Of a stretch of DNA of 64,000 nucleotides, positions 1-64,000 are shown in pieces. The notes beneath the pieces are model-generated. The model did not search any database and was not told where the DNA came from. It saw nothing but the letters and a program-made list of their open reading frames with translations. The number at the start of each line of letters is the position of its first letter. Positions within the stretch are counted from its first letter, which is position 1. Location: NCBI GenBank assembly GCA_002189035.1, contig NEEC01000021.1, forward strand, positions 806,001 to 870,000. Direction: 5' to 3'. This DNA is from Utricularia gibba (Eukaryota > Streptophyta > Magnoliopsida > Lamiales > Lentibulariaceae). The position numbers were made by a program, and so were the translations under genes.

Positions 1-372
1 AAAAGATAGTTACGGTCTGGTCAGCTCCAAATTACTGTTATAGGCAAGAAGAAGACCTTCATCTTTTTCAAAATCACCTTGATTATTTTAATGACCTTCA
101 GCTGTACTCCAGATGTGGAAATGTAGCTGCCATCCTTGAGCTCAATGAAAACCTCGAGAAGCAATTCCGTGTGTTTGAAGCTGCTCCACAGGTAACCTTT
201 TTGTGCTCAGTTCTTGTCCCATGCCCTCCCCATATGTTAAATGTTGACAGATTAAGCTGCCACAACCAGATCAAGATATTCACTAGTATTCTGTATATGC
301 TGATTTATATTTTAAACACAGGAAGCCAGAGGCCCCCAATCCAAAAAGCCACCTCCTGACTACTTCTTGTAA
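1..372 (+). CDS. PPX: Protein phosphatase 4 (PPX-type) catalytic subunit, 3' end only
   Basis: C-terminal exons of a PPP-family Ser/Thr phosphatase; the gene begins left of the window. Exons read 1-43, 113-191 and 322-372. They encode the conserved [15 protein letters not shown] stretch, then an [22 protein letters not shown] segment and a tail ending PPPDYFL. The terminal YFL is the carboxyl-methylation tail shared by PP2A and PP4 catalytic subunits. The GNVAAILEL and FEAAPQ wording fits PP4/PPX better than PP2A (GNQAAIMEI) or PP6. The [11 protein letters not shown] motif can only be kept if the first intron uses a GC donor (bases 44-45) with AG at 111-112. The second intron is a normal GT-AG (192-321). 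What follows is 3' UTR. The identity call is from family knowledge; PP2A is the less likely alternative. Confidence 0.88.
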
Positions 373-1782
373 GACTTACACCGGCATGATGTGAAACATT
401 GGTGCACAATGGAACAGATTGCGACTTCTGCTCTTTTCAAGGAGTTTCGGAAACCTGAGGTTTGGAACGGGATCCCCTTGCAGGAATGGGAGTTCTGAAC
501 ATAAGCCCCTCTGGTTTCTTCAACCAATAGTTTGCCTATACATACGCATATGGTCTTTTTTCATCTGAGAAGTTTAGGATGGTGAGTAGCAGTTTGCGTG
601 AGAGATAGAGACATATTAAATCAGCCATTGTTTTTGTGTTTTGAGAATCAAGTCTTCTTAGCCTTACCTGAAAGCGTTTTGATTATAAAAACGTGCTGTT
701 GGGTTCCAACTCTTTGCTGCAGACACCCAAGGAACAAAGAGGAAGAATGGGGGACAAAATCATTTATTTTGGAACGCATGATAAAGGTGCTTTTTTCAAT
801 AGTTTATAGCTTGAAGAAACATTAGAGGAGGATTTATTAATAAGTATACATGATTTTTATGTTAAAAATAGTAAATATTTAGAAATATATTTTTTTTAAT
901 TTAATAATTTCTAAAAATATAGTTGTATCTTATTAAAATTACTGTCTAAAATTAATTTTTGAAAATAATAATAAAATATAAATAAATAGTATGTTTTGTT
1001 AATAGGATTATATGTATTTAAAACTAAGATTATACATATATGATATTTATGTAATGCCCCATTTGAGAAAGGTTGACATAATTACTTTACACAAATATCA
1101 CATTGATTATAGATGAAAAAAAGAATAAAGTACATGCTTATACAAAAGTTACACGAAATTTTTTTTTAAGTACTAAAATTAAATATGTTTGATTTGAAAT
1201 AATTTCAAAATAGATGATTAGTTGTAAATTTCTTGGTTAAAGATGGATATAATATAAAATCATGAAGATTAAATATTCAAAAGGAATAATATTGTATAAA
1301 TAAAAAGTAGATCATGATGATTTAATTAATAGATTTAAATAAATCTAAAATTATAGGAATTTTTTAATTATATATATATAAATTTATTTAAAATTAGATC
1401 CCTTTTTTACTTAAAATCAATTAATCTTATTTCGAATTTTAATAACTAAATACTATTTAAAAAATTATTTCTAATATATCAATTTTATTTTAATATAACT
1501 AAATTAGACCTATTTTATTCTATTCACATAAACCAAATATTAATTAATTATGTTTTTGTGTAACACAATCATGTACCTGAAACAAAAAGAAAACAGTGAA
1601 TAACCCACAGGCAACTAACTAATCATGCTTCTTACCCCAGGACATTTTGAGTGGATCCGAGAGAATTATATCTTCACTTTGATCTTTCGTGTTAATGAGG
1701 AAGACCCTTTTCTTTGCTCGACGCATTTTTGCATTTTGATCCGAACCCAGAGGAAAGCTTATACTTTAAACGCAATCTATTC
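373..1782. other. Intergenic region, AT-rich
   Basis: About 373-600 is probably 3' UTR of the phosphatase gene. From about 830 to 1560 the sequence is strongly AT-rich with poly-A and poly-T runs and no open frame. Bases from about 1600 are likely promoter and 5' UTR of the BPI/LBP-like gene. I see no RNA gene or mobile element. Confidence 0.6.
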
Positions 1783-3936
1783 ATGAAAACTTCCAATTTC
1801 CTTTCCTCAATTCTTCTAATTTGGGTTGTTTCAAGTGTCTTTGTGGCATCCCATGAAGAGGGGTCGATCGTTGTGGAGATATCTAACAAGGGACTTGATT
1901 CTCTCAAGGGTTTACTCATACAAAAGGCGGAGTCTTCACTGATTCCTATTCAGTTGCCTCAGATTGAGAAAACTGTGCATATTCCACTTCTGGGGAATGT
2001 CGATATTGTTCTTTCTAGTATTGTGATTCATACAATCAACGTTACTTCCTCTACTGTGAAAACTGGAAGTAGTGGAATTGTTGTCAATGTTTCTGGTGCC
2101 ACTGCCAACATGAGTATGATGTGGAAGTACTCATATAGAGCTAAATATCTACCTATATCTGTTTCTGACCAGGGAAATGCTTCTGTTCAGGTACATCTTT
2201 TCTGATGATGCAGTTAAATTCTAGCAATAGCGTTCAGATTAGATGTACAAGAGTATTTTGTGTGTAGGAAAAATTAGTTTAGCTAAGTTTGGCTTCTCCA
2301 TTTGCTTTGTGCTTCCTTCAAAGATTTTATGAGTTTTGTATCAGGTTGAGGGGATGGAAGTTGGCCTCACACTTAGCCTCAAGGCTGTGGAGGGATCACT
2401 GAAGCTCTCTCTTTTGGATTGTGGATGTTATGTGGATGCTCTTTCTATCCAGTTGAATGGAGGAGCATCATGGCTTTACCAGGGGTATATTTTCTCCTGC
2501 AGCACCTTTGTATATGTAACTACAGAAATCTGCAAACAATAGGGCCTTTATAGGCTTACTATTAATCCTTGAAAATGCTTATTGGCTGTTACTTTTGTTT
2601 CACTAAAGTAACATCATTTTTCTGCTGGTTGGCGTTGAGCTGAATTTGCTGTTATTTTCAGGTTGGTAGATGCGTTTGAGGGGAAAATCGAGTCTGCTGT
2701 GGAGGATGCTGTTTCTAGTAAACTAATTGATGCTGTAAACGATGTTGAGTCCCTGCTGCAATCTCTTCCAAAGGAAATACCTGTAACCAAGACTGCTGCT
2801 TTGAATGTGACATTTGTCAGCGACCCAGAGTTGAAAGAATCTTCAGTTGATGTTGAGATCAATGGCCTGTTCTCTCCCAGCACTAAAACTGCACACCCCA
2901 GCTCCAGTAACAGGCTATTAAAATCCCCAGTTTCATGTGATGGATCAGATAAGATGGTTAAGGTATCTGTGCAAGAAAATGTGCTCGAGTCAGCATCATC
3001 TGTCTACTTTGAGGTAATTCCTAGTGCTTTTTCAGTCTGATTTTCACTAAATGAGTTTCTTATGCTTCCTGTTCAATCTGGTTCATGTTTCTTGATTCAA
3101 TCAGCAACACAAGATGCAGTGGACCGTTCGCGACATACCAGACGAAAAATACTTGAACACAAGTTGGTGGAAGTATGCTCTTCCACAATTGTACAATACT
3201 TATCCAGATCACAACATAAGCCTGGATGTTTCAGTGTCTTCATTGCCCACAATAGAAGTTAAAAATAAGCAGATTAAGGCAGAAGCTCCTGTGGATGTGG
3301 TGATCAATGTGTTAGAAGAGGCGCAAGTTATTCCTGTTGCATGCATATCAGTTGTAAGCTGCTTGAAGCTACTCTCTCTATCTTGCTATCCATTTACTAT
3401 ATCAAGTTACTTGTTCTTGTTATCTGGATGATGCAACAACTTCACTGTTCTCAGGTGATCGGAGTTTCGGTTTCTCCGGCGATTTCGGGTAATGCCCTTG
3501 CTGGTAGTTTGCAACTAGATGACTTTCACATATCTTTGAGTTGGAGCAACATCGGAGATATACACATTGTTCTGCTTCAGGTAATGGTTAAGTGATCCCA
3601 TTCTTCTGCAACATTGTGTAACACAGCCTATACCCTGACCGGAGATTCGAACATTTAACCGTCATCCCAGTTTGTAGAAACTTAGTTTTCCAGATGTTCA
3701 CAATCTGTTTTTCTGTTTCTGTCTCCTTGCAGACACTAGCATCAACTACCCTGAGGACTGTGGTGCTCCCCTACATAAATTTAAAGCTTTATGAAGGAGT
3801 TGTCATCCCTTCTTTCCATGGCTATGGACTTGAAGATGCTCAGATCCTTTGTACAGATGACTCATGGATTGTCATATGTAGTGATGTTGCTCCTGTTGAA
3901 CAGTTGGTTAGCTCTTACTTGATTTCGGTCTCCTGA
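1783..3936 (+). CDS. BPI/LBP family lipid-binding protein
   Basis: Six exons join in frame: 1783-2190, 2345-2484, 2662-3013, 3105-3353, 3455-3580 and 3733-3936, giving about 492 residues, near the usual length of plant BPI/LBP-related proteins. The start at 1783 (MKTSNFLSSILLIWVV) gives a clear signal peptide ending near VASHEE; an upstream in-frame ATG is absent. Family features are the N-terminal GLDSLKGLLIQKAESSLIPIQL helix and strand, several N-glycosylation sites (NVT, NVS, NMS), and a second half with MQWTVRDIPDEKYLNTSWWKYALPQLY. The fold is a two-domain lipid-binding barrel. Arabidopsis relatives bind lipopolysaccharide and act in immune responses. Expect secretion to the apoplast. The 3' end faces the convergent GrpE gene 292 bp away. 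Confidence 0.9.
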
Positions 3937-4228
3937 GACGACAAAACCGGGAGGAATACATCTCCATGTTTTATGGGCACATGTGAGCTTCAGCTTCCAA
4001 GATGAAATGCAGAAGCGCAGCTGCTGGAGACTGCAGTAGCTCCATGATCTGTTGTACATGTAGCAGATACTGTTGTACAAAATTGATGAGCTAGCAATAA
4101 GTGGCATGGCTTGGATGTGAAGGAATTTCTTTGTGTCACAATCTGTGAATGTTAACAAGGAAGCAGATGAACAAAAAAGATGTTGAGAGGGATTGATTAC
4201 GGTTTACGATACACTGCAACTACCCCAC

Positions 4229-5958
4229 TTAGTGGTTGCTCTTTTCTGCTTCAGAGGCTGCCTCTGGTTTGACTGTTACTCCGACTTCTGCTGGCCTTAC
4301 AACTCGGTCATGCAACACGTATCCCGCCTGCGCATCGCGCAATGGAACATTCGAATGAGTCGCACCAGAAAAATGGTAAAACAAAAGGCTAAAATGTCAC
4401 AAGGCCAAGGCTTGATTTGGAGGTACCTTTAGAACCACAGCAACCAGACCCTCTGGCTTGGAAGTGGTGGGCACTTGGAATACGGCATTATGCCGATTTG
4501 GATCAAATTCTTCATCTACGGGCTCATACTTTTCGAGTCCGTACTTTTTAAAAACCTGGGAATGATTGTTTACGGATGCACCGGTCAAATATTGAACATC
4601 AGTGGAGGCACGGGATGAGTCACAGGGGAAAGCAGTATTACCTCTATCAACTGCTTTTCAGTCATTTCAACACCTTCAAGGAGGATTTTGAGTTGTTGCA
4701 CAGCTCCAGTCGTGTCTTTAGATAAGTCAGCTTTGGAAAAGCTTTCCTTTGCAGCAGTAGAAGCTCTGCTCAAATTGTCTGCCACGTCAAGGAGCCCTTT
4801 GGCGAAGTTCTATAACCCAAAAAATAAAATCTTGTGAGTATAACGTCTGGCAATAGAAGAAATAAGGCTGAGTGATTTAGCATGATAACAATGTGCTCAA
4901 ACGAGGGACAAGAAAAGGTACCTGAATAGCAAATTTCTTTGCATTCTCTGATTCACGTGTGGTACGATATTTCACATTCTCCATTTCAGCTAAGGTCCTC
5001 AGAACCTTATCCTTCATTTGGGCAACCTCTTCTTCCTTTGTGAGTAACAGTTGCTCCTTCTCCAGCACAAGTTTCACAAGATCATCTTTTGAAAGCTCAA
5101 ATTCCACATCTTAAGAAATTCAAAAGTAGAATTATCACCAACCGAAATTTCCAGATATAAGAATGTGAATGTCTCAAAAGTACCTGATGGTCCATTTTCC
5201 GTAGATGCAGTATCTTCCGCATGCTGAGGATCATTAACTGTAGCTTCATCTTTAACCTCGTTTCCCGGTTCACTTGTAGATTGAACTTGCTCTTTCTCAT
5301 TGTCGCGTGAAGCAGCAGATGAAGAGAACCCAAACCAGGTTGAGTAATTTGGCGATGGCATCGAACCAGATGTGTTTTTCAAGGTAGGGTGATTCAACAA
5401 GGATACTGAACCAGGTACCACCTAAGAGAACAAAACATAAGCATTCCAAAAAGCCTGATCGAGATTCCAAAGAGGCAGTCACACAACATTTCATGTCCAG
5501 TCTCTCATTCTCTCTAGAAGTATGTCATAGTTCAACTCTAATCTGCTGAATATATGCGAAGTATAATTCTAGCATAAAACAAATACAAGCTACACGAGAA
5601 CTGCAGAACACACAAAGGAATTGCAACATGCAAGGAAATCCATAAATAAAGCTTGCATATAATTTTAATGCAGAAATCCAGCTGATAAGCCGACCCAGGA
5701 GAAAAATTACGAGTTATGAAAAAAACTCCATAGCTGGAAATCAGTACATAACATAGGCGGAGTGATTTCACAATACACAAGCATATAAAAAAAACGCAGC
5801 ACCTTGTTGTACCATCGAGGTTGGAGAACACATTCCGTCACAGACGAAATCTCCCTGATTCCATTCCGGCTGGAGAACACCGACCTCCTTAACAGAGCGA
5901 TTAAGTGATGATTCGTAGAAAACCGAGCGGTTACCTTTCCCAGAACCACCATATCCAC
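4229..5958 (-). CDS. Mitochondrial GrpE nucleotide-exchange factor (Mge1-type)
   Basis: Six minus-strand exons: 5803-5958, 5184-5421, 4922-5109, 4642-4809, 4427-4555 and 4229-4327, total about 325 residues. Residues 1-60 are rich in Arg, Ser and hydrophobics (VTARFSTNHHLIALLRRSVFSSRNG), as in a mitochondrial transit peptide. An acidic Ser/Glu-rich linker follows, then a long coiled coil (LSKDDLVKLVLEKEQLLLTKEEEVAQMKDK) with ENVKYRTTRE, and the beta-wing domain with EPVDEEFDPNRHNAVFQVP and GYVLHDRVVRPAEVGV. GrpE releases ADP from matrix Hsp70 during protein import and folding. The start may be 5958 or the next Met two codons on. Two TGGGCT site-II motifs lie about 90-105 bp upstream. Confidence 0.93.
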
Positions 5959-6872
5959 GGCCCTTGCTGAGAATTGCAGTTCGATTGTTTCCTTGGGGAA
6001 GGGGTTTTAGAAGGGTACTGAACTTCTAGCCTTTCCAGCGTTGATTGGGCTCCGTAATGGGCTTCAACCGACCAAAAGAATTTCATTTCATTTTGTTAAT
6101 ATTAGATAAAATTGACATAAAATAATTAAGCTCTTTAATATTTATTTATATTTAAAATAAATTAATGTAAAATCAGGTGTAATGAAATAAATAAATAAAT
6201 CTTTCTAATTTTGAATAAGTTATTTTTATTAAAAAGGAAAAACATAAAATCGTCTAAATTAAATATACGAAATGAATAATAAAGGGATAACATGAATTGT
6301 TTTACATTATTTTTATATTTTTAAAATTTTCCCAAAATTTAGTTCTCTCTGAAATTTCAGTTGTGTACTCCATGAAAAATGCGAAATTTTTTCCAATTTA
6401 GAACATTGCTACAGTTAACTTCTGCGCAGAACAAAGGGCGGCCCCCGAATCACCATTCCAGACCACCCTTTCAGAAGCACAAGCAACACCATGATCGACA
6501 AAACAACATGCAAAGATGCAGTTTTTTCCCCGCTCATAGCAGTAGTTCAGGACACAGATGAATGGAAGAAGTCAGGAATCAGCATGGATGACAAGGTAAG
6601 AAGCTGAAACACTGTTATCCAGAGTACATCAATCAATATACAATGTAAATAAGCTACTGGGGATATGAAAGGAATACGCAGTCTCTATAGAGGGATGAAT
6701 CTAAACCACATCCTGCATTATTCTATTGCCAATATGCTAGCACCATCTGCAGATTACACTTTACTAGCATCCATGGATGATGGATGGATGGGTCAATCTC
6801 TGTATTTGATTGAAGGGGTTAAGTAAAAAAAGGGAGGAGTAAGTGAGAGGAGCATAGCAACAAATACATGTA
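5959..6872. other. Intergenic region between GrpE and GeBP-like genes
   Basis: About 5959-6080 is the GrpE promoter. Bases 6085-6400 are AT-rich and featureless. Bases 6400-6872 are more balanced in composition and probably hold the 3' UTR of the GeBP-like gene. A short ORF at 6379-6561 has no recognisable similarity and is not called. Confidence 0.5.
6046..6063. promoter_or_regulatory. Pair of TGGGCT site-II motifs upstream of GrpE
   Basis: TGGGCT occurs at 6046-6051 and again at 6058-6063, about 90-105 bp upstream of the GrpE start on the minus strand. Site II (TGGGCC/T) elements bind TCP factors and are enriched in plant promoters of mitochondrial and translation genes. Function is inferred from motif and position only. 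Confidence 0.4.
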
Positions 6873-8008
6873 TCAGTTCCCCGTGGATCTAAGCTCCTGC
6901 AACTGATCCCTTATCTGGCTCTGCACGAGCTCCAGCCTCTTGGAGAACACTTCCAACTCGAGAATCTGCTGCTTCCTCCACCGATCATCGGAGATTTTGT
7001 CGCAGGCTATGGCTCCGGGAAGGCACAGTGATAGGGGATTACGAGCTCCAAGTCCCTGTCCACTGCATAAGCCACTTGGGCATAGAAAAGAACCAGTTGA
7101 AGTTCCCAATAATTCCTTGAGTATTGGTGGCAAACAGCTCTTCACAGTCTCTTCGATCATAGTGGACATAGGCCCGAAACGCCCAGAACCGGAGCGGCTA
7201 TCGGCGTTACACCCACCGGAGGTGGCTGAATGCTGTTGACACTACAGTAGTTTCCATGTGGCTGCATTTTCTCCTCTAATTTTACAGCCCCAGCTCGATT
7301 CCTTTTTCTGGGGCGGGGGGCTTTGCTGTTCACATCGATCCCACATGGGACCGGGCTCTGGAAACCAGCAAAAGCTGGATTATTGAGATCGTCGTCGTCT
7401 TCCTCAACGGCGAGGCCTGTGGATCGAAAAGCAGCAGAGCCATTGGCGTTGGAGACCGTGCTACCCCAAATTTTGGAAGAAATTTCAAAGGTTAACTGGT
7501 CATGAGGGCTCTTAAAGATATAATCTTTGCCAGAGCTGAACCTGTTAACTAAATTGCGATACTTCTTCTTCAGCCTCCGAAGCTTCTCAACGAGCTGATT
7601 CTTGTTGAAATCGAGCTGGAATTTACTCCTGATCTGGTCATAAAACGCCGTCGTATCATGGTGGTGCTGCGATGAACCGTACGGACCGCAACGCTGACTG
7701 GTGTAATCGAGAAACCCCTGCAACAGCTCAATCTCGTCCTCGTCGGTCCACAAACGCTGGAAGAGCTTGCGGGACTCATCCGGCTTTTTGGATTCCGGAA
7801 GGAAAAGCTCTTGCTGTTGGAGATCAGGGACGCCGTGGACGGCGATAGTCACGAGGGCGGTGGAGGGAGGAGCGCGATCCAGGGCGATTGGCGCGGAGGA
7901 TGCGGAATCATCTTCATCGTGATCAGAGATCTGGTCATCATCGTCGTCAAGAAGATCCTCGTCTTCGTTGAAGACGGCGTCGTGACGAGGCACGGCGGCG
8001 GTAGCCAT
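6873..8008 (-). CDS. GeBP/STOREKEEPER-like transcription factor, frame broken near the C terminus
   Basis: The start at 8008 has an excellent context (GCCACCATGG); an in-frame ATG ten codons upstream is weaker. The first frame gives MATAAVPRHD, an acidic Asp/Glu stretch, then the DUF573 DNA-binding domain (LFQRLWTDEDEIELLQGFLDY ... FQLDFNKNQLVEKLRRLKKKYRN ... IFKSPHDQLTFEISSKIWG) and a basic RPRKRNR segment. That frame stops at 7157-7159. The conserved C-terminal domain of the family (MIEETVKSCLPPILKELLG ... DDRWRKQQILELEVFSKRLELVQSQIRDQL) continues to 6873 in another frame. The two open frames overlap only at about 7157-7245, so a single small indel there explains the break. Most GeBP genes are intronless. 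A 53-nt intron (GTAAAA...CAACAG) would restore phase but is shorter than normal plant introns. It could be a sequencing error, a real truncation or an early pseudogene. Confidence 0.78.
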
Positions 8009-9599
8009 GGTGGCGATCCGATCCGGCGTGATCTGCACCGCCCAGGGAAAAAAGCTCGGTCAAATCAATAGACCCGATCCCAATAGAAACCTAACCTAAC
8101 CTAACCAAACCAAACCAAACCAATGGGTGTAAACGCGGTTAATATTTTCCTCTCTTAACCACTCTTTTAATTTAACATAATTTAATTAACCACTCTTTAA
8201 ATCATAATGAAAAATATGTTTGATAAATATATTTTATAAAATGAAAAATATAATATGCTTTTAAATATAATTAAATATGATTAAAAAGATTGTAGTCACA
8301 AATTGCATATTTATTAAGAAACAGATGAAATTTTACATAGATAAAATTGCAATAAAAAAAATTTAAGTTTCGATTAGTATAAAGAGTTTAATTCTCAAAT
8401 TTAAAAATTATAAAAAAACAACTTAAATCAGTTTTCAAATTTTTTTAAAAATTAATCGATTTACATTATCGTAAATTATCTCTAGTTTTAAATCCAACAA
8501 ATTTTAGTGTTAGAGCTTTTTATGTTCAAAATTTGGTAAATCAAATGATACTCATATTATGATTATATTGTGTTTGCATCTTAAATGATTCAAAGTGATG
8601 ATAATTATATTGCATTCGTGTTTTATATGATATACTGTTATAATGGTATTAAAGTCAATATTGGTTAATTTTGATAACATGAAAGATTAAATATACAATT
8701 TCATAAGTTTGAAAATAAAATATTTATAAAAAAATAAGTTAATCGGTCTAAGATTTTAAAACTTGAAAATTGAATTGTTTATAGTGACCGTAACTTAAAA
8801 TACGCTTGTCAAATGCCACCCATTTTACATATAGGTAAGAAATGCCACATATTTCCAAATATTCATTATTTTTAATTAACCCATAAAAAAGCAATTAAAT
8901 TGATCGATTAAGGCTCTATTTAAAATAGTTTCGAATTTTGAATTTAAAAATGTTTCTTATTTTAATTTGAAAATTATATAAAAGGAAACTAAGTTTTTAA
9001 ATTTAATTTTTCTTGAAAAAAGAACTAAATCTGTCATTTAAATACAAGAAAATTATTTTAAATCATTCATAAAAATATATAAAGAAAATAAATATATTTT
9101 AATCGTGAAAATAATTTAATTCTAATGTTGAAGGGATTATTACCAATAAAAACTATAATCAACATGTTTTACGTCGCTCGGATTCGGTTTTCTTTTCCGA
9201 CACCGGTCAGACCGGACGGGTCATTTCGGGTTTCAAAGCACAAGCGTAGACTGTAGTATACTCGCAACTCATCATCCCCAAGAGATGCCTCCTCTCAGGA
9301 ATCTCAGGTTCGAGTTCCTGGTGATGCTGCACAGTGTGTGTGGTGTGGGTTTTACAAGATAAGGAACACTATCGAATCCTGTTTAAAAATGAATGGAATA
9401 AATGATCATCGTCTAGTGACTGGATCCTGTTGTACAAGTTACTACTATTACACAAATGCAGAGGGAACTTACAGAGACTCCGGAGCATCACTGCCTCCGG
9501 GAGGAGAGGGAATGGGTCGTTCTCCAAGGCCGTCGTGTTGGGCGGAGCTGGGGCAGTAGTGAGGAGGGTTATCATGCAAATGGCCCATCGTTCAGGGCC
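8009..9599. other. Intergenic region, mostly AT-rich
   Basis: Bases 8009-8130 are the GeBP-like promoter and 5' UTR. From about 8150 to 9130 the DNA is AT-rich with no coding or RNA signature. Bases 9180-9599 are of mixed composition and should contain the 3' UTR of the BRN-like gene. Nothing else is supported. Confidence 0.5.
8090..8122. repeat. Short CCTAA / CCAAA microsatellite
   Basis: Three CCTAA units run directly into three to four CCAAA units, about 80-115 bp upstream of the GeBP-like start codon, within its 5' leader or core promoter. It is telomere-like but not the plant telomere unit. Confidence 0.7.
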
Positions 9600-12324
9600 T
9601 CATTGTCTCTGCTTGTTTTCTATTTTGAGTTGAACCTTCAGCTTTTTGCCTCCTAACTGATACCCATTCATTGTGCTGATTGCGCTCTGTGCTGCTGCTG
9701 GTGAATCATAGCTCACAAATCCTGTGAATGGAAAAGCTAAGGATGAGAGGAGCTCGACGCGATGGTTCCGGTTATCGTCGAATTCGTACCGAAACATTTG
9801 CTGGCACCAGTTGCTTTGTCAACAAAGACCTTGGCGCTGAGTACCATGCCAAAGCGCTGAAATGCACCGGCGAGCTCCTCGTCCCCAAATTCTTGTGGAA
9901 TGTGGTAAATAAACAAGTTGGCTCCAGGGGGGCCTGCTTTGTAAGAATTTTGTGAGATGAAGCTGAAAAGGAAGTGCAAAACCAATAGGGTGGCTTTCTG
10001 TTACCTTCCATTTGGCCCCCGTAACTCGAACTGACTCCAGAAGGTGATGCAGACTGGCTGTTTGTGGTGCGAGATGATAAGGAATTCACGGAAACTCCAG
10101 ATCTTGCGCTCATAATTTCTCCAGAATATGGGAGCGGGTACTGAACACCAGATAAAGCTGGATAAGCAGATCCAACATAATTTGCAAGTGGCATTGCATA
10201 CTTTCTGGGGCTCAATCCAGGAGAAAGATTCGGTCTCAAACTTCGTATTGTATCTGCTTGATGTAAGGGTGAAACCATATTGGCGAAGGGATGTTGGTTC
10301 TGCATCACTGGTAGGCGGTAATGAAAGAGTCCATAATGTCCCGGAGGCTACAAAGGTGAGAAGCATCAATCAATCTATAAAAATACCAAGGGATTATATC
10401 CATGATCAACACAAGCTACAAGAAAATGTAGTTTTTGCATATCCATATTGGGAAAAAAACGCCATACCTGGTAATTGTATCCATTATATGGAGGAACATA
10501 ACTCATTGCTAGGGCGCCAACCAACGATGGACGCTGTCTGGTGCCAGCATTGTGAAGACTGGATGCCGGGGAGAGAGCTTTTTGTGCCTTCCGAGCCAAT
10601 CTTTCTTTTTCTGTGTCAGCCCACTTGACCACTATAGGAACTGTGGAGCCCTACTTGAAGGCCAAGAAAGTTGAGTTTGGGAAATGACGATTTAAAGGAG
10701 CATATCACACATAGTAATGACATAAAAAAAGAGGTAGACAAAATTTCCCATGAAGTCAAGCTTCTTAAAGAGCAGGTGAGCATGCTGCAGTAAAAAAGGT
10801 TTAACAGGCATAGCAGTGTTAATTGGATGTATATGCAGAAGATCCAAAGTGAAGGACGTTTACACAGGCAACCAATTATGCCGTATTTTAACATCCAGTT
10901 AGGTGAGAACACTGGTAATCAAAAGGAGAGATTTGCATGGCATATTCCCAAAGAATGGTTCAGTATCTACTCTCTGCCAATGCATTTGCAGAGCCATGTA
11001 TACGACCTAGTTTCAGATGAAGCATAGTAGCTTCCTCGAATTTTTATGGGTGTAATGAGATGTTTATACGATTATCATCTTGCAAGGTTGCTAGACACAC
11101 CTCAATCTTGTGAATGCCATTCAGTGCTTCAATTGCTGCAAGTGCCTCTTCTTTTGTTTCAAATTTTAGAAAAGCGCAACCTGGAAACATTTATGATTAG
11201 TTAAAGTGCAACTCCATAGTTCAATCAAACTGCATCATTTCTAAAAGAAAGCACAACGGAAGTGGAAGCAGACAATTTCACCTTTGCTTGTCTGCTGGGA
11301 ACCTCTGAGAAACTGCAACTCTTTTATTCTCCCATATTTAGAAAACAAAGCATGCACATCATCATTAGAAACGTTTTTGGGAAGCATGCCAACGAAGAGT
11401 TTGTGCTCTGCAGATATATTTTCACAGAGACAATCCATTAAAGAACACACCAAAATGAAAAAAAAAACTAAATTGACGAAGAAAGTTAACATTCACAAAA
11501 GAACTAACACAGGAATACAAGCAAAGCAGCAGTTATCTCACCTAGCCTCTCCAGCTCTCCATCAGCATACTTTACTTGCAATGGACTGGATGCCTAGATA
11601 GCGGGGAAAAAACATGCCCTCTTGTCAACGGTTTTCTTTCTAAAAAAGCATCTGGGAACTGTACGGCCAAAAGGAGGGTAGGCCAAGCTATCTTTCTTTT
11701 CTCTCTATTTTATTGAAACACTCCATTTTTTAATTGTTAGTCTTTAACAACGAAATTTGTTTGAACTCCAATAACCCACAAAGAAGGCGTAGTGCGTCGA
11801 TGCAAATTAGAGCAAGAAAGTAAAAAGAGACCCTTTTTCCCTACTAGTGTGCACTATTGCCCGAGAGAAAGGCTTTAAAAAAGGGAACAACTTTGCTAAC
11901 CTCACCAATCTATACACATTTGGCATTGCACAGAAAAGAAAGTCCATAAAACGTAATTATACCAACCCCAGCCAGCGTTTTCTTATCGTGAAAGGCATTT
12001 ATTGCTTTCTCAGCTTCCTCTCTGGACGGACAAAACAAAAAACAACAACCTGCAAATCACCCCAAACCACAATTAGGGATTCAACAATCACAAATTTCAT
12101 TAAAACGAGTTAAAACACCCTCCCAATTGCACATTGCGATTTCCCCAAAAAGTTGCTGAAGCACAGCATGCAATGAGACCTCGTGAAGCACGCGTGACTC
12201 TATCCTTGATTATGTTGACTTCGTCGACGACTACAAGCTCCTCGAACATTCTTCTCAACTGCAATTCCGTCATTTGCTTAGGAACTTGACCCACAAAGAG
12301 CTTCACCCTCTCCCCTTCCGCCAT
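9600..12324 (-). CDS. BRN1/BRN2-like (Bruno/CELF family) RNA-binding protein, three RRMs
   Basis: Nine minus-strand exons: 12180-12324, 11967-12049, 11542-11593, 11282-11407, 11101-11180, 10468-10650, 10005-10347, 9790-9933 and 9600-9721. They join in phase to 425 residues. RRM1 starts at residue 7 ([14 protein letters not shown]). RRM2 begins [16 protein letters not shown] with [16 protein letters not shown] Ser/Pro/Tyr-rich linker of about 170 residues follows, then RRM3 ([25 protein letters not shown] ... [18 protein letters not shown]). This RRM-RRM-linker-RRM layout is CELF/Bruno. Plant BRN1 and BRN2 bind 3' UTR elements of SOC1 mRNA and delay flowering. The stop after KIENKQRQ is slightly short of the Arabidopsis tail. 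The gene is head-to-head with U1-C, with 514 bp between start codons. Confidence 0.93.
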
Positions 12325-12654
12325 TACTCAAAAACCCAAATTTCTCGTCTCTGTGCAGAGTTCGCCGTAATGGTGAACGGTGATCTGTGAAAAGAATACA
12401 GTTGAAACGCAGACGCGTTTCGTTTATTTCCCAGCAGATGAGGGTACTTTCGGAATTGTAAATGGAAACAGTTTGATTGCAATTTATTACATTTGTAAAT
12501 AAACGATACTCTATTTTGGTTTATTTACATATCTGCCACTAAAGGAACAACATGCATAAACATGAAGCAGGTAAACGGCATGGCATTTACAGTAAATTAG
12601 TAAAATAACAAGGGGTAGTTATTAAGATGACAGACTGTCCCGCCAAGCCATGTG

Positions 12655-12725
12655 TGGGCCCTAACGATGGCCCATTTACAGTTCACCATGGACCCAACCC
12701 ACAGAATCATGCCCGGCCCGGCCCA
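12655..12725. promoter_or_regulatory. Site-II cluster in the BRN / U1-C divergent promoter
   Basis: TGGGCC at 12655-12660 and GGCCCA at 12669-12674 and 12720-12725 lie between two divergent start codons (12324 minus, 12839 plus). All three are closer to U1-C, at about 115-185 bp from its start. The motifs are seen; TCP binding is inferred. Confidence 0.45.
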
Positions 12726-12838
12726 TACACACCGTCGTCGCGCTTACCGCCCCGGGATCGAAGTTTCGTTCATTTACTTCGCTGTGGTACTTGTGGAAAA
12801 AAGAGGGATCGTTGCTGCGGTTCTCGATTTCAATCGCC

Positions 12839-13926
12839 ATGCCCAGGTGATGCGGTTTTCTTTTCGCTTTTTTCTGCATTGATTGCTGTGTCTAATCACG
12901 AATTTCTTGCGCGGATTGTGTGTTCTCACATCTGGATTCACATATCGTGGTCTTTGGTCAGGTATTATTGCGACTATTGCGACACTTACCTCACTCACGA
13001 TTCCGTAAGTCGAAATCTGGAAACTAGCTGATACATGTGCTTTTTGTGTGCTTGATATTGTGGAAGGAAGAGGTTGAGTGATTAGAGAAGCGAGCTGCGC
13101 TGTAACTGTTTGCCATTGATTTTTTTTTTTTTTTCACTTGCAGCCATCGGTTAGAAAGCAGCACAATGCAGGCTACAAGCACAAGGTTTTTGGTTTTCTA
13201 AATGTTTAGATTTTAGTTGCATTGAATTTACCAGCTGCATATTAAGCAAAGGGTATGTACAATTCCTTGTGTTGGCAGGCGAATGTCAGGACCTATTACC
13301 AGCAATACGAGGCGCAACTAAACCAAAGCCTTATAGATCAAAAGGTTAAGGAACATCTCGGAGCATTTCGGCCTCCAGTTGGGCCTTATCCACCACTAAG
13401 GCCTGGAATGCCAGTTCTGCCAATGGGGATGCAAGGACAGTTACCTCCCGGCCCTGGATTGTTTCCTGGCATGAGACCTCCAATGTTGCCAAATCCGATC
13501 CCTGGGGCTCCAGGTGTTGTTATATTTCCTGTATAATGCCTGCGTAATCTTATCACCATTTCTATTGTTGCTGAATGCCATCACCTGATATTCAGTGTTT
13601 CATCTGTTTCTCATAATTCTTGCTGCTACCAGCCTTGATTGCCATTTGACTTTCCCACTATTGTATCCATATCAGGTTACGCATCAGCCCCTTTGATGCC
13701 ACAAATGGTCCCTCCACCGGGTGCTCCTCCTGCCATTAATGGTTTGCCAAGGCCCATGACATCTCAACCTCAAATGATTCCAGGAGGTGGAGGACACCCA
13801 CCCAGCAGCACCCCGCCCGTGTTTCCACCACCACAATATCAAGGTCCTCCAATGTCTTTACCTACAAACAGGGGTAGCGATGGCAATAACAATGCTGATG
13901 ACCAAACCTCAGATCCGGATCAGTAA
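12839..13926 (+). CDS. U1 small nuclear ribonucleoprotein C (U1-C)
   Basis: Five exons: 12839-12846, 12962-13004, 13144-13185, 13279-13513 and 13676-13926, total 192 residues. The first exon holds only MP and part of R, a normal feature for this gene. The N terminus forms the U1-C zinc finger: YYCDYCDTYLTHDS, PSVRKQHNAGYKHK, with Cys6, Cys9, His24 and His30 as ligands. Then comes ANVRTYYQQYEAQLNQSLIDQ and a long Pro/Gly/Met-rich tail typical of U1-C. U1-C stabilises pairing of U1 snRNA with the 5' splice site in the nucleus. The third intron acceptor follows a long poly-T run. Length and exon pattern match plant U1-C closely. Confidence 0.95.
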
Positions 13927-15277
13927 GAAGTCTCAATTCCATTTCATTCCAATATTGACAAATACCTGTTAGAGAAATTGTACACAGGATCTTGGGATCC
14001 CTGGTGACATAACTAGTGGTCTCTGGGTTATCTAGGCTTCTTCAACTTCATGCAATCCCTTGCTTGAAATTTGCATCAGTAGTGCCTCTCCCTTAGCCTC
14101 AGTGTACGTTTTGTTGTTGTATCCCAACATGATGGATGATCTGTGCCCATGTTTCAGTAAGTTTATATGTAGCTTATTTGAAGTGGTGCCATCATAGAAT
14201 GCTTTGGTTGATGACTCCTTGGGTCTGCAAACAAAAGAGACTTCTGTTGATGGATTGTAGGGATTGATTCAGTTGAGAATTTAGAAACTTCAATTTGTTT
14301 AGTTGGTGGGGTTAAGAGGGTTTAAAATATAGATATTAAATTATGTTGCTTGATTTTAAATAAATTTAGAATTGATAGATTTTTTTTTAAAATTATCTTT
14401 TAGGAATTGATAGCCATTAATTGAAGATTTAGTATTTGTTTGGTATAGTTTTTGAAAGACATTTTTTGAGAAATCTTTAGAAGTTTGATTTTGCATCTTC
14501 TTAAAAATAACCAGTGTTTTCTAGATTTTTAAATTTTTGGAATAGAATATATTTTATATTTGATAACAAAATTGTTTGTAAATTATTTTTCAAAAATCGA
14601 AAATGTATAAAACATTTCGAATTAAATATTTTAAAATTCAACTTTTAGATGGATATTGTTAAAACAATTCAATTTATAAAATATTTGTGTTTAAATAAAT
14701 AAATAAATATATATGTATATATATCAAATATAATATTATTTAAAAATATATACTCAAAAAATATATATCAGATAAATTTTAATTTAACCACATAATACAT
14801 ATTTATCTAGATATAAATAATTCCAATACATTATTAATTATAATATCATATCAAAAAACACTCTAAAATTTCATGGTAATCAAATGTAGAAAAACTTGAC
14901 AAAAATAAAATAAAATATAAAATCAAAGGATTATGAAATATAATAAATCAAGTAGGTATCATTTGGTGGATATTCAGTGTAAATTATAAATGATCATAGA
15001 AAACTCATTTAATAATTATGTTTTAAAAATAAATATTTTTCTTTTTTAATAATATTCTTTTTTCGTTAAAACCAAGGAATATTTGAGTTTCAAATTGCTA
15101 AATAGGGAGTGGGGCATCTGTTTACATCGTCGTCGTTCTAATTTACATTGGGCTTCGACCATCGTCTTCATCAGCCCAACGAAGCGATCTGCTCTTAAAC
15201 CCTGAATCAAAGGAGGCTGAAGCTGTCCCCTTGCTCACCTTGATCCCTACCTTTATAGCTCTGCTCCTCCCTGCGAA
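13927..15277. other. Intergenic region, AT-rich
   Basis: Bases 13927-14280 are probably U1-C 3' UTR. From 14290 to about 15080 the DNA is very AT-rich with no coding signal. Bases 15100-15277 are promoter and 5' UTR of the EF-Tu gene. Confidence 0.55.
15149..15178. promoter_or_regulatory. Inverted pair of site-II motifs upstream of mitochondrial EF-Tu
   Basis: TGGGCT at 15149-15154 and its complement AGCCCA at 15173-15178 lie about 100-130 bp before the EF-Tu start codon. This matches the site-II pattern of nuclear genes for organelle translation. Regulation is inferred. Confidence 0.4.
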
Positions 15278-17908
<2,631 letters not shown>

Positions 17909-18847
17909 GATACTTCGCTGCGTAGCTCTGTAGTAGTTTATCCTCCCTTCTCAGGTCATCTCAAAGGTAGAGAACCAGGTGATTCTTGAGTTCTTTGGAT
18001 GATTTTCCAGGCAGCATAAGAGAAAACTGTCCGGAGATGTAAACACAGCTCACTGGATTATGCACGTGCTTGAAAAATTCCAATTTTATTAATATTTATT
18101 TTTAATTAATTTTGATTTTAGGAGTTTTTAATAATCAATTTTTCAAATTTTTTGTGGATATATAATCACCTTTTTTATTATATGTTAAAAATTAGTTTTA
18201 AATAAAGGAGAAAATAAAGTGTGTATTGAGATATGAATACTATATTTTTATTCTTTAGATAATAATACTATGTAAATAATTATAATTATAATTTATATTT
18301 AATTTATTTGTTTCAATTTTCTCGCCTTTCTCATTCTAAGTTAAAATATGAAAATTATTTTAAAATTTAGGATAAAATACAATTTATGAATAAGTATTAA
18401 AATCATAATTTTAAATACATCTTAAAAATAAATCTATTTAATTATTTAATTTTTAGGGACATCCGGTTATGGACACGTGGATTTGAGTGATTGGGTATCG
18501 CTTTTTTAATGTGTGAAACGTTTTTTTTTTTTTTTTCAGTAATATGTGATTTGAGTGCGTTTGGGTAAATTTTCTAGATGTTTCTCTCCCCCTCCCCTCC
18601 ACCGTCGCGAAGAGGCTGCCGTGTATCGGAACCCTAATAGGATCTTAGCGAGTGCCCAATTCCCACACCTGATTCTAATTCAAGTTTGTAATCTTTGTGT
18701 TTTGGGGTATCGCGATCGAAAACCCTAATTGCGTATTCAATTCGTCGGGGTTTGATCCAGATCCGGCGTTGTTTTTGTGGGTTGTATCGCGTCTTTCACA
18801 GTTTTTTGTGATACCCATAATCGGGTGTAAATTGAAACTTGATTTGG
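17909..18847. other. Intergenic region between EF-Tu and BPM
   Basis: Bases 17909-18060 are EF-Tu 3' UTR. Bases 18080-18460 are AT-rich and featureless. From about 18560 the BPM 5' region begins; it carries two ACCCTAAT telo-box-like motifs (near 18631 and 18722) and a poly-T tract. No other feature is seen. Confidence 0.5.
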
Positions 18848-20865
18848 ATGGATAGGGTTTGTAGGGAGGCGGGGCCTTGTTTTGTGCCGGAGTCACCTTC
18901 TTCTCCAATGGTTACGACATCGACAGCGATAGCGAATACGGTGAACGGATCTCATGATTTTAGGATTATGGGGTACTCTATGTCGAAGGGAATGGGAATT
19001 GGAAAGTACGTCGCATCCGACACGTTTATGGTAGGTGGGCATGAATGGGCGATCTATTTCTATCCGGATGGGAAAAGCGAGGAAGATAATGCGACATATG
19101 TCTCTCTTTTCATTGCTTTGGCAAGTGAGGGCACAGATGTGAGGGCGCTTTTCGAATTAAGCCTTCTGGATCAGAGTGGGAGGGGGAGGCATAAGGTTCA
19201 TAGCCATTTTGGCCGGACATTAGAAAGCGGACCTTATACACTTAAGTGCAGGGGAAGCATGTGGTAAGCTTATTATGATCTAATACATTGACATCTTTTA
19301 TCTGGAGGTGTAGATGCGAACCATGATGGATGATTATGATATATGTTCCCATATGCAAAGTATTCCGTGTGTTGTCAGGGTTGTTTGTAGGACATGCGCA
19401 GTGCTTTTAAGTTCTGAATATATTGTTTTAACGACAGGGGATACAAAAGATTCTTTAAACGAGCCAATTTGGAAGGTTCTGATTACCTAAAGGACGATTG
19501 CCTTCATGTGCATTGCTGCGTTGGTGTTGTTAAATCGCACACTGAGGGACCTAAGGTCTACTCCATACCATACCCGCCATCAGATATCGGTCAGCATTTT
19601 GGCCAGTTGCTTGAGAGTGGAGAAGGAACTGATATAGTTTTCGAAGTTGATGGTGAGACCTTTCCAGCCCACAAGTTGGTTATTGCTGCCCGATCCCCTG
19701 TTTTCAGAGCTCAGTTATATGGGCCAATGAAGGATCAGAATACCCAACTTGTGAAGGTTGAAGATATGGAGGCACCTGTTTTTAAGGTATTTTGAGTTAT
19801 TTGAATTCTTGATTGGGAAATCAACTTTGGGTTGACTACAAAATTTTCTGATGTTATCTTTGTTGAAAGTCGAGGTTAGGGGCCCTATAAAATATTGGCT
19901 CACATTGAGTGGCTTGAATTCAAGCCGATTTGTTCATACCATGTCTCTTATGAGGAGTGTTCTCCCCACATCATTAATCGATGTGTGAACTTTTTCAATC
20001 AACATCCCTGATGTGGTTTCAATAGCTCGGTTGTCGCTTTGTTTCTAGTGTTGTAGCATCACTGAGGAAATGACAATAATAATCACTGAGGAAATGAGCA
20101 GCACTTAGGAGTAAAGCTTGAATTTTAATTTTATTAGGTGTCGATGCTAGGATGGGTTTTTTTCTAGAATGTCAATAACATCATGTCATTTTATATTTTT
20201 ATGGGTGGAGTGAAGAAATTCTTGGTTGTTTCTTTCTAATCCATTCTCAGAGTGTAGCCTTTTGTTCCTTCTCTTGTAGGCTCTACTCCACTTTATGTAC
20301 TGGGATGCGCTGCCAGACATGGCAAGGCTCACTGGATCAAACTCAAAATGGGCTTCAACCCTGATTTCTCAGCATTTACTTGCAGCCGCTGATCGTTACG
20401 GTTTAGACAGACTAAGACTGCTTTGTGAGGCAACCCTTTGTGAGCAAGTTGCTATAAACACCGTTGCCACGACACTAGCCCTGGCAGAGCAGCACCACTG
20501 TTTTCAGTTGAAATCAGTTTGCCTCAAGTTTGTGGCGATGCCTGAAAATCTCAGAGGTAATCCTTGCAGCTTCTATCAAACCAAAAAAACACTTAACTAT
20601 CCTCACCCTCTAGCTTCATCTTGTTGGAAACAACAAATCTATTCAAATCAACTGAGCAGTGTAGCTGTTTTCCTCTCTCATTGCAGCTGTGATGCAGTCG
20701 GATGGCTTTGAATACTTGAAAGAAAGCTGCCCCAATGTCCTGACAGAATTACTGGAGCACGTAGCCAGAGTGAGCGAGCACTCCTCAGCAACCGGTAAGC
20801 AAGGAGTAGGAGACCTGATGGACAGAATCGAAGGCAACAGTCGACGTGTGAAGCAAAGGCTGTAG
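18848..20865 (+). CDS. BTB/POZ and MATH domain protein (BPM-type CUL3 adaptor)
   Basis: Four exons: 18848-19263, 19438-19786, 20280-20556 and 20687-20865, total 406 residues. The ATG at 18848 is the first in frame; a second at 18908 is possible. The MATH domain covers about residues 31-168 ([20 protein letters not shown] ... [10 protein letters not shown] ... [27 protein letters not shown] ... GYKRFFKR). The BTB domain starts near residue 200 ([33 protein letters not shown]), followed by a BACK-like region ([23 protein letters not shown] ... [11 protein letters not shown]). BPM proteins bind CUL3 through BTB and substrates such as ERF/AP2 and HD-ZIP factors through MATH, for ubiquitination in the nucleus or cytosol. 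The C terminus is shorter than in some Arabidopsis BPMs. Parts of exon 1 and of the 3' flank recur near 31.1-31.4 kb. Confidence 0.95.
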
Positions 20866-21239
20866 CAGCTCCTCCTTGTTAATGACTGATGGTATCATCT
20901 GGCTTCCCATTGAATTCATCTGATCAGGATGTAGGTGTACATGTGCAACCCTGTAATGTCTTCTGCCTCCCATGAAGAATACACTTTGTATGGTTTTTGT
21001 ATCATTTGGCGCCTGTGATAACTCTTCTTGTACTCTTCACTGGGCAACTCCAGCATAAGTCTGTGGGTGATTGCCGTGCGTGTCCTCCGCGTCCGTACTG
21101 ACACGGGATGTGTCGCAACCCAAACCCAAATACGCCCAGACAAATCCCAAGTAAAAGATACGTGTGTATTAGAAAAAATAACCACTGTATTTTTAGTGTG
21201 TGAGAAAAATGGCTAACTTATGTGTAAAAATCATAAGGT

Positions 21240-21784
21240 TATGGGCACTTATTATGAAAATATTCCAATTGTTATGTATTAAAATTTTGAATTTCTAACG
21301 AACTACAAATTATGTTATCGTTTTTTTAAAATGTAATTCTATTAAAAAGTTTTAATTCTATTAATATAAATAATATATATCATAATTAAAATAAAATATA
21401 TTTTATATGAAATTTACATGATTAAGTTTTACTTAATCAAAATTTAAGATAATTGTGTATAATTATGTAATAAGTTATTAATTGAGAACATGGAGATTAA
21501 ATTATCAAATAAAATATAATATAGAATACATATATTATTTTTCACTTTTCTCAAAAAATGAAATAATTAATAAATAATAAATTATAAATTATCATATTTA
21601 TTATATATGTATATGTAATAATATAATACGAAATAAGATTACATGAATATTTGTAAATAATTGATAAATATTATTGCATTATTGGTGAGAATCTTGAGAA
21701 TAATATTATCATTTTAATATATACATAATAAGATAGTACAAAATATAACAAAATGTGTATTTTTAGAATATTATTTTTTTAAAG
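21240..21784. repeat. AT-rich left flank of inverted-repeat element A
   Basis: This AT-rich stretch downstream of BPM is shared, in the same order, with the left flanks of elements B, C and D (near 25290, 27540 and 31680). Common landmarks are a run reading roughly attaatataaataatat, a taattgtgtataattatgtaataagttatt segment given here only in outline, and an attacatgaatat motif. It ends just before the element A TATA box. It lacks about 150 bp present in B, C and D. Confidence 0.65.
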
Positions 21785-22745
21785 TTGGGCCTCTAAATTG
21801 TATAAAAGGACTCCTCCATGGTACTACAATTTACACGAGTCAAATGTATTGTACACTGCACGCTCTTGGCGCTGGTCACGATGGCCATTTGCTCCAACCT
21901 CGGGAATCACCTTCCAACACTTTCTCCGGTGGGTGGCAGCGTCCATCATGGCAACGGCGACAAGGAGGAGTACGGTGCAGGCATCAGGAAGAAAAGGGCG
22001 ATAGGAACGATAGAGCTGCAAGAAGCTCAGAGGCATGAATTACGTATTTGATGGGCGATTCAATCCATTGAAGCAGAAGCTCCTGGTTTTTAAGGATCAG
22101 CAGGTGAATGAAACACAGAACAATGAAACAGCGCATGGGGGGAGATGGAAAGGGATCCTTGCGTTTGATTTGGTAGCTCACAAACAATACAGAAAGCAGT
22201 ATCAATACTGCGAGATTGAGCCGAGAATCATCCATCTTCTCCACGAGGAGAAGAGAAGACAGGAGGCATTTATCAGAGGATTAGAATCTGTCAATCTTCT
22301 GTGATGAATGCCTGGCTCATTCTTGCACTACTGATACTGCTTCCAGTGTTGTTGGTTAGCTACCAAATCCAAGGTGAAAATCCTTTCCATCTCCTCACCA
22401 TGCGCTTCTTCATTCTTCTGCGTTTTATTCATGTGGTGATCTGTAAAAATCAGTAGCTTCGGCTCCAATGGATCGGATCGTAAATCAAGTACGTAATTCA
22501 GGCGTCGGAGCTTCTTACAGCTCTATATTTCGTATCGCTCTTTCTTCCTAATAGCTGCTCCTTACTCCCCCTTGCTGCCGTTCCCATGATGACTGCCGTC
22601 ACCTGCTGGAGACAAGTATTGGAAGGTGCAACCCGAGGTCGATCAAAATGGCGATCGTCATCAACGCCACGAGTGTGTAATGTGCAATAACATTTCACTC
22701 ATGTAAATTGTAATATCGAGAGCCCTTTTATACAATTTCTATATG
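21785..22745. repeat. Long inverted-repeat element, copy A
   Basis: A TATAAAAGG box at 21801-21809 points right, and its complement CCTTTTATA at about 22724-22732 points left. Between them, two arms of about 450-490 bp are imperfect reverse complements that meet at about 22281-22295 with almost no spacer: AGGCATTTATCAGAGGA on the left faces TCTTCTGTGATGAATGCCT on the right. The left arm has about 40 extra bases near the centre. A transcript from either TATA box would fold into a very long hairpin. The element abuts a copia fragment at about 22750, so its right flank is missing. Read outward from the centre, the left arm (minus, 22244-21984) encodes a hydrophobic ORF. Possible identities are a foldback or MULE-like element with long TIRs, or a hairpin-siRNA locus. 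Confidence 0.75.
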
Positions 22746-22749
22746 CTTC

Positions 22750-24725
22750 CTTTTAGCATGGAAGACCATATTTACTGTGAGATGAAGTGCATTCAAATTG
22801 TCGCAATGTAGTATCGGTGTGCAATTCAGATTGACCTTCAATTCTTTTAGAACAAACTGCAGCCAGATTACCTCTATTACTGTGTGTCATTGCTCTATAT
22901 TCCGCTTCAGTGTTAGATTTTGATACAGTTTGCTGCTTCTTTAAACACCAGGAGATCGAATTTGTACTAAGAAACACACAATATCTAGTGTTCGAGCATC
23001 TTGTGAGAGGGCAACTAGTCTAGTCTGCATCTGAGTACACCTCAAGACATAACTATGAGTCTCGTTAATATAGGAGTTCAAGATTCAATGTCTCTTTGAC
23101 ATAGCGTAAAATCCGATTGGCTTGAATTTAATGGTGTATAGTCGGGTCTTGCATAAACTGTGACACATAATTCATACTGTATGTGATATTTGGTCGTATG
23201 AATGTGAGATATTGTAGGACTCCAACCAATGCCCTGAAAGGTATTGGATCCTTGAGTTTCCTTTCCTCTTGAGTGATTTTGAACTTCAATACTTGTGACA
23301 TCACCACAGACTTGCAATCTTTTAATTCAAATCTGTCCAAAATGAAATGAGCATAGTGAGTTTGTGTTAGATGAAGACCTTGCTTAGAGTATGTCACTTG
23401 CATTCCAAGAAAATAATGCAATGGTCCAAGGTCGTTCATGGCAAATTCAGAGGACAATTTTTCAATGAGGTCATGTATGAGATGGGGAGCTATACATGTG
23501 ACAATGATAATATCAACATAAAGAAACAATACTAATGTTTCATTCCCTATATGAGCCACAAATAGTGAGAGATCAACAAAGGTGTGTGAAAAGCCTAACT
23601 GCAAGATAAACAAGCTAAACTTGCCAAACATGTGTCGAAAAGTTTTTATCTTTCATATATGGTGGTTATTTCATATATATATCTTCTTGAGTTTCACCAT
23701 ACAAAAAGGCATTTTTGATATCAAGTTGTATTATTTCTCAATTGTTGGCAAGTGCAATAGAAACACGAAGTCGGATCATACATGGTTGCACAACAAGTGA
23801 AAATGTGTTTTTGTAATTAATTCCATCAACCTGATTATACCTCTTGGTGATGTGTCTAGCCTTCAAACAATCAAAAGTTGCATCTGGGTTCAGCTTTGTT
23901 TTATAGATCCATTGGCACCTAATCACACGCATTCCCTCAACACATGGAACTAGAGTCCATGTGTTATTTTTTTTAAGTGCATCCATTTCATCATTCATGT
24001 AGCCCTTCCATCCTGGATGATTAAGTTCCTTTCGAAGCGTTCTGGGTTATGATGAAATAGAATAATGTCATTTCACATGGAAAGTATACTTCATATTCGA
24101 TTTGAGGATGCCAACTTGAGACCTTGTTGTCATAGAATGTGTTCTCTATACAGGAATGTCAAATAAGGAGAATGTAAAGACGGACCTAGGGGTGTTTGAT
24201 CAATTGTAGCACCTTGTTCACCTTCCTCAATTTCCACTGTGGCAGGAGAAAGGGAATTGTCATCATGAATGTCATCGTTGTGCATCCTAGCACTTATCTC
24301 CCCTGGATTAGATTCACCTTAAAGAGTGTGACCAGAATCATTTTTGGGCTCTCCAAGGCTAACACAATTCATAACATCACAAGTCTCCCCTGGAGCACTG
24401 TTACTGCCATCGTTGAGCTCTCCTAAATGATGACTACTGTTGTGACCTGTCTCCCTGTGAATTGAGGCCAGGGGTGGGACTTTGCAGTGTACCACTATCG
24501 GTGAGTTTAGGAGCAACAGATAGTGGAGGAACCACAATAGCACCCCTGAAACCAGCGGGTTCAAGGGCTGTCGACATGGGCAGGCTGGGGCCTGGAGATG
24601 CCTCATCGCAAACAGATGGATCCGGGGGAAAGTTTAGAGGTCCAACCGGTTCCGAACCGTACGATTTTGATTCGGAACCGCATGATTTCAGCGAACTGTT
24701 GTTTCCAAAATCACAGGTCACTATG
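22750..24725 (-). mobile_element. Degenerate Ty1/copia retrotransposon fragment (linker, RT, RNase H)
   Basis: Minus-strand reading, broken by stops and frameshifts. 24720-24430 looks like the Ser/Pro-rich integrase-RT linker. 24000-23740 encodes MNDEMDALKKNNTWTLVP and QWIYKTKLNPDATFDCLKAR, the start of copia reverse transcriptase. 23631-23128 carries VLFLYVDIIIV (the YVDD-box position, here degenerate), FAMNDLGPLHYFLGMQV and FRALVGVLQYLTFIRPNITY. 22977-22753 has ISWCLKKQQTVSKSNTEAEYRAM of RNase H. Gag, protease and the integrase core are absent and no LTR is visible. It is a dead fragment joined on its right side to element A. Confidence 0.88.
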
Positions 24726-25200
24726 GACCATGGTTTAGGTTTTTATTTGGTTCAAAATTGGAATTGATAATCTTGAATCAAACCGTAACTTGAACTAATT
24801 TATTACTGTTTAAATGCGTTTCTCAAACACCCACATGAATCATTGGGTGTATCACTATGAAGTTTTAATATTTTTTAATTTTATATGTTTTTATATTAAT
24901 AAATGATATATTTAACAATATTAATTTTCATATTTTACTGGATATATTATATGATATTCTATGTTAATTTATAAAATACATTAATTTAAATTAATTTATA
25001 AAATACTCAAATAAATTATAATCAAAATCAATATAATTTATAATTTAAATAAATAAAATAAATGATAAAATTATCAATAATTGAAAATATATATGATAAA
25101 ATAAAATTGAATTGAATGGACTGATAGATGGACCCGAAGGCAAGGCTTGGGCCTACGACCATAGTTCAAAAACACGAGTAACATCAGTGGGAGGAGATGA
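24726..25200. other. Repeat-block spacer, AT-rich
   Basis: AT-rich DNA from about 24780 to 25120, then a short GC-richer stretch at 25120-25220 with no recognisable gene. I see no repeat shared with the inverted-repeat family here. Confidence 0.4.
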
Positions 25201-26620
25201 GGCGTCAAGCAGTGGTTTAAAAATCATAGGAGATATGTTTTTAATTGGCAATCCATCTAGGTGATTTGAGATTTAAAAGTAATGGAGAAGTTATATTAAT
25301 ATAAATAATATCTATAAAAAATCAATAAAAAAATTATTTATACGAAATTTACACAATTAAGTTTTATTTAATCAGAATTTAAGATAATTGTGTATAATTA
25401 TGTAATAAGTTATTAGTTTGGAACATGGAGATTAAATAATCAAATATATAATATAATATAATATAAATATATTATTTTTCAATTTTCTCAAAAAAATGGG
25501 AGTAAAAAATAATTAATAATTAAGTGAATTATCATATTTATTTTTTTATATGTGTAATAAGATAATACGAAATAAGATTACATGAATATTTTTCAATAAT
25601 TGATGAATATTATTGAATTATTGGTGAGAATCTTCAGAGTAATATTTTCATTTTAATATGTACATAATAAGATAATACAAAATATGACTAAATGTATATT
25701 TTTAGAATATTATTTTTTTAAAGTTGGGCCTCTAAATTGTATAAAAGGACTCTCCATATTACAATTTACATGAGTCAAATGTGTTATACATTGCACGCAC
25801 GTGGCGTTGGTCATGATGACCATTTGCTCCAACCTCGGGAATCACCTTCCAACACTTTCTCCGGTGGGTGGCAGCATCCATCACGGCAATGGCGACAGGG
25901 GGAGTACGGCGCAGGTATCAGGAAGTAAGAGGGAAATGAACGCTAGAGCTGTGAGAAGCTCAGAGGCTTGAATTACGGATTTCATGGGCGATCCAATCCA
26001 TTGAAGCAGAAGCTCCTGGTTTTTAAGGATCAGCAGGTGAACGAAACACAGAACGACGAAGCAGCACATGGGGGGAGATGGAAAGGGATCCTTGCGTCTG
26101 ATTTGGTAGCTCACCAACAACACTGGAAGCAGTATCATTGGTGCGAGGTTGAGCCAAGAATCTTCCATCTTCTCCACAAGGAGAAGAGAAGACTGGAGGT
26201 ATTTATCAGGGGATTAGAATCTCTCAATCTTCTGTGGTGAATACCTGGCTCATTCTCGCACTACTGATACTGCTTCCAGTGTTGCTGGTGAGCTACCAAA
26301 TCTAAGCCGACTATCCTTTCCATCTTCCCCATGCGCTTCTTCATTCTTCTGCTTTTTATTCATGTGGTGATCTGTAAACATCAGGAGCTTCGGCTCCAAT
26401 GGATCGGTTCATCCATCGAGACTGTAATTCAGGCGTCGAATCTTCTCACAGATCTAGCCTTCGTATCGCTCTTTCTTCCTGATAGCTGCTCCTTACTCCC
26501 CCTTGTCGCCGTTTCCATGATGGCCGCCGCCACCTGTTGGAGACGAGTGTGTGATGTGTAGTAACATTTCACTCATGTAAATTGTACCGTTTTTGATGTA
26601 TTTATATATGTGTTGTTAGG
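25200..26620. repeat. Long inverted-repeat element, copy B with left flank
   Basis: The left flank (25240-25725) matches the flanks of C and D. A TATAAAAGG box is at 25740-25748. The arms closely match copy A: left arm about 25740-26215, right arm about 26225-26585, meeting around 26210-26240 (TATTTATCAGGGGATTAG facing TCTTCTGTGGTGAATACCT). The right arm has lost about 50 bp near its outer end and its TATA box, so B is eroded on that side. A hydrophobic ORF starting MEKMEDS (minus, 26177-25881) is the counterpart of the one in copy A, and the right arm carries a related ORF on the plus strand (26331-26561). Confidence 0.72.
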
Positions 26621-26839
26621 AATATATTATATGGTAAAATGTTATGTTATGTATGTAATTGTTGTAAAAATAGGTTAAATTTGCAATAATTGAACTCAAA
26701 AATCTAATGTTTCTTTTTAATGTATTTCTAAATTTTAACAGAATAAAAGTTAATATTAGCATTACATTTTTCGCGTTGATAAGTAAAAAGAACATAAAAA
26801 TTGTGGAAAATTGGTTTTAATGTAAATTAATTGCTTTTT

Positions 26840-27120
26840 AAATATTTTTTTAAAAAATCATATTATAAAAATATTTGTAAATAATTGCTGAATATTGTTT
26901 TTTATATGAATATGATGGTTTAGAATATAATTATCATGTTCATATAACTCAGGCTTTGATTACAATCCCCAAGTTGCTGAATCTAGGATCCAAGGCAAAT
27001 CTAGTTGAGGTTAAGAGACCCCCTCCATCATCGCCAATAAAAGCAACTCTGTGATCTGTAATACTAGTTTTCTGCATCGAACCTCGTATAGTATGCCAAG
27101 AGTTCCTTATGTGTAATTAT
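26840..27120. repeat. Downstream module of element B
   Basis: Starts with the AT-rich right flank (tcatattataaaaatattt and following), then carries a segment containing ctgaatctaggatccaaggc and caactctgtgatctgtaata. Modules in the same order follow elements C (28890-29229) and D (33310-33750). This copy is the most diverged of the three. Confidence 0.6.
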
Positions 27121-27289
27121 GATGTTCCGCCTCATATAAGAGTGGAAGTATTTTAAACGAATTCTACATCGATTATAAATATGAGAGAAAATAAAATAAA
27201 ATAGAATGATCATATAAATCTTACATTAGATTTTTTCTTCAACATAACAAATGACCATTAATAGTAACTCTTAAATTAGACGTGTTTGA

Positions 27290-28890
27290 ACTAAAATAAA
27301 GTGAAGATGGATAATCTTTTGGGAATTTCAAACAAACTGCAAATTATTTCATATTTTTTTAAAATGTAATTCAATTAAAAAGTTTTAATTAAATTATTAT
27401 AATTTATAAAATATATTATTATTTTTTAATAATTCACTACCATCGCAGAACCCTAATAGCGTATTACATATTCATATAACATCGTGTTATACATGTACAT
27501 GGAGATTTTATTTTCATTGGTACTCCATTTTACGTGATTCGAAATTTAAAAATAATAGAGAAATTATATTAATATAAATAATGTATGTTTAAAATTAAGT
27601 AAAATATAATTTATATTAAATTTAAATAATTTTAAGTTTTAACTTAATCAGAATTTAATATAATTGTGTATAATTATGTAATAAGTTATTCGCTCGGAAC
27701 ATGAAAATTAAATCATCAAAAATATAATAAAATATAGAATAAATATATTATTTTTCAATTTTTTAAAAAAAATGGGAGTAAAAAATAATTAACATTTAAG
27801 TGAATTATCATATTTATTATATATATGTGTGTAATAAGATAATACGAAATAAGATTACATGAATATCCGTAAATACTTAACAATTAACTGAATTATCATA
27901 TTTATTATGGTATTATATGAATGTAATGGCGGTGGGAATCTTGGGAATAATATTATCATTTTAATATGTACATAATAAGTTAATACAAAATATGAGTAAA
28001 TGTAGATTTTTATAATATGAATTTTTTTATAAACTGTATAAAAGGACTCCCGGACTGTACAATATACAGTATTCTAATTGTATTATACAATAGACACCCT
28101 TGCAGGCGTTGGTGATGCTGGTGGTTCCACCTCACGTCGTAGGATGGGGCCCATTTTTCTCCATCCCCAGGATACACCAACCAGCACCTGTCTCCAGTGG
28201 GCGGCACCCATCGAACGGCGGCAAGGGGGAGGAAGACCCATGTCTGAGGAAGAAATAGGGTTAGGAAGGACACAGCTCTAACAAGCTCGGAAGGTTATTA
28301 TAATAAACATGGATCATATTACAAAAGATTAGAATCAATCGATTATTATTGAAACCTCCAAGTTTCTTACAGCTCTGTCATTCCTAACACTCTTTCTTCC
28401 TTATACCTCCCCCGTGGCGCCATTTCCATGATGGCTGCCACCGACTGGAGACAAGTGCTGGATGGTGCAGCCCGGGGATGGAGAAAAATGGGCAACATCC
28501 TACGACCACCCGCATCACCAGCGCCTGCAAGAGTGTCTAATGTATAATACAATTAGAATACCGTATACCGTACACTTTAGGGTGTGTTTGGTTTAACGGA
28601 ATGGGATAAAATGGGTTTAGTATACTTGAGTTTAAATAAAGTTGATGTATTGGGATTATTTTTTTAAGTAGTATTCAGTTATTGGAATTAACAATGAGAT
28701 TAAGTGGTTTTAAATAAAAGAAGGGAGGAATGTGGTTTTTAAATAAATCTATATAATTTTAGATTTATTTAAACCTATCAATTAAACACTTTATAATTCA
28801 TAATCCTAATTTTAAACCCATGTAATCCCATAAACCAAATATACTCTTACAGTACATGTCATTTTATACAATTTAGAGGCTCCACTATAA
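27290..28890. repeat. Long inverted-repeat element, copy C with left flank
   Basis: The AT-rich left flank runs 27320-28025 and includes two copies of a taagtgaattatcatatttatt-type unit (outline only). TATAAAAGG is at 28037-28045. The left arm, about 28040-28300, pairs with the right arm, about 28355-28575 plus 28847-28885; the right arm is split by a MITE. Both arms contain a block corresponding to the outer 250 bp of copy D. The centre is shorter than in A, B and D, so the hairpin spans only about 530 bp before the insertion. The right-hand TATA box is degraded to attttatac. Confidence 0.7.
28580..28846. mobile_element. Tourist-like (PIF/Harbinger) MITE inserted in element C
   Basis: 267 bp with terminal inverted repeats GGGTGTGTTTGGTTT and AAACCAAATATACTC (12 of 15 matching as complements), flanked by a TTA target-site duplication at 28577-28579 and 28847-28849. 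A 3-bp TTA/TAA duplication and this terminal sequence are typical of Tourist-type MITEs. No coding capacity. It lies inside the right arm of element C, so it inserted after that hairpin formed. A related copy is at 37471-37736. Confidence 0.8.
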
Positions 28891-29229
28891 AAAAAAAATC
28901 ATATTATAAAATATTTATAAATAAATGCTGAATATTATTTTGTTATGTGAATATGGTGCATTCGGAATGTAATTATCATATTCATATATTAAATGAATAA
29001 TTGTAAATAATTGGTGAATATTATTATTTTCTTTTGCATGAATATGATAGTGGTGCCTATACATCTCTGGTACCTGGGATCCCCGGTTCAGAATGTTGGG
29101 GATCCTGCTCTAGCTCGAGCTCAACTTTCGAGCAGTTCTCTCTCCTCACAAAAATGTCTGATCCAAGGCGAACCTTCTGGAGGTTTCGAGACCCCTCCAT
29201 CATCACCAACAAAGCAACTCTGTGATGTG
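28890..29229. repeat. Downstream module of element C
   Basis: AT-rich right flank, then a segment with cagttctctctcctcacaaa, gatccaaggcgaaccttctg and a run ending caactctgtgatgtgt. It is nearly identical to 33480-33680 downstream of element D. It breaks off at about 29229, where a copia gag fragment begins, whereas D continues with taatactagttttctgcatg. Confidence 0.7.
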
Positions 29230-30531
29230 TTTGCTCCATCATCACAAAACTTCGTACATCTTTTGTGTTTGCTCAAAATTATAGAGTGTGTCCAACAGCT
29301 TCTCATGATTGTAGACAGTGAGCAATCATGTGGCAGACAGCGTTCCGATATATGATCTATAGTGCTTCCCACACACTTGATAACCTTGTCCTTTACATGC
29401 CCATCATCCACTGCCTGACCCAATTTCCTCAGCCGCTTCACCATTGTGTTCACACAAGAGGTTAGATCACCCATGGATTCACCATTTTCTAAAAACAAAT
29501 TGTCCAGTATGTGCCATTGCTTGTCTATCTCTTTCTGCCTCTTTTCTATTGTCATGGCATGATTTTTTATTAGGATATTCCATGCCTTTTTGGGAGATCT
29601 GCACCCTAGGATGAGGTCATATGCTTCATCAACAACTGCCAATGTTAAGGCATGCATTGCTTTCTTTTTCTTCTTTTTGAGCTTCTTGTCAGCCGCACAA
29701 TCTATTTTTGAAGATCATGATTTTTTTTCTTTTGATTGAGCAGTGTCTGCTTGATCTTCTTCACCATGGTCTGCAAATAGGTTCCAAAGATCTAAGTTGT
29801 CCAGATGAACAGACATTTTGACGCCCCAGGCGTCATAGTCCCCTTTTCCATCAAACATAGGAGGAGGTATAAAATAAGGAGCAGAAGCCATTGATCTCAG
29901 AATGAGATAACAAGTTAAGCAACAAAAAAATAAGATAAAAACTGAGCTTGATGCTATTGTGACTTCCCCAGAAGATAATGTGTTCTTCGAAGAAAGAGAT
30001 GCCAAGAACGCGAAGGGTTTTGCGGGTTTCTGTGAACCCAATTTTCCTCCCTCTACATTCAAACTAGTTTTCAGTGTTTATATACATCAATTAATTCGTG
30101 CCCCATTTATTGGGCTAAATACTGTAAGTAAAAGGACCTGTGTAAAATAAATCTTCTCTTCGATCAATCAGCCTTTCTCCTGCATTAGATGCTGGTATCC
30201 AAACTCGATTTGATGGTTCAGGTTAGTATCCCACAGCTGTCACCATGTAAAGAGACATGTAGCTCACAAACTAGGAGCCTTGACATTTTCAAATTGGAGA
30301 AATTTGAATGAAGAAGAACTTAATTTTATTGTGTGTACACTTGTGTATTTATACTACTTGAGTGTGGATAGCCGTTGCACCCAAAGTGACTGTTGTTGAG
30401 CAGGTTACTGTTGCTGGTGACTTGGGCTTCTTCAAGGCTCGGGCTTCATGAGGCCTGACTTCAAGTGGTCTTGTTCGGCCCAAGATTGCCTGTCTTTGTT
30501 TGGCCCAGGATTGCCTCATCACTCATTAACA
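29230..30531 (-). mobile_element. Ty1/copia gag fragment with probable LTR remnant
   Basis: Minus-strand ORFs encode a copia gag start, MASAPYFIPPPMFDGKGDYDAW (from about 29891), then after a break AYDLILGCRSPKKAWNIL and LFLENGESMGDLTSCVNTMVKRL (to about 29340), the UBN2/gag layout. Upstream on the minus strand, 30240-30530 has a TATA-like box, AATAAA and an ACATGGTGACAGC stretch where an LTR end and primer site would be expected; the LTR call is tentative. No protease, integrase or RT. The left end cuts the element C downstream module and the right end abuts a duplicated piece of FKBP20-1. Confidence 0.75.
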
Positions 30532-31036
30532 TGGAACAAGAAATTCTTCAGTAACTTCTGAATGGATGGCTTGAAACGAATTATGCAATTAATCAATGCA
30601 ATATTCATTGAATTGCTAGCTAATATAGTGATAGGTCTTCCTTCTATTCCGCATGGTTAACGTACATTTTCAAGTAAAAGTATCAAGCACAAAACTAGCA
30701 TACCATCAAGGAGAGGAAGGCTCTCCCAAGGAACTTCAGCATCAGGCTTCGCTGCCCACACAATGGTCTTCACGAAGCCTCCATCTCCAGACAAATCAAT
30801 TGGATCACTCATGTTTTCCTCCAAGGATTCAACTGGTGAAAGCAGAAACTCAAACTTGTGAGGTAACTCATGATAAGCATTTCTATAGAATTTTACGAAG
30901 AACAACAATATTCAACGGAATTTTGCAACAAAAGTAGCAAAAATCTGTAAACTTTTCTCTCATCTGCGTTGAGATCAAACCATACACAACAATTTTGGCA
31001 TTTCTTTCTCAAGAAAAAACTTTGTCCGTAGAAAAG
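30532..31036 (-). pseudogene. Duplicated FKBP20-1 exon 1 with flanking introns
   Basis: Very similar to 34631-35115 of the intact FKBP20-1 gene. It includes part of intron 1, a 109-bp exon (30704-30812) of exactly the same length as the real exon 1, and part of the 5' UTR intron. The exon still reads [12 protein letters not shown] with a few substitutions (FVKTIVWAA for VLKTIVRAA). A 15-bp insertion lies at about 30862. Exons 2-5 are missing; the sequence on that side is copia gag. It is a fragment left by tandem duplication. Confidence 0.85.
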
Positions 31037-31039
31037 TAA

Positions 31040-31440
31040 TAAGATGTGAGGGCGCTTTTCGAATTAAGGCTTCTGGATCAGAGTGGGAGGGGGAGGCATA
31101 AGGTTCATGTTGAAACTTAGGATCCAATGAATCAGCGAGTATGCATGTGAAGCCTAAATACATAAGAAACGTGGATCACATTAGAAAAAATTAGGTCCAA
31201 CCGATTACTTTTGATCTGTAGTTTCTTATATACTAGATTATTCCACTTTCATTTTTCGATGTAGGATTGTGTATTCTAACAGTTCATAGCCATGTGGCCG
31301 GACATTAGAAAGCGGACCTTATAGGACAACCCACATACCCTCAGACAAATCCCAAGTAAAACATCAATCATAGGGTTATGCGCACTTATTATGGAAATAC
31401 TCCAGTTGTTGTGTATTAAAATTTTGAATTTCTAACAAAC
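31040..31440 (+). pseudogene. Fragments of BPM exon 1 and BPM 3' flank
   Basis: Bases 31044-31109 match BPM exon 1 (19135-19200) with about one mismatch. After 170-180 bp of other sequence, 31287-31320 matches the next part of that exon (19200-19245). From about 31325 the sequence matches DNA just downstream of BPM (21115-21330: cagacaaatcccaagtaaa, then tattaaaattttgaatttct). The rest of BPM is missing. The intervening piece resembles the centre of inverted-repeat copy C and is bounded by ttcat on both sides, suggesting an insertion. Confidence 0.8.
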
Positions 31441-33345
31441 TACAAATGATTTTATCTCTTTTTAAAATGTCATTCAATTAAAAAGTTTTAATTAAATTAT
31501 TATAATTTATAAAATACCTTATTACAAATGTATATGAATTTTTCATGATTCAAGAAAGTCGCATTACCGTAATAATGTATTATATATTCATGTAACATTG
31601 TGTGATATATGTACACGGAGATTTTATTTTCATTGCAAACCATCATAGGTGATTCGAAACTTAAAAATAATAGAGAAATTATATTAATATAAATAATATA
31701 TATCAAAATTAAATAAAATATAACTTATATGAAATTTACTTGATTAAGTTTTACTTAATCAGAATTTAAGATAATTGTATATAATTTTGTAATAAGATAT
31801 TAGTTCGAAACATGGAGATTAAATAATCAAAAATAAAATCTAATATAGAATAAATATATTATTTTTCAATTTTCTCAAAAAATGGGAGTAATAATTAATT
31901 AACAATTAAGTGAATTATCATATTTATTATAAATATGTGTAATAAGATTACATGAATATCTGTAAATAATTAACAATTAAGTGAATTATCATATTTATTA
32001 TAAATATGTGTAATCAGATTGCATGAATATATGTAAAGACTTAACAATTAAGTGAATTATCATATTTATTATATATATGTGTAATAGTATAATACAAAAT
32101 AAGATTACATGAATATCTGTAAAGTGAATTATAATATTTATTAAAGATATTATATGAATGTAATGACGGTGGGAATCTTGGGAATAATATTATCATTTTA
32201 ATATATACATAATAAGTTAATACAAAATATGAGTAAATGCATATTTTTATAATATGATTTTTTTTACAGTGGGACTTCTAAATTGTATAAAAGGGCTCGT
32301 GTACTATACAATATACGGTATTCTAATTATACGTGCATTATACAATGGAGACTCTTGCCGGAGTTGTTGATGCGGGTGGATCCACCTCCGGTCGCAGTAT
32401 GCTGCCCATTTTTCTCCGTCCCCGGGAAACACCATCGACCACCTGTCTCCAGTGGGTGGCACCCATTATGGGAACGGCGCCAAGGGGGAGGAAGCCCCAT
32501 GCACGAGGAAGAAATAGAGCTACTAAAGTCATAACTATAAGAAGCTCGGAGGCTTCAAATAGAAATTCAATGGATGCTCCGATCCATTGACGAAGGGTCT
32601 CCTGGTGTTTAAGTATCACCAGGTGAAAGAAAGAGAGCGCGATGAACCAGCGCATGGTGGGGAGTTGGAGGGGATCCTTCCCTTGGATCTCGTAGCTCAA
32701 TGATAATATGGGAAGCAAAATCGTATGGATCCAAGCATCTTCCATCTTCTCGACAAGGAAAAGAGAAAACTGGAGTTGTTTGTTGGTTGCGATCAAGTGC
32801 CATGAGGTAATTTATAAGAGTAGCGTAGCCTTTCGTGCAATCTCTCAATCTTCTATGGTGAATACTTGGAGTTGGAGCGCAATCTCGTTCTAGGGATTCT
32901 GTGTGTGTCGGGTAGAATGCTAGTGATCTCCCGAATCCAAAAGCATGGATATTCTCTTGGTTCCCATAGCACGCCGCTTTGTCCGTGCGGTGATCCTTAA
33001 ACATGGATCGGAGCATCCATTGAATTTCTATTTGAAGCCTCCGAGCTTCTTATAGTTATGACCTGAGTAACTCTATTTCTTCCTCGTGCATGGGGCTTCC
33101 TCCCCCTTGGCGCCGTTCCCATAATGGGTGCCACCCACTGGAGACAGGTGGTCGATGGTGTATCCCGGGGATGGAGAAAAATGGGCAGCATACTGCGACC
33201 GGAGGTGGATCCACCCGCATCACAAACGCCGGCAAGGGTCTCCATTGTATAATACACGTATAATTAGAATACCGTATAATGTACAGTACAGGAGTCCTTT
33301 TATACAATTTAGAAGCCCCACTGTAAAAAAATCATATTATAAAAA
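31440..33345. repeat. Long inverted-repeat element, copy D with flanks
   Basis: The left flank is 31440-32265. TATAAAAGG is at 32286-32294 and the inverted box CCTTTTATA at 33296-33304. The outer arms (about 32265-32595 and 33003-33335) are reverse complements with only about ten differences over 250 bp. The complementarity extends past the TATA boxes into cagtggg(a/g)cttctaaattg and the adjacent AT-rich DNA. The inner part (32600-33000) resembles the inner arms of A and B but pairs poorly. This is the best-preserved copy. The ORFs at 32333-32590 (+) and 33257-32997 (-) are mirror images of each other and are not called as genes. Confidence 0.78.
31901..32115. repeat. 71-bp tandem repeat, about three copies
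   Basis: Units begin with aacaattaag at 31901, 31972 and 32043, a period of 71 bp. They sit in the left flank of element D. Element C has about two related units at the same place. Confidence 0.75.
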
Positions 33346-33399
33346 TATTTGTAAATAATTGCTGAATATTATTTTTTATATGAATATGATGCATCCAGA

Positions 33400-33780
33400 A
33401 TGTAATTATCATATATATATATATATATATTAAATGCATATTTGTCGATAATTGGTGAATATTATTTTCTTTTGCATGAATATGATGGTGGTGCCTTTAC
33501 ATCTCTGGTACGGTTCACCTGGGATCCCGGTTCAAAATGTTGGGGATCGAGCTCAACTTTCGAGCAGTTCTCTCTCCTCACAAAACTGTCTTTGCATGTC
33601 TGAATCTAGGATCCAAGGCGAACCTTCTGGAGGTTTCGAGACCCCTCCATCATCACCAACAAAGCAACTCTGTGATGTGTAATACTAGTTTTCTGCATGG
33701 AACCTCGTATAGTATTCCAAGGGTCCCTGATGTGTAGTATTCGTTTTCTGATGTGCAAAGCTGAACGTCTTGCTGTGTGT
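33400..33780. repeat. Downstream module of element D with TA microsatellite
   Basis: Begins with a (TA)n run at about 33411-33430, followed by the module shared with C (28990-29229) and, less well, B. The segment continues through taatactagttttctgcatg to about 33740. It leads into the 3' side of FKBP20-1. Confidence 0.65.
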
Positions 33781-33928
33781 GTGTATTTTGCTACCCAATA
33801 GTGTGCCTCTTTCAAACAAAGGGAGAAAGAGATTGATTTATGGTTTTAATTTTCAAACAAGAACTGTACTACAAAATACATGCAAGGTCTGGTTTAACAG
33901 GCACCTTATTTGATGGTGGTATTATGCA

Positions 33929-34917
33929 TCATTTTGCTTTACCTTTTCCCTTTCCTTGGCCTTTCTTGGCATCAAGTTTGGCTTGCATCCTTGCTGCAGC
34001 AGCTGCTTTGGCTTCTTCTCTTTTTTTCTTTTCTTCCTCCTTCAATGCCGCAGCAGCTTCTCTCTGCTTCTTCAGCTCCCTGAAAATGTTTGAAAGATAG
34101 CAATGCAGCTACATAAAAAGAAGGGCATTGTCTTGCAAATTCTGTAAGGGAATCATGCCATAAACTTACTCCAACCGAGCCTTCTCAATGTTAACACTGT
34201 TCACTGTAGATCCTTTCCGTGGCCGGCAGGCAATCAGCTCTATCTCGAAAACAAGGGTTGAACTGCATCAACAATTACTCAATCACATTCTGCTCTTTTG
34301 TCAACCTTCAGAAGTGGACCAGAGCAGTTTGAAATTTACTTGGGTGGAATCTCCGGTGGAGAACCTGCACTGCCATAGCCATATTCCGGCTTACACGTAA
34401 TCGTTGCGACCTCACCAACCTGAGAACATGTGCATATAAGGAAGATGCATAAACAAAAAAGGATGAGGGTAAGCAATAACCTAACCTTCATTGTCCTCAG
34501 GGCAATGTCCCAGGCTTGTATGACTGATCCCTTGCCCAGTTCAAAGGTGAAGATACTGTTATCCTCTTTGGTAGAATCAAAGACCTCTCCAGTCTCAGCA
34601 AGAATGCCTTCATAATGAACTATGGATACCAAACAATGGAACAAGAAATCATTCAGTAACTTCTGAATGGATGGCTTGAAACGAATTATGCAATTAATCA
34701 ATGAAATATTCATTGAATTGATAGCTAATATAGTGATAGGTCTTCCTCCTATTCCTCATGGTTAACGTAAATTTTCAAGTAAAAGTATCAAGCAAAAAAC
34801 TAGCATACCATCAAGAAGTGGAAGGCTATCTGTTGGAACTTCGGCATCAGGCTTCGCTGCCCGGACAATGGTCTTCAAGACACCTCCATCTCCAGACAAA
34901 TCAATTGGATCACTCAT
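33929..34917 (-). CDS. FKBP20-1: Peptidyl-prolyl isomerase FKBP20-1
   Basis: Five minus-strand coding exons: 34809-34917, 34486-34619, 34340-34419, 34170-34262 and 33929-34079, total 188 residues. The start [19 protein letters not shown] is characteristic of plant FKBP20-1. The FKBP domain follows ([20 protein letters not shown] ... [42 protein letters not shown]), then a charged coiled-coil tail ([28 protein letters not shown]) ending in GKGKGKAK. Length and tail match the Arabidopsis protein, a nuclear immunophilin. A 5' UTR intron is likely, with donor at 35428 and acceptor at about 34938. Site-II motifs lie upstream. The gene is the intact member of a duplication; a partial copy is at 30532-31036. 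Confidence 0.95.
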
Positions 34918-35506
34918 GTTTTCCTCCAAGGATTCAACTGGTGAACGCAGAAACTCAAACTTGTAGGCATTTCTATAGAATTTTACGAAGAACAACAATA
35001 TTCAACGGAATTTTGCAACAAAAGTAGCAAAAATCTGTAAACTTTTCTCTCAACGGCTTTGAGATCAAACTATACACAACAATTTTGGCATTTCTTTCTC
35101 AAGAAAAACTTTGGCCGCATAAAAGTAATAAGAACTGGCTTCACCTTTGAAGTAACACTTGCTTGCAAAAAGAATGGAACCTATGGATTAGAAGATCAAA
35201 GCTGATCAGATAGTGCAGAGCAAGTGCTGCATTAGTGCCACTCCAGCTTAGGGTTCAATCATACGCGAGAATCTTTCATCAACAATAGATGCAAATGAAC
35301 CAGCAGATAGAGTATCACCACAAACCCACAAACAGCATCCAATTCAAAGCTTGAGGACAATCATCAATGGCAATAATGGACCGAAAACAGCCGAAATCAA
35401 CGATCAACATTTTTCCAAGCTTACTTACCATGCAGCAGTGGAAACCCTAGACGGAACGGGGACGGTGAACAAGGAAACTTCAGTGAGAAGTATCTGGAAC
35501 AATCAT

Positions 35507-35651
35507 TGGGCTTTGGCCATAAAGAGTGTACTCCTGTCGTCCGGAGCTCCTCGCGTACTCGCCACGCACAGATTCCCCCAGATTTTTGCACCGGCCGGGC
35601 TTGGGTGATGGGCCTCTAATCCACGGGTCAAGCCCCAAAGGCCCAGGCCCA
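35507..35651. promoter_or_regulatory. Site-II motif cluster upstream of FKBP20-1
   Basis: TGGGCT at 35507-35512, TGGGCC at 35609-35614, and GGCCCA at 35640-35645 and 35646-35651. The cluster flanks the likely transcription start of FKBP20-1 (minus strand; 5' UTR exon upstream of 35428). Motifs are seen; regulation is inferred. Confidence 0.45.
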
Positions 35652-36869
35652 TTAACCTCCTTTGACGTTTTGTTAATTTAATAAGGTTTTAATTGTAATA
35701 AATATTTTTTCACATTCAACTTTAATTTTTCATTGCCCAGTTATCTCTAATTTTTCTATTTTAAAATTCTTAGTAAATTGAAATATCAAATTTATTCGAT
35801 AAAGATTTTAATAGAGTTGCAGATAATAAGCATGAAAACAATGGCCTATATTTATCAGTTTGATCATTTTTATGTTAATGAACTGTTTCTATGTTGTTTT
35901 CATTGTAATTATCCTATTGTTAACTTGGTATTATTAGAACAAATAATATCATATCAAAAAATTAAAACAAAATGTTCAAGTATATAAAAAATTATAAATT
36001 ATTAATAATTAATTATATTTCATTTTTTTAATGTGATTTATGTTTATTGTATATTTATATTTTACGTATGTTCGCTCAACTCATCCTATACTCAATTTCA
36101 ATATAGTATTAAGATATTTATCTCATGACAAGACTGAATGACTAAGATATATTCATATTCATTTGAGTTTTAGTTAAAAAAAAACACAGAAAAATGTGTT
36201 AGGCTTATGCGACAAAATTAGATCAATTTATGATTTTAGTATTACTCATAATTATAAAAAAAAGTTTTAATCATATCAAACATCATTTCAACTTAAGTCT
36301 TCTGTTTATTATGTAATTAGCTTTTATATAGTTCATCTAATCTATTAAATCCTTAATTTCAACAAATGTATGTTTACGACATATAGTATCTGTGAACTTT
36401 TATGTAAGGTACCTCGCTTTTCTTCTTTTCCCGAATGAAGAAATATCTATGTCATTTAATCTTTTATTTTGCTCGCCTGCAACCCCACCAAGCTGATTAA
36501 CTTCAGCCAACCATCTTCGTTCTTCATTACAATTACCAGAGTGTTCCGAATGGGCAGGCTCTGCTGTGGGAAAAGAAGAGGAAGAGGGGTTGGGTTGTCT
36601 GAGATCCGGGTTTGGACCCGTCAAAGGAGGGAGCCATGAATGAGTTCCAGGCGGTGCTCAGAGCAGGACTCCAAATGTTTAGTGTGTAAAGAATGATGTT
36701 ACAGAAGCTCACGAGAGAAGCAAGGCCGGAAATGGGAAAGAAGACAAGGGAGGAGAACCCAGTCTGCTCCCAAATTCTCATCCTGTCTCTCAAACGTCAA
36801 ACCCTGTCCGAACCCTTTCCGCAGTACGCAACAAATCTCCGTCATTTCCGCCACTTTGAAACGCCTGGA

Positions 36870-37075
36870 AATCCACACAAACCCCACTTCTTGCAGTCGT
36901 CTTCCTACCTGCCATATCTTGAATACAAAACTAACCTCTACGCCCATCAGAACAAAAGCATTTCTCAAGTAATCTACAGCATTCATCAAATCCAGTTCTT
37001 ACAGTCGCCTTTCTACCCCTTATCTCTTCAATTTCTTCAATACAAAACTAACCTCTACACCCATCAAATGGCTGA
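36870..37075. repeat. Degenerate tandem duplication of about 105-115 bp
   Basis: Two units share cttcttgcagtcg / gttcttacagtcg, a stretch of C/T-rich sequence, and then aatacaaaactaacctctac followed by g/acccatca, ending near 36949 and near 37067. Confidence 0.65.
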
Positions 37076-37470
37076 GGCTTGATGCTATTAGAACAAACGA
37101 CACTACATTCGTATTTGAATATGAAATAATCACATACATAAGAGATTATGAATTATCAATAATTGAAAATAGTCACTTATACAATAAATTATGAAACATG
37201 ATTAATTATTTGGACTTAATTTTTGTAGTATGATTCAAGTTTCTTGTATAATTGAGTTTCACGTGTACTTATTTGATCTATAGAATTCTAAAGTTTAAAA
37301 GACCCAACAAAAAGAAACTTCAAAATAGTGTGTTATGCGTTGGAACTGGCTGTAGGGTATTGCTCATGATCCCCAGAAATCCCGAGACAATCGGGCTTTC
37401 AAGGGCAAATGCGATGTACACAGAAAGAGCGAAGACTAGTCATGCAATTGTTTTACAATAGAAACCTCCA

Positions 37471-37736
37471 TTGTCGTTTAGGAAATGGTTGGGTGATGGG
37501 AATAAGATAAAATTGGTTTAATTTACTTGAATTTAAATAAATATGATATATATCAATTAATTAGATATTATTTAGTTAATAAAATTATAATCGATATTAA
37601 TTAAAGTAAAAAAGTAGGTGATTTTAAATAAATTCATATATATAAGATTAAAAAAATCTTATATAATCTCAAACTAATTTAAACCCATAAAGTAAATATT
37701 CTATAATTTATAATCTTATATTAACCAAACACGACC
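37471..37736. mobile_element. MITE related to the one at 28580-28846
   Basis: Internal sequence matches the 28580 MITE (gggaataagataaaattggt against ggaatgggataaaatgggtt; cttgaatttaaataaa; a final aaccaaacacgacc). Size is similar, about 266 bp. The left terminus is degraded. TTA follows the right end. Confidence 0.6.
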
Positions 37737-38167
37737 TTATTTTATATAAGTTTTTTGCAATATGTTAACATTGATATAGCTCCAATTTGCCATGATTTTT
37801 TATCGAAAAAAAGTTTATCTTTCGAACATCAACCTTCATAAGTCGACCAATCGTTCATTACTCAATACGATCAGCTTGTAATGAACTTCGAAACTGTATT
37901 TATCAAATGGATTATCTTTTTTTTTTCTTTTACAAATCCCGGACAAATCCTATTAGCAGTCTCTCGGAACCGAGCGTATCATAATCGCGATTCGTGCCGT
38001 ATCGCCGTGTCGGAGCACTACAGAGATTGTTTTGTTTAAGGAAACTGCAGGCACTCAGCCTGTAATAAATCTCGCGTAGCATTTTTGTTCCCGGGATCAC
38101 GACGCTTAACCGTCCTAATAAATGACACTAACGGGATCCCGCTCGCAGTCACAACTCACACTGCCTC

Positions 38168-38174
38168 TATAAAT
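38168..38174 (+). promoter_or_regulatory. TATA box of the MIR172 primary transcript
   Basis: TATAAAT lies about 100 bp upstream of the MIR172 foldback and about 30 bp before a CT-rich leader, where a pol II start would be expected. Confidence 0.55.
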
Positions 38175-38265
38175 CAGCCTTCCCCTTCTTCATCCCTCAC
38201 ACCTCTTCTTCTTCTTCAAGATTTCTCTCTTTTTCTCCTGCGCCAGCGTTGCTGTGAAGGGAAGC

Positions 38266-38371
38266 AGCCAGTTTTTGCAGGTGGAGCATCTTCAAGATTC
38301 ATGTGGGATGATGCCTCTGGGAGCACATCTGTACGAGAATCTTGATGATGCTGCAGCAGCAATGAGTGGCT
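38266..38371 (+). ncRNA. MIR172: MIR172 precursor (miR172c/d-type)
   Basis: The 21-nt stretch 38336-38356 is identical to plant miR172c/d (AGAATCTTGATGATGCTGCAG). The opposite arm at about 38283-38303 (GGAGCATCTTCAAGATTCA plus two bases) pairs with it with about four mismatches, as expected for miR172*. The stem continues outward: AGCCA at 38266 pairs with TGGCT ending at 38371, and TTGC with GCAA. The mature RNA is on the 3' arm, as in all MIR172 genes. miR172 represses AP2/TOE-class transcription factors and so promotes flowering and phase change. Short ORFs overlapping this site (38085-38345 plus, 38467-38216 minus) are incidental. Confidence 0.95.
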
Positions 38372-39631
38372 AATGCGAAGCTGAGAGCCACCCACCGGAT
38401 CTGATCTCAGAACCAACACGAAACGATGAACCCCAAGAGAACTTCCCTGCATTTTCAGACCCTCCATTTTTCCTTAGAACCTTGCTCTCTTTTCTTGCAG
38501 TACAGTTGAAATTAGGGTTTTGCTTCTGCTGCAGATCCCTCGGCGGGCGTCAGTTTCTCTTCTCTGCACCCAGAGGCTGCTCAGGTGTACTCAGACTCGG
38601 CACCCATTGCATCTCAATGAGCCATCCTCATGGTCTTCCACAACCGCAAGCCCCCTGCCTGAACCCTAGGGCTCTGCGGATGGTGCGACTGCTCTTGATG
38701 TCCGATCCGCATGCCGAGCCATGAGCACATCCATCAATAATGTTAAATTAATAATAATAGTCTAAATTTATAAACTTAATGACAAATTTTAGTTATATAT
38801 TTAATTTTTTTTTTTTCAGAATAGTACTAAAGTATGATTAGTAAGTGAAAAATATTAATAATTCTATCCAAATCCCATGCTTATTAGGTGAGAAGGATTA
38901 ACACTGAAATTTGAATCTTTCCATTTATACATATATATTAAAAAATATTTCTCATTCTACTTACAATTCATGAATTAAGCACATCTTATCTCATTTACAT
39001 ATCTCTATACCATTCATCGTTTTTATTAAAATATTTTCTGCTGTATTTAAATGCCAGAATCAATCAAATTATATGGTATCATTCTTTCTTATGACATATC
39101 AAACCCTAAACCCTAAGGGTCCGTTTCGTTAGATGGAAGATAATATGTAGGTTTACTTTTATTTGAGATTAAAAAAAAAACTTCATCATTTAGGATTATT
39201 TTTATTCTTTGTTGCATAATTTCAATAAATTATTTTTTACTTACACATAATTTAACCAATCAACTAAACATATAAATAATATTTAATTTCTCTCATAACA
39301 AATTTTTACAAATAAGTTGGTCATTTTTTATAAGAGTGAACAATAATACACCCAATTGTGTTGGTGTGACTTCTCTTGAATGATGTGACCAACATGACAT
39401 GACCTCCCTCCTCTTCTCATCTTTTCAAAAAATCTTTTCTTGTACCAGAATTGAGGTTGGATCGACCGTACATTGTTTCGCGCCATCAAAAAATAACCAA
39501 AATTTAATAAAAAGATAAAAATAATTTTAAATTTTTTCCATCTGCAAAGGCATCTGTAAGTTGATCTGCTAACCATCAAAGAAGCTCTGATGTATACTAT
39601 TTTTTTTGGCACATTTGTCTCCTTTTCAAAG
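38372..39631. other. MIR172 downstream region and intergenic DNA
   Basis: Bases 38372-38730 are balanced in composition and probably belong to the MIR172 primary transcript. From 38740 to 39600 the DNA is AT-rich. A telomere-type motif is at 39101-39116, followed by a gggtccgtttcgtt stretch that resembles a MITE end. Confidence 0.45.
39101..39116. repeat. Interstitial telomere-like motif
   Basis: AAACCCTAAACCCTAA, two plant telomere units, with no neighbouring gene start. Confidence 0.8.
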
Positions 39632-41068
39632 CTATAGTCTCCCCTGGCAAATCAAATAAACCTCTTTTGAACATGATCTGGTTGCTTTTGGCCTCAACCA
39701 TGAGGCTTTCTTAAAGAGGGGCTTGCACATTTGATGAAATTCTGCAACAGAAGAACAGTAACAACATGAGAGTCTTGTAAGAAAACGGATACGGGAATGG
39801 CTAAGGAGAGCAACCTTTCGTATCTTCGCTTTCAAGAAACTTGATGATGAGGTTGCCCCCTCGTTGCAGCAACCCGCCTGTACCCAATGAAGAGTTGCAG
39901 GAATCAGTTGAGTGTGCTTCCTCTGATACACTGTTGTGTTGTCTGTCTGCGGAAGCTCTTCCCATGGCTAAATTTATGGCTTGCATGCCCAGATCAGCGG
40001 ACAATGCTGCATCCCTGATTGTGATTCCGGAAACAGGAGGGCACATATCTGAGAGCACAACTGAGAACCCTTTTTGCTGGAGAATGAAACAGGGGTGCAT
40101 GAGAGCAAGAGTTTAGATAGATTGGTTCAGATGAAAAGAAGAAAGACCTCAGGAGAAAGCATCCTGGCTTGATCAATGGGGAGATTCATGACATCGGCAC
40201 AAATGGTTTTAACCCTTGAGTCACAGTGCATGGGAGGCACCTTCACCTTCTGCTCTGCAGCATATGATATTGAGAATTCAAAAACCATGTGACTCCATGG
40301 GATTCAGTATTAGAGATCCTGAAGATGGAATGTGATTATCACCTTGACATCAATTCCAACCACCACTCCGCCCTTGATTAATGGACCCAAGTGCTGGCAA
40401 GCTACCTGCGGCAGGTACCACATGAACTTGAAAGAGGTATTCAATCAAAGCTAAAGGAATCGAGAAAAAAACAACGCCCAGATATAGAAAGAAACCATTG
40501 GTGATGTCCAAATAAGTGACAAAAACTCTGCTTGTTCAAGAGTTCAACAACCAGATTCAGAAAGAAACCATGTCCAAATAAGTGAACAATTCTGCTTGTT
40601 CAAAAATTTAAGCAGTCAGGTATTTCAGAACAAGAAGATTTCCTTTACATGTGATTGTTGTTCAAATAACCATCAATACATGTTCCCATGGCGGATAAGG
40701 GACAATTTTTCTAATAATGGGAGATTCCAGTACATGAATAAGCGGATTTTTCATATAAGGCTCTAGTGTTTTCCTGCAATACGACTAGAAGGAGCTGAGT
40801 TGCAAGAACCACATTAACAACATACTTGAAGCCAGGCACCGGGGGCGCAGCCAAGGTCAAGAACAGAAGATCCCGGTGCAATGATTCTATACTGTTTCTG
40901 GATTTGAAGCAGCTGCATTTCAAAATCCCCAGCCGAAATTTCAGAGACAACGGGGAATTAAATCGTCTCCAAGCAAAACACGATAAAAAAACATACCTTG
41001 AACGCCGAGCGAGCTACGTAACCGAGGCGCTGTGCTTCTCTGTAGAAGAAATCTGGCGTTCCACTCAT
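39632..41068 (-). CDS. FtsJ/RrmJ-type rRNA 2'-O-methyltransferase, MRM2-like
   Basis: Six minus-strand exons: 40997-41068, 40826-40912, 40343-40405, 40148-40249, 39815-40076 and 39632-39741, total 231 residues. The N terminus [24 protein letters not shown] supplies the first catalytic Lys. [14 protein letters not shown] is the SAM-binding motif, [12 protein letters not shown] holds the catalytic Asp, and [11 protein letters not shown] holds the second Lys, so the K-D-K set is complete. The C terminus is [23 protein letters not shown]. The protein matches the plant single-domain FtsJ proteins that resemble mitochondrial MRM2 (2'-O-methyl-U of large-subunit rRNA). No clear transit peptide is seen; an in-frame extension upstream was not found. 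In exon 4 the acceptor must be the second of two nearby AGs. Confidence 0.93.
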
Positions 41069-41774
41069 TTTGCTTCGCTAGCTCTGTGAGTTTTGCCATT
41101 CGCCATCTTTAGGGGCAGGGTTTTAGACCAGGCCTTAACCGGGTCAGATTAAAGCGACCCGTTTCACAGAGCCTTGTGGTCTGGTCCGATCCAAAACTAC
41201 CCAGCCAGCCCATTCGAGTTTTTTTACTATTTGCAGATCGCCGGTGTAAGCTTGCCCGCTCATTTAAGCAAAAATTTCTTCCCTTGATGATGTTTTTACC
41301 ATTTGAAGAAGCAACTAGCTTTTTTCTTAGCTTGCTATTCTGCGGGAGCACCTCAATTTTCGACCTTGCCACCAAGGAGACGTTGAAGATGAACAAGGGA
41401 TGGCAGAGACACCACAGAATTGTGAGAACTGAGGAGGGAATGCGGAGCTGTTGTCTGTTTTAAAATGGAAAGCGTTGGAAATCCTAAAGCACAACAAAGG
41501 GAAGCATGGCTACACGATGGTGCTCAATAGGATATGGCCGCCCCTCTGTGCAGGTAGGAGTGTGTGGTGATGGAAGATTAACTGAACAAAAGTGAAAATC
41601 TTATGACTATTGGGATGATAAGTTAAAGCCAAAAGAATCATCCAGTGGGTTCAATTGAATTTGATGAAAACAAACAATTGCACACACAAACAATGATAAA
41701 AGTGATACAGAGCATAGAGGCCTTGATCAAAAGAGTGGCTCACAGGCTCAAAAGCAGGTGTATACTCATTCATG
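41069..41774. other. Intergenic region
   Basis: 41069-41250 is the FtsJ-like promoter side; 41560-41774 is likely 3' UTR of the receptor kinase. ORFs at 41109-41463 on both strands show no recognisable similarity. Confidence 0.45.
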
Positions 41775-44252
41775 TCATCGCCCTTCTGACTTCACTAGTT
41801 GGGAGAAGACCCGGCTCATAGAAACGCCGGAAAGATCATCAACACTCGAGGTTTCGAACCGTTCAACAGAGGCACTTGTGCCAGGGTGGTTGAACTCACT
41901 CACTTGAGGTGAAAGTTCACCGATCACATTTGTGCTGTTTTCCTCAGGATCATTGAGGATCACAGCCTCTTGAAGCTGGAGGGCATACTCAAGGTTCCAT
42001 AGGACATCTCCCATGGAGGGCCGATCTACACCGAACTCAGATAAACACTTCTCTGCTGTTTCTCCAAACTTTCTGAGTGAATCTGGTTTTATTTTTCCAA
42101 CAAGGCTTGAGTCTATGATTTGATCTATCTGGCCCTTCTTGTGCCATTTCATTGCCCATTCGGCTAAGTTAACCATTTCTCGGGGAAGCGTTGGATCAAT
42201 CACAGGCCTTGCACAAAGAACCTCAAACAGCACAACCCCAAATGAGTAAACGTCTGATTTTTCTGTCAACTGCTGCCTTCTGAAGTATTCAGGATCTAGA
42301 TATCCAAAGCTCCCCTTTACTGCTGTACTCACATGGGTTTGATCAATCTCAGGCCCTGTTTTAGAGAGCCCGAAATCAGCAACCTTTGCCATGAGATTCT
42401 CATCAAGCAATATGTTTGCTGACTTTACATCACGGTGAATGACTGCTTTTGCATAGCCAGTGTGAAGATAATGCAGCCCTCTTGCTGCACCAATGCATAT
42501 CTCCAGTCTCTCCTTCCAGCTAAGGCTCGGGAGATTCGAGCCATATAGATGGCTTTTCAAGGTTCCCTTTTCCATGTATTCATAAACAAGGATCATTTCA
42601 TTCCTCTCATCACAGTAACCTATCAAGGAAACCAGATGGCGATGGCGGAACTGAGACAGCATCTCAATTTCAGTTCTGAACTCTGCTAGGCCTTGTTGAG
42701 ACCTGGGATTGCCTCTCTTGATCGCTACTGTTGTACCATCACTAAGAGTCCCCTGGTACACCTTCCCGAATCCACCAGCTCCTATCACCAAACTTTCATC
42801 GAAGTTGTTGGTTGCTTCCTGCATTGCTACAAAGGGTATGCGGTAGCTCAAGTTGGATCCAACACTAAGAGTCGTCCCAGTTGAATATCTACTCCCCAAA
42901 GTGTGAGAAGTTCCACCATTAACTGATATGGGAATCCAAGCCTTCGAATCTCGAAGCCGTTCTTGTTTCCTTTTTCTGTGTAGAAGAAACAGAAGTCCCA
43001 CAGTAACAAAAACAAGTAGAACCCCAATACAAATACCAGTGATCATTCCAACGTTCCGCCTTGATCGGAATGCTGGTAATGTCGATACTCCAGCAAGGCT
43101 ATTCTCAGAGTTGTTCATTTTCATGATCTCTAAACCATTCAGAAGGGCATCAGGGTAGGAGCTCTGTGGAGATGGACCAATGGTGACCCTAAGTGTATCT
43201 CTGTTGACTGTTGGGGTGACGACATCCATGAAGAAGGCAGAGGCCACCTGTCCAGGAGTTCTAGTACTTGGTTCCAGGTCTGGAGCAACAAGAACTGAAT
43301 CAATATAAACATCAAACACGAGCTGATTAGCAGAGGTGCTTATAATATCACAAAAATGCATCCGGATCAAGTACTGAAACCCAGGATCCAACTGAAACTG
43401 CCAAGTGACATTGAAGTTGCTGCTAGGATCAGAAGCAGAATTCATTTCTGTGCAAGTCCCATAAACTGTAGGAGGAGCATTATCTGTTGTTGCACCACCC
43501 ATAGGGTACTGAACTGCTGCTATATTGGATCTATTGGTTGCAAGGTTAGGCTGCAACAAGAAACCGCTATCTGAAATCCATGTTCTTCCCAACGAATCAT
43601 TCAAGAATGACACAAATGGTCCACCCATATTCAGCCTATACACAGTCTCCAGAGTTAAAGATGCAACTCTGTCGAATTGCCCAGATGGGTTATAAAGGGA
43701 AGCGCCAGGAACGATCAGATTATCAGGAACTGAGACAACCTCAATGGCATTGGCATAAGCAAAGGAATTACTAGAAGGTGAAAATGTGATCACCAGATCT
43801 CCAGTTGTTATATTCATACTGTATTCCCTCAAAGTAGCAGTCTGTGGACTAAAATTACTAAGCAGTGTAGTCCTCTGAGCAAAAACTGAGAAACTAGCAG
43901 AACTCATATTATAATTCTGATACACAAAGGGGAAGAAATGCAATCGGATCCAGTGCCTTCCAGCCTGATTAATCGGGAAGGTATACCTTGAAGGCCCATT
44001 AAATACTCTTGCTGTAGTTAAAACTGGCGCATATGCAGATGATTCTACAGAATTCAAGTTGGCATTCGCAAGAATCCCTTGGGGTGTTGTTACAGATACT
44101 GAAGACGAAGTATCAGCAACAAAAGTGATATTACCCAAAACAACATTGGTTGATGATCCACAATCTATGTAGTAATGATCAGATCCAATGGAACAGCAAG
44201 CTAGATCCAATAGCAGCAGAACCCAGAAACAATATCTTAGATTCGAACACCC
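41775..44252 (-). CDS. CrRLK1L receptor-like kinase, HERK1/HERK2/THESEUS type
   Basis: Single-exon gene, 825 residues from the ATG at 44252 (MGCSNLRYCFWVLLLLDLAC, signal peptide); the frame continues upstream without an ATG. Residues 25-395 are the malectin-like ectodomain (DHYYIDCGSSTNVVLG ... YTFPINQAGRHWIRLHFFPF ... EIMKMNNS) with many N-glycosylation sites. The transmembrane helix is 403-425 (GMITGICIGVLLVFVTVGLL), followed by basic residues. The kinase domain runs about 485-765 with GAGGFGKVY (492-500), Lys513, HRDVKSAN (607-614), DFGLSK (627-632) and GSFGYLDPEYF, so it should be active. The juxtamembrane AWIPISVNGGTSHTLGS fits HERK1/HERK2. CrRLK1Ls act at the plasma membrane as RALF-linked sensors of wall integrity and growth. 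Lack of introns is normal for this family. Confidence 0.96.
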   Translation of the reverse strand, partial: GCSNLRYCFWVLLLLDLACCSIGSDHYYIDCGSSTNVVLGNITFVADTSSSVSVTTPQGILANANLNSVESSAYAPVLTTARVFNGPSRYTFPINQAGRHWIRLHFFPFVYQNYNMSSASFSVFAQRTTLLSNFSPQTATLREYSMNITTGDLVITFSPSSNSFAYANAIEVVSVPDNLIVPGASLYNPSGQFDRVASLTLETVYRLNMGGPFVSFLNDSLGRTWISDSGFLLQPNLATNRSNIAAVQYPMGGATTDNAPPTVYGTCTEMNSASDPSSNFNVTWQFQLDPGFQYLIRMHFCDIISTSANQLVFDVYIDSVLVAPDLEPSTRTPGQVASAFFMDVVTPTVNRDTLRVTIGPSPQSSYPDALLNGLEIMKMNNSENSLAGVSTLPAFRSRRNVGMITGICIGVLLVFVTVGLLFLLHRKRKQERLRDSKAWIPISVNGGTSHTLGSRYSTGTTLSVGSNLSYRIPFVAMQEATNNFDESLVIGAGGFGKVYQGTLSDGTTVAIKRGNPRSQQGLAEFRTEIEMLSQFRHRHLVSLIGYCDERNEMILVYEYMEKGTLKSHLYGSNLPSLSWKERLEICIGAARGLHYLHTGYAKAVIHRDVKSANILLDENLMAKVADFGLSKTGPEIDQTHVSTAVKGSFGYLDPEYFRRQQLTEKSDVYSFGVVLFEVLCARPVIDPTLPREMVNLAEWAMKWHKKGQIDQIIDSSLVGKIKPDSLRKFGETAEKCLSEFGVDRPSMGDVLWNLEYALQLQEAVILNDPEENSTNVIGELSPQVSEFNHPGTSASVERFETSSVDDLSGVSMSRVFSQLVKSEGR

Positions 44253-45908
44253 CATAATCAGAAACCCGCACGGGTTCACGCTTTGAAGAAACAAAACCCC
44301 CCAGATTCAGGCAACAGAACCAGAAATAGCGACTGACATAATAAACAAAGGCAAGTGCAAGCAGGAAAACGAAGAGAAACGACAAAACCCAGATGAAAAT
44401 GCCGAACCCACAAACATTCCCAAGAAAAAACCCATCCAGACAGAGCGTTTGCAGTTCACACAAAATGCGCGATTCATCCAGTCACCATGGCCATCCCTTC
44501 AGTGGTGTATACAGGTATGAACAAAAAGGGTATACCCAAAAGTAATGAAAATAAATCCACACGACACGGCTCGCTGTCTAAGAGGTTAGGGTGATCCCTT
44601 GCAAAGGTAGAGTGGGATAGCCTTTACACCCCAACAACAATGGTGGGTCAGGGGCTCAGATAGACCACCGGCTGTGGTAAGAAAGAGTAAAATAGGAAAC
44701 CGTTCACACTTTTATTGAGCTTCGACTCAGTCAATGGCAACGGCAGTTTTGTATTTCCCGGTCAGCTGAGAACAAGCTGTCCGACCAGAATTTGTAATAA
44801 CCCACCCCCACCAGGAATTTGCCTTGATGGGACTTTCTAAGAAATGTTTCTTAAACCAACAGCTCTGTCCCCAAGAAGATGAAGAAGTGGTCTACTTGGC
44901 CGTAGCATTTCCAGGGTGTGTTCCACATCACTTCGAACAGCATTTTAACCAGTAAAAAATCTACCCGTTTATTATTCTATGAGTCTTCTGAGTGAGCGTT
45001 TGATCTGCAATTCGAGTTGAACCGATCAATGCATAACATTATTTTTAAATATAGTGATAGAATATCAATTGTATTAAACCTAACCAATTATGTTTTAAAT
45101 ATCGATTAATCGATTTTGAGTCATGGGATTACTCTGATGATTTTAAAACATAATTTATATGAAATTTTAAATCTTAAACTCTAAACTTTACTAGTTGTGA
45201 TGGCAATTGCTCTCGTGTTTTTTAGTGGATTCATGATTTGCACCAACTTAGTGATTCAAGTTTAGATATATACGAAATTCAAAAGAAAATAAATAGAAAA
45301 TCGAGATTTTGTAGTCGAAATTTAGAAGGAAACTTAATAAATTCCAAAAAACTAATTTTTTTTTTGTAGATTTTGATGCAAATCAAAATGAAATCGATAT
45401 TGGTGCAGATTTTGTAGCGAATTATTTTTTATCATCTATTCTTCAATCAATTTAAGGTTAGTCATTTGAAATAATATGCGTTCAATCAAAATTTAGATTA
45501 ACTGCTATTTTTTATATTTTTATTATAGATTTTAATTTAGTATTGAGTCGCTTAATTAATAAGTAATTTAAATACTTTTTTAAAAAAAAATTAATAAAAA
45601 AATATTTTGTAGTAGTAAAAATTTTATCCATTTCTAAAATCTAAATTATTAGCGATAATTTAATTAATAATATATTTAAATTATTAACATATAAACAAAT
45701 ACATTTATATTTAATAATATATATTTAGAAGAAATAGCTTGAAATAATTAGGGGTAAAAATCACTTATAATATTTAAATCCATAAATTTTATTAAATAAT
45801 CCTAGGTTTCATCCAGCGCATATGCATCAATATTCCGGGAGCTGGGGGCCCACCATCAACGCCACGTGGGACCCACAATTGATAATGATTAATAAAAAAA
45901 TTCAGAGC
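44253..45908. other. Intergenic region
   Basis: Bases 44253-44960 are the kinase 5' UTR and promoter. Bases 45030-45800 are AT-rich and silent. Bases 45840-45880 hold a GGGCCC and a CACGTG motif just 3' of the PPR gene. No RNA gene is recognised. Confidence 0.5.
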
Positions 45909-47351
45909 CTATGCAGATACAGTGTCCAAGTTTACTAGGTTCTTCTCCCACTTCAAATGCAAGGAGAATGGCATCAGCACATGGCCTAAAACATGTAAAC
46001 TGGAATGACCCTCATCGTCCCTGCATGCCATCTGCACCAGGGCCTCCCAGCAACTCCATTCCAAGCTCATTTTCCTCCTGTTCATCTCCTCCAACATAAC
46101 CCCTGCCTCCTCCAGCTTCCCATTCTTGACCAGCCCCATCACAAGACGCCGGAACGTTTCGATCCGGGGGAATGCTCTGCTTAAGAGCATGGCATTCACA
46201 ACTCTCAGAGCTCCCATGTAATCTTCCTCCCTGCACAAGCCATCCGCCACGGTGCGGAATGTGGTTGCGTTTGGCTCGCATCCCTTGAGTTGCATGTCTA
46301 CTAGCATTTTGTATCCCTCTGAAGCTTTCCCGTCTGTTCTGCAGAAGTAGTCTATCAGGATGTTGTATATGACAACGTCTGGTTTGATGCTCCTCCTTTT
46401 CATCTCAAGGAGGAGATCTTTGGCTTCGCTGATTGAGCCTTTTTTGGTGAGGGCTGTCATTAGCACTCCATAGTTCACGAGCTCTGCTTTGCAGCCATGG
46501 TATTCCATGTCGAACATCAGTTTCCTGGCTTCTGTGAACTTCCCTGAAGCGCATAAGGCTTCCATCAGCAAGGCGTAGCTTACTGCATTGCCGCACTTCC
46601 CCTTCTTCCTCAGATCATGCAACACCTTGTTCGCCTGCTCTATGTCGCCCCTTGTGCAGTAAAACGCTATCAGACAATTGTATGTTACCACAGTAGGCTG
46701 AATGTTTCTCTCGAGCATTTCATCGAACATCTTCATGGCGTTCTGCAACTCGCCCTTCTGCAACCACATTTTCATCATGACGTTGTATGACACCGAGTTC
46801 GGTCTGAATCCCAACGTCGGAGCTTTTTCAAACAGCTCTGCAGCATCGGCAGCGCGCCCTCCGTCAACCAACATATTCAAAATCGTGTTGAAGGAGTGAC
46901 GCGTGCGGACGCAGTTCCACGATCTTCCCATCTCGAGAAAAACTTCCATGGCCTTGTCGATCATATCTGCCTTTCCATAGTGACGAATCAGTCCGATAAA
47001 CAGAGCTTCTTTGCATCTAATGTCGTGAGTTTTGAGGAAATCCAGGACGGCTTCCACTTCATCGAATCTCCGGGCGCGAGCAAGCTTGTACACCAAAGAA
47101 GCGAAGCATGGGTACTGATGCTTGTAGCCCATTTCATTGAAATCCCGGAAGAGAGCAAGATATTCATCGGGATTTCGGCACTGTTTCAGTTGGTCAATGA
47201 AGGGGATAGGAACCCGGATGTGCTTGACACGCGCCGTCGACTTGCAACGATGCTGGAGACAACTATTTGAGGTGATTCTGAATCCGCCGCTGCAAATATT
47301 TCTCACCATAAGCTTCTTGCAGAGACCAGGAATGGATCTGAAAACCGCCAT
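45909..47351 (-). CDS. P-class pentatricopeptide repeat protein, probably mitochondrial
   Basis: Intronless, 480 residues, from the ATG at 47351. The N terminus (MAVFRSIPGLCKKLMVRNIC) is basic and amphipathic, consistent with a mitochondrial presequence. From about residue 80 there are some ten PPR units of about 35 residues, e.g. HSFNTILNMLVDGGRAADAAELFEKAPTLG, VSYNVMMKMWLQKGELQNAMKMFDEMLERN, VTYNCLIAFYCTRGDIEQANKVLHDL and VIYNILIDYFCRTDGKASEGYKMLVDMQ. No E or DYW extension, so it is P-class. Such proteins bind organelle transcripts for stability, splicing or translation. The RNA target cannot be read by eye. The gene lies 734 bp downstream of the PMT stop, on the same strand. Confidence 0.94.
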   Translation of the reverse strand: MAVFRSIPGLCKKLMVRNICSGGFRITSNSCLQHRCKSTARVKHIRVPIPFIDQLKQCRNPDEYLALFRDFNEMGYKHQYPCFASLVYKLARARRFDEVEAVLDFLKTHDIRCKEALFIGLIRHYGKADMIDKAMEVFLEMGRSWNCVRTRHSFNTILNMLVDGGRAADAAELFEKAPTLGFRPNSVSYNVMMKMWLQKGELQNAMKMFDEMLERNIQPTVVTYNCLIAFYCTRGDIEQANKVLHDLRKKGKCGNAVSYALLMEALCASGKFTEARKLMFDMEYHGCKAELVNYGVLMTALTKKGSISEAKDLLLEMKRRSIKPDVVIYNILIDYFCRTDGKASEGYKMLVDMQLKGCEPNATTFRTVADGLCREEDYMGALRVVNAMLLSRAFPRIETFRRLVMGLVKNGKLEEAGVMLEEMNRRKMSLEWSCWEALVQMACRDDEGHSSLHVLGHVLMPFSLHLKWEKNLVNLDTVSA

Positions 47352-48085
47352 GGAAAGAGACGGAGAAGAACGCGAGTACCATTTCCAGCCCTAATCATTC
47401 AAAGTTCTCATCTTTCAACAGCAAACACTTCCACCCATTCACCGGAACCCTAAATCCGATCACTTTTTCCTGAAGTGTGTACATAAATCAAGAACAGGGG
47501 ATTCTACCTTAAGAAGCGCGAGGGATCCCAATGAAGCTTTTGCACAGAATTCCGATCAACAGCAAGTAGATGCATACCAGATTCAGCTTCCTGCAAGAAA
47601 ATGGGATTTGCAGAATGTGCAGCAGGGAACTGAATAGATCAGAAGCCCATCTCATCGATCATACTCCTTGAGAAGTAGTCCGCTGTAATCACTAAGAGCA
47701 TGAAACAGGGAAATGATCTACGGGCATGATGGTTGAAGAAAAGGGTAGTCGATGATGACAAACAAAGAAGACGATGGGAATGAATCGGGAACTCCGACGA
47801 CAATGGATACGATCATATCGGCAAGAAGCCAGTACAATTCCTAAACCCCAATGCACAATACATTGCAGGCACTTGAAACAACATGAATGAATGAATGAAA
47901 CTGGAACGAGGTCTGAAGGCGGGTGTACGTGAACTCAAACTTCTCTGTTAGTCTTCTCTCTGAGAAGAAGATGTTACTGCTTCCACTCATTGCTCCCCGA
48001 CTGTACATTCACCTGATCTAAACCACACGATTTTCTGATTTGCAGAGCATGTAGATGAAGAAGATACACAGATGGCTGGTTGGCC
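47352..48085. other. Spacer between PMT and PPR genes
   Basis: Both genes are on the minus strand, so this region holds the PPR promoter and 5' UTR (lower coordinates) and the PMT 3' UTR (higher coordinates). No ORF or RNA gene is supported. Confidence 0.5.
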
Positions 48086-51000
48086 TCATGCTCGTATGAG
48101 GCGTTTGTCGCATGATAAGATCCTGTAGTTCGCGTGAGGCCCTTCAGATGTGTCCCTCAAAGAGACATGCCATCCAAGGGCGACACCGATCTCTTGAAGC
48201 TCATCCATTAAGGCGAGCGAGTCACGGATGTATACACGGCCACCCGGTCGCAGGATTCTGTCCATTTCAAGCATGATGCTGGACATATTGCACCTAAGCC
48301 AGAAAAAGGGTATGCATAAATGTCTACAGAAAGCTCATATGCACCACTGCAACGATGACAGAAAAGTTAATCACCGAGCTGATGTCTTTCTCTGCTTAAA
48401 AACATGCTGTATTTCTGGTGATTGAAAGTGAAATAATCTATTGATCGGCGACATAAACAGGACACAAGCAAAAGAGACATTGAAAAGCACAAGCAATGCC
48501 TCCTTTTTTTTTTCCTTCTAAGATTCTAACGCTCCTAATAGTCAATTGGCAAACAGGTAAACATGCCAGATGAATAGTGAGTTAAATGAAGAGGCAAGAC
48601 GATACCGTTTATGCTCAATGGAGAAAAGTCCAGCAGCATGAATCAGGTCATAGGTTCTTGGGTATGTGTCAAATGGTTCACACCTGAAACTCATTGATGC
48701 AGTAACCAGAAACCAACCATTCATTGAGCAAACCAGGAATAAAATTACGTAAGGGAAGCCATGTTACAATTCATACCAGTCGTGCATAACTCCAATGAGA
48801 CCACGATCATAAATAACAGGCAATGTATTGGTTCCACTAACGGGGACAACATTCATCACCCAGCAATTCAGCTTGTTTTCGATAAGAGCTGATGCAAATC
48901 TGCCAGAGAATGATAAGAACCATAAGAAATATGAATAAGTTCAACTGTCTAGGCTCTTAAAAAAAGGCACAGTAGATAAAAGGCAGGAGGTAATGTACCC
49001 CCCAAATCCAGCTTTCATGTCCAATACATTTCTCATCTTATATTGGCCCCAGTGAAGTGCACGTACATAGCCCTCAATTATTTCCTTCCAGTATTTAGAT
49101 TCTGCCTTGAATAGTTCTTTCCTTGACATATATGCATCAAACTGTATGCTCTGTAGCCTATCTGGAGGATTTTGCAACCGTTCTGGCCAGGGACTAACAT
49201 TAGAGCCATATCCATTCTCCTGCAGACGGCTTATGCATGCTTTGAGATCAACATACCTAACAAAATTCAAACAAAGGAGAACATGGAAATGAAATTCAGT
49301 ACTTAGGAACTATTCTCTTGAATCTGACAACACAGGTTATGATTAAAATAGCTGCGTACCAAACATTATCAGGATCATCATCAGGCTCACAGAGGGGCGG
49401 ATGAGTTCCTTCAGCACGACTAAGATAGCAGCTATTATTCGATGGCTTTTGCCATATGGCTATGTAACCATCTTTCTTCACGAGGGTCCAACACATTCGA
49501 CTAGTGAGATTAACCATTTCTGCAGTAGATGAGTGCATGCATTAAATATATATCTCTCGATTACAGCAGTATGAAAATTGCATTCTCATGCAGCCACCCA
49601 GAAGTATTTCCAAAAAAAAAAGGTGGAGACCAGGCAGAAGAAATAATGAGTCTCTTCAATACTAGAAATGCATTTCACAAATTGAATGAGGCTTTGAGAA
49701 TAAAATCATCTCAAGGGCTACCTTCCCATTGTTGTTCAAGTGCTGGTTCATGCTTATAAACTGGCTGTGCAGCCCAAGCAAAATACCCTCCTGCCCTAAG
49801 CATCCTGTTGACTTCAAGTAGCAAAATCCCATCTAACGAACAGGAGGAGAGAAAAAAGTGCCTGTATTAGTTTAAATGGGATACATATAACATAAAGTCC
49901 AGGCGGACACTGAATTCGTTCTGAGCAATGGAAGCCATGAACGATAAAATTCTCAGGATTTGGTTTGAAGTTTCATTTTTAAAAAAGAAGACAAATTTCA
50001 ATGACAGAAATTCACAATGGCCTTTAAGCTATGCAAAAATAAGGCTGCTGAAAAAAAAAAATCAACAAAGAAGCTTGCAAGATCTAGTTCCTTATGATAC
50101 TCCACATAAAGCAACAAAATTTCAACTAAACTAACAGGTGCTCTTACATTAACATAGGCAGCAGACAAGCTTTCAAGTAATAGAATTACATACAATATAA
50201 CCATACCATCTCTGGTCCAATTGATTCTACATCTTGAGCAGTGAATAAGATCAAATGCTTGACTAGGGTAAAGTAATCGCCGTGAAACAAATGCTGCAAC
50301 CATTGCAGGAACACCACGTTCAAGGGCAAACTGGATCTGGTTCTCATGAACATCTTTTGGCGCCACAGAGAGTGTAAGGACATTGCGTGATAACAAATAA
50401 GCACCAAAACTAGCTACACCACACCCGACATCCAACACAACTCGAGTATGGCGACCAAATGCAATTTCTGGCACCATCTGAAGAACACGGGTAAAAGCAT
50501 AAATTTCCGAAGGAAACATGGATTTTGGAGAAAGTACTATAGCTCCTATGGAAACTAAGAACAAAACAATACTTTTTCAATTTGATCCAGGTACTCAACA
50601 GCCCCATGTATGAACTGTGTCCCTCCTCCAGGAAACCTGAACTTATCTTTACTAATAGTGATCCAATTTTGACCACCTTTATCCTCAACCAAACGGGCGT
50701 GAGGAACATTGCTAAACCAAACCTGCCAATGACAAAAAAATTAATCAAAATGGTCGACAACTATCAACAAGCTTAAATCACATTCGAACACCTCGAAACT
50801 GATGATAAATGTGCCATCTACATATAATTGTAATGAATAAATGAAGAGATCGAAAAATGATCAAGATGCCATTGTGACTGCACCTCATCGCGGCTTCTCG
50901 GCCATGGTATAGGTGTTCTGTAACCCTTAGGGGGAGGAACCAAACAATTCAGGCCTTTTCCTTCTTCGGGACAATGCCTCTCAAATTTTTCCCCTTTTTC

Positions 51001-51582
51001 AGTATCATGCAGCTTCTTGATCGCCTCGATATTGTCCAAACATGGTATATACTCTCTCATACTCTCAGGACACAGCGGAAGCTTCTTGATCTTAATCCTC
51101 ACATTCTCCCCCTTTCCATCAATTCCTGCATCCTCGCTCTCATTCGTTTTCGACCAACTTTCCACCAGCTCTGGGTCGTAATCACCAACCTGGAAATCAT
51201 CCGTCATCCTTCCATCCTCATCAACCACACCCATTCTTTCCAAAGACGGTGGCGGTGATGGTGGTGGCGGAGGAAGAGCAGCAACTTCTTTTGCCTCATT
51301 CCGAGTATTCACTATCGCGGGGGGCGGCGCAGTAGCGTTTATAAGGCGAGTGATATCAAATGTCTTGTTCAGATTCGGGGACAGACCGACAAAAGCAGAG
51401 TTTTTGGGCTGTGGGTTCTGTTGCGATGCGTAGAAAAGGAGCTGCTGTGATGATCCATCAGAAAAACGTTTCCCTAAATAGAAGAAAACCAGTGAGATGA
51501 GCAGAAACCCCGCGACTTTAGCGAGCGTGGTGGATCTGCAACGACCCGTGGGCAATCCGGCGCCCCCATTCGCCTTCAGCAT
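48086..51582 (-). CDS. PMT-type methyltransferase (DUF248), PMT11/PMT12-like
   Basis: Nine minus-strand exons: 50884-51582, 50573-50722, 50207-50477, 49722-49832, 49360-49519, 48999-49256, 48777-48899, 48606-48683 and 48086-48293, total 685 residues. Type II membrane topology: short cytosolic N terminus, anchor [15 protein letters not shown] near residues 23-38, then a Pro-rich stem ([10 protein letters not shown]). The catalytic region has [41 protein letters not shown], the SAM motif [47 protein letters not shown] and a second methyltransferase-like half with [15 protein letters not shown] and [16 protein letters not shown]. The family includes QUASIMODO2 and other Golgi enzymes of pectin methylation. 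The stem and ending fit the PMT10-PMT12 subgroup. Confidence 0.94.
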
Positions 51583-52389
51583 TCCGCCAATTCTCCCCGA
51601 TCCCGATCACCTACACCTCCACTCGAAGATGAAAGGCGGAACCTTTAACCAGAGAATCCTCACCGCGCGAAGGCGGTCACAGTGCAGCACGACGGAAGAG
51701 TGAGAACTCTAACCTGAAATTATAAACAAAATTCGCGTATCCATCCATGTTTCCTCTATACGACGCCGTTTAAATATACTAATTTCCTCATTAAGTACTC
51801 TTTTTTAATTGGATCTTCATTAATTAACTACTTCCAGAAACGGCGTCGAGTAGCCTGGGACACGTCTCCTTTTACTATAATTACTTTTAATTTGCAATCA
51901 AAATGGAACAATATCAGCGTAGCAAGCAGCAAGCAGCAAGCAGCAAGCAAGGAATACATTCAGCGGCGCTTCCCTGCTGCTCACCAGAAGCCTGTTCATG
52001 TCTCCCCCTCCTTGATCCATAAAGAAGCTACAAACAACTACAAACACAAAGGCCGACTCCGTCGTCTTGAATTGAAGAAATCCGAAACAAGAACTGAGCT
52101 CACTTAACTTGTAAAATGGCTGAAAACCGGTCTTTAGAGCTAAAACCTGGACTGGATGGATCTGTCTCTGCATGCCCCAAGCAGTTCACGAGTTTGAAGA
52201 GACCGGGTTAGATGCATTGCCTGCACCCTTGTGAGTCAGTTCACTAACACAACCCTCTTGATATCCGTAACTAGCTACTCTTTGAGTCTGCGCAGGCACT
52301 GTGCCAGTTTGGTTGACACAGGAGAGCAATAGAAGTGGAGAAATGCAGAGAAAACACTCGCCCCAGAACGGTATGCATTCTGAAAAGCA
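51583..52389. other. PMT upstream region and spacer
   Basis: Contains the PMT promoter. An 11-bp sequence CGACGCCGTTT (51761-51771) recurs inverted at 51838-51848. A 7-bp direct repeat (AGCAAGC type, about four units) lies at 51921-51951. No gene is recognised between 51950 and 52389. Confidence 0.5.
51921..51951. repeat. Short tandem repeat of about 7 bp
   Basis: About four units of agcaagc / agcagca type sequence in a row. Confidence 0.75.
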
Positions 52390-54110
52390 TGTAGCAAAAC
52401 CATGAAACAAGAGAGCAGTGCATGCAGAGAAAGCATGCTGCCTTTTTAGTTTCAAAGAGACTACTGCAAACACAATACAGGGATGGATGGCTACCAAGAG
52501 CAAGATAATGTAGGTGTAGAAAAACCGTCAACACTATGAATGCTGGAATTGGCGAAATACGAGATGACAATTTCAATCCTCCTAGATATGTTAAAGTCTC
52601 ACTCCTACTTAATCCAGGCATGGGGCAGGCTGCTACTTGCATGGGAAGAGTTAAAAACCGTGTATTCTAATCTACTCTAAAGCAATCCCAGTCTAAGAAC
52701 TCAGCCCCACCCTAAAACCAACAGTCATGGACACAACATAATGCCTTCTGATTTCAAATAGAATACTGAAAGCACAAAACAGGGATTGCTACCAGACACA
52801 AGATATGACCTAGTAGCATCAGAGTAGAAGATGCCTACCCAAATCATCAAAATACAAGACAACAAATTACACCCTCTTAGATAAGACAAGTTCTCCCTCC
52901 TCCTTAACCCAGGCTTGGGACTGGCTGTGCTGTTTAGCACAGGCGGAGTTAAAAACTTTGTATTCTAATCTACACTACAACAATCCTAGCTGATTACTTA
53001 ACCCCACTCACAACAAGTAACTTATCCTACAAGGAGCCGTACACCATAATAGCTTACACAATAAATTACCTAAATGGGTAGGCAAGCCAGCGTTGCGATA
53101 GATGATAGAGGATGGCTGCCAAGCCTTGCAGACATTATCGATCACGAGAGTGATACCTGCTGCGATGAAAATCCCCCTTTTTTTATAAATAGCGATCGGA
53201 TTCGATCGCGGGGAAGGCTGGCAATATTTGTTTTTTTTTAGACTATTTTTTTCTGGCTCTTTTTTTTCTGGAGTCTTTTTTTCTTTTGTTGGGCCTCTTT
53301 GTCCTTTTGTTGGGCTCTTTTTTTCTTTTTTGGCCTCTTTTTTTATTTTGTTGGGCCTCTTTTTTCTTTTTTTGGGCTTTTTTTCTTTTTTTTCTTTTTT
53401 TAGCCTCTTTTTTTGGCCTATTTTTTTTTTCCTTTTTTTTGGCCTCTTTTTTGATGAATGGAGGAGCGTGGTAATCGCAACGACGATGGCGCCTTTCCTG
53501 GAGATGGAACCAAGAGGAAGAAGAATAATTAGACCGGGAAATTGATGAATCATTTGCAAAAACAAGCAACACATTTTGAATTCATTCCAGAAGTATGAAA
53601 AAGAAATCGAATCCTAGACATCGAAAACTGCAAAACTCAAATCATTCAAGCTATTTCAGAAATAAAGCAAGAGAAACTAGAAGATTGATTAATCTGTTCG
53701 ATTTTCAAAACATTGACGACAACAAAAAACGTCACGAAACAGAAATCCAACACAAGAATTGGGACAAACAAAAGATAAAACATCAAGAAATAAAACCACA
53801 CACCGAAAGGCGTAGGGGAAACATAACACAAAAACAAAACGAAGAAAGGAAAAAAAACGAGAACGAACCAAAATCAAATGAATACAAGAACGAAATGAAC
53901 TACACGATTATCGAAAGGAAAGAACAGCATTGAAAAGAAAAGAAATCATAACGGAGAGACGAAACCAACCTGATCGCTATCCCGATACCCTTTCTCAAGA
54001 AAAAAACTCTACAGATCCTACAAAAGCAAAATGCCCTAGACTAAAATTCTCTAAACCTACATTCACAAACTGAGAAACGCTGCGCATATTCGGCTCTATA
54101 TATAGTTTTC
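52390..54110 (-). repeat. Unknown duplicated locus, left copy (minus orientation)
   Basis: Reverse-complement counterpart of 58830-60260. On the minus strand it starts with a TATATATAG box (54097-54105), then a T-rich stretch of about 500 bp resembling an intron, then a splice-acceptor-like ccatctccag followed by GAAAGGCGCCATC (from about 53502). A polypurine tract comes next (53450-53228), then a conserved block (ggggattttcatcgcagcag ... ggcttgcctacccatttagg). Last come two tandem units of about 300 bp, each with cccaagcctgggtta-type sequence followed by GGAGGAGGG or its variant. The second unit (52690-52390) is more diverged. ORFs encode KKRGIFIAAGITLVIDNVC and a Lys-rich segment, but I recognise no family. 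It may be a noncoding transcript, a small gene or a retro-derived element. Confidence 0.6.
53228..53455 (-). repeat. Polypurine tract with GAGGCC units (minus strand)
   Basis: Nearly all-purine on the minus strand, built from irregular AAAAAAGAGGCC-type units. It sits at the same place in the left duplicated locus as the tract at 59467-59705 in the right copy. It gives Lys/Arg-rich ORFs in every frame, so the ORFs are not evidence of coding. Confidence 0.8.
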
Positions 54111-54179
54111 AAGGCAAGAGAAATCCCAAATTTTGGAAACAAGCCCATATTTCGCAATTAAGAAAAGAATTAGGGTGTG

Positions 54180-54970
54180 GGCTGGGTCAGTTAGAGGATG
54201 CGGTATGGGTCCATTATTGATTTAATTTGGGTCAGAATTAGAATATGGGCTGATCCAGAAAACGGTTGCGGGCTGGGCCATAATGATTGAGTTGGGTTGC
54301 CTATTTCTTGGGCTGGGGCCGCGTTAGTATCTGGACTGGCCTCTATTGTGGACTGGGCTTAACTCAGTGCTCGGGCTGAGCCGTATTTCGGCGGGCTGCA
54401 TCCACTATTTGGGCTGGTCTGAATTCCATGGTTAGGTTGGGTTCCCTATTTCATGGGCTGGGCCACGTTAGCATCTGGACCGGGCTCTATTGTGGACCGG
54501 CTTAACTCAGTGATTGAGCTTAGCCGTATTTCTAGCATATGGCGGGCTGCATCCACTATTTGGGCTGAGCTGAATCCCATGGTTGGGTTGACTCGCCAAA
54601 CTCTTAGGTTGGGCCGCGTTAGCATCTGGAACGGTCTCTATTCTGGGCCGGGCTTAACTGAGTGCTCGGACTGCGCGCATTTTACTATCTGGGCAGAGCC
54701 GCATCCACTGTTTGGGTTGGGGTAGCCGATTTCCTAGGCTGGGCCGCGATAGCAACTGGACCGGGCTCGATTCTAGGCCGGTCTTAATTGAGTGGACTGG
54801 ATGGGCGGAATTTTAGCATATGGGCGGGCCGCGTCAACTGATTGGGTTGGGTTGCCGATTGCTTGGGCTAGGCCGCGTTAGCATCTCGACCGGGCTCGAT
54901 TCTGGACTGAGCTTAATTGAGTGCTCGGCTGGGCCGTATTTTAGCATCTAGACCGGGCTCTATTATTTGT
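54180..54970. repeat. GC-rich tandem array packed with TGGGCC/T motifs
   Basis: About five degenerate units of 130-150 bp. The marker gcgttagcatctggaccgg or variants starts near 54321, 54465, 54616, 54746 and 54875. Each unit carries several GGGCTGGGCC, TGGGCT or GGGCC strings. The array lies 70-870 bp upstream of the TATA box of the left duplicated locus (minus strand). It is much more GC-rich than its surroundings. Confidence 0.8.
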
Positions 54971-56003
54971 GATTTATAATTTAGAGAAATTATCTTTTGT
55001 ATTTTTTTTCGAAATGACTACCTCCATATATAATCATCTTTTTCTATTGGAAGCATTTTCAAAGGTCGCCCACCCCGCCAGCCGCCGTGCTACGACGTAC
55101 GAACCGATGGGATTTGACCGTAGGTGCATTGCATCATTTTGACTTTCTCAAGATGCGCCCCTGATTTCCTAAGTCAAACACCAGCGGGAGAAAAATATAA
55201 ATATGGAAATAAGAGGGACCAATGAGTAATAAAATTACTTTTTTAAAAAAATAAACTATTTTAAACGAAATCTTATTTTGTATATTCCTTATTAATTAAT
55301 TGTAAATTTATTAATCTGAATTTTAAGGATTATTAATCCGAATTTAATTGGATTTAATCATCGATCATTAAGTATGGTAATTACACCGCCGGATCCTTTA
55401 TTTACCGAAGTCAACATGGAAAATTGTCCTCCGGCGGCGTCGCAATGAAGGCAAGAATTTGTTACGTATAAAGACGGAAGGCAACGTGCGTATCTACATT
55501 AAGGCGTGGTTGATCCGGTTGCTATGACGCCATAGCTACCGACATCAGTGTCGTTTTTGTGAGGCTTCCTGGAGGTAAGAGGACCGGAATCATCAACGAT
55601 ATTCTTCAAGCTTCATTGCCGGTGCCAATTCGTTGCTAGATTGACGAGAGGTATGTGGATTGTTTTTCCTGTGCCGGATTTGTTTTTGTGTGGAAATGCG
55701 GATTCTGTTATGCTCTTGTTTAGGAACTTGGATTTGGAGATTGGTGGATGTTGGATCAGTTTAATTCCTTTTGCTTTTGGATACGTTGATTGTGGCATTA
55801 ATGGTAGAAATCTGCATTGAGATCCAAGCTTCTGTTTGATTGGAGCCTCGTTTAACGATGATTTTGTCGGATTTGTGGATCTGTTTGATTTCTAGTTAGC
55901 TGTTGAGTGCTTGATCAGATCTTGACCTTTGACTCGATTGAACTTCATCATTATGTTCCAACTTGTGTGTTTATGTGGATGAAAGGAACTCTTGAGATTC
56001 AGG
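54971..56003. other. CYT1 upstream region
   Basis: Bases 54971-55380 are AT-rich spacer. The 5' UTR probably starts near 55500-55560. A likely 5' UTR intron runs from a GTATGT donor at about 55650 to an AG at about 55985, just before GAACTCTTGAGATTCAGGATG. Confidence 0.45.
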
Positions 56004-57324
56004 ATGAAGGCATTGATTCTTGTCGGAGGGTTTGGGACCAGATTGAGGCCTTTGACATTGAGTGTGCCAAAGCCACTCGTTGATTTTGCTAACAAACCCA
56101 TGATCCTGCACCAAGTACGTTGCTTCGAACCCCTTTTTTTGCAGGCAAAAGTTCTACCTGATATGCTTCTGAACATATTCTTTGATATGAATCAGATCGA
56201 AGCTCTCAAAGCTGCTGGGGTAACTGAAGTTGTTCTTGCTATCAACTATCAGCCCGAGGTGAACTGCAGATTGGCTTCATATATTCGAATGCGGAGGTCT
56301 GCTCTTTCCTTACCCAACATGTGACTTTTTTCAGGTTATGTTGAACTTTCTGAAAGACTTCGAGGCAAAGATTGGTATAAAGATCTCCTGTTCTCAAGAG
56401 ACTGAGCCTCTGGGGACAGCAGGACCTCTTGCTTTAGCTAGGGACAAGCTCATAGACAGCTCTATGGAGCCATTCTTCGTACTTAACAGTGATGTTATCA
56501 GCGAATACCCTCTGAAGCAAATGATAGAATTTCATAAGTCGCATGGAGGTGAAGCTTCCATCATGGTGACTAAGGTAATGAAACACCTCTAAGTAGATTA
56601 TTCAATGTTTATGCTGCAGAACGGTTGCAAACTCACATGTTACTCCTCTTAGGTGGATGAGCCTTCAAAGTATGGGGTTGTTGTTATGGAAGAGACCAGT
56701 GGGCTGGTAGAAAGATTCGTTGAGAAGCCTAAGACATTCGTTGGCAACAAGATCAATGCTGGGATCTACCTTTTGAATCCATCCGTGCTCGATCGGATCG
56801 AGCTACGCCCGACATCCATCGAGAAGGAAGTGTTCCCCAAAATTGCCGCAGAGAAAAAACTGTTTGCCATGGTGTTACCAGGTTTCTGGATGGATATTGG
56901 GCAACCAAAAGACTACATTACTGGCCTGAGACTGTACCTGGACTCCCTGAGGAAACAAGCATCCCCCAAGTTGGCCTTTGGAGCTCACATTCTAGGAAAT
57001 GTCCTGGTTGACGAGACTGCAGCAATAGGTGAAGGATGCCTGATTGGCCCCGACGTTGCTATCGGACCTGGTTGCACCATCGAACCTGGCGTGAGACTGT
57101 CACGGTGCACCATCATGCGCGGCGCCCGGGTGAAAAAGCACTCTTGTGTTTCAAGCAGCATCATCGGCTGGCACTCGACGGTCGGACAGTGGGCTCGTGT
57201 GGAGAACATGACCATACTTGGAGAAGATGTCCATGTTGGTGATGAAGTGTACACCAATGGAGGTGTGGTCTTACCTCACAAAGAGATCAAGACAAACATT
57301 GTGAAGCCAGAGATAGTCATGTGA
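56004..57324 (+). CDS. CYT1: Mannose-1-phosphate guanylyltransferase (GDP-mannose pyrophosphorylase)
   Basis: Four exons: 56004-56114, 56196-56258, 56335-56574 and 56653-57324, total 361 residues, the exact usual length of the plant enzyme. Residues 1-25 carry the nucleotide-binding signature [18 protein letters not shown] with [21 protein letters not shown] and [19 protein letters not shown] are conserved active-site segments. The C-terminal third is a left-handed beta-helix ([20 protein letters not shown] ... [22 protein letters not shown]). It makes GDP-mannose from mannose-1-phosphate and GTP in the cytosol, feeding ascorbate synthesis, N-glycosylation and wall mannans; Arabidopsis mutants are cyt1 and vtc1. 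The gene is flanked by two inverted copies of an unknown locus. Confidence 0.97.
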
Positions 57325-57516
57325 AGCTAAGCATTGTGTATGGTATTATACCATGAAAGATGTATCTGTGATTCTGTACTGCTACTTTTGTTCTCCAGAA
57401 AGTGCATATTGAGTTTGGCTACAAAACAACTGCTTCTTTGTCTACAAAACCGCTCAGGGACTTCCCAAGTTCAAAATTCTTCATCCCACAGCCTCATCAC
57501 AGTGGTGGCTCCGAGT

Positions 57517-58471
57517 TTAAAGTGCAGTTGCAGCAGTGGAAGCGAGCCAAAACATGATATGGGAGGATACTACGAGAAGAAGCCATGCTACGAAAGCTAA
57601 AGAGATGGAGATCTGAAACAAGCCACATGATAGATGAGGATTCAAATGGCAGAAATTTGTCTCTTTGGAGAAGAAGAACACCACAGCAGCAGATGAGGAT
57701 GCTGCTCCAAGAGACAGTAATGATATTATCTGCAAAAAATCAGGGATAATTGTGAACACATTCTTGAAGGAACGAGAGGATATGATGGAATTTGAGCACA
57801 GAAGAATGCCAGTAGAGTTGAAGTAGAGATGCTACCCAGTCACCAACAACAGAGATGGTAATAACAGTGGGATTGTATTCATGGACCAAGTCCAATTTCA
57901 TAGCTAGCAGATCATAAGACGCAAGTATGAAGCTCCATAAACACAGAATCCCCATGGCAGCAATTAGGTAGCTGAAAAAGTGAATCAAAGGCATCCATAA
58001 GATGAAACAGCGTAGCATCTTGACAAGTAACAAGAAAAGCTAACAAAAGATGGCAAGATAAAAATGGTGTGATATCCAAGAAACAGCAGAGCATCTTGAC
58101 AAATGCTAGAGCAGAAGCATACGCATATAGGAAGTTCTCGATACCATAAAGAATACAATATCTTCACAAGTAGCAGAACTCAGGCTATAAAAGAAGTTCA
58201 TGATCCGAAAGTTCACTCCAAGAAGCATGGAACATCTTTACAAGTAAGGATCGCAAAACGAATCATTTCCAAACAAGAAGCCAATCATTTCGTGTAGCGA
58301 TCGCGCCATGAATAAACTTGAAACGAAAAATCAAGTAAAGAAAGTTTACCAGAATGCAGTAGAGGAAGAGCACCCAGTGGCGGCCGTCATGACACCGAAT
58401 GAAGCACCGGCAAACAAGAACTGCCCAGTTCTCAACACCAACGAACTCTTTTCCCCAGGAGTCCCCAACAT
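57517..58471 (-). CDS. CASP-like membrane protein, CASPL5B group
   Basis: Three minus-strand exons: 58350-58471, 57836-57971 and 57517-57729, total 156 residues. The start MLGTPGEKSSLVLRTGQFLFAGASFGVMTA gives a short cytosolic N terminus and the first membrane span. Further spans are CYLIAAMGILCLWSFILASYDLLA, VVGDWVASLLQ... continuing into IISLLSLGAASSSAAVVFF, and FQISISLAFVAWLLLVVSSHIMFWLAS. The HLNPHLSCGLFQIS extracellular loop with Cys pair and the four-span layout are typical of CASPL5B. Upstream in-frame ATGs were not needed. Role: plasma-membrane protein related to Casparian strip scaffold proteins; specific function unknown. It is convergent with CYT1, 192 bp apart. Confidence 0.9.
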
Positions 58472-58829
58472 CTTCTCTCTCGCAACTACTTCTGCGTATA
58501 TCCAACCGCGTGCTGAAGGAATCGCGACTCATGACGAAGATTTATAGGTAGGCTTTTCAGGGAACAGTGAAATGCACCGGAAACTGGAAATTGAACAAAC
58601 CGCCACTCAACTGCTTCGACCAAAAGTTGTGATCTTCCTTCCGTTTGTCTGTCTGCAGTTCTAATGTCATATTTAGACGTCTAGATACTATTTGTGTTTG
58701 GGCCCAAAATTGGGGTAAATAATGGGCTAGTTGATTGGATGATTTTGTAAGGGGCCCAATTCGATTCTTCAATAACTGGGCCGGGGTTAAATTTGGAAAT
58801 ATGTACTTATTTTCAAATTTATGATTGCT
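58472..58829. other. Spacer between CASPL5B and the right duplicated locus
   Basis: Bases 58690-58790 contain GGGCCC at two places, a TGGGCT and a TGGGCC. This is the same motif class that fills the array upstream of the left copy, again upstream of a TATA box (58857-58864). Confidence 0.45.
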
Positions 58830-60260
58830 TCTGCATACTTCCCGCGTACTTCACGCTATATATGCAACAAGGGTTCGTTTTTTAATCTGTAGATGTGGAT
58901 TTAGGGGATTTTAGTTTATGTAGAATTTCAGGGATTGTGTTTCGGTAGTGTCTGTAGATTTCTCTTTCGAGAACGAGGACTTGCGAAAGGTTCGTTGTTT
59001 TCGTTTAATCTGTAAGATGTGCTTTCTTTTCTTTTCAATTTCTGGTTTTTTCGCTTCGGCAATCGCTTGCTGTACGTTGTTTTGATTTTTTGGTTTAGTT
59101 TTCGTGTCGCATTTTATGTAGAGTTTTTGCTTCTTTATGTTAGTTTCTTTCGTTTATCGAGATTATTGCGTTTTAATCATATTTCTTGATACTTCTTTTT
59201 CACTGATGTTTTGAAATCTGAAGTCATTCGTTCATCTTTCTGATTTCTACCATTTTGTTCCTGAAATTGCTTGCTGAACCTTATTGCCTCTCGATTCTTT
59301 GATTTTGTGTCCTCCTGGATATATTCCACAATCCACATCTTCTCTCAAGGGTTCTTGTTGAGTGTTTATGAAGAATCGTCCACTGGCTAATTGTTCTTCC
59401 TCTTGTGGCTTCATCTACAGGAAAGGCGCCATCATCGTTGCGATTATCACTATCCTCCATTCATCAGAAAAAAAAAAAGAGGCCGAAAAAAGGAGAAAAA
59501 AAAAAGCAAAAAAAGAGGCCAGAAAAAAAAAGAAGAAAAAAAGAGGCCCCCAAAAAAAGTAAAAAAAGAGGCTAGAAAAAAAAAAGAAGAAAAGAAGAGG
59601 GCTAAAAAAAAAGAAGAAAAAAAGAGTCCCCAGAAAAAAGAGGAAAACAGGCAAAAAAAAAAAAAAGAAGAAGAAGAAAGGTCCCAAAAAAAAAAGGAAT
59701 AGAGGCCCAAGAAAAGAAATATTGCCAGCCTTCCCCGCGAATGCTATTGAAAAAAAGGGGGATTTTCATCGCAGCAGGTATCACTCTCGTGATCGATAAT
59801 GTCTGCAAGGCTTGGCATCCATCCTCTATCATCTGTCGCAACGCTGGCTTGCCTATCCATTTAGGTAATTTATTGTGTAAGATATTATGGTGTACGGCCC
59901 TTTCTAGCATAAGTTACTTGTAAAGACTATTTATGTGTTGAATTTATTAGTGTAGATCAATATGAGAGGGGCTAAGTTTTTAACTCCGCCTGTGCTAAAC
60001 ATCACAGCCAGTCCCAAGCCTGGGTTGAGGAGGAGGGAGAACTTGTCTTATCTACGGGGGTGTAATTTTTTGTCTTGTATTTTGATGATTTTGGCAGGCT
60101 CTTCTACTGTGATGCTACTAGGTCATATCTTGTGTCTGGTAGTAATCCCTGTTTTGTGCTTTCAAGATTCTATAAATCAGAAAGCATTTTTGCGTATCAT
60201 TCTGGTTGCAATCCCTGTTTTGTGTCTAGGACTATTTGTTTTATAGTGGGGCTTAGCAGC
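58830..60260 (+). repeat. Unknown duplicated locus, right copy (plus orientation)
   Basis: Mirror copy of 52390-54110. TATATATG at 58857-58864, a T-rich intron-like stretch, an acceptor tcatctacag ending at 59420 followed by GAAAGGCGCCATC, a polypurine tract (59467-59705), then the conserved block (59755-59880) with only a few differences from the left copy (for example wCATCCATCC for CAGCCATCC). Next is one good copy of the tccgcctgtgctaaacat / cccaagcctgggttgaggag unit (59985-60200). The two copies stay similar over about 800 bp of the 3' half, while their T-rich regions have diverged. The copy ends about 120 bp before the RAD51B start codon, so its transcript could run into RAD51B. No protein family recognised. 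Confidence 0.6.
59467..59710 (+). repeat. Polypurine tract with GAGGCC units (plus strand)
   Basis: Long A-rich, G-containing purine run with AAAAAAGAGGCC-like units, in the same sense as the host locus. It matches 53228-53455 in position but differs in unit number and order. Confidence 0.8.
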
Positions 60261-60381
60261 CAGTCTCAACCATTATGTTTGCAGGCCCACACATTCATGG
60301 AGTTGCCTTCTTTTCTTTTTGCCGGGAACTCTCTCCAGTGGTTTGTACAGAATGCAATGAAGTGAACTGCATAGCTGGTTA

Positions 60382-62955
60382 ATGGCGAACAAGCTTATCA
60401 TTGAAATGGGTCTACCCCAGAAGATAGCCAATCTATTTGCAGCTCGCAATATTCGAACTGCCAAGGTGGCAAATGTTTTTTGATTTGCAGAGCTAATGTG
60501 TGAACTTGGTCCTGTGCTCACAGAATTATATGCACATTCTTAAAATGTGTGTAGGAGGCGCTCTCGCTTACAGAGTTTGAATTAATGGAGATCCTGGATG
60601 TGGGTTTAGAGCAAGTGACTGAGGGAATGACTCGAATTAGTGAAATGGCATGCCCACATTTTCAGACTGTAATGATGAAATTTGTTGTCTTTGTTTGCTA
60701 ATCCTACTTGTGAAGTTAGTGTTCAGAATGGAGCAAGCATAAGGTATGTGATGTTTTTGTTTTTCAACTGTAACTAGGCTCTGTCACTGCTGGAGCAACA
60801 GCGGAAAGATGAGCATCTAGCAGGGCATTTACCAACGATGCTAAAGGGACTTGATGCAGCACTCTGCGGTGGAATACCATTTGGTCTTGTTACAGAGTTA
60901 GTAGGTCCTGCGGGGATTGGAAAAACACAGGTGCTTTTGGCTGTTTTTTTACTTTTTTTGCATTGAAATGATTTTCTGAAATTCAAACCTGCAGTTCTGC
61001 CTGAAGCTCGCTTTGCTGGCCGCCTTACCTACACTGTATGGAGGTTTGGGTGGTCGCGTAATATATGTTGATGTGGAGTCTAAGTTTAGCTCAAGAAGGT
61101 ATCTTTTCCTTTACATGGTAGCACCGAAAAGTTTCGATTCAGGATCTTTTCCTCATAGAGGCATCTAAAATTATCTCAAGAAGATATCTTTTCCCTGTCG
61201 AAGTTGACATGGTACACATGCCTTTCAGGATGATAGAAATGGGATTCAATAGTTTCCCAGAAATATTTCGCAAGGAAAGCTTAGCACAAGAGGTTGATAT
61301 ACTGATATAATTTCTTGTTTTTTTATTTTTTCGATTCTGCGACATAAAACCTCAGAATATGTGATGTTATTTCAATGTTCCCTTGGGAAAAAAGTCATGC
61401 ACACTTCTCAGGTGGCATTGGTTTTTGATTCAGCAGCATACAGAACATTTGTCTCTGTACATCATTTGCATACCTAAATTGTTGAGAACTCAATTTTACT
61501 CTAAACGCATTATCCATCCAATGATTTCTTTGCGCTCTGTATTTATAGATGGCTGGACGGATTCTGGTTTTGCGTCCAGGATCATTGTTGGAATTCACTG
61601 AAAGGTATAACAGGAATTCCTCTTTGTACAGTTGTGCTTTTGACCTTTATACCATCCACCGCCTGAACCCATACTCTGATCCCTCTAACAAGTCGGAAGG
61701 CAGAATTTAGGACTTGTGCATCCATCTTCTTATAGTCTGGTTTTTTCAGCATCCTTCGCCCTTTCATTGGAACCTAAGTTCTTTAACCATTTGACATACC
61801 TGTGAAACATGCTCCGATGGATTCTTTATCTTCTATATTTCCAACTCCCATGGCATTCATTGACTTCACTGATTTCATCATGGACTTGATAGTGATCTTG
61901 TTTTTTTTTCCAGCTTGCAGCAATTGAAGGTCACATTTCTCCAGGATAATGTGAGGCTACTTATAGTTGACAGCATGGCAGCTCTTGTTTCTGGGTTACC
62001 TCCCTTTACTCAAGTCTATCATTATTTCCTTCTTAATTTTTCTGTTTACATCTTGTGTTTCCTATGTGGGGAAGGTGACAAATTATGCTTTATAAGTTGT
62101 ACTATTGGTCCCCTTTGATCTTGTAGACTTCTTGTTTAAAAAAATCTTACGGCTTGTGGTTTTGTTTTTGTAGAGAATATGATCAGGGGCCTACAAGGCA
62201 TCATCCACTGGGTTGGCATATATCATTTATGAAGTGAGCATCTGATCAGCACCATCTTCTTCTTATTTCATCGCATTGATATACAGGCATCCATTGCCTT
62301 ATTCAGATCACTGGCAGCATTTTCTCGGATGCCTGTTGTCATAACTAATCATGTTCGATCTCAAGGCCATGAAACATCTCAGTACATGTTCCAGGTTCTT
62401 GAACTCCTATCGTGCTCGCTTCATTTGTGTTCATAATTTGAAAACAAATGATCTTCATGCTGAATTATAGTAAGGCTTGGTGCATTGCAGAAAAAAGCTG
62501 ACGCCGAGCATCATCCTCCCAAGTCCGAGTCCCATCTTGTTGCCACATTGGGTATTCACTGGGCGCATGCTGTTAGCATTCGCCTTGTGTTAGAATCAAG
62601 ATCAGGTCGTTTTTTTTCGTATAATGCAGATACTTATTTAAACATACTTACTGAAATAAATTAGCTATTGAGTGCAGGGAAAAGGATCCTTAGGATTGCA
62701 AAATCGCCAATATCCCCATCTTTGGGATTCCTTTTCACCATAACTGCATCTGGGATCTCGTTGCTTGATGATGAAGGAATCGACATGGCTGGTTCGGACG
62801 CAAGCAAAATAAGCTGCCAAGGTATGCCAGAACCTCTTTTCTTTCTGTCATATGTGTTCAAAGATACCACCATGTCTAACTAAGATGTTGCTTCTCCCCC
62901 GCCTGTCTTGAATTTCTTGGATGCAGGCCATGGCCAAATCCATATGCCACCATGA
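60382..62955 (+). CDS. RAD51B: RAD51 paralogue RAD51B
   Basis: Twelve exons: 60382-60465, 60555-60668, 60778-60930, 60995-61098, 61229-61292, 61549-61604, 61914-61994, 62174-62233, 62307-62394, 62491-62605, 62678-62821 and 62927-62955, total 363 residues (Arabidopsis protein about 370). The start MANKLIIEMGLPQKIANLFAARNI is diagnostic of RAD51B. The Walker A motif is GPAGIGKT (residues 109-116) and Walker B is VRLLIVDSMAAL (near 206-212). The RecA-core signatures GRVIYVDVESKFSSRR, MAGRILVLRPGSLLEFTES, GWHISFMKSLAAFSRMPVVITNHVRSQ and ATLGIHWAHAVSIRLVLES are all present. RAD51B works in the BCDX2 complex in recombinational repair in the nucleus. The start codon lies 120 bp after the right duplicated locus. 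Confidence 0.96.
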
Positions 62956-64000
62956 TCGTTGCCATGACCATGCAGAGCAGTAAAAAAGATTGTGCAGACA
63001 CATTAGGTTAGTGGTTCACATCGTTAGGCAGTGCATAGAGATTGAATTTCCCTCATGAGCCAAATGCCTCTAGATTATCAATATAAAGGTTTATCTGTTC
63101 TTTTGCGGAGTATTACTACTCGGAAGAAACATATGTTTTCACTAATCACTACAAAAGCTAGCATTTCTGTTGTACAATTGCAAATGTTGTACTGCATTCT
63201 TGTACCTTTCCGTTTCCCATTTCATCATATCTTGTTCACTTTTTTTTTTTTTTTTTCAATTGATTGCACTGAGTGGGATCCTCAATGAGACGGATGCCTC
63301 AAGGGGGGATATTTGGCATCTCCATTCCCCTGCTCCTCGATAGACGCAATGCTCGGAGGGCTGAGGGTTAATAGGTTGCATACATAACTATATATCAAAT
63401 ATGATATAATAAATTTAATTATTATGAAAAGTGAAAATTAAAAATGATACAAATTCGTATATATTTGTGTATATTAAGCACAATTAAGCGTCAAGTTATC
63501 TGTATTTTATTATATTAATAGATCATTACTTCTTAAAGCAACATAATTATCAGCAAATACTTTTTTTGTATAGAAGGAAGTAATAGTAGGGCATAAAATG
63601 TAAACACACTTACGTGCAATAGAATGAGAGTAGTTAGTTACCGGCAACACTGTCCACGTGACTAGCACATGGTATATGGTCGGAATTCCGTTACACGAAA
63701 AGCAAGGTGCTTTGGGAGAAAAGTGGAATAGGTTAGTTAAGAGTTACTTACTACCTGATGTTGGGTTGATTCCAGCAACATCTTCTTCTGTTCTTGCAAG
63801 CCAAGATGAGATAATGTGTCTCTATTGAACAAATGTGTGTTGCCGCATGTGGGTTCCTGATAAGAAGAAACAAAAAACTGGTTGTTTTTCTGAGTTCGAT
63901 CAGCTTCTCAAGGATTTGAGCAACCCAGCAACAAGAAACTGTGAGTGGATAGAGCTCGCTGCTCTCAAGGTGTAGGAGGAAGGTGCAACTGAATTGAAAG
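62956..64000. other. RAD51B 3' region and window end
   Basis: Bases 62956-63350 are probably 3' UTR and include a long poly-T run at 63240. Bases 63380-63600 are AT-rich. Bases 63640-63680 have a CACGTG motif. The last 200 bases are of mixed composition and could start another gene, but I recognise nothing. Confidence 0.45.

What the first reader, a model, noticed from the sequence alone, without database searches (positions are those of the whole stretch)
21785..33345. Family of four long-hairpin elements with inward-facing TATA boxes
Copies A (21785-22745), B (25725-26620), C (28025-28885) and D (32265-33335) each consist of two long reverse-complementary arms that nearly meet. Each has a TATAAAAGG box at the left outer end; A and D also have an inverted box at the right end. 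The arms are GC-richer than their AT-rich flanks, which are shared too. Transcription from either end would give a hairpin RNA of 0.5-1 kb. This fits either a foldback/MULE-like transposon with promoters in its terminal repeats or a locus of hairpin-derived siRNA that could seed new miRNA genes. I recognise no named family.
Basis: partly seen in the sequence, partly recalled or inferred. Interest (0 to 1): 0.75.

Follow-up and report, generated by a model that had tools for sequence, protein, structure and literature searches.

The report
Hairpin loci built from duplicated genes
A small plant genome, almost certainly the bladderwort Utricularia gibba, carries a set of long hairpin-forming loci made of back-to-back copies of genes from one small membrane-protein family and placed behind the same promoter-like sequence, an arrangement expected to make small RNAs that silence that gene family, although no RNA data were available to test this.

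Summary
The four hairpins are real: arm identity is 80-96%, self-complementarity scores 357-600 bits against at most 37 in shuffles, and predicted RNA folds reach -311 to -648 kcal/mol. They are not a transposon family. Each arm holds a copy of a gene for a small hydrophobic protein, arranged head to head. D-left keeps an intact 135-codon ORF; the other arms are broken or cut. The family has about 15 other open members in the 100-Mb genome and matches nothing in Pfam. The array grew by tandem duplication, and the inverted duplication is older than the A/B split.

All seven exact genome-wide 16-mer matches belong to this set. Every module that keeps a TATA box is followed by antisense or inverted pieces of the same gene family. 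The two C451 hairpins come from other subfamilies and share many near-perfect 21-mers with intact genes; A-D share none with intact paralogues elsewhere.

Best reading: promoter-driven hairpin siRNA (proto-miRNA) loci whose payload has changed more than once. Transcription, small RNAs and silencing are untested, and a G:U test found no selection on RNA pairing.

The parts
21229..21800 (+). A: AT-rich upstream module (15% GC), promoter-like
   Evidence: shared with B, C, D, C255, C2 and C451 loci
21795..22738 (+). A: hairpin unit; TATAAAAGG at 21801, inverted box at right end
   Evidence: 82% arm identity, MFE -518 kcal/mol
21987..22230 (-). A left arm: broken membrane-protein gene copy
   Evidence: tblastn to D ORF, 2 stops
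22304..22687 (+). A right arm: broken membrane-protein gene copy
   Evidence: tblastn to D ORF, 2 stops
25229..25739 (+). B: upstream promoter-like module
25734..26586 (+). B: hairpin unit; TATAAAAGG at 25740, right end lost
   Evidence: 80% arm identity, MFE -475
27323..28036 (+). C: upstream promoter-like module
28027..28900 (+). C: hairpin unit, 5' half of the gene deleted; TATAAAAGG at 28037; right outer end split by a MITE
   Evidence: 85% arm identity, MFE -311 without the MITE
28580..28846 (.). Tourist-like MITE inside C's right end, TSD TTA
   Evidence: terminal inverted repeat and TTA on both sides read directly
31366..32285 (+). D: upstream promoter-like module with about 70-bp tandem repeats
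32241..33348 (+). D: hairpin unit; TATAAAAGG at 32286, inverted box at 33296-33304
   Evidence: 96% arm identity over 347 nt, MFE -648
32338..32745 (-). D left arm: intact 135-aa ORF plus stop codon
   Evidence: open frame; paralogues elsewhere
33001..33249 (+). D right arm: inverted copy of the ORF's 3' part, one TGA
   Evidence: 94% aa identity to D left

Best explanation
A-D, with three or four relatives elsewhere in the genome, are hairpin-RNA loci. A TATA-bearing AT-rich module is inferred to start Pol II transcription at the outer end and run through one arm, the loop and the inverted second arm. The RNA folds into a 0.25-0.45-kb near-perfect duplex, which Dicer-like enzymes (DCL4/DCL2, or DCL1 as a stem decays) would cut into about 21-nt RNAs. 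These would act against mRNAs of the family the arms came from, a multi-copy family of small hydrophobic proteins. SHOWN: arms are inverted gene copies; the upstream module is shared by all loci; payloads differ between loci but stay within the family; the C451 hairpins contain 21-mers nearly identical to intact genes. INFERRED: promoter activity, transcription, dicing and silencing. For A-D the only well-matched intact ORF found is D's own left arm, so they may be relics whose target was lost, or may act on that ORF.
For: Arms encode the family and D-left is an intact ORF. Family members elsewhere: C1:3435507, C2:823/829/986 kb, C4:3182 kb, a C451 cluster at 2492-2537 kb, C1:6663 kb. The upstream module recurs at C255:2006 kb, C2:875 kb, C451:2485 kb and C451:2481 kb, and all 7 exact 16-mer TATA matches in 100 Mb are in this set. 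At C451:2485 a 282/289-nt IR, 90% identical and 93% when gapped, starts 87 nt after the TATA; at C451:2481 a 93-nt stem, 96% identical, starts right after it. Between the two C451 modules, identity is 90-95% for 180 bp up to the TATA and about 50% after it. 21-mers with 3 mismatches or fewer: C451:2485 hairpin against gene C451:2529 80/207; C451:2481 hairpin against gene C451:2537 118/160; at least 6 mismatches in shuffles. U. gibba is reported to have DCL1, DCL2, DCL4, two RDR6, a truncated DCL3 and a reduced share of 24-nt RNAs (PMC8333044).
Against: No RNA evidence: small-RNA reads could not be mapped here. G:U against A:C differences between arms are 52 against 58, so there is no sign of selection on RNA pairing or of a preferred strand. 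A and D arms have no 21-mer within 4 mismatches of the five intact paralogues compared. C255 and C2 keep one arm only. A/B upstream and arm divergence are alike (about 92%), so the module is not clearly more constrained there. Hairpin loci can be inert.
Confidence: 0.55

Rival explanations
1. Inert decaying inverted duplicates: the family makes inverted copies by template switching or unequal exchange, the shared upstream module travelled with them as ordinary flanking DNA, and nothing is transcribed to purpose.
For: Stops and deletions in seven of eight arms; no G:U excess; dN/dS between arms mostly 0.4-0.9, i.e. relaxed; no trans target found for A-D; single-arm remnants at C255 and C2.
Against: The module ends at the TATA box with different payloads behind it, and every TATA-bearing copy has a payload from one gene family; simple flank drag does not predict that.
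Confidence: 0.32
2. Foldback or Mutator-like transposon (or Pack-MULE) with promoters in its terminal repeats, which captured family gene fragments.
For: Inverted ends with TATA boxes in A, C and D; the upstream module is found at dispersed sites.
Against: No target-site duplication at the repeat ends; the hairpins themselves occur only as one tandem array that duplicates its flanks and an FKBP gene; module limits differ from place to place; the C451 loci lack the mirrored right end; payload always from one family.
Confidence: 0.08
3. D-left is an ordinary protein-coding gene and the inverted copies are incidental duplicates without RNA function.
For: 135-codon open frame with paralogues kept open elsewhere.
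Against: The frame has only a roughly 100-bp loop and the other arm upstream of it; sibling arms are broken; D arms are homogenised, so the frame could be open by chance.
Confidence: 0.05

Closest known systems
MIRNA genes born by inverted duplication of target genes (Arabidopsis MIR161/MIR163; Populus MIR1444 from PPO genes, PMC5223194)
   Same: Arms are extended inverted copies of members of a protein-coding family; young loci keep long similarity to targets; local tandem expansion.
   Different: Here a common upstream module recurs in front of hairpins made from different subfamilies, and stems are much longer than a typical MIRNA. Orientation is head to head in A-D, whereas MIR163/MIR1444 are described as tail to tail. 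No mature miRNA is known.
Taxon-specific inverted-duplication siRNA loci of Lamiales: Antirrhinum SULF and Mimulus YUP (reviewed in PMC12371187)
   Same: Lineage-specific loci from incomplete or inverted duplication of coding genes, in the same plant order.
   Different: Those are loci with known small RNAs and phenotypes; here there is a multi-locus set against one family, with no expression data.
Drosophila simulans hpRNA loci Nmy and Tmy that silence the Dox gene family (PMC10292708)
   Same: More than one young hairpin locus facing members of one gene family, with different preferred targets.
   Different: Animal endo-siRNA pathway with proven meiotic-drive targets; nothing is known of drive here, and a promoter-module link of this sort was not looked for there.
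Mutator-like / foldback transposons
   Same: Long terminal inverted repeats whose ends carry promoter motifs.
   Different: No TSD, no fixed element limits, arms are host genes, amplification by tandem duplication.

Membership tests
MIRNA/siRNA hairpin locus from inverted gene duplication | Arms are inverted copies of a protein-coding gene family | tested here: met
   Arms encode paralogues of genes at C1, C2, C4, C451
MIRNA/siRNA hairpin locus from inverted gene duplication | Single-strand transcript predicted to fold into an extended stem | tested here: met
   MFE -226 to -648 kcal/mol for six hairpins; self-complementarity far above shuffles for A-D
MIRNA/siRNA hairpin locus from inverted gene duplication | Near-perfect 21-mer complementarity to intact family genes | tested here: inconclusive
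   Met for both C451 hairpins; for A and D only the D-left ORF matches, no intact gene elsewhere
MIRNA/siRNA hairpin locus from inverted gene duplication | Selection for RNA pairing (excess of G:U over A:C between arms) | tested here: not met
   52 G:U against 58 A:C, p = 0.63
MIRNA/siRNA hairpin locus from inverted gene duplication | 20-24-nt RNAs produced; for a MIRNA, precise miRNA/miRNA* pair | not testable with these tools
   No read data in session; public libraries named in PMC8333044
Described Rfam microRNA family | Match to a curated covariance model | tested here: not met
   Only a twister-P1 ribozyme found in the window, outside the interval
Mutator-like or foldback transposon | 8-11-bp target-site duplication at the ends | tested here: not met
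   Sequences outside the IR ends of A, C, D do not match at the borders
Mutator-like or foldback transposon | Dispersed copies with the same ends | tested here: not met
   Hairpin DNA matches only the local array; module limits vary elsewhere
Mutator-like or foldback transposon | Transposase-bearing relative | not tested
   No such gene was searched for genome-wide

The most novel reading that the evidence does not exclude
A promoter module acts as a reusable launch site for hairpin RNAs: behind it, inverted fragments of different subfamilies of one lineage-specific membrane-protein family have been installed more than once (one hairpin, at C451:2485, is a chimera of an old C2/C255-type outer arm and a new C451-subfamily inner arm), so the plant repeatedly retargets RNA silencing against a gene family that keeps expanding, as hpRNA suppressors do against selfish genes in flies.
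Probability: 0.25. Interest if true: 0.85.

Novelty: new variant of a known kind. Interest (0 to 1): 0.6.

Why it matters
How new miRNA and hairpin-siRNA genes obtain both a promoter and a target is an open question; the inverted-duplication model explains the target but not the promoter. Here a single upstream module sits in front of hairpins made from several subfamilies of one gene family, at different stages (near-perfect, decayed, single-armed), in one compact 100-Mb genome for which small-RNA libraries are already public. That makes the question directly testable, and asks why this unnamed membrane-protein family would be targeted repeatedly.

Tried and rejected
Transposon reading: looked for TSDs, fixed ends and dispersed hairpin copies; none found. 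Rfam match to a known miRNA or other structured RNA: none in the interval. Selection on RNA pairing through G:U excess: none. Protein identity: no Pfam match above cut-off and no solved relative. The published U. gibba miRNA list lies in supplements that could not be opened. No structure prediction was run: a small hydrophobic protein without an external alignment would say little.

Full report
SETTING. The window is C321:806001-870000 of a 100.09-Mb assembly in 516 contigs. Contig sizes (a 6.8-Mb contig, total near 100 Mb) fit the PacBio assembly of Utricularia gibba, for which a 6.8-Mb unitig and a genome size of about 82-100 Mb are reported (PMC8333044; PMC10663240). The species name is an inference, not shown.

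OBSERVATION. The four inverted repeats are real and at the stated places. Gapped arm identity is 82, 80, 85 and 96% for A, B, C and D. Self-complementarity scores are 357-600 bits against at most 37 bits in 50 shuffles each. Single-strand folds give -518, -475, -311 (C without its MITE) and -648 kcal/mol. TATAAAAGG starts at 21801, 25740, 28037 and 32286. The right ends of A and D carry the inverted box; C has a one-mismatch box and B has lost it. Upstream flanks are 15-19% GC and hairpins 46-48%.

THE ARMS ARE GENES. The D left arm holds, on the minus strand, an intact 135-codon frame for a small hydrophobic protein (32745 down to 32341, then the stop codon). The other arms hold copies of the same gene in inverted, head-to-head order, broken by stops, frameshifts or deletions. 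In A the two copies are separated by only about 70 bp. The protein matches no Pfam family above cut-off and no solved structure. A protein search finds relatives elsewhere in the genome as open frames: C1:3435507 (40% identity to D), C2:823 and 829 kb, C4:3182 kb and C451:2537 kb. A second subfamily lies at C451:2492-2530 kb, C1:6663 kb and C2:986 kb. An alignment shows shared features along the whole length.

HISTORY OF THE ARRAY. Left arms of A and B are 90% identical and right arms 89%, but left against right is 74%. The inverted duplication therefore came first and A and B are later tandem copies. D's two arms are 93-96% identical while C and D arms are about 80%, so D's arms were homogenised recently. 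The array copies its flanks too, including an FKBP gene fragment (30531-31018 and 34636-35108). This is segmental tandem duplication, not transposition. Hairpin DNA of A or D finds no other good copies in the genome, and the sequences just outside the repeat ends show no target-site duplication.

THE SHARED UPSTREAM MODULE. The AT-rich upstream flank of D recurs at C255:2006 and 2008 kb, C2:875 kb, C451:2485 kb and C451:2481 kb; C177 is a 98% duplicate contig of the C451 region. All seven exact matches to TAAATTGTATAAAAGG in 100 Mb lie in this set. Behind every module that keeps a TATA-type box there is a piece of the same gene family: hairpins A-D; a single antisense arm at C255:2006 and at C2:875; a 282/289-nt hairpin at C451:2485 starting 87 nt after the TATA; and a 93-nt stem at C451:2481 formed between an inverted 3' piece and the neighbouring family gene. 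The second C255 module (2008 kb) has no TATA box and no payload was found. Between the two C451 modules, identity is 90-95% over 180 bp up to the TATA and about 50% beyond it, so the same module stands before different payloads. The C451:2485 hairpin is a chimera. Its inner part (6249-6621 of L042) is 82% identical to gene C451:2529. Its outer part matches the C2 and C255 arms (74% over 108 nt; 86% over 36 nt) and the leader matches C2 (80% over 40 nt).

POSSIBLE TARGETS. Counting 21-mers with at most 3 mismatches, the C451:2485 hairpin matches genes C451:2529, C451:2521 and C1:6663 in 80, 48 and 56 of 207 positions, and the C451:2481 hairpin matches C451:2537 in 118 of 160; shuffled copies of those genes never come closer than 6 mismatches. 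A and D arms have none against the five intact paralogues compared; only the D-left frame matches. So the C451 hairpins have clear potential targets, and A-D act on the D frame, act on something not seen, or are relics.

TESTS THAT DID NOT SUPPORT FUNCTION. If pairing of the RNA were selected, transitions between arms should favour G:U over A:C on the transcribed strand. The counts are 52 and 58. dN/dS between arms is mostly 0.4-0.9, which points to relaxed coding constraint. The promoter role rests on a TATA box and on shared sequence only; between A and B the module is no better conserved than the arms, while between C and D it is (roughly 93% against 80%), but gene conversion in D may explain that.

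MECHANISM. The most likely course is Pol II transcription from the module through the inverted copies, folding, cutting by DCL4/DCL2 (or DCL1) into about 21-nt RNAs, and silencing of family mRNAs. U. gibba is reported to have DCL1, DCL2, DCL4 and two RDR6 genes, a truncated DCL3 and a reduced share of 24-nt RNAs (PMC8333044), so the 21/22-nt route is available. Everything after the DNA anatomy is inference.

COMPARISON. The kind is known: MIRNA genes from inverted duplication of their targets (MIR163 and MIR1444, PMC5223194), and the taxon-specific SULF and YUP loci in the same order, Lamiales (PMC12371187). The closest functional analogue for several hairpins facing one gene family is Nmy/Tmy against Dox in flies (PMC10292708). 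What I did not find described in the library searched is one upstream module standing before hairpins from several subfamilies of one family, with a chimeric hairpin joining old and new payload. I therefore call it a new variant of a known kind; the literature search was limited to open-licence papers and a few queries.

Noticed in passing
window 28580-28846: Tourist-like MITE (GGGTGTGTTTGGTTT...AAACCAAATATACTC, TSD TTA) inserted in the right outer arm of C.
   Followed up: partly
window 22756-24046 (-) and 29151-29714 (-): Copia remnants: RVT_2 between A and B, and a copia-type gag (Retrotran_gag_2) between C and D.
   Followed up: partly
window 30531-31018 and 33850-35110 (-): FKBP-type isomerase gene and a duplicated fragment of it, part of the same segmental duplication.
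   Followed up: partly
window 52891-52955 (-): Type-P1 twister ribozyme, just above the Rfam gathering score (68.8 against 67.2).
   Followed up: no
window 31893-32150; L041:1691-2071: About 70-bp tandem repeats within the upstream module; copies in C2 are 98% alike, so they expand and contract.
   Followed up: no
L042 (C451:2479500-2488500) and L043 (C177): Duplicate contig pair, probably two haplotypes: the C451:2485 promoter, left arm and loop are 100% identical, the right arm 97% with gaps.
   Followed up: partly
window 26587-26850: B's right end is replaced by about 260 bp of AT-rich DNA not seen in the other copies.
   Followed up: no
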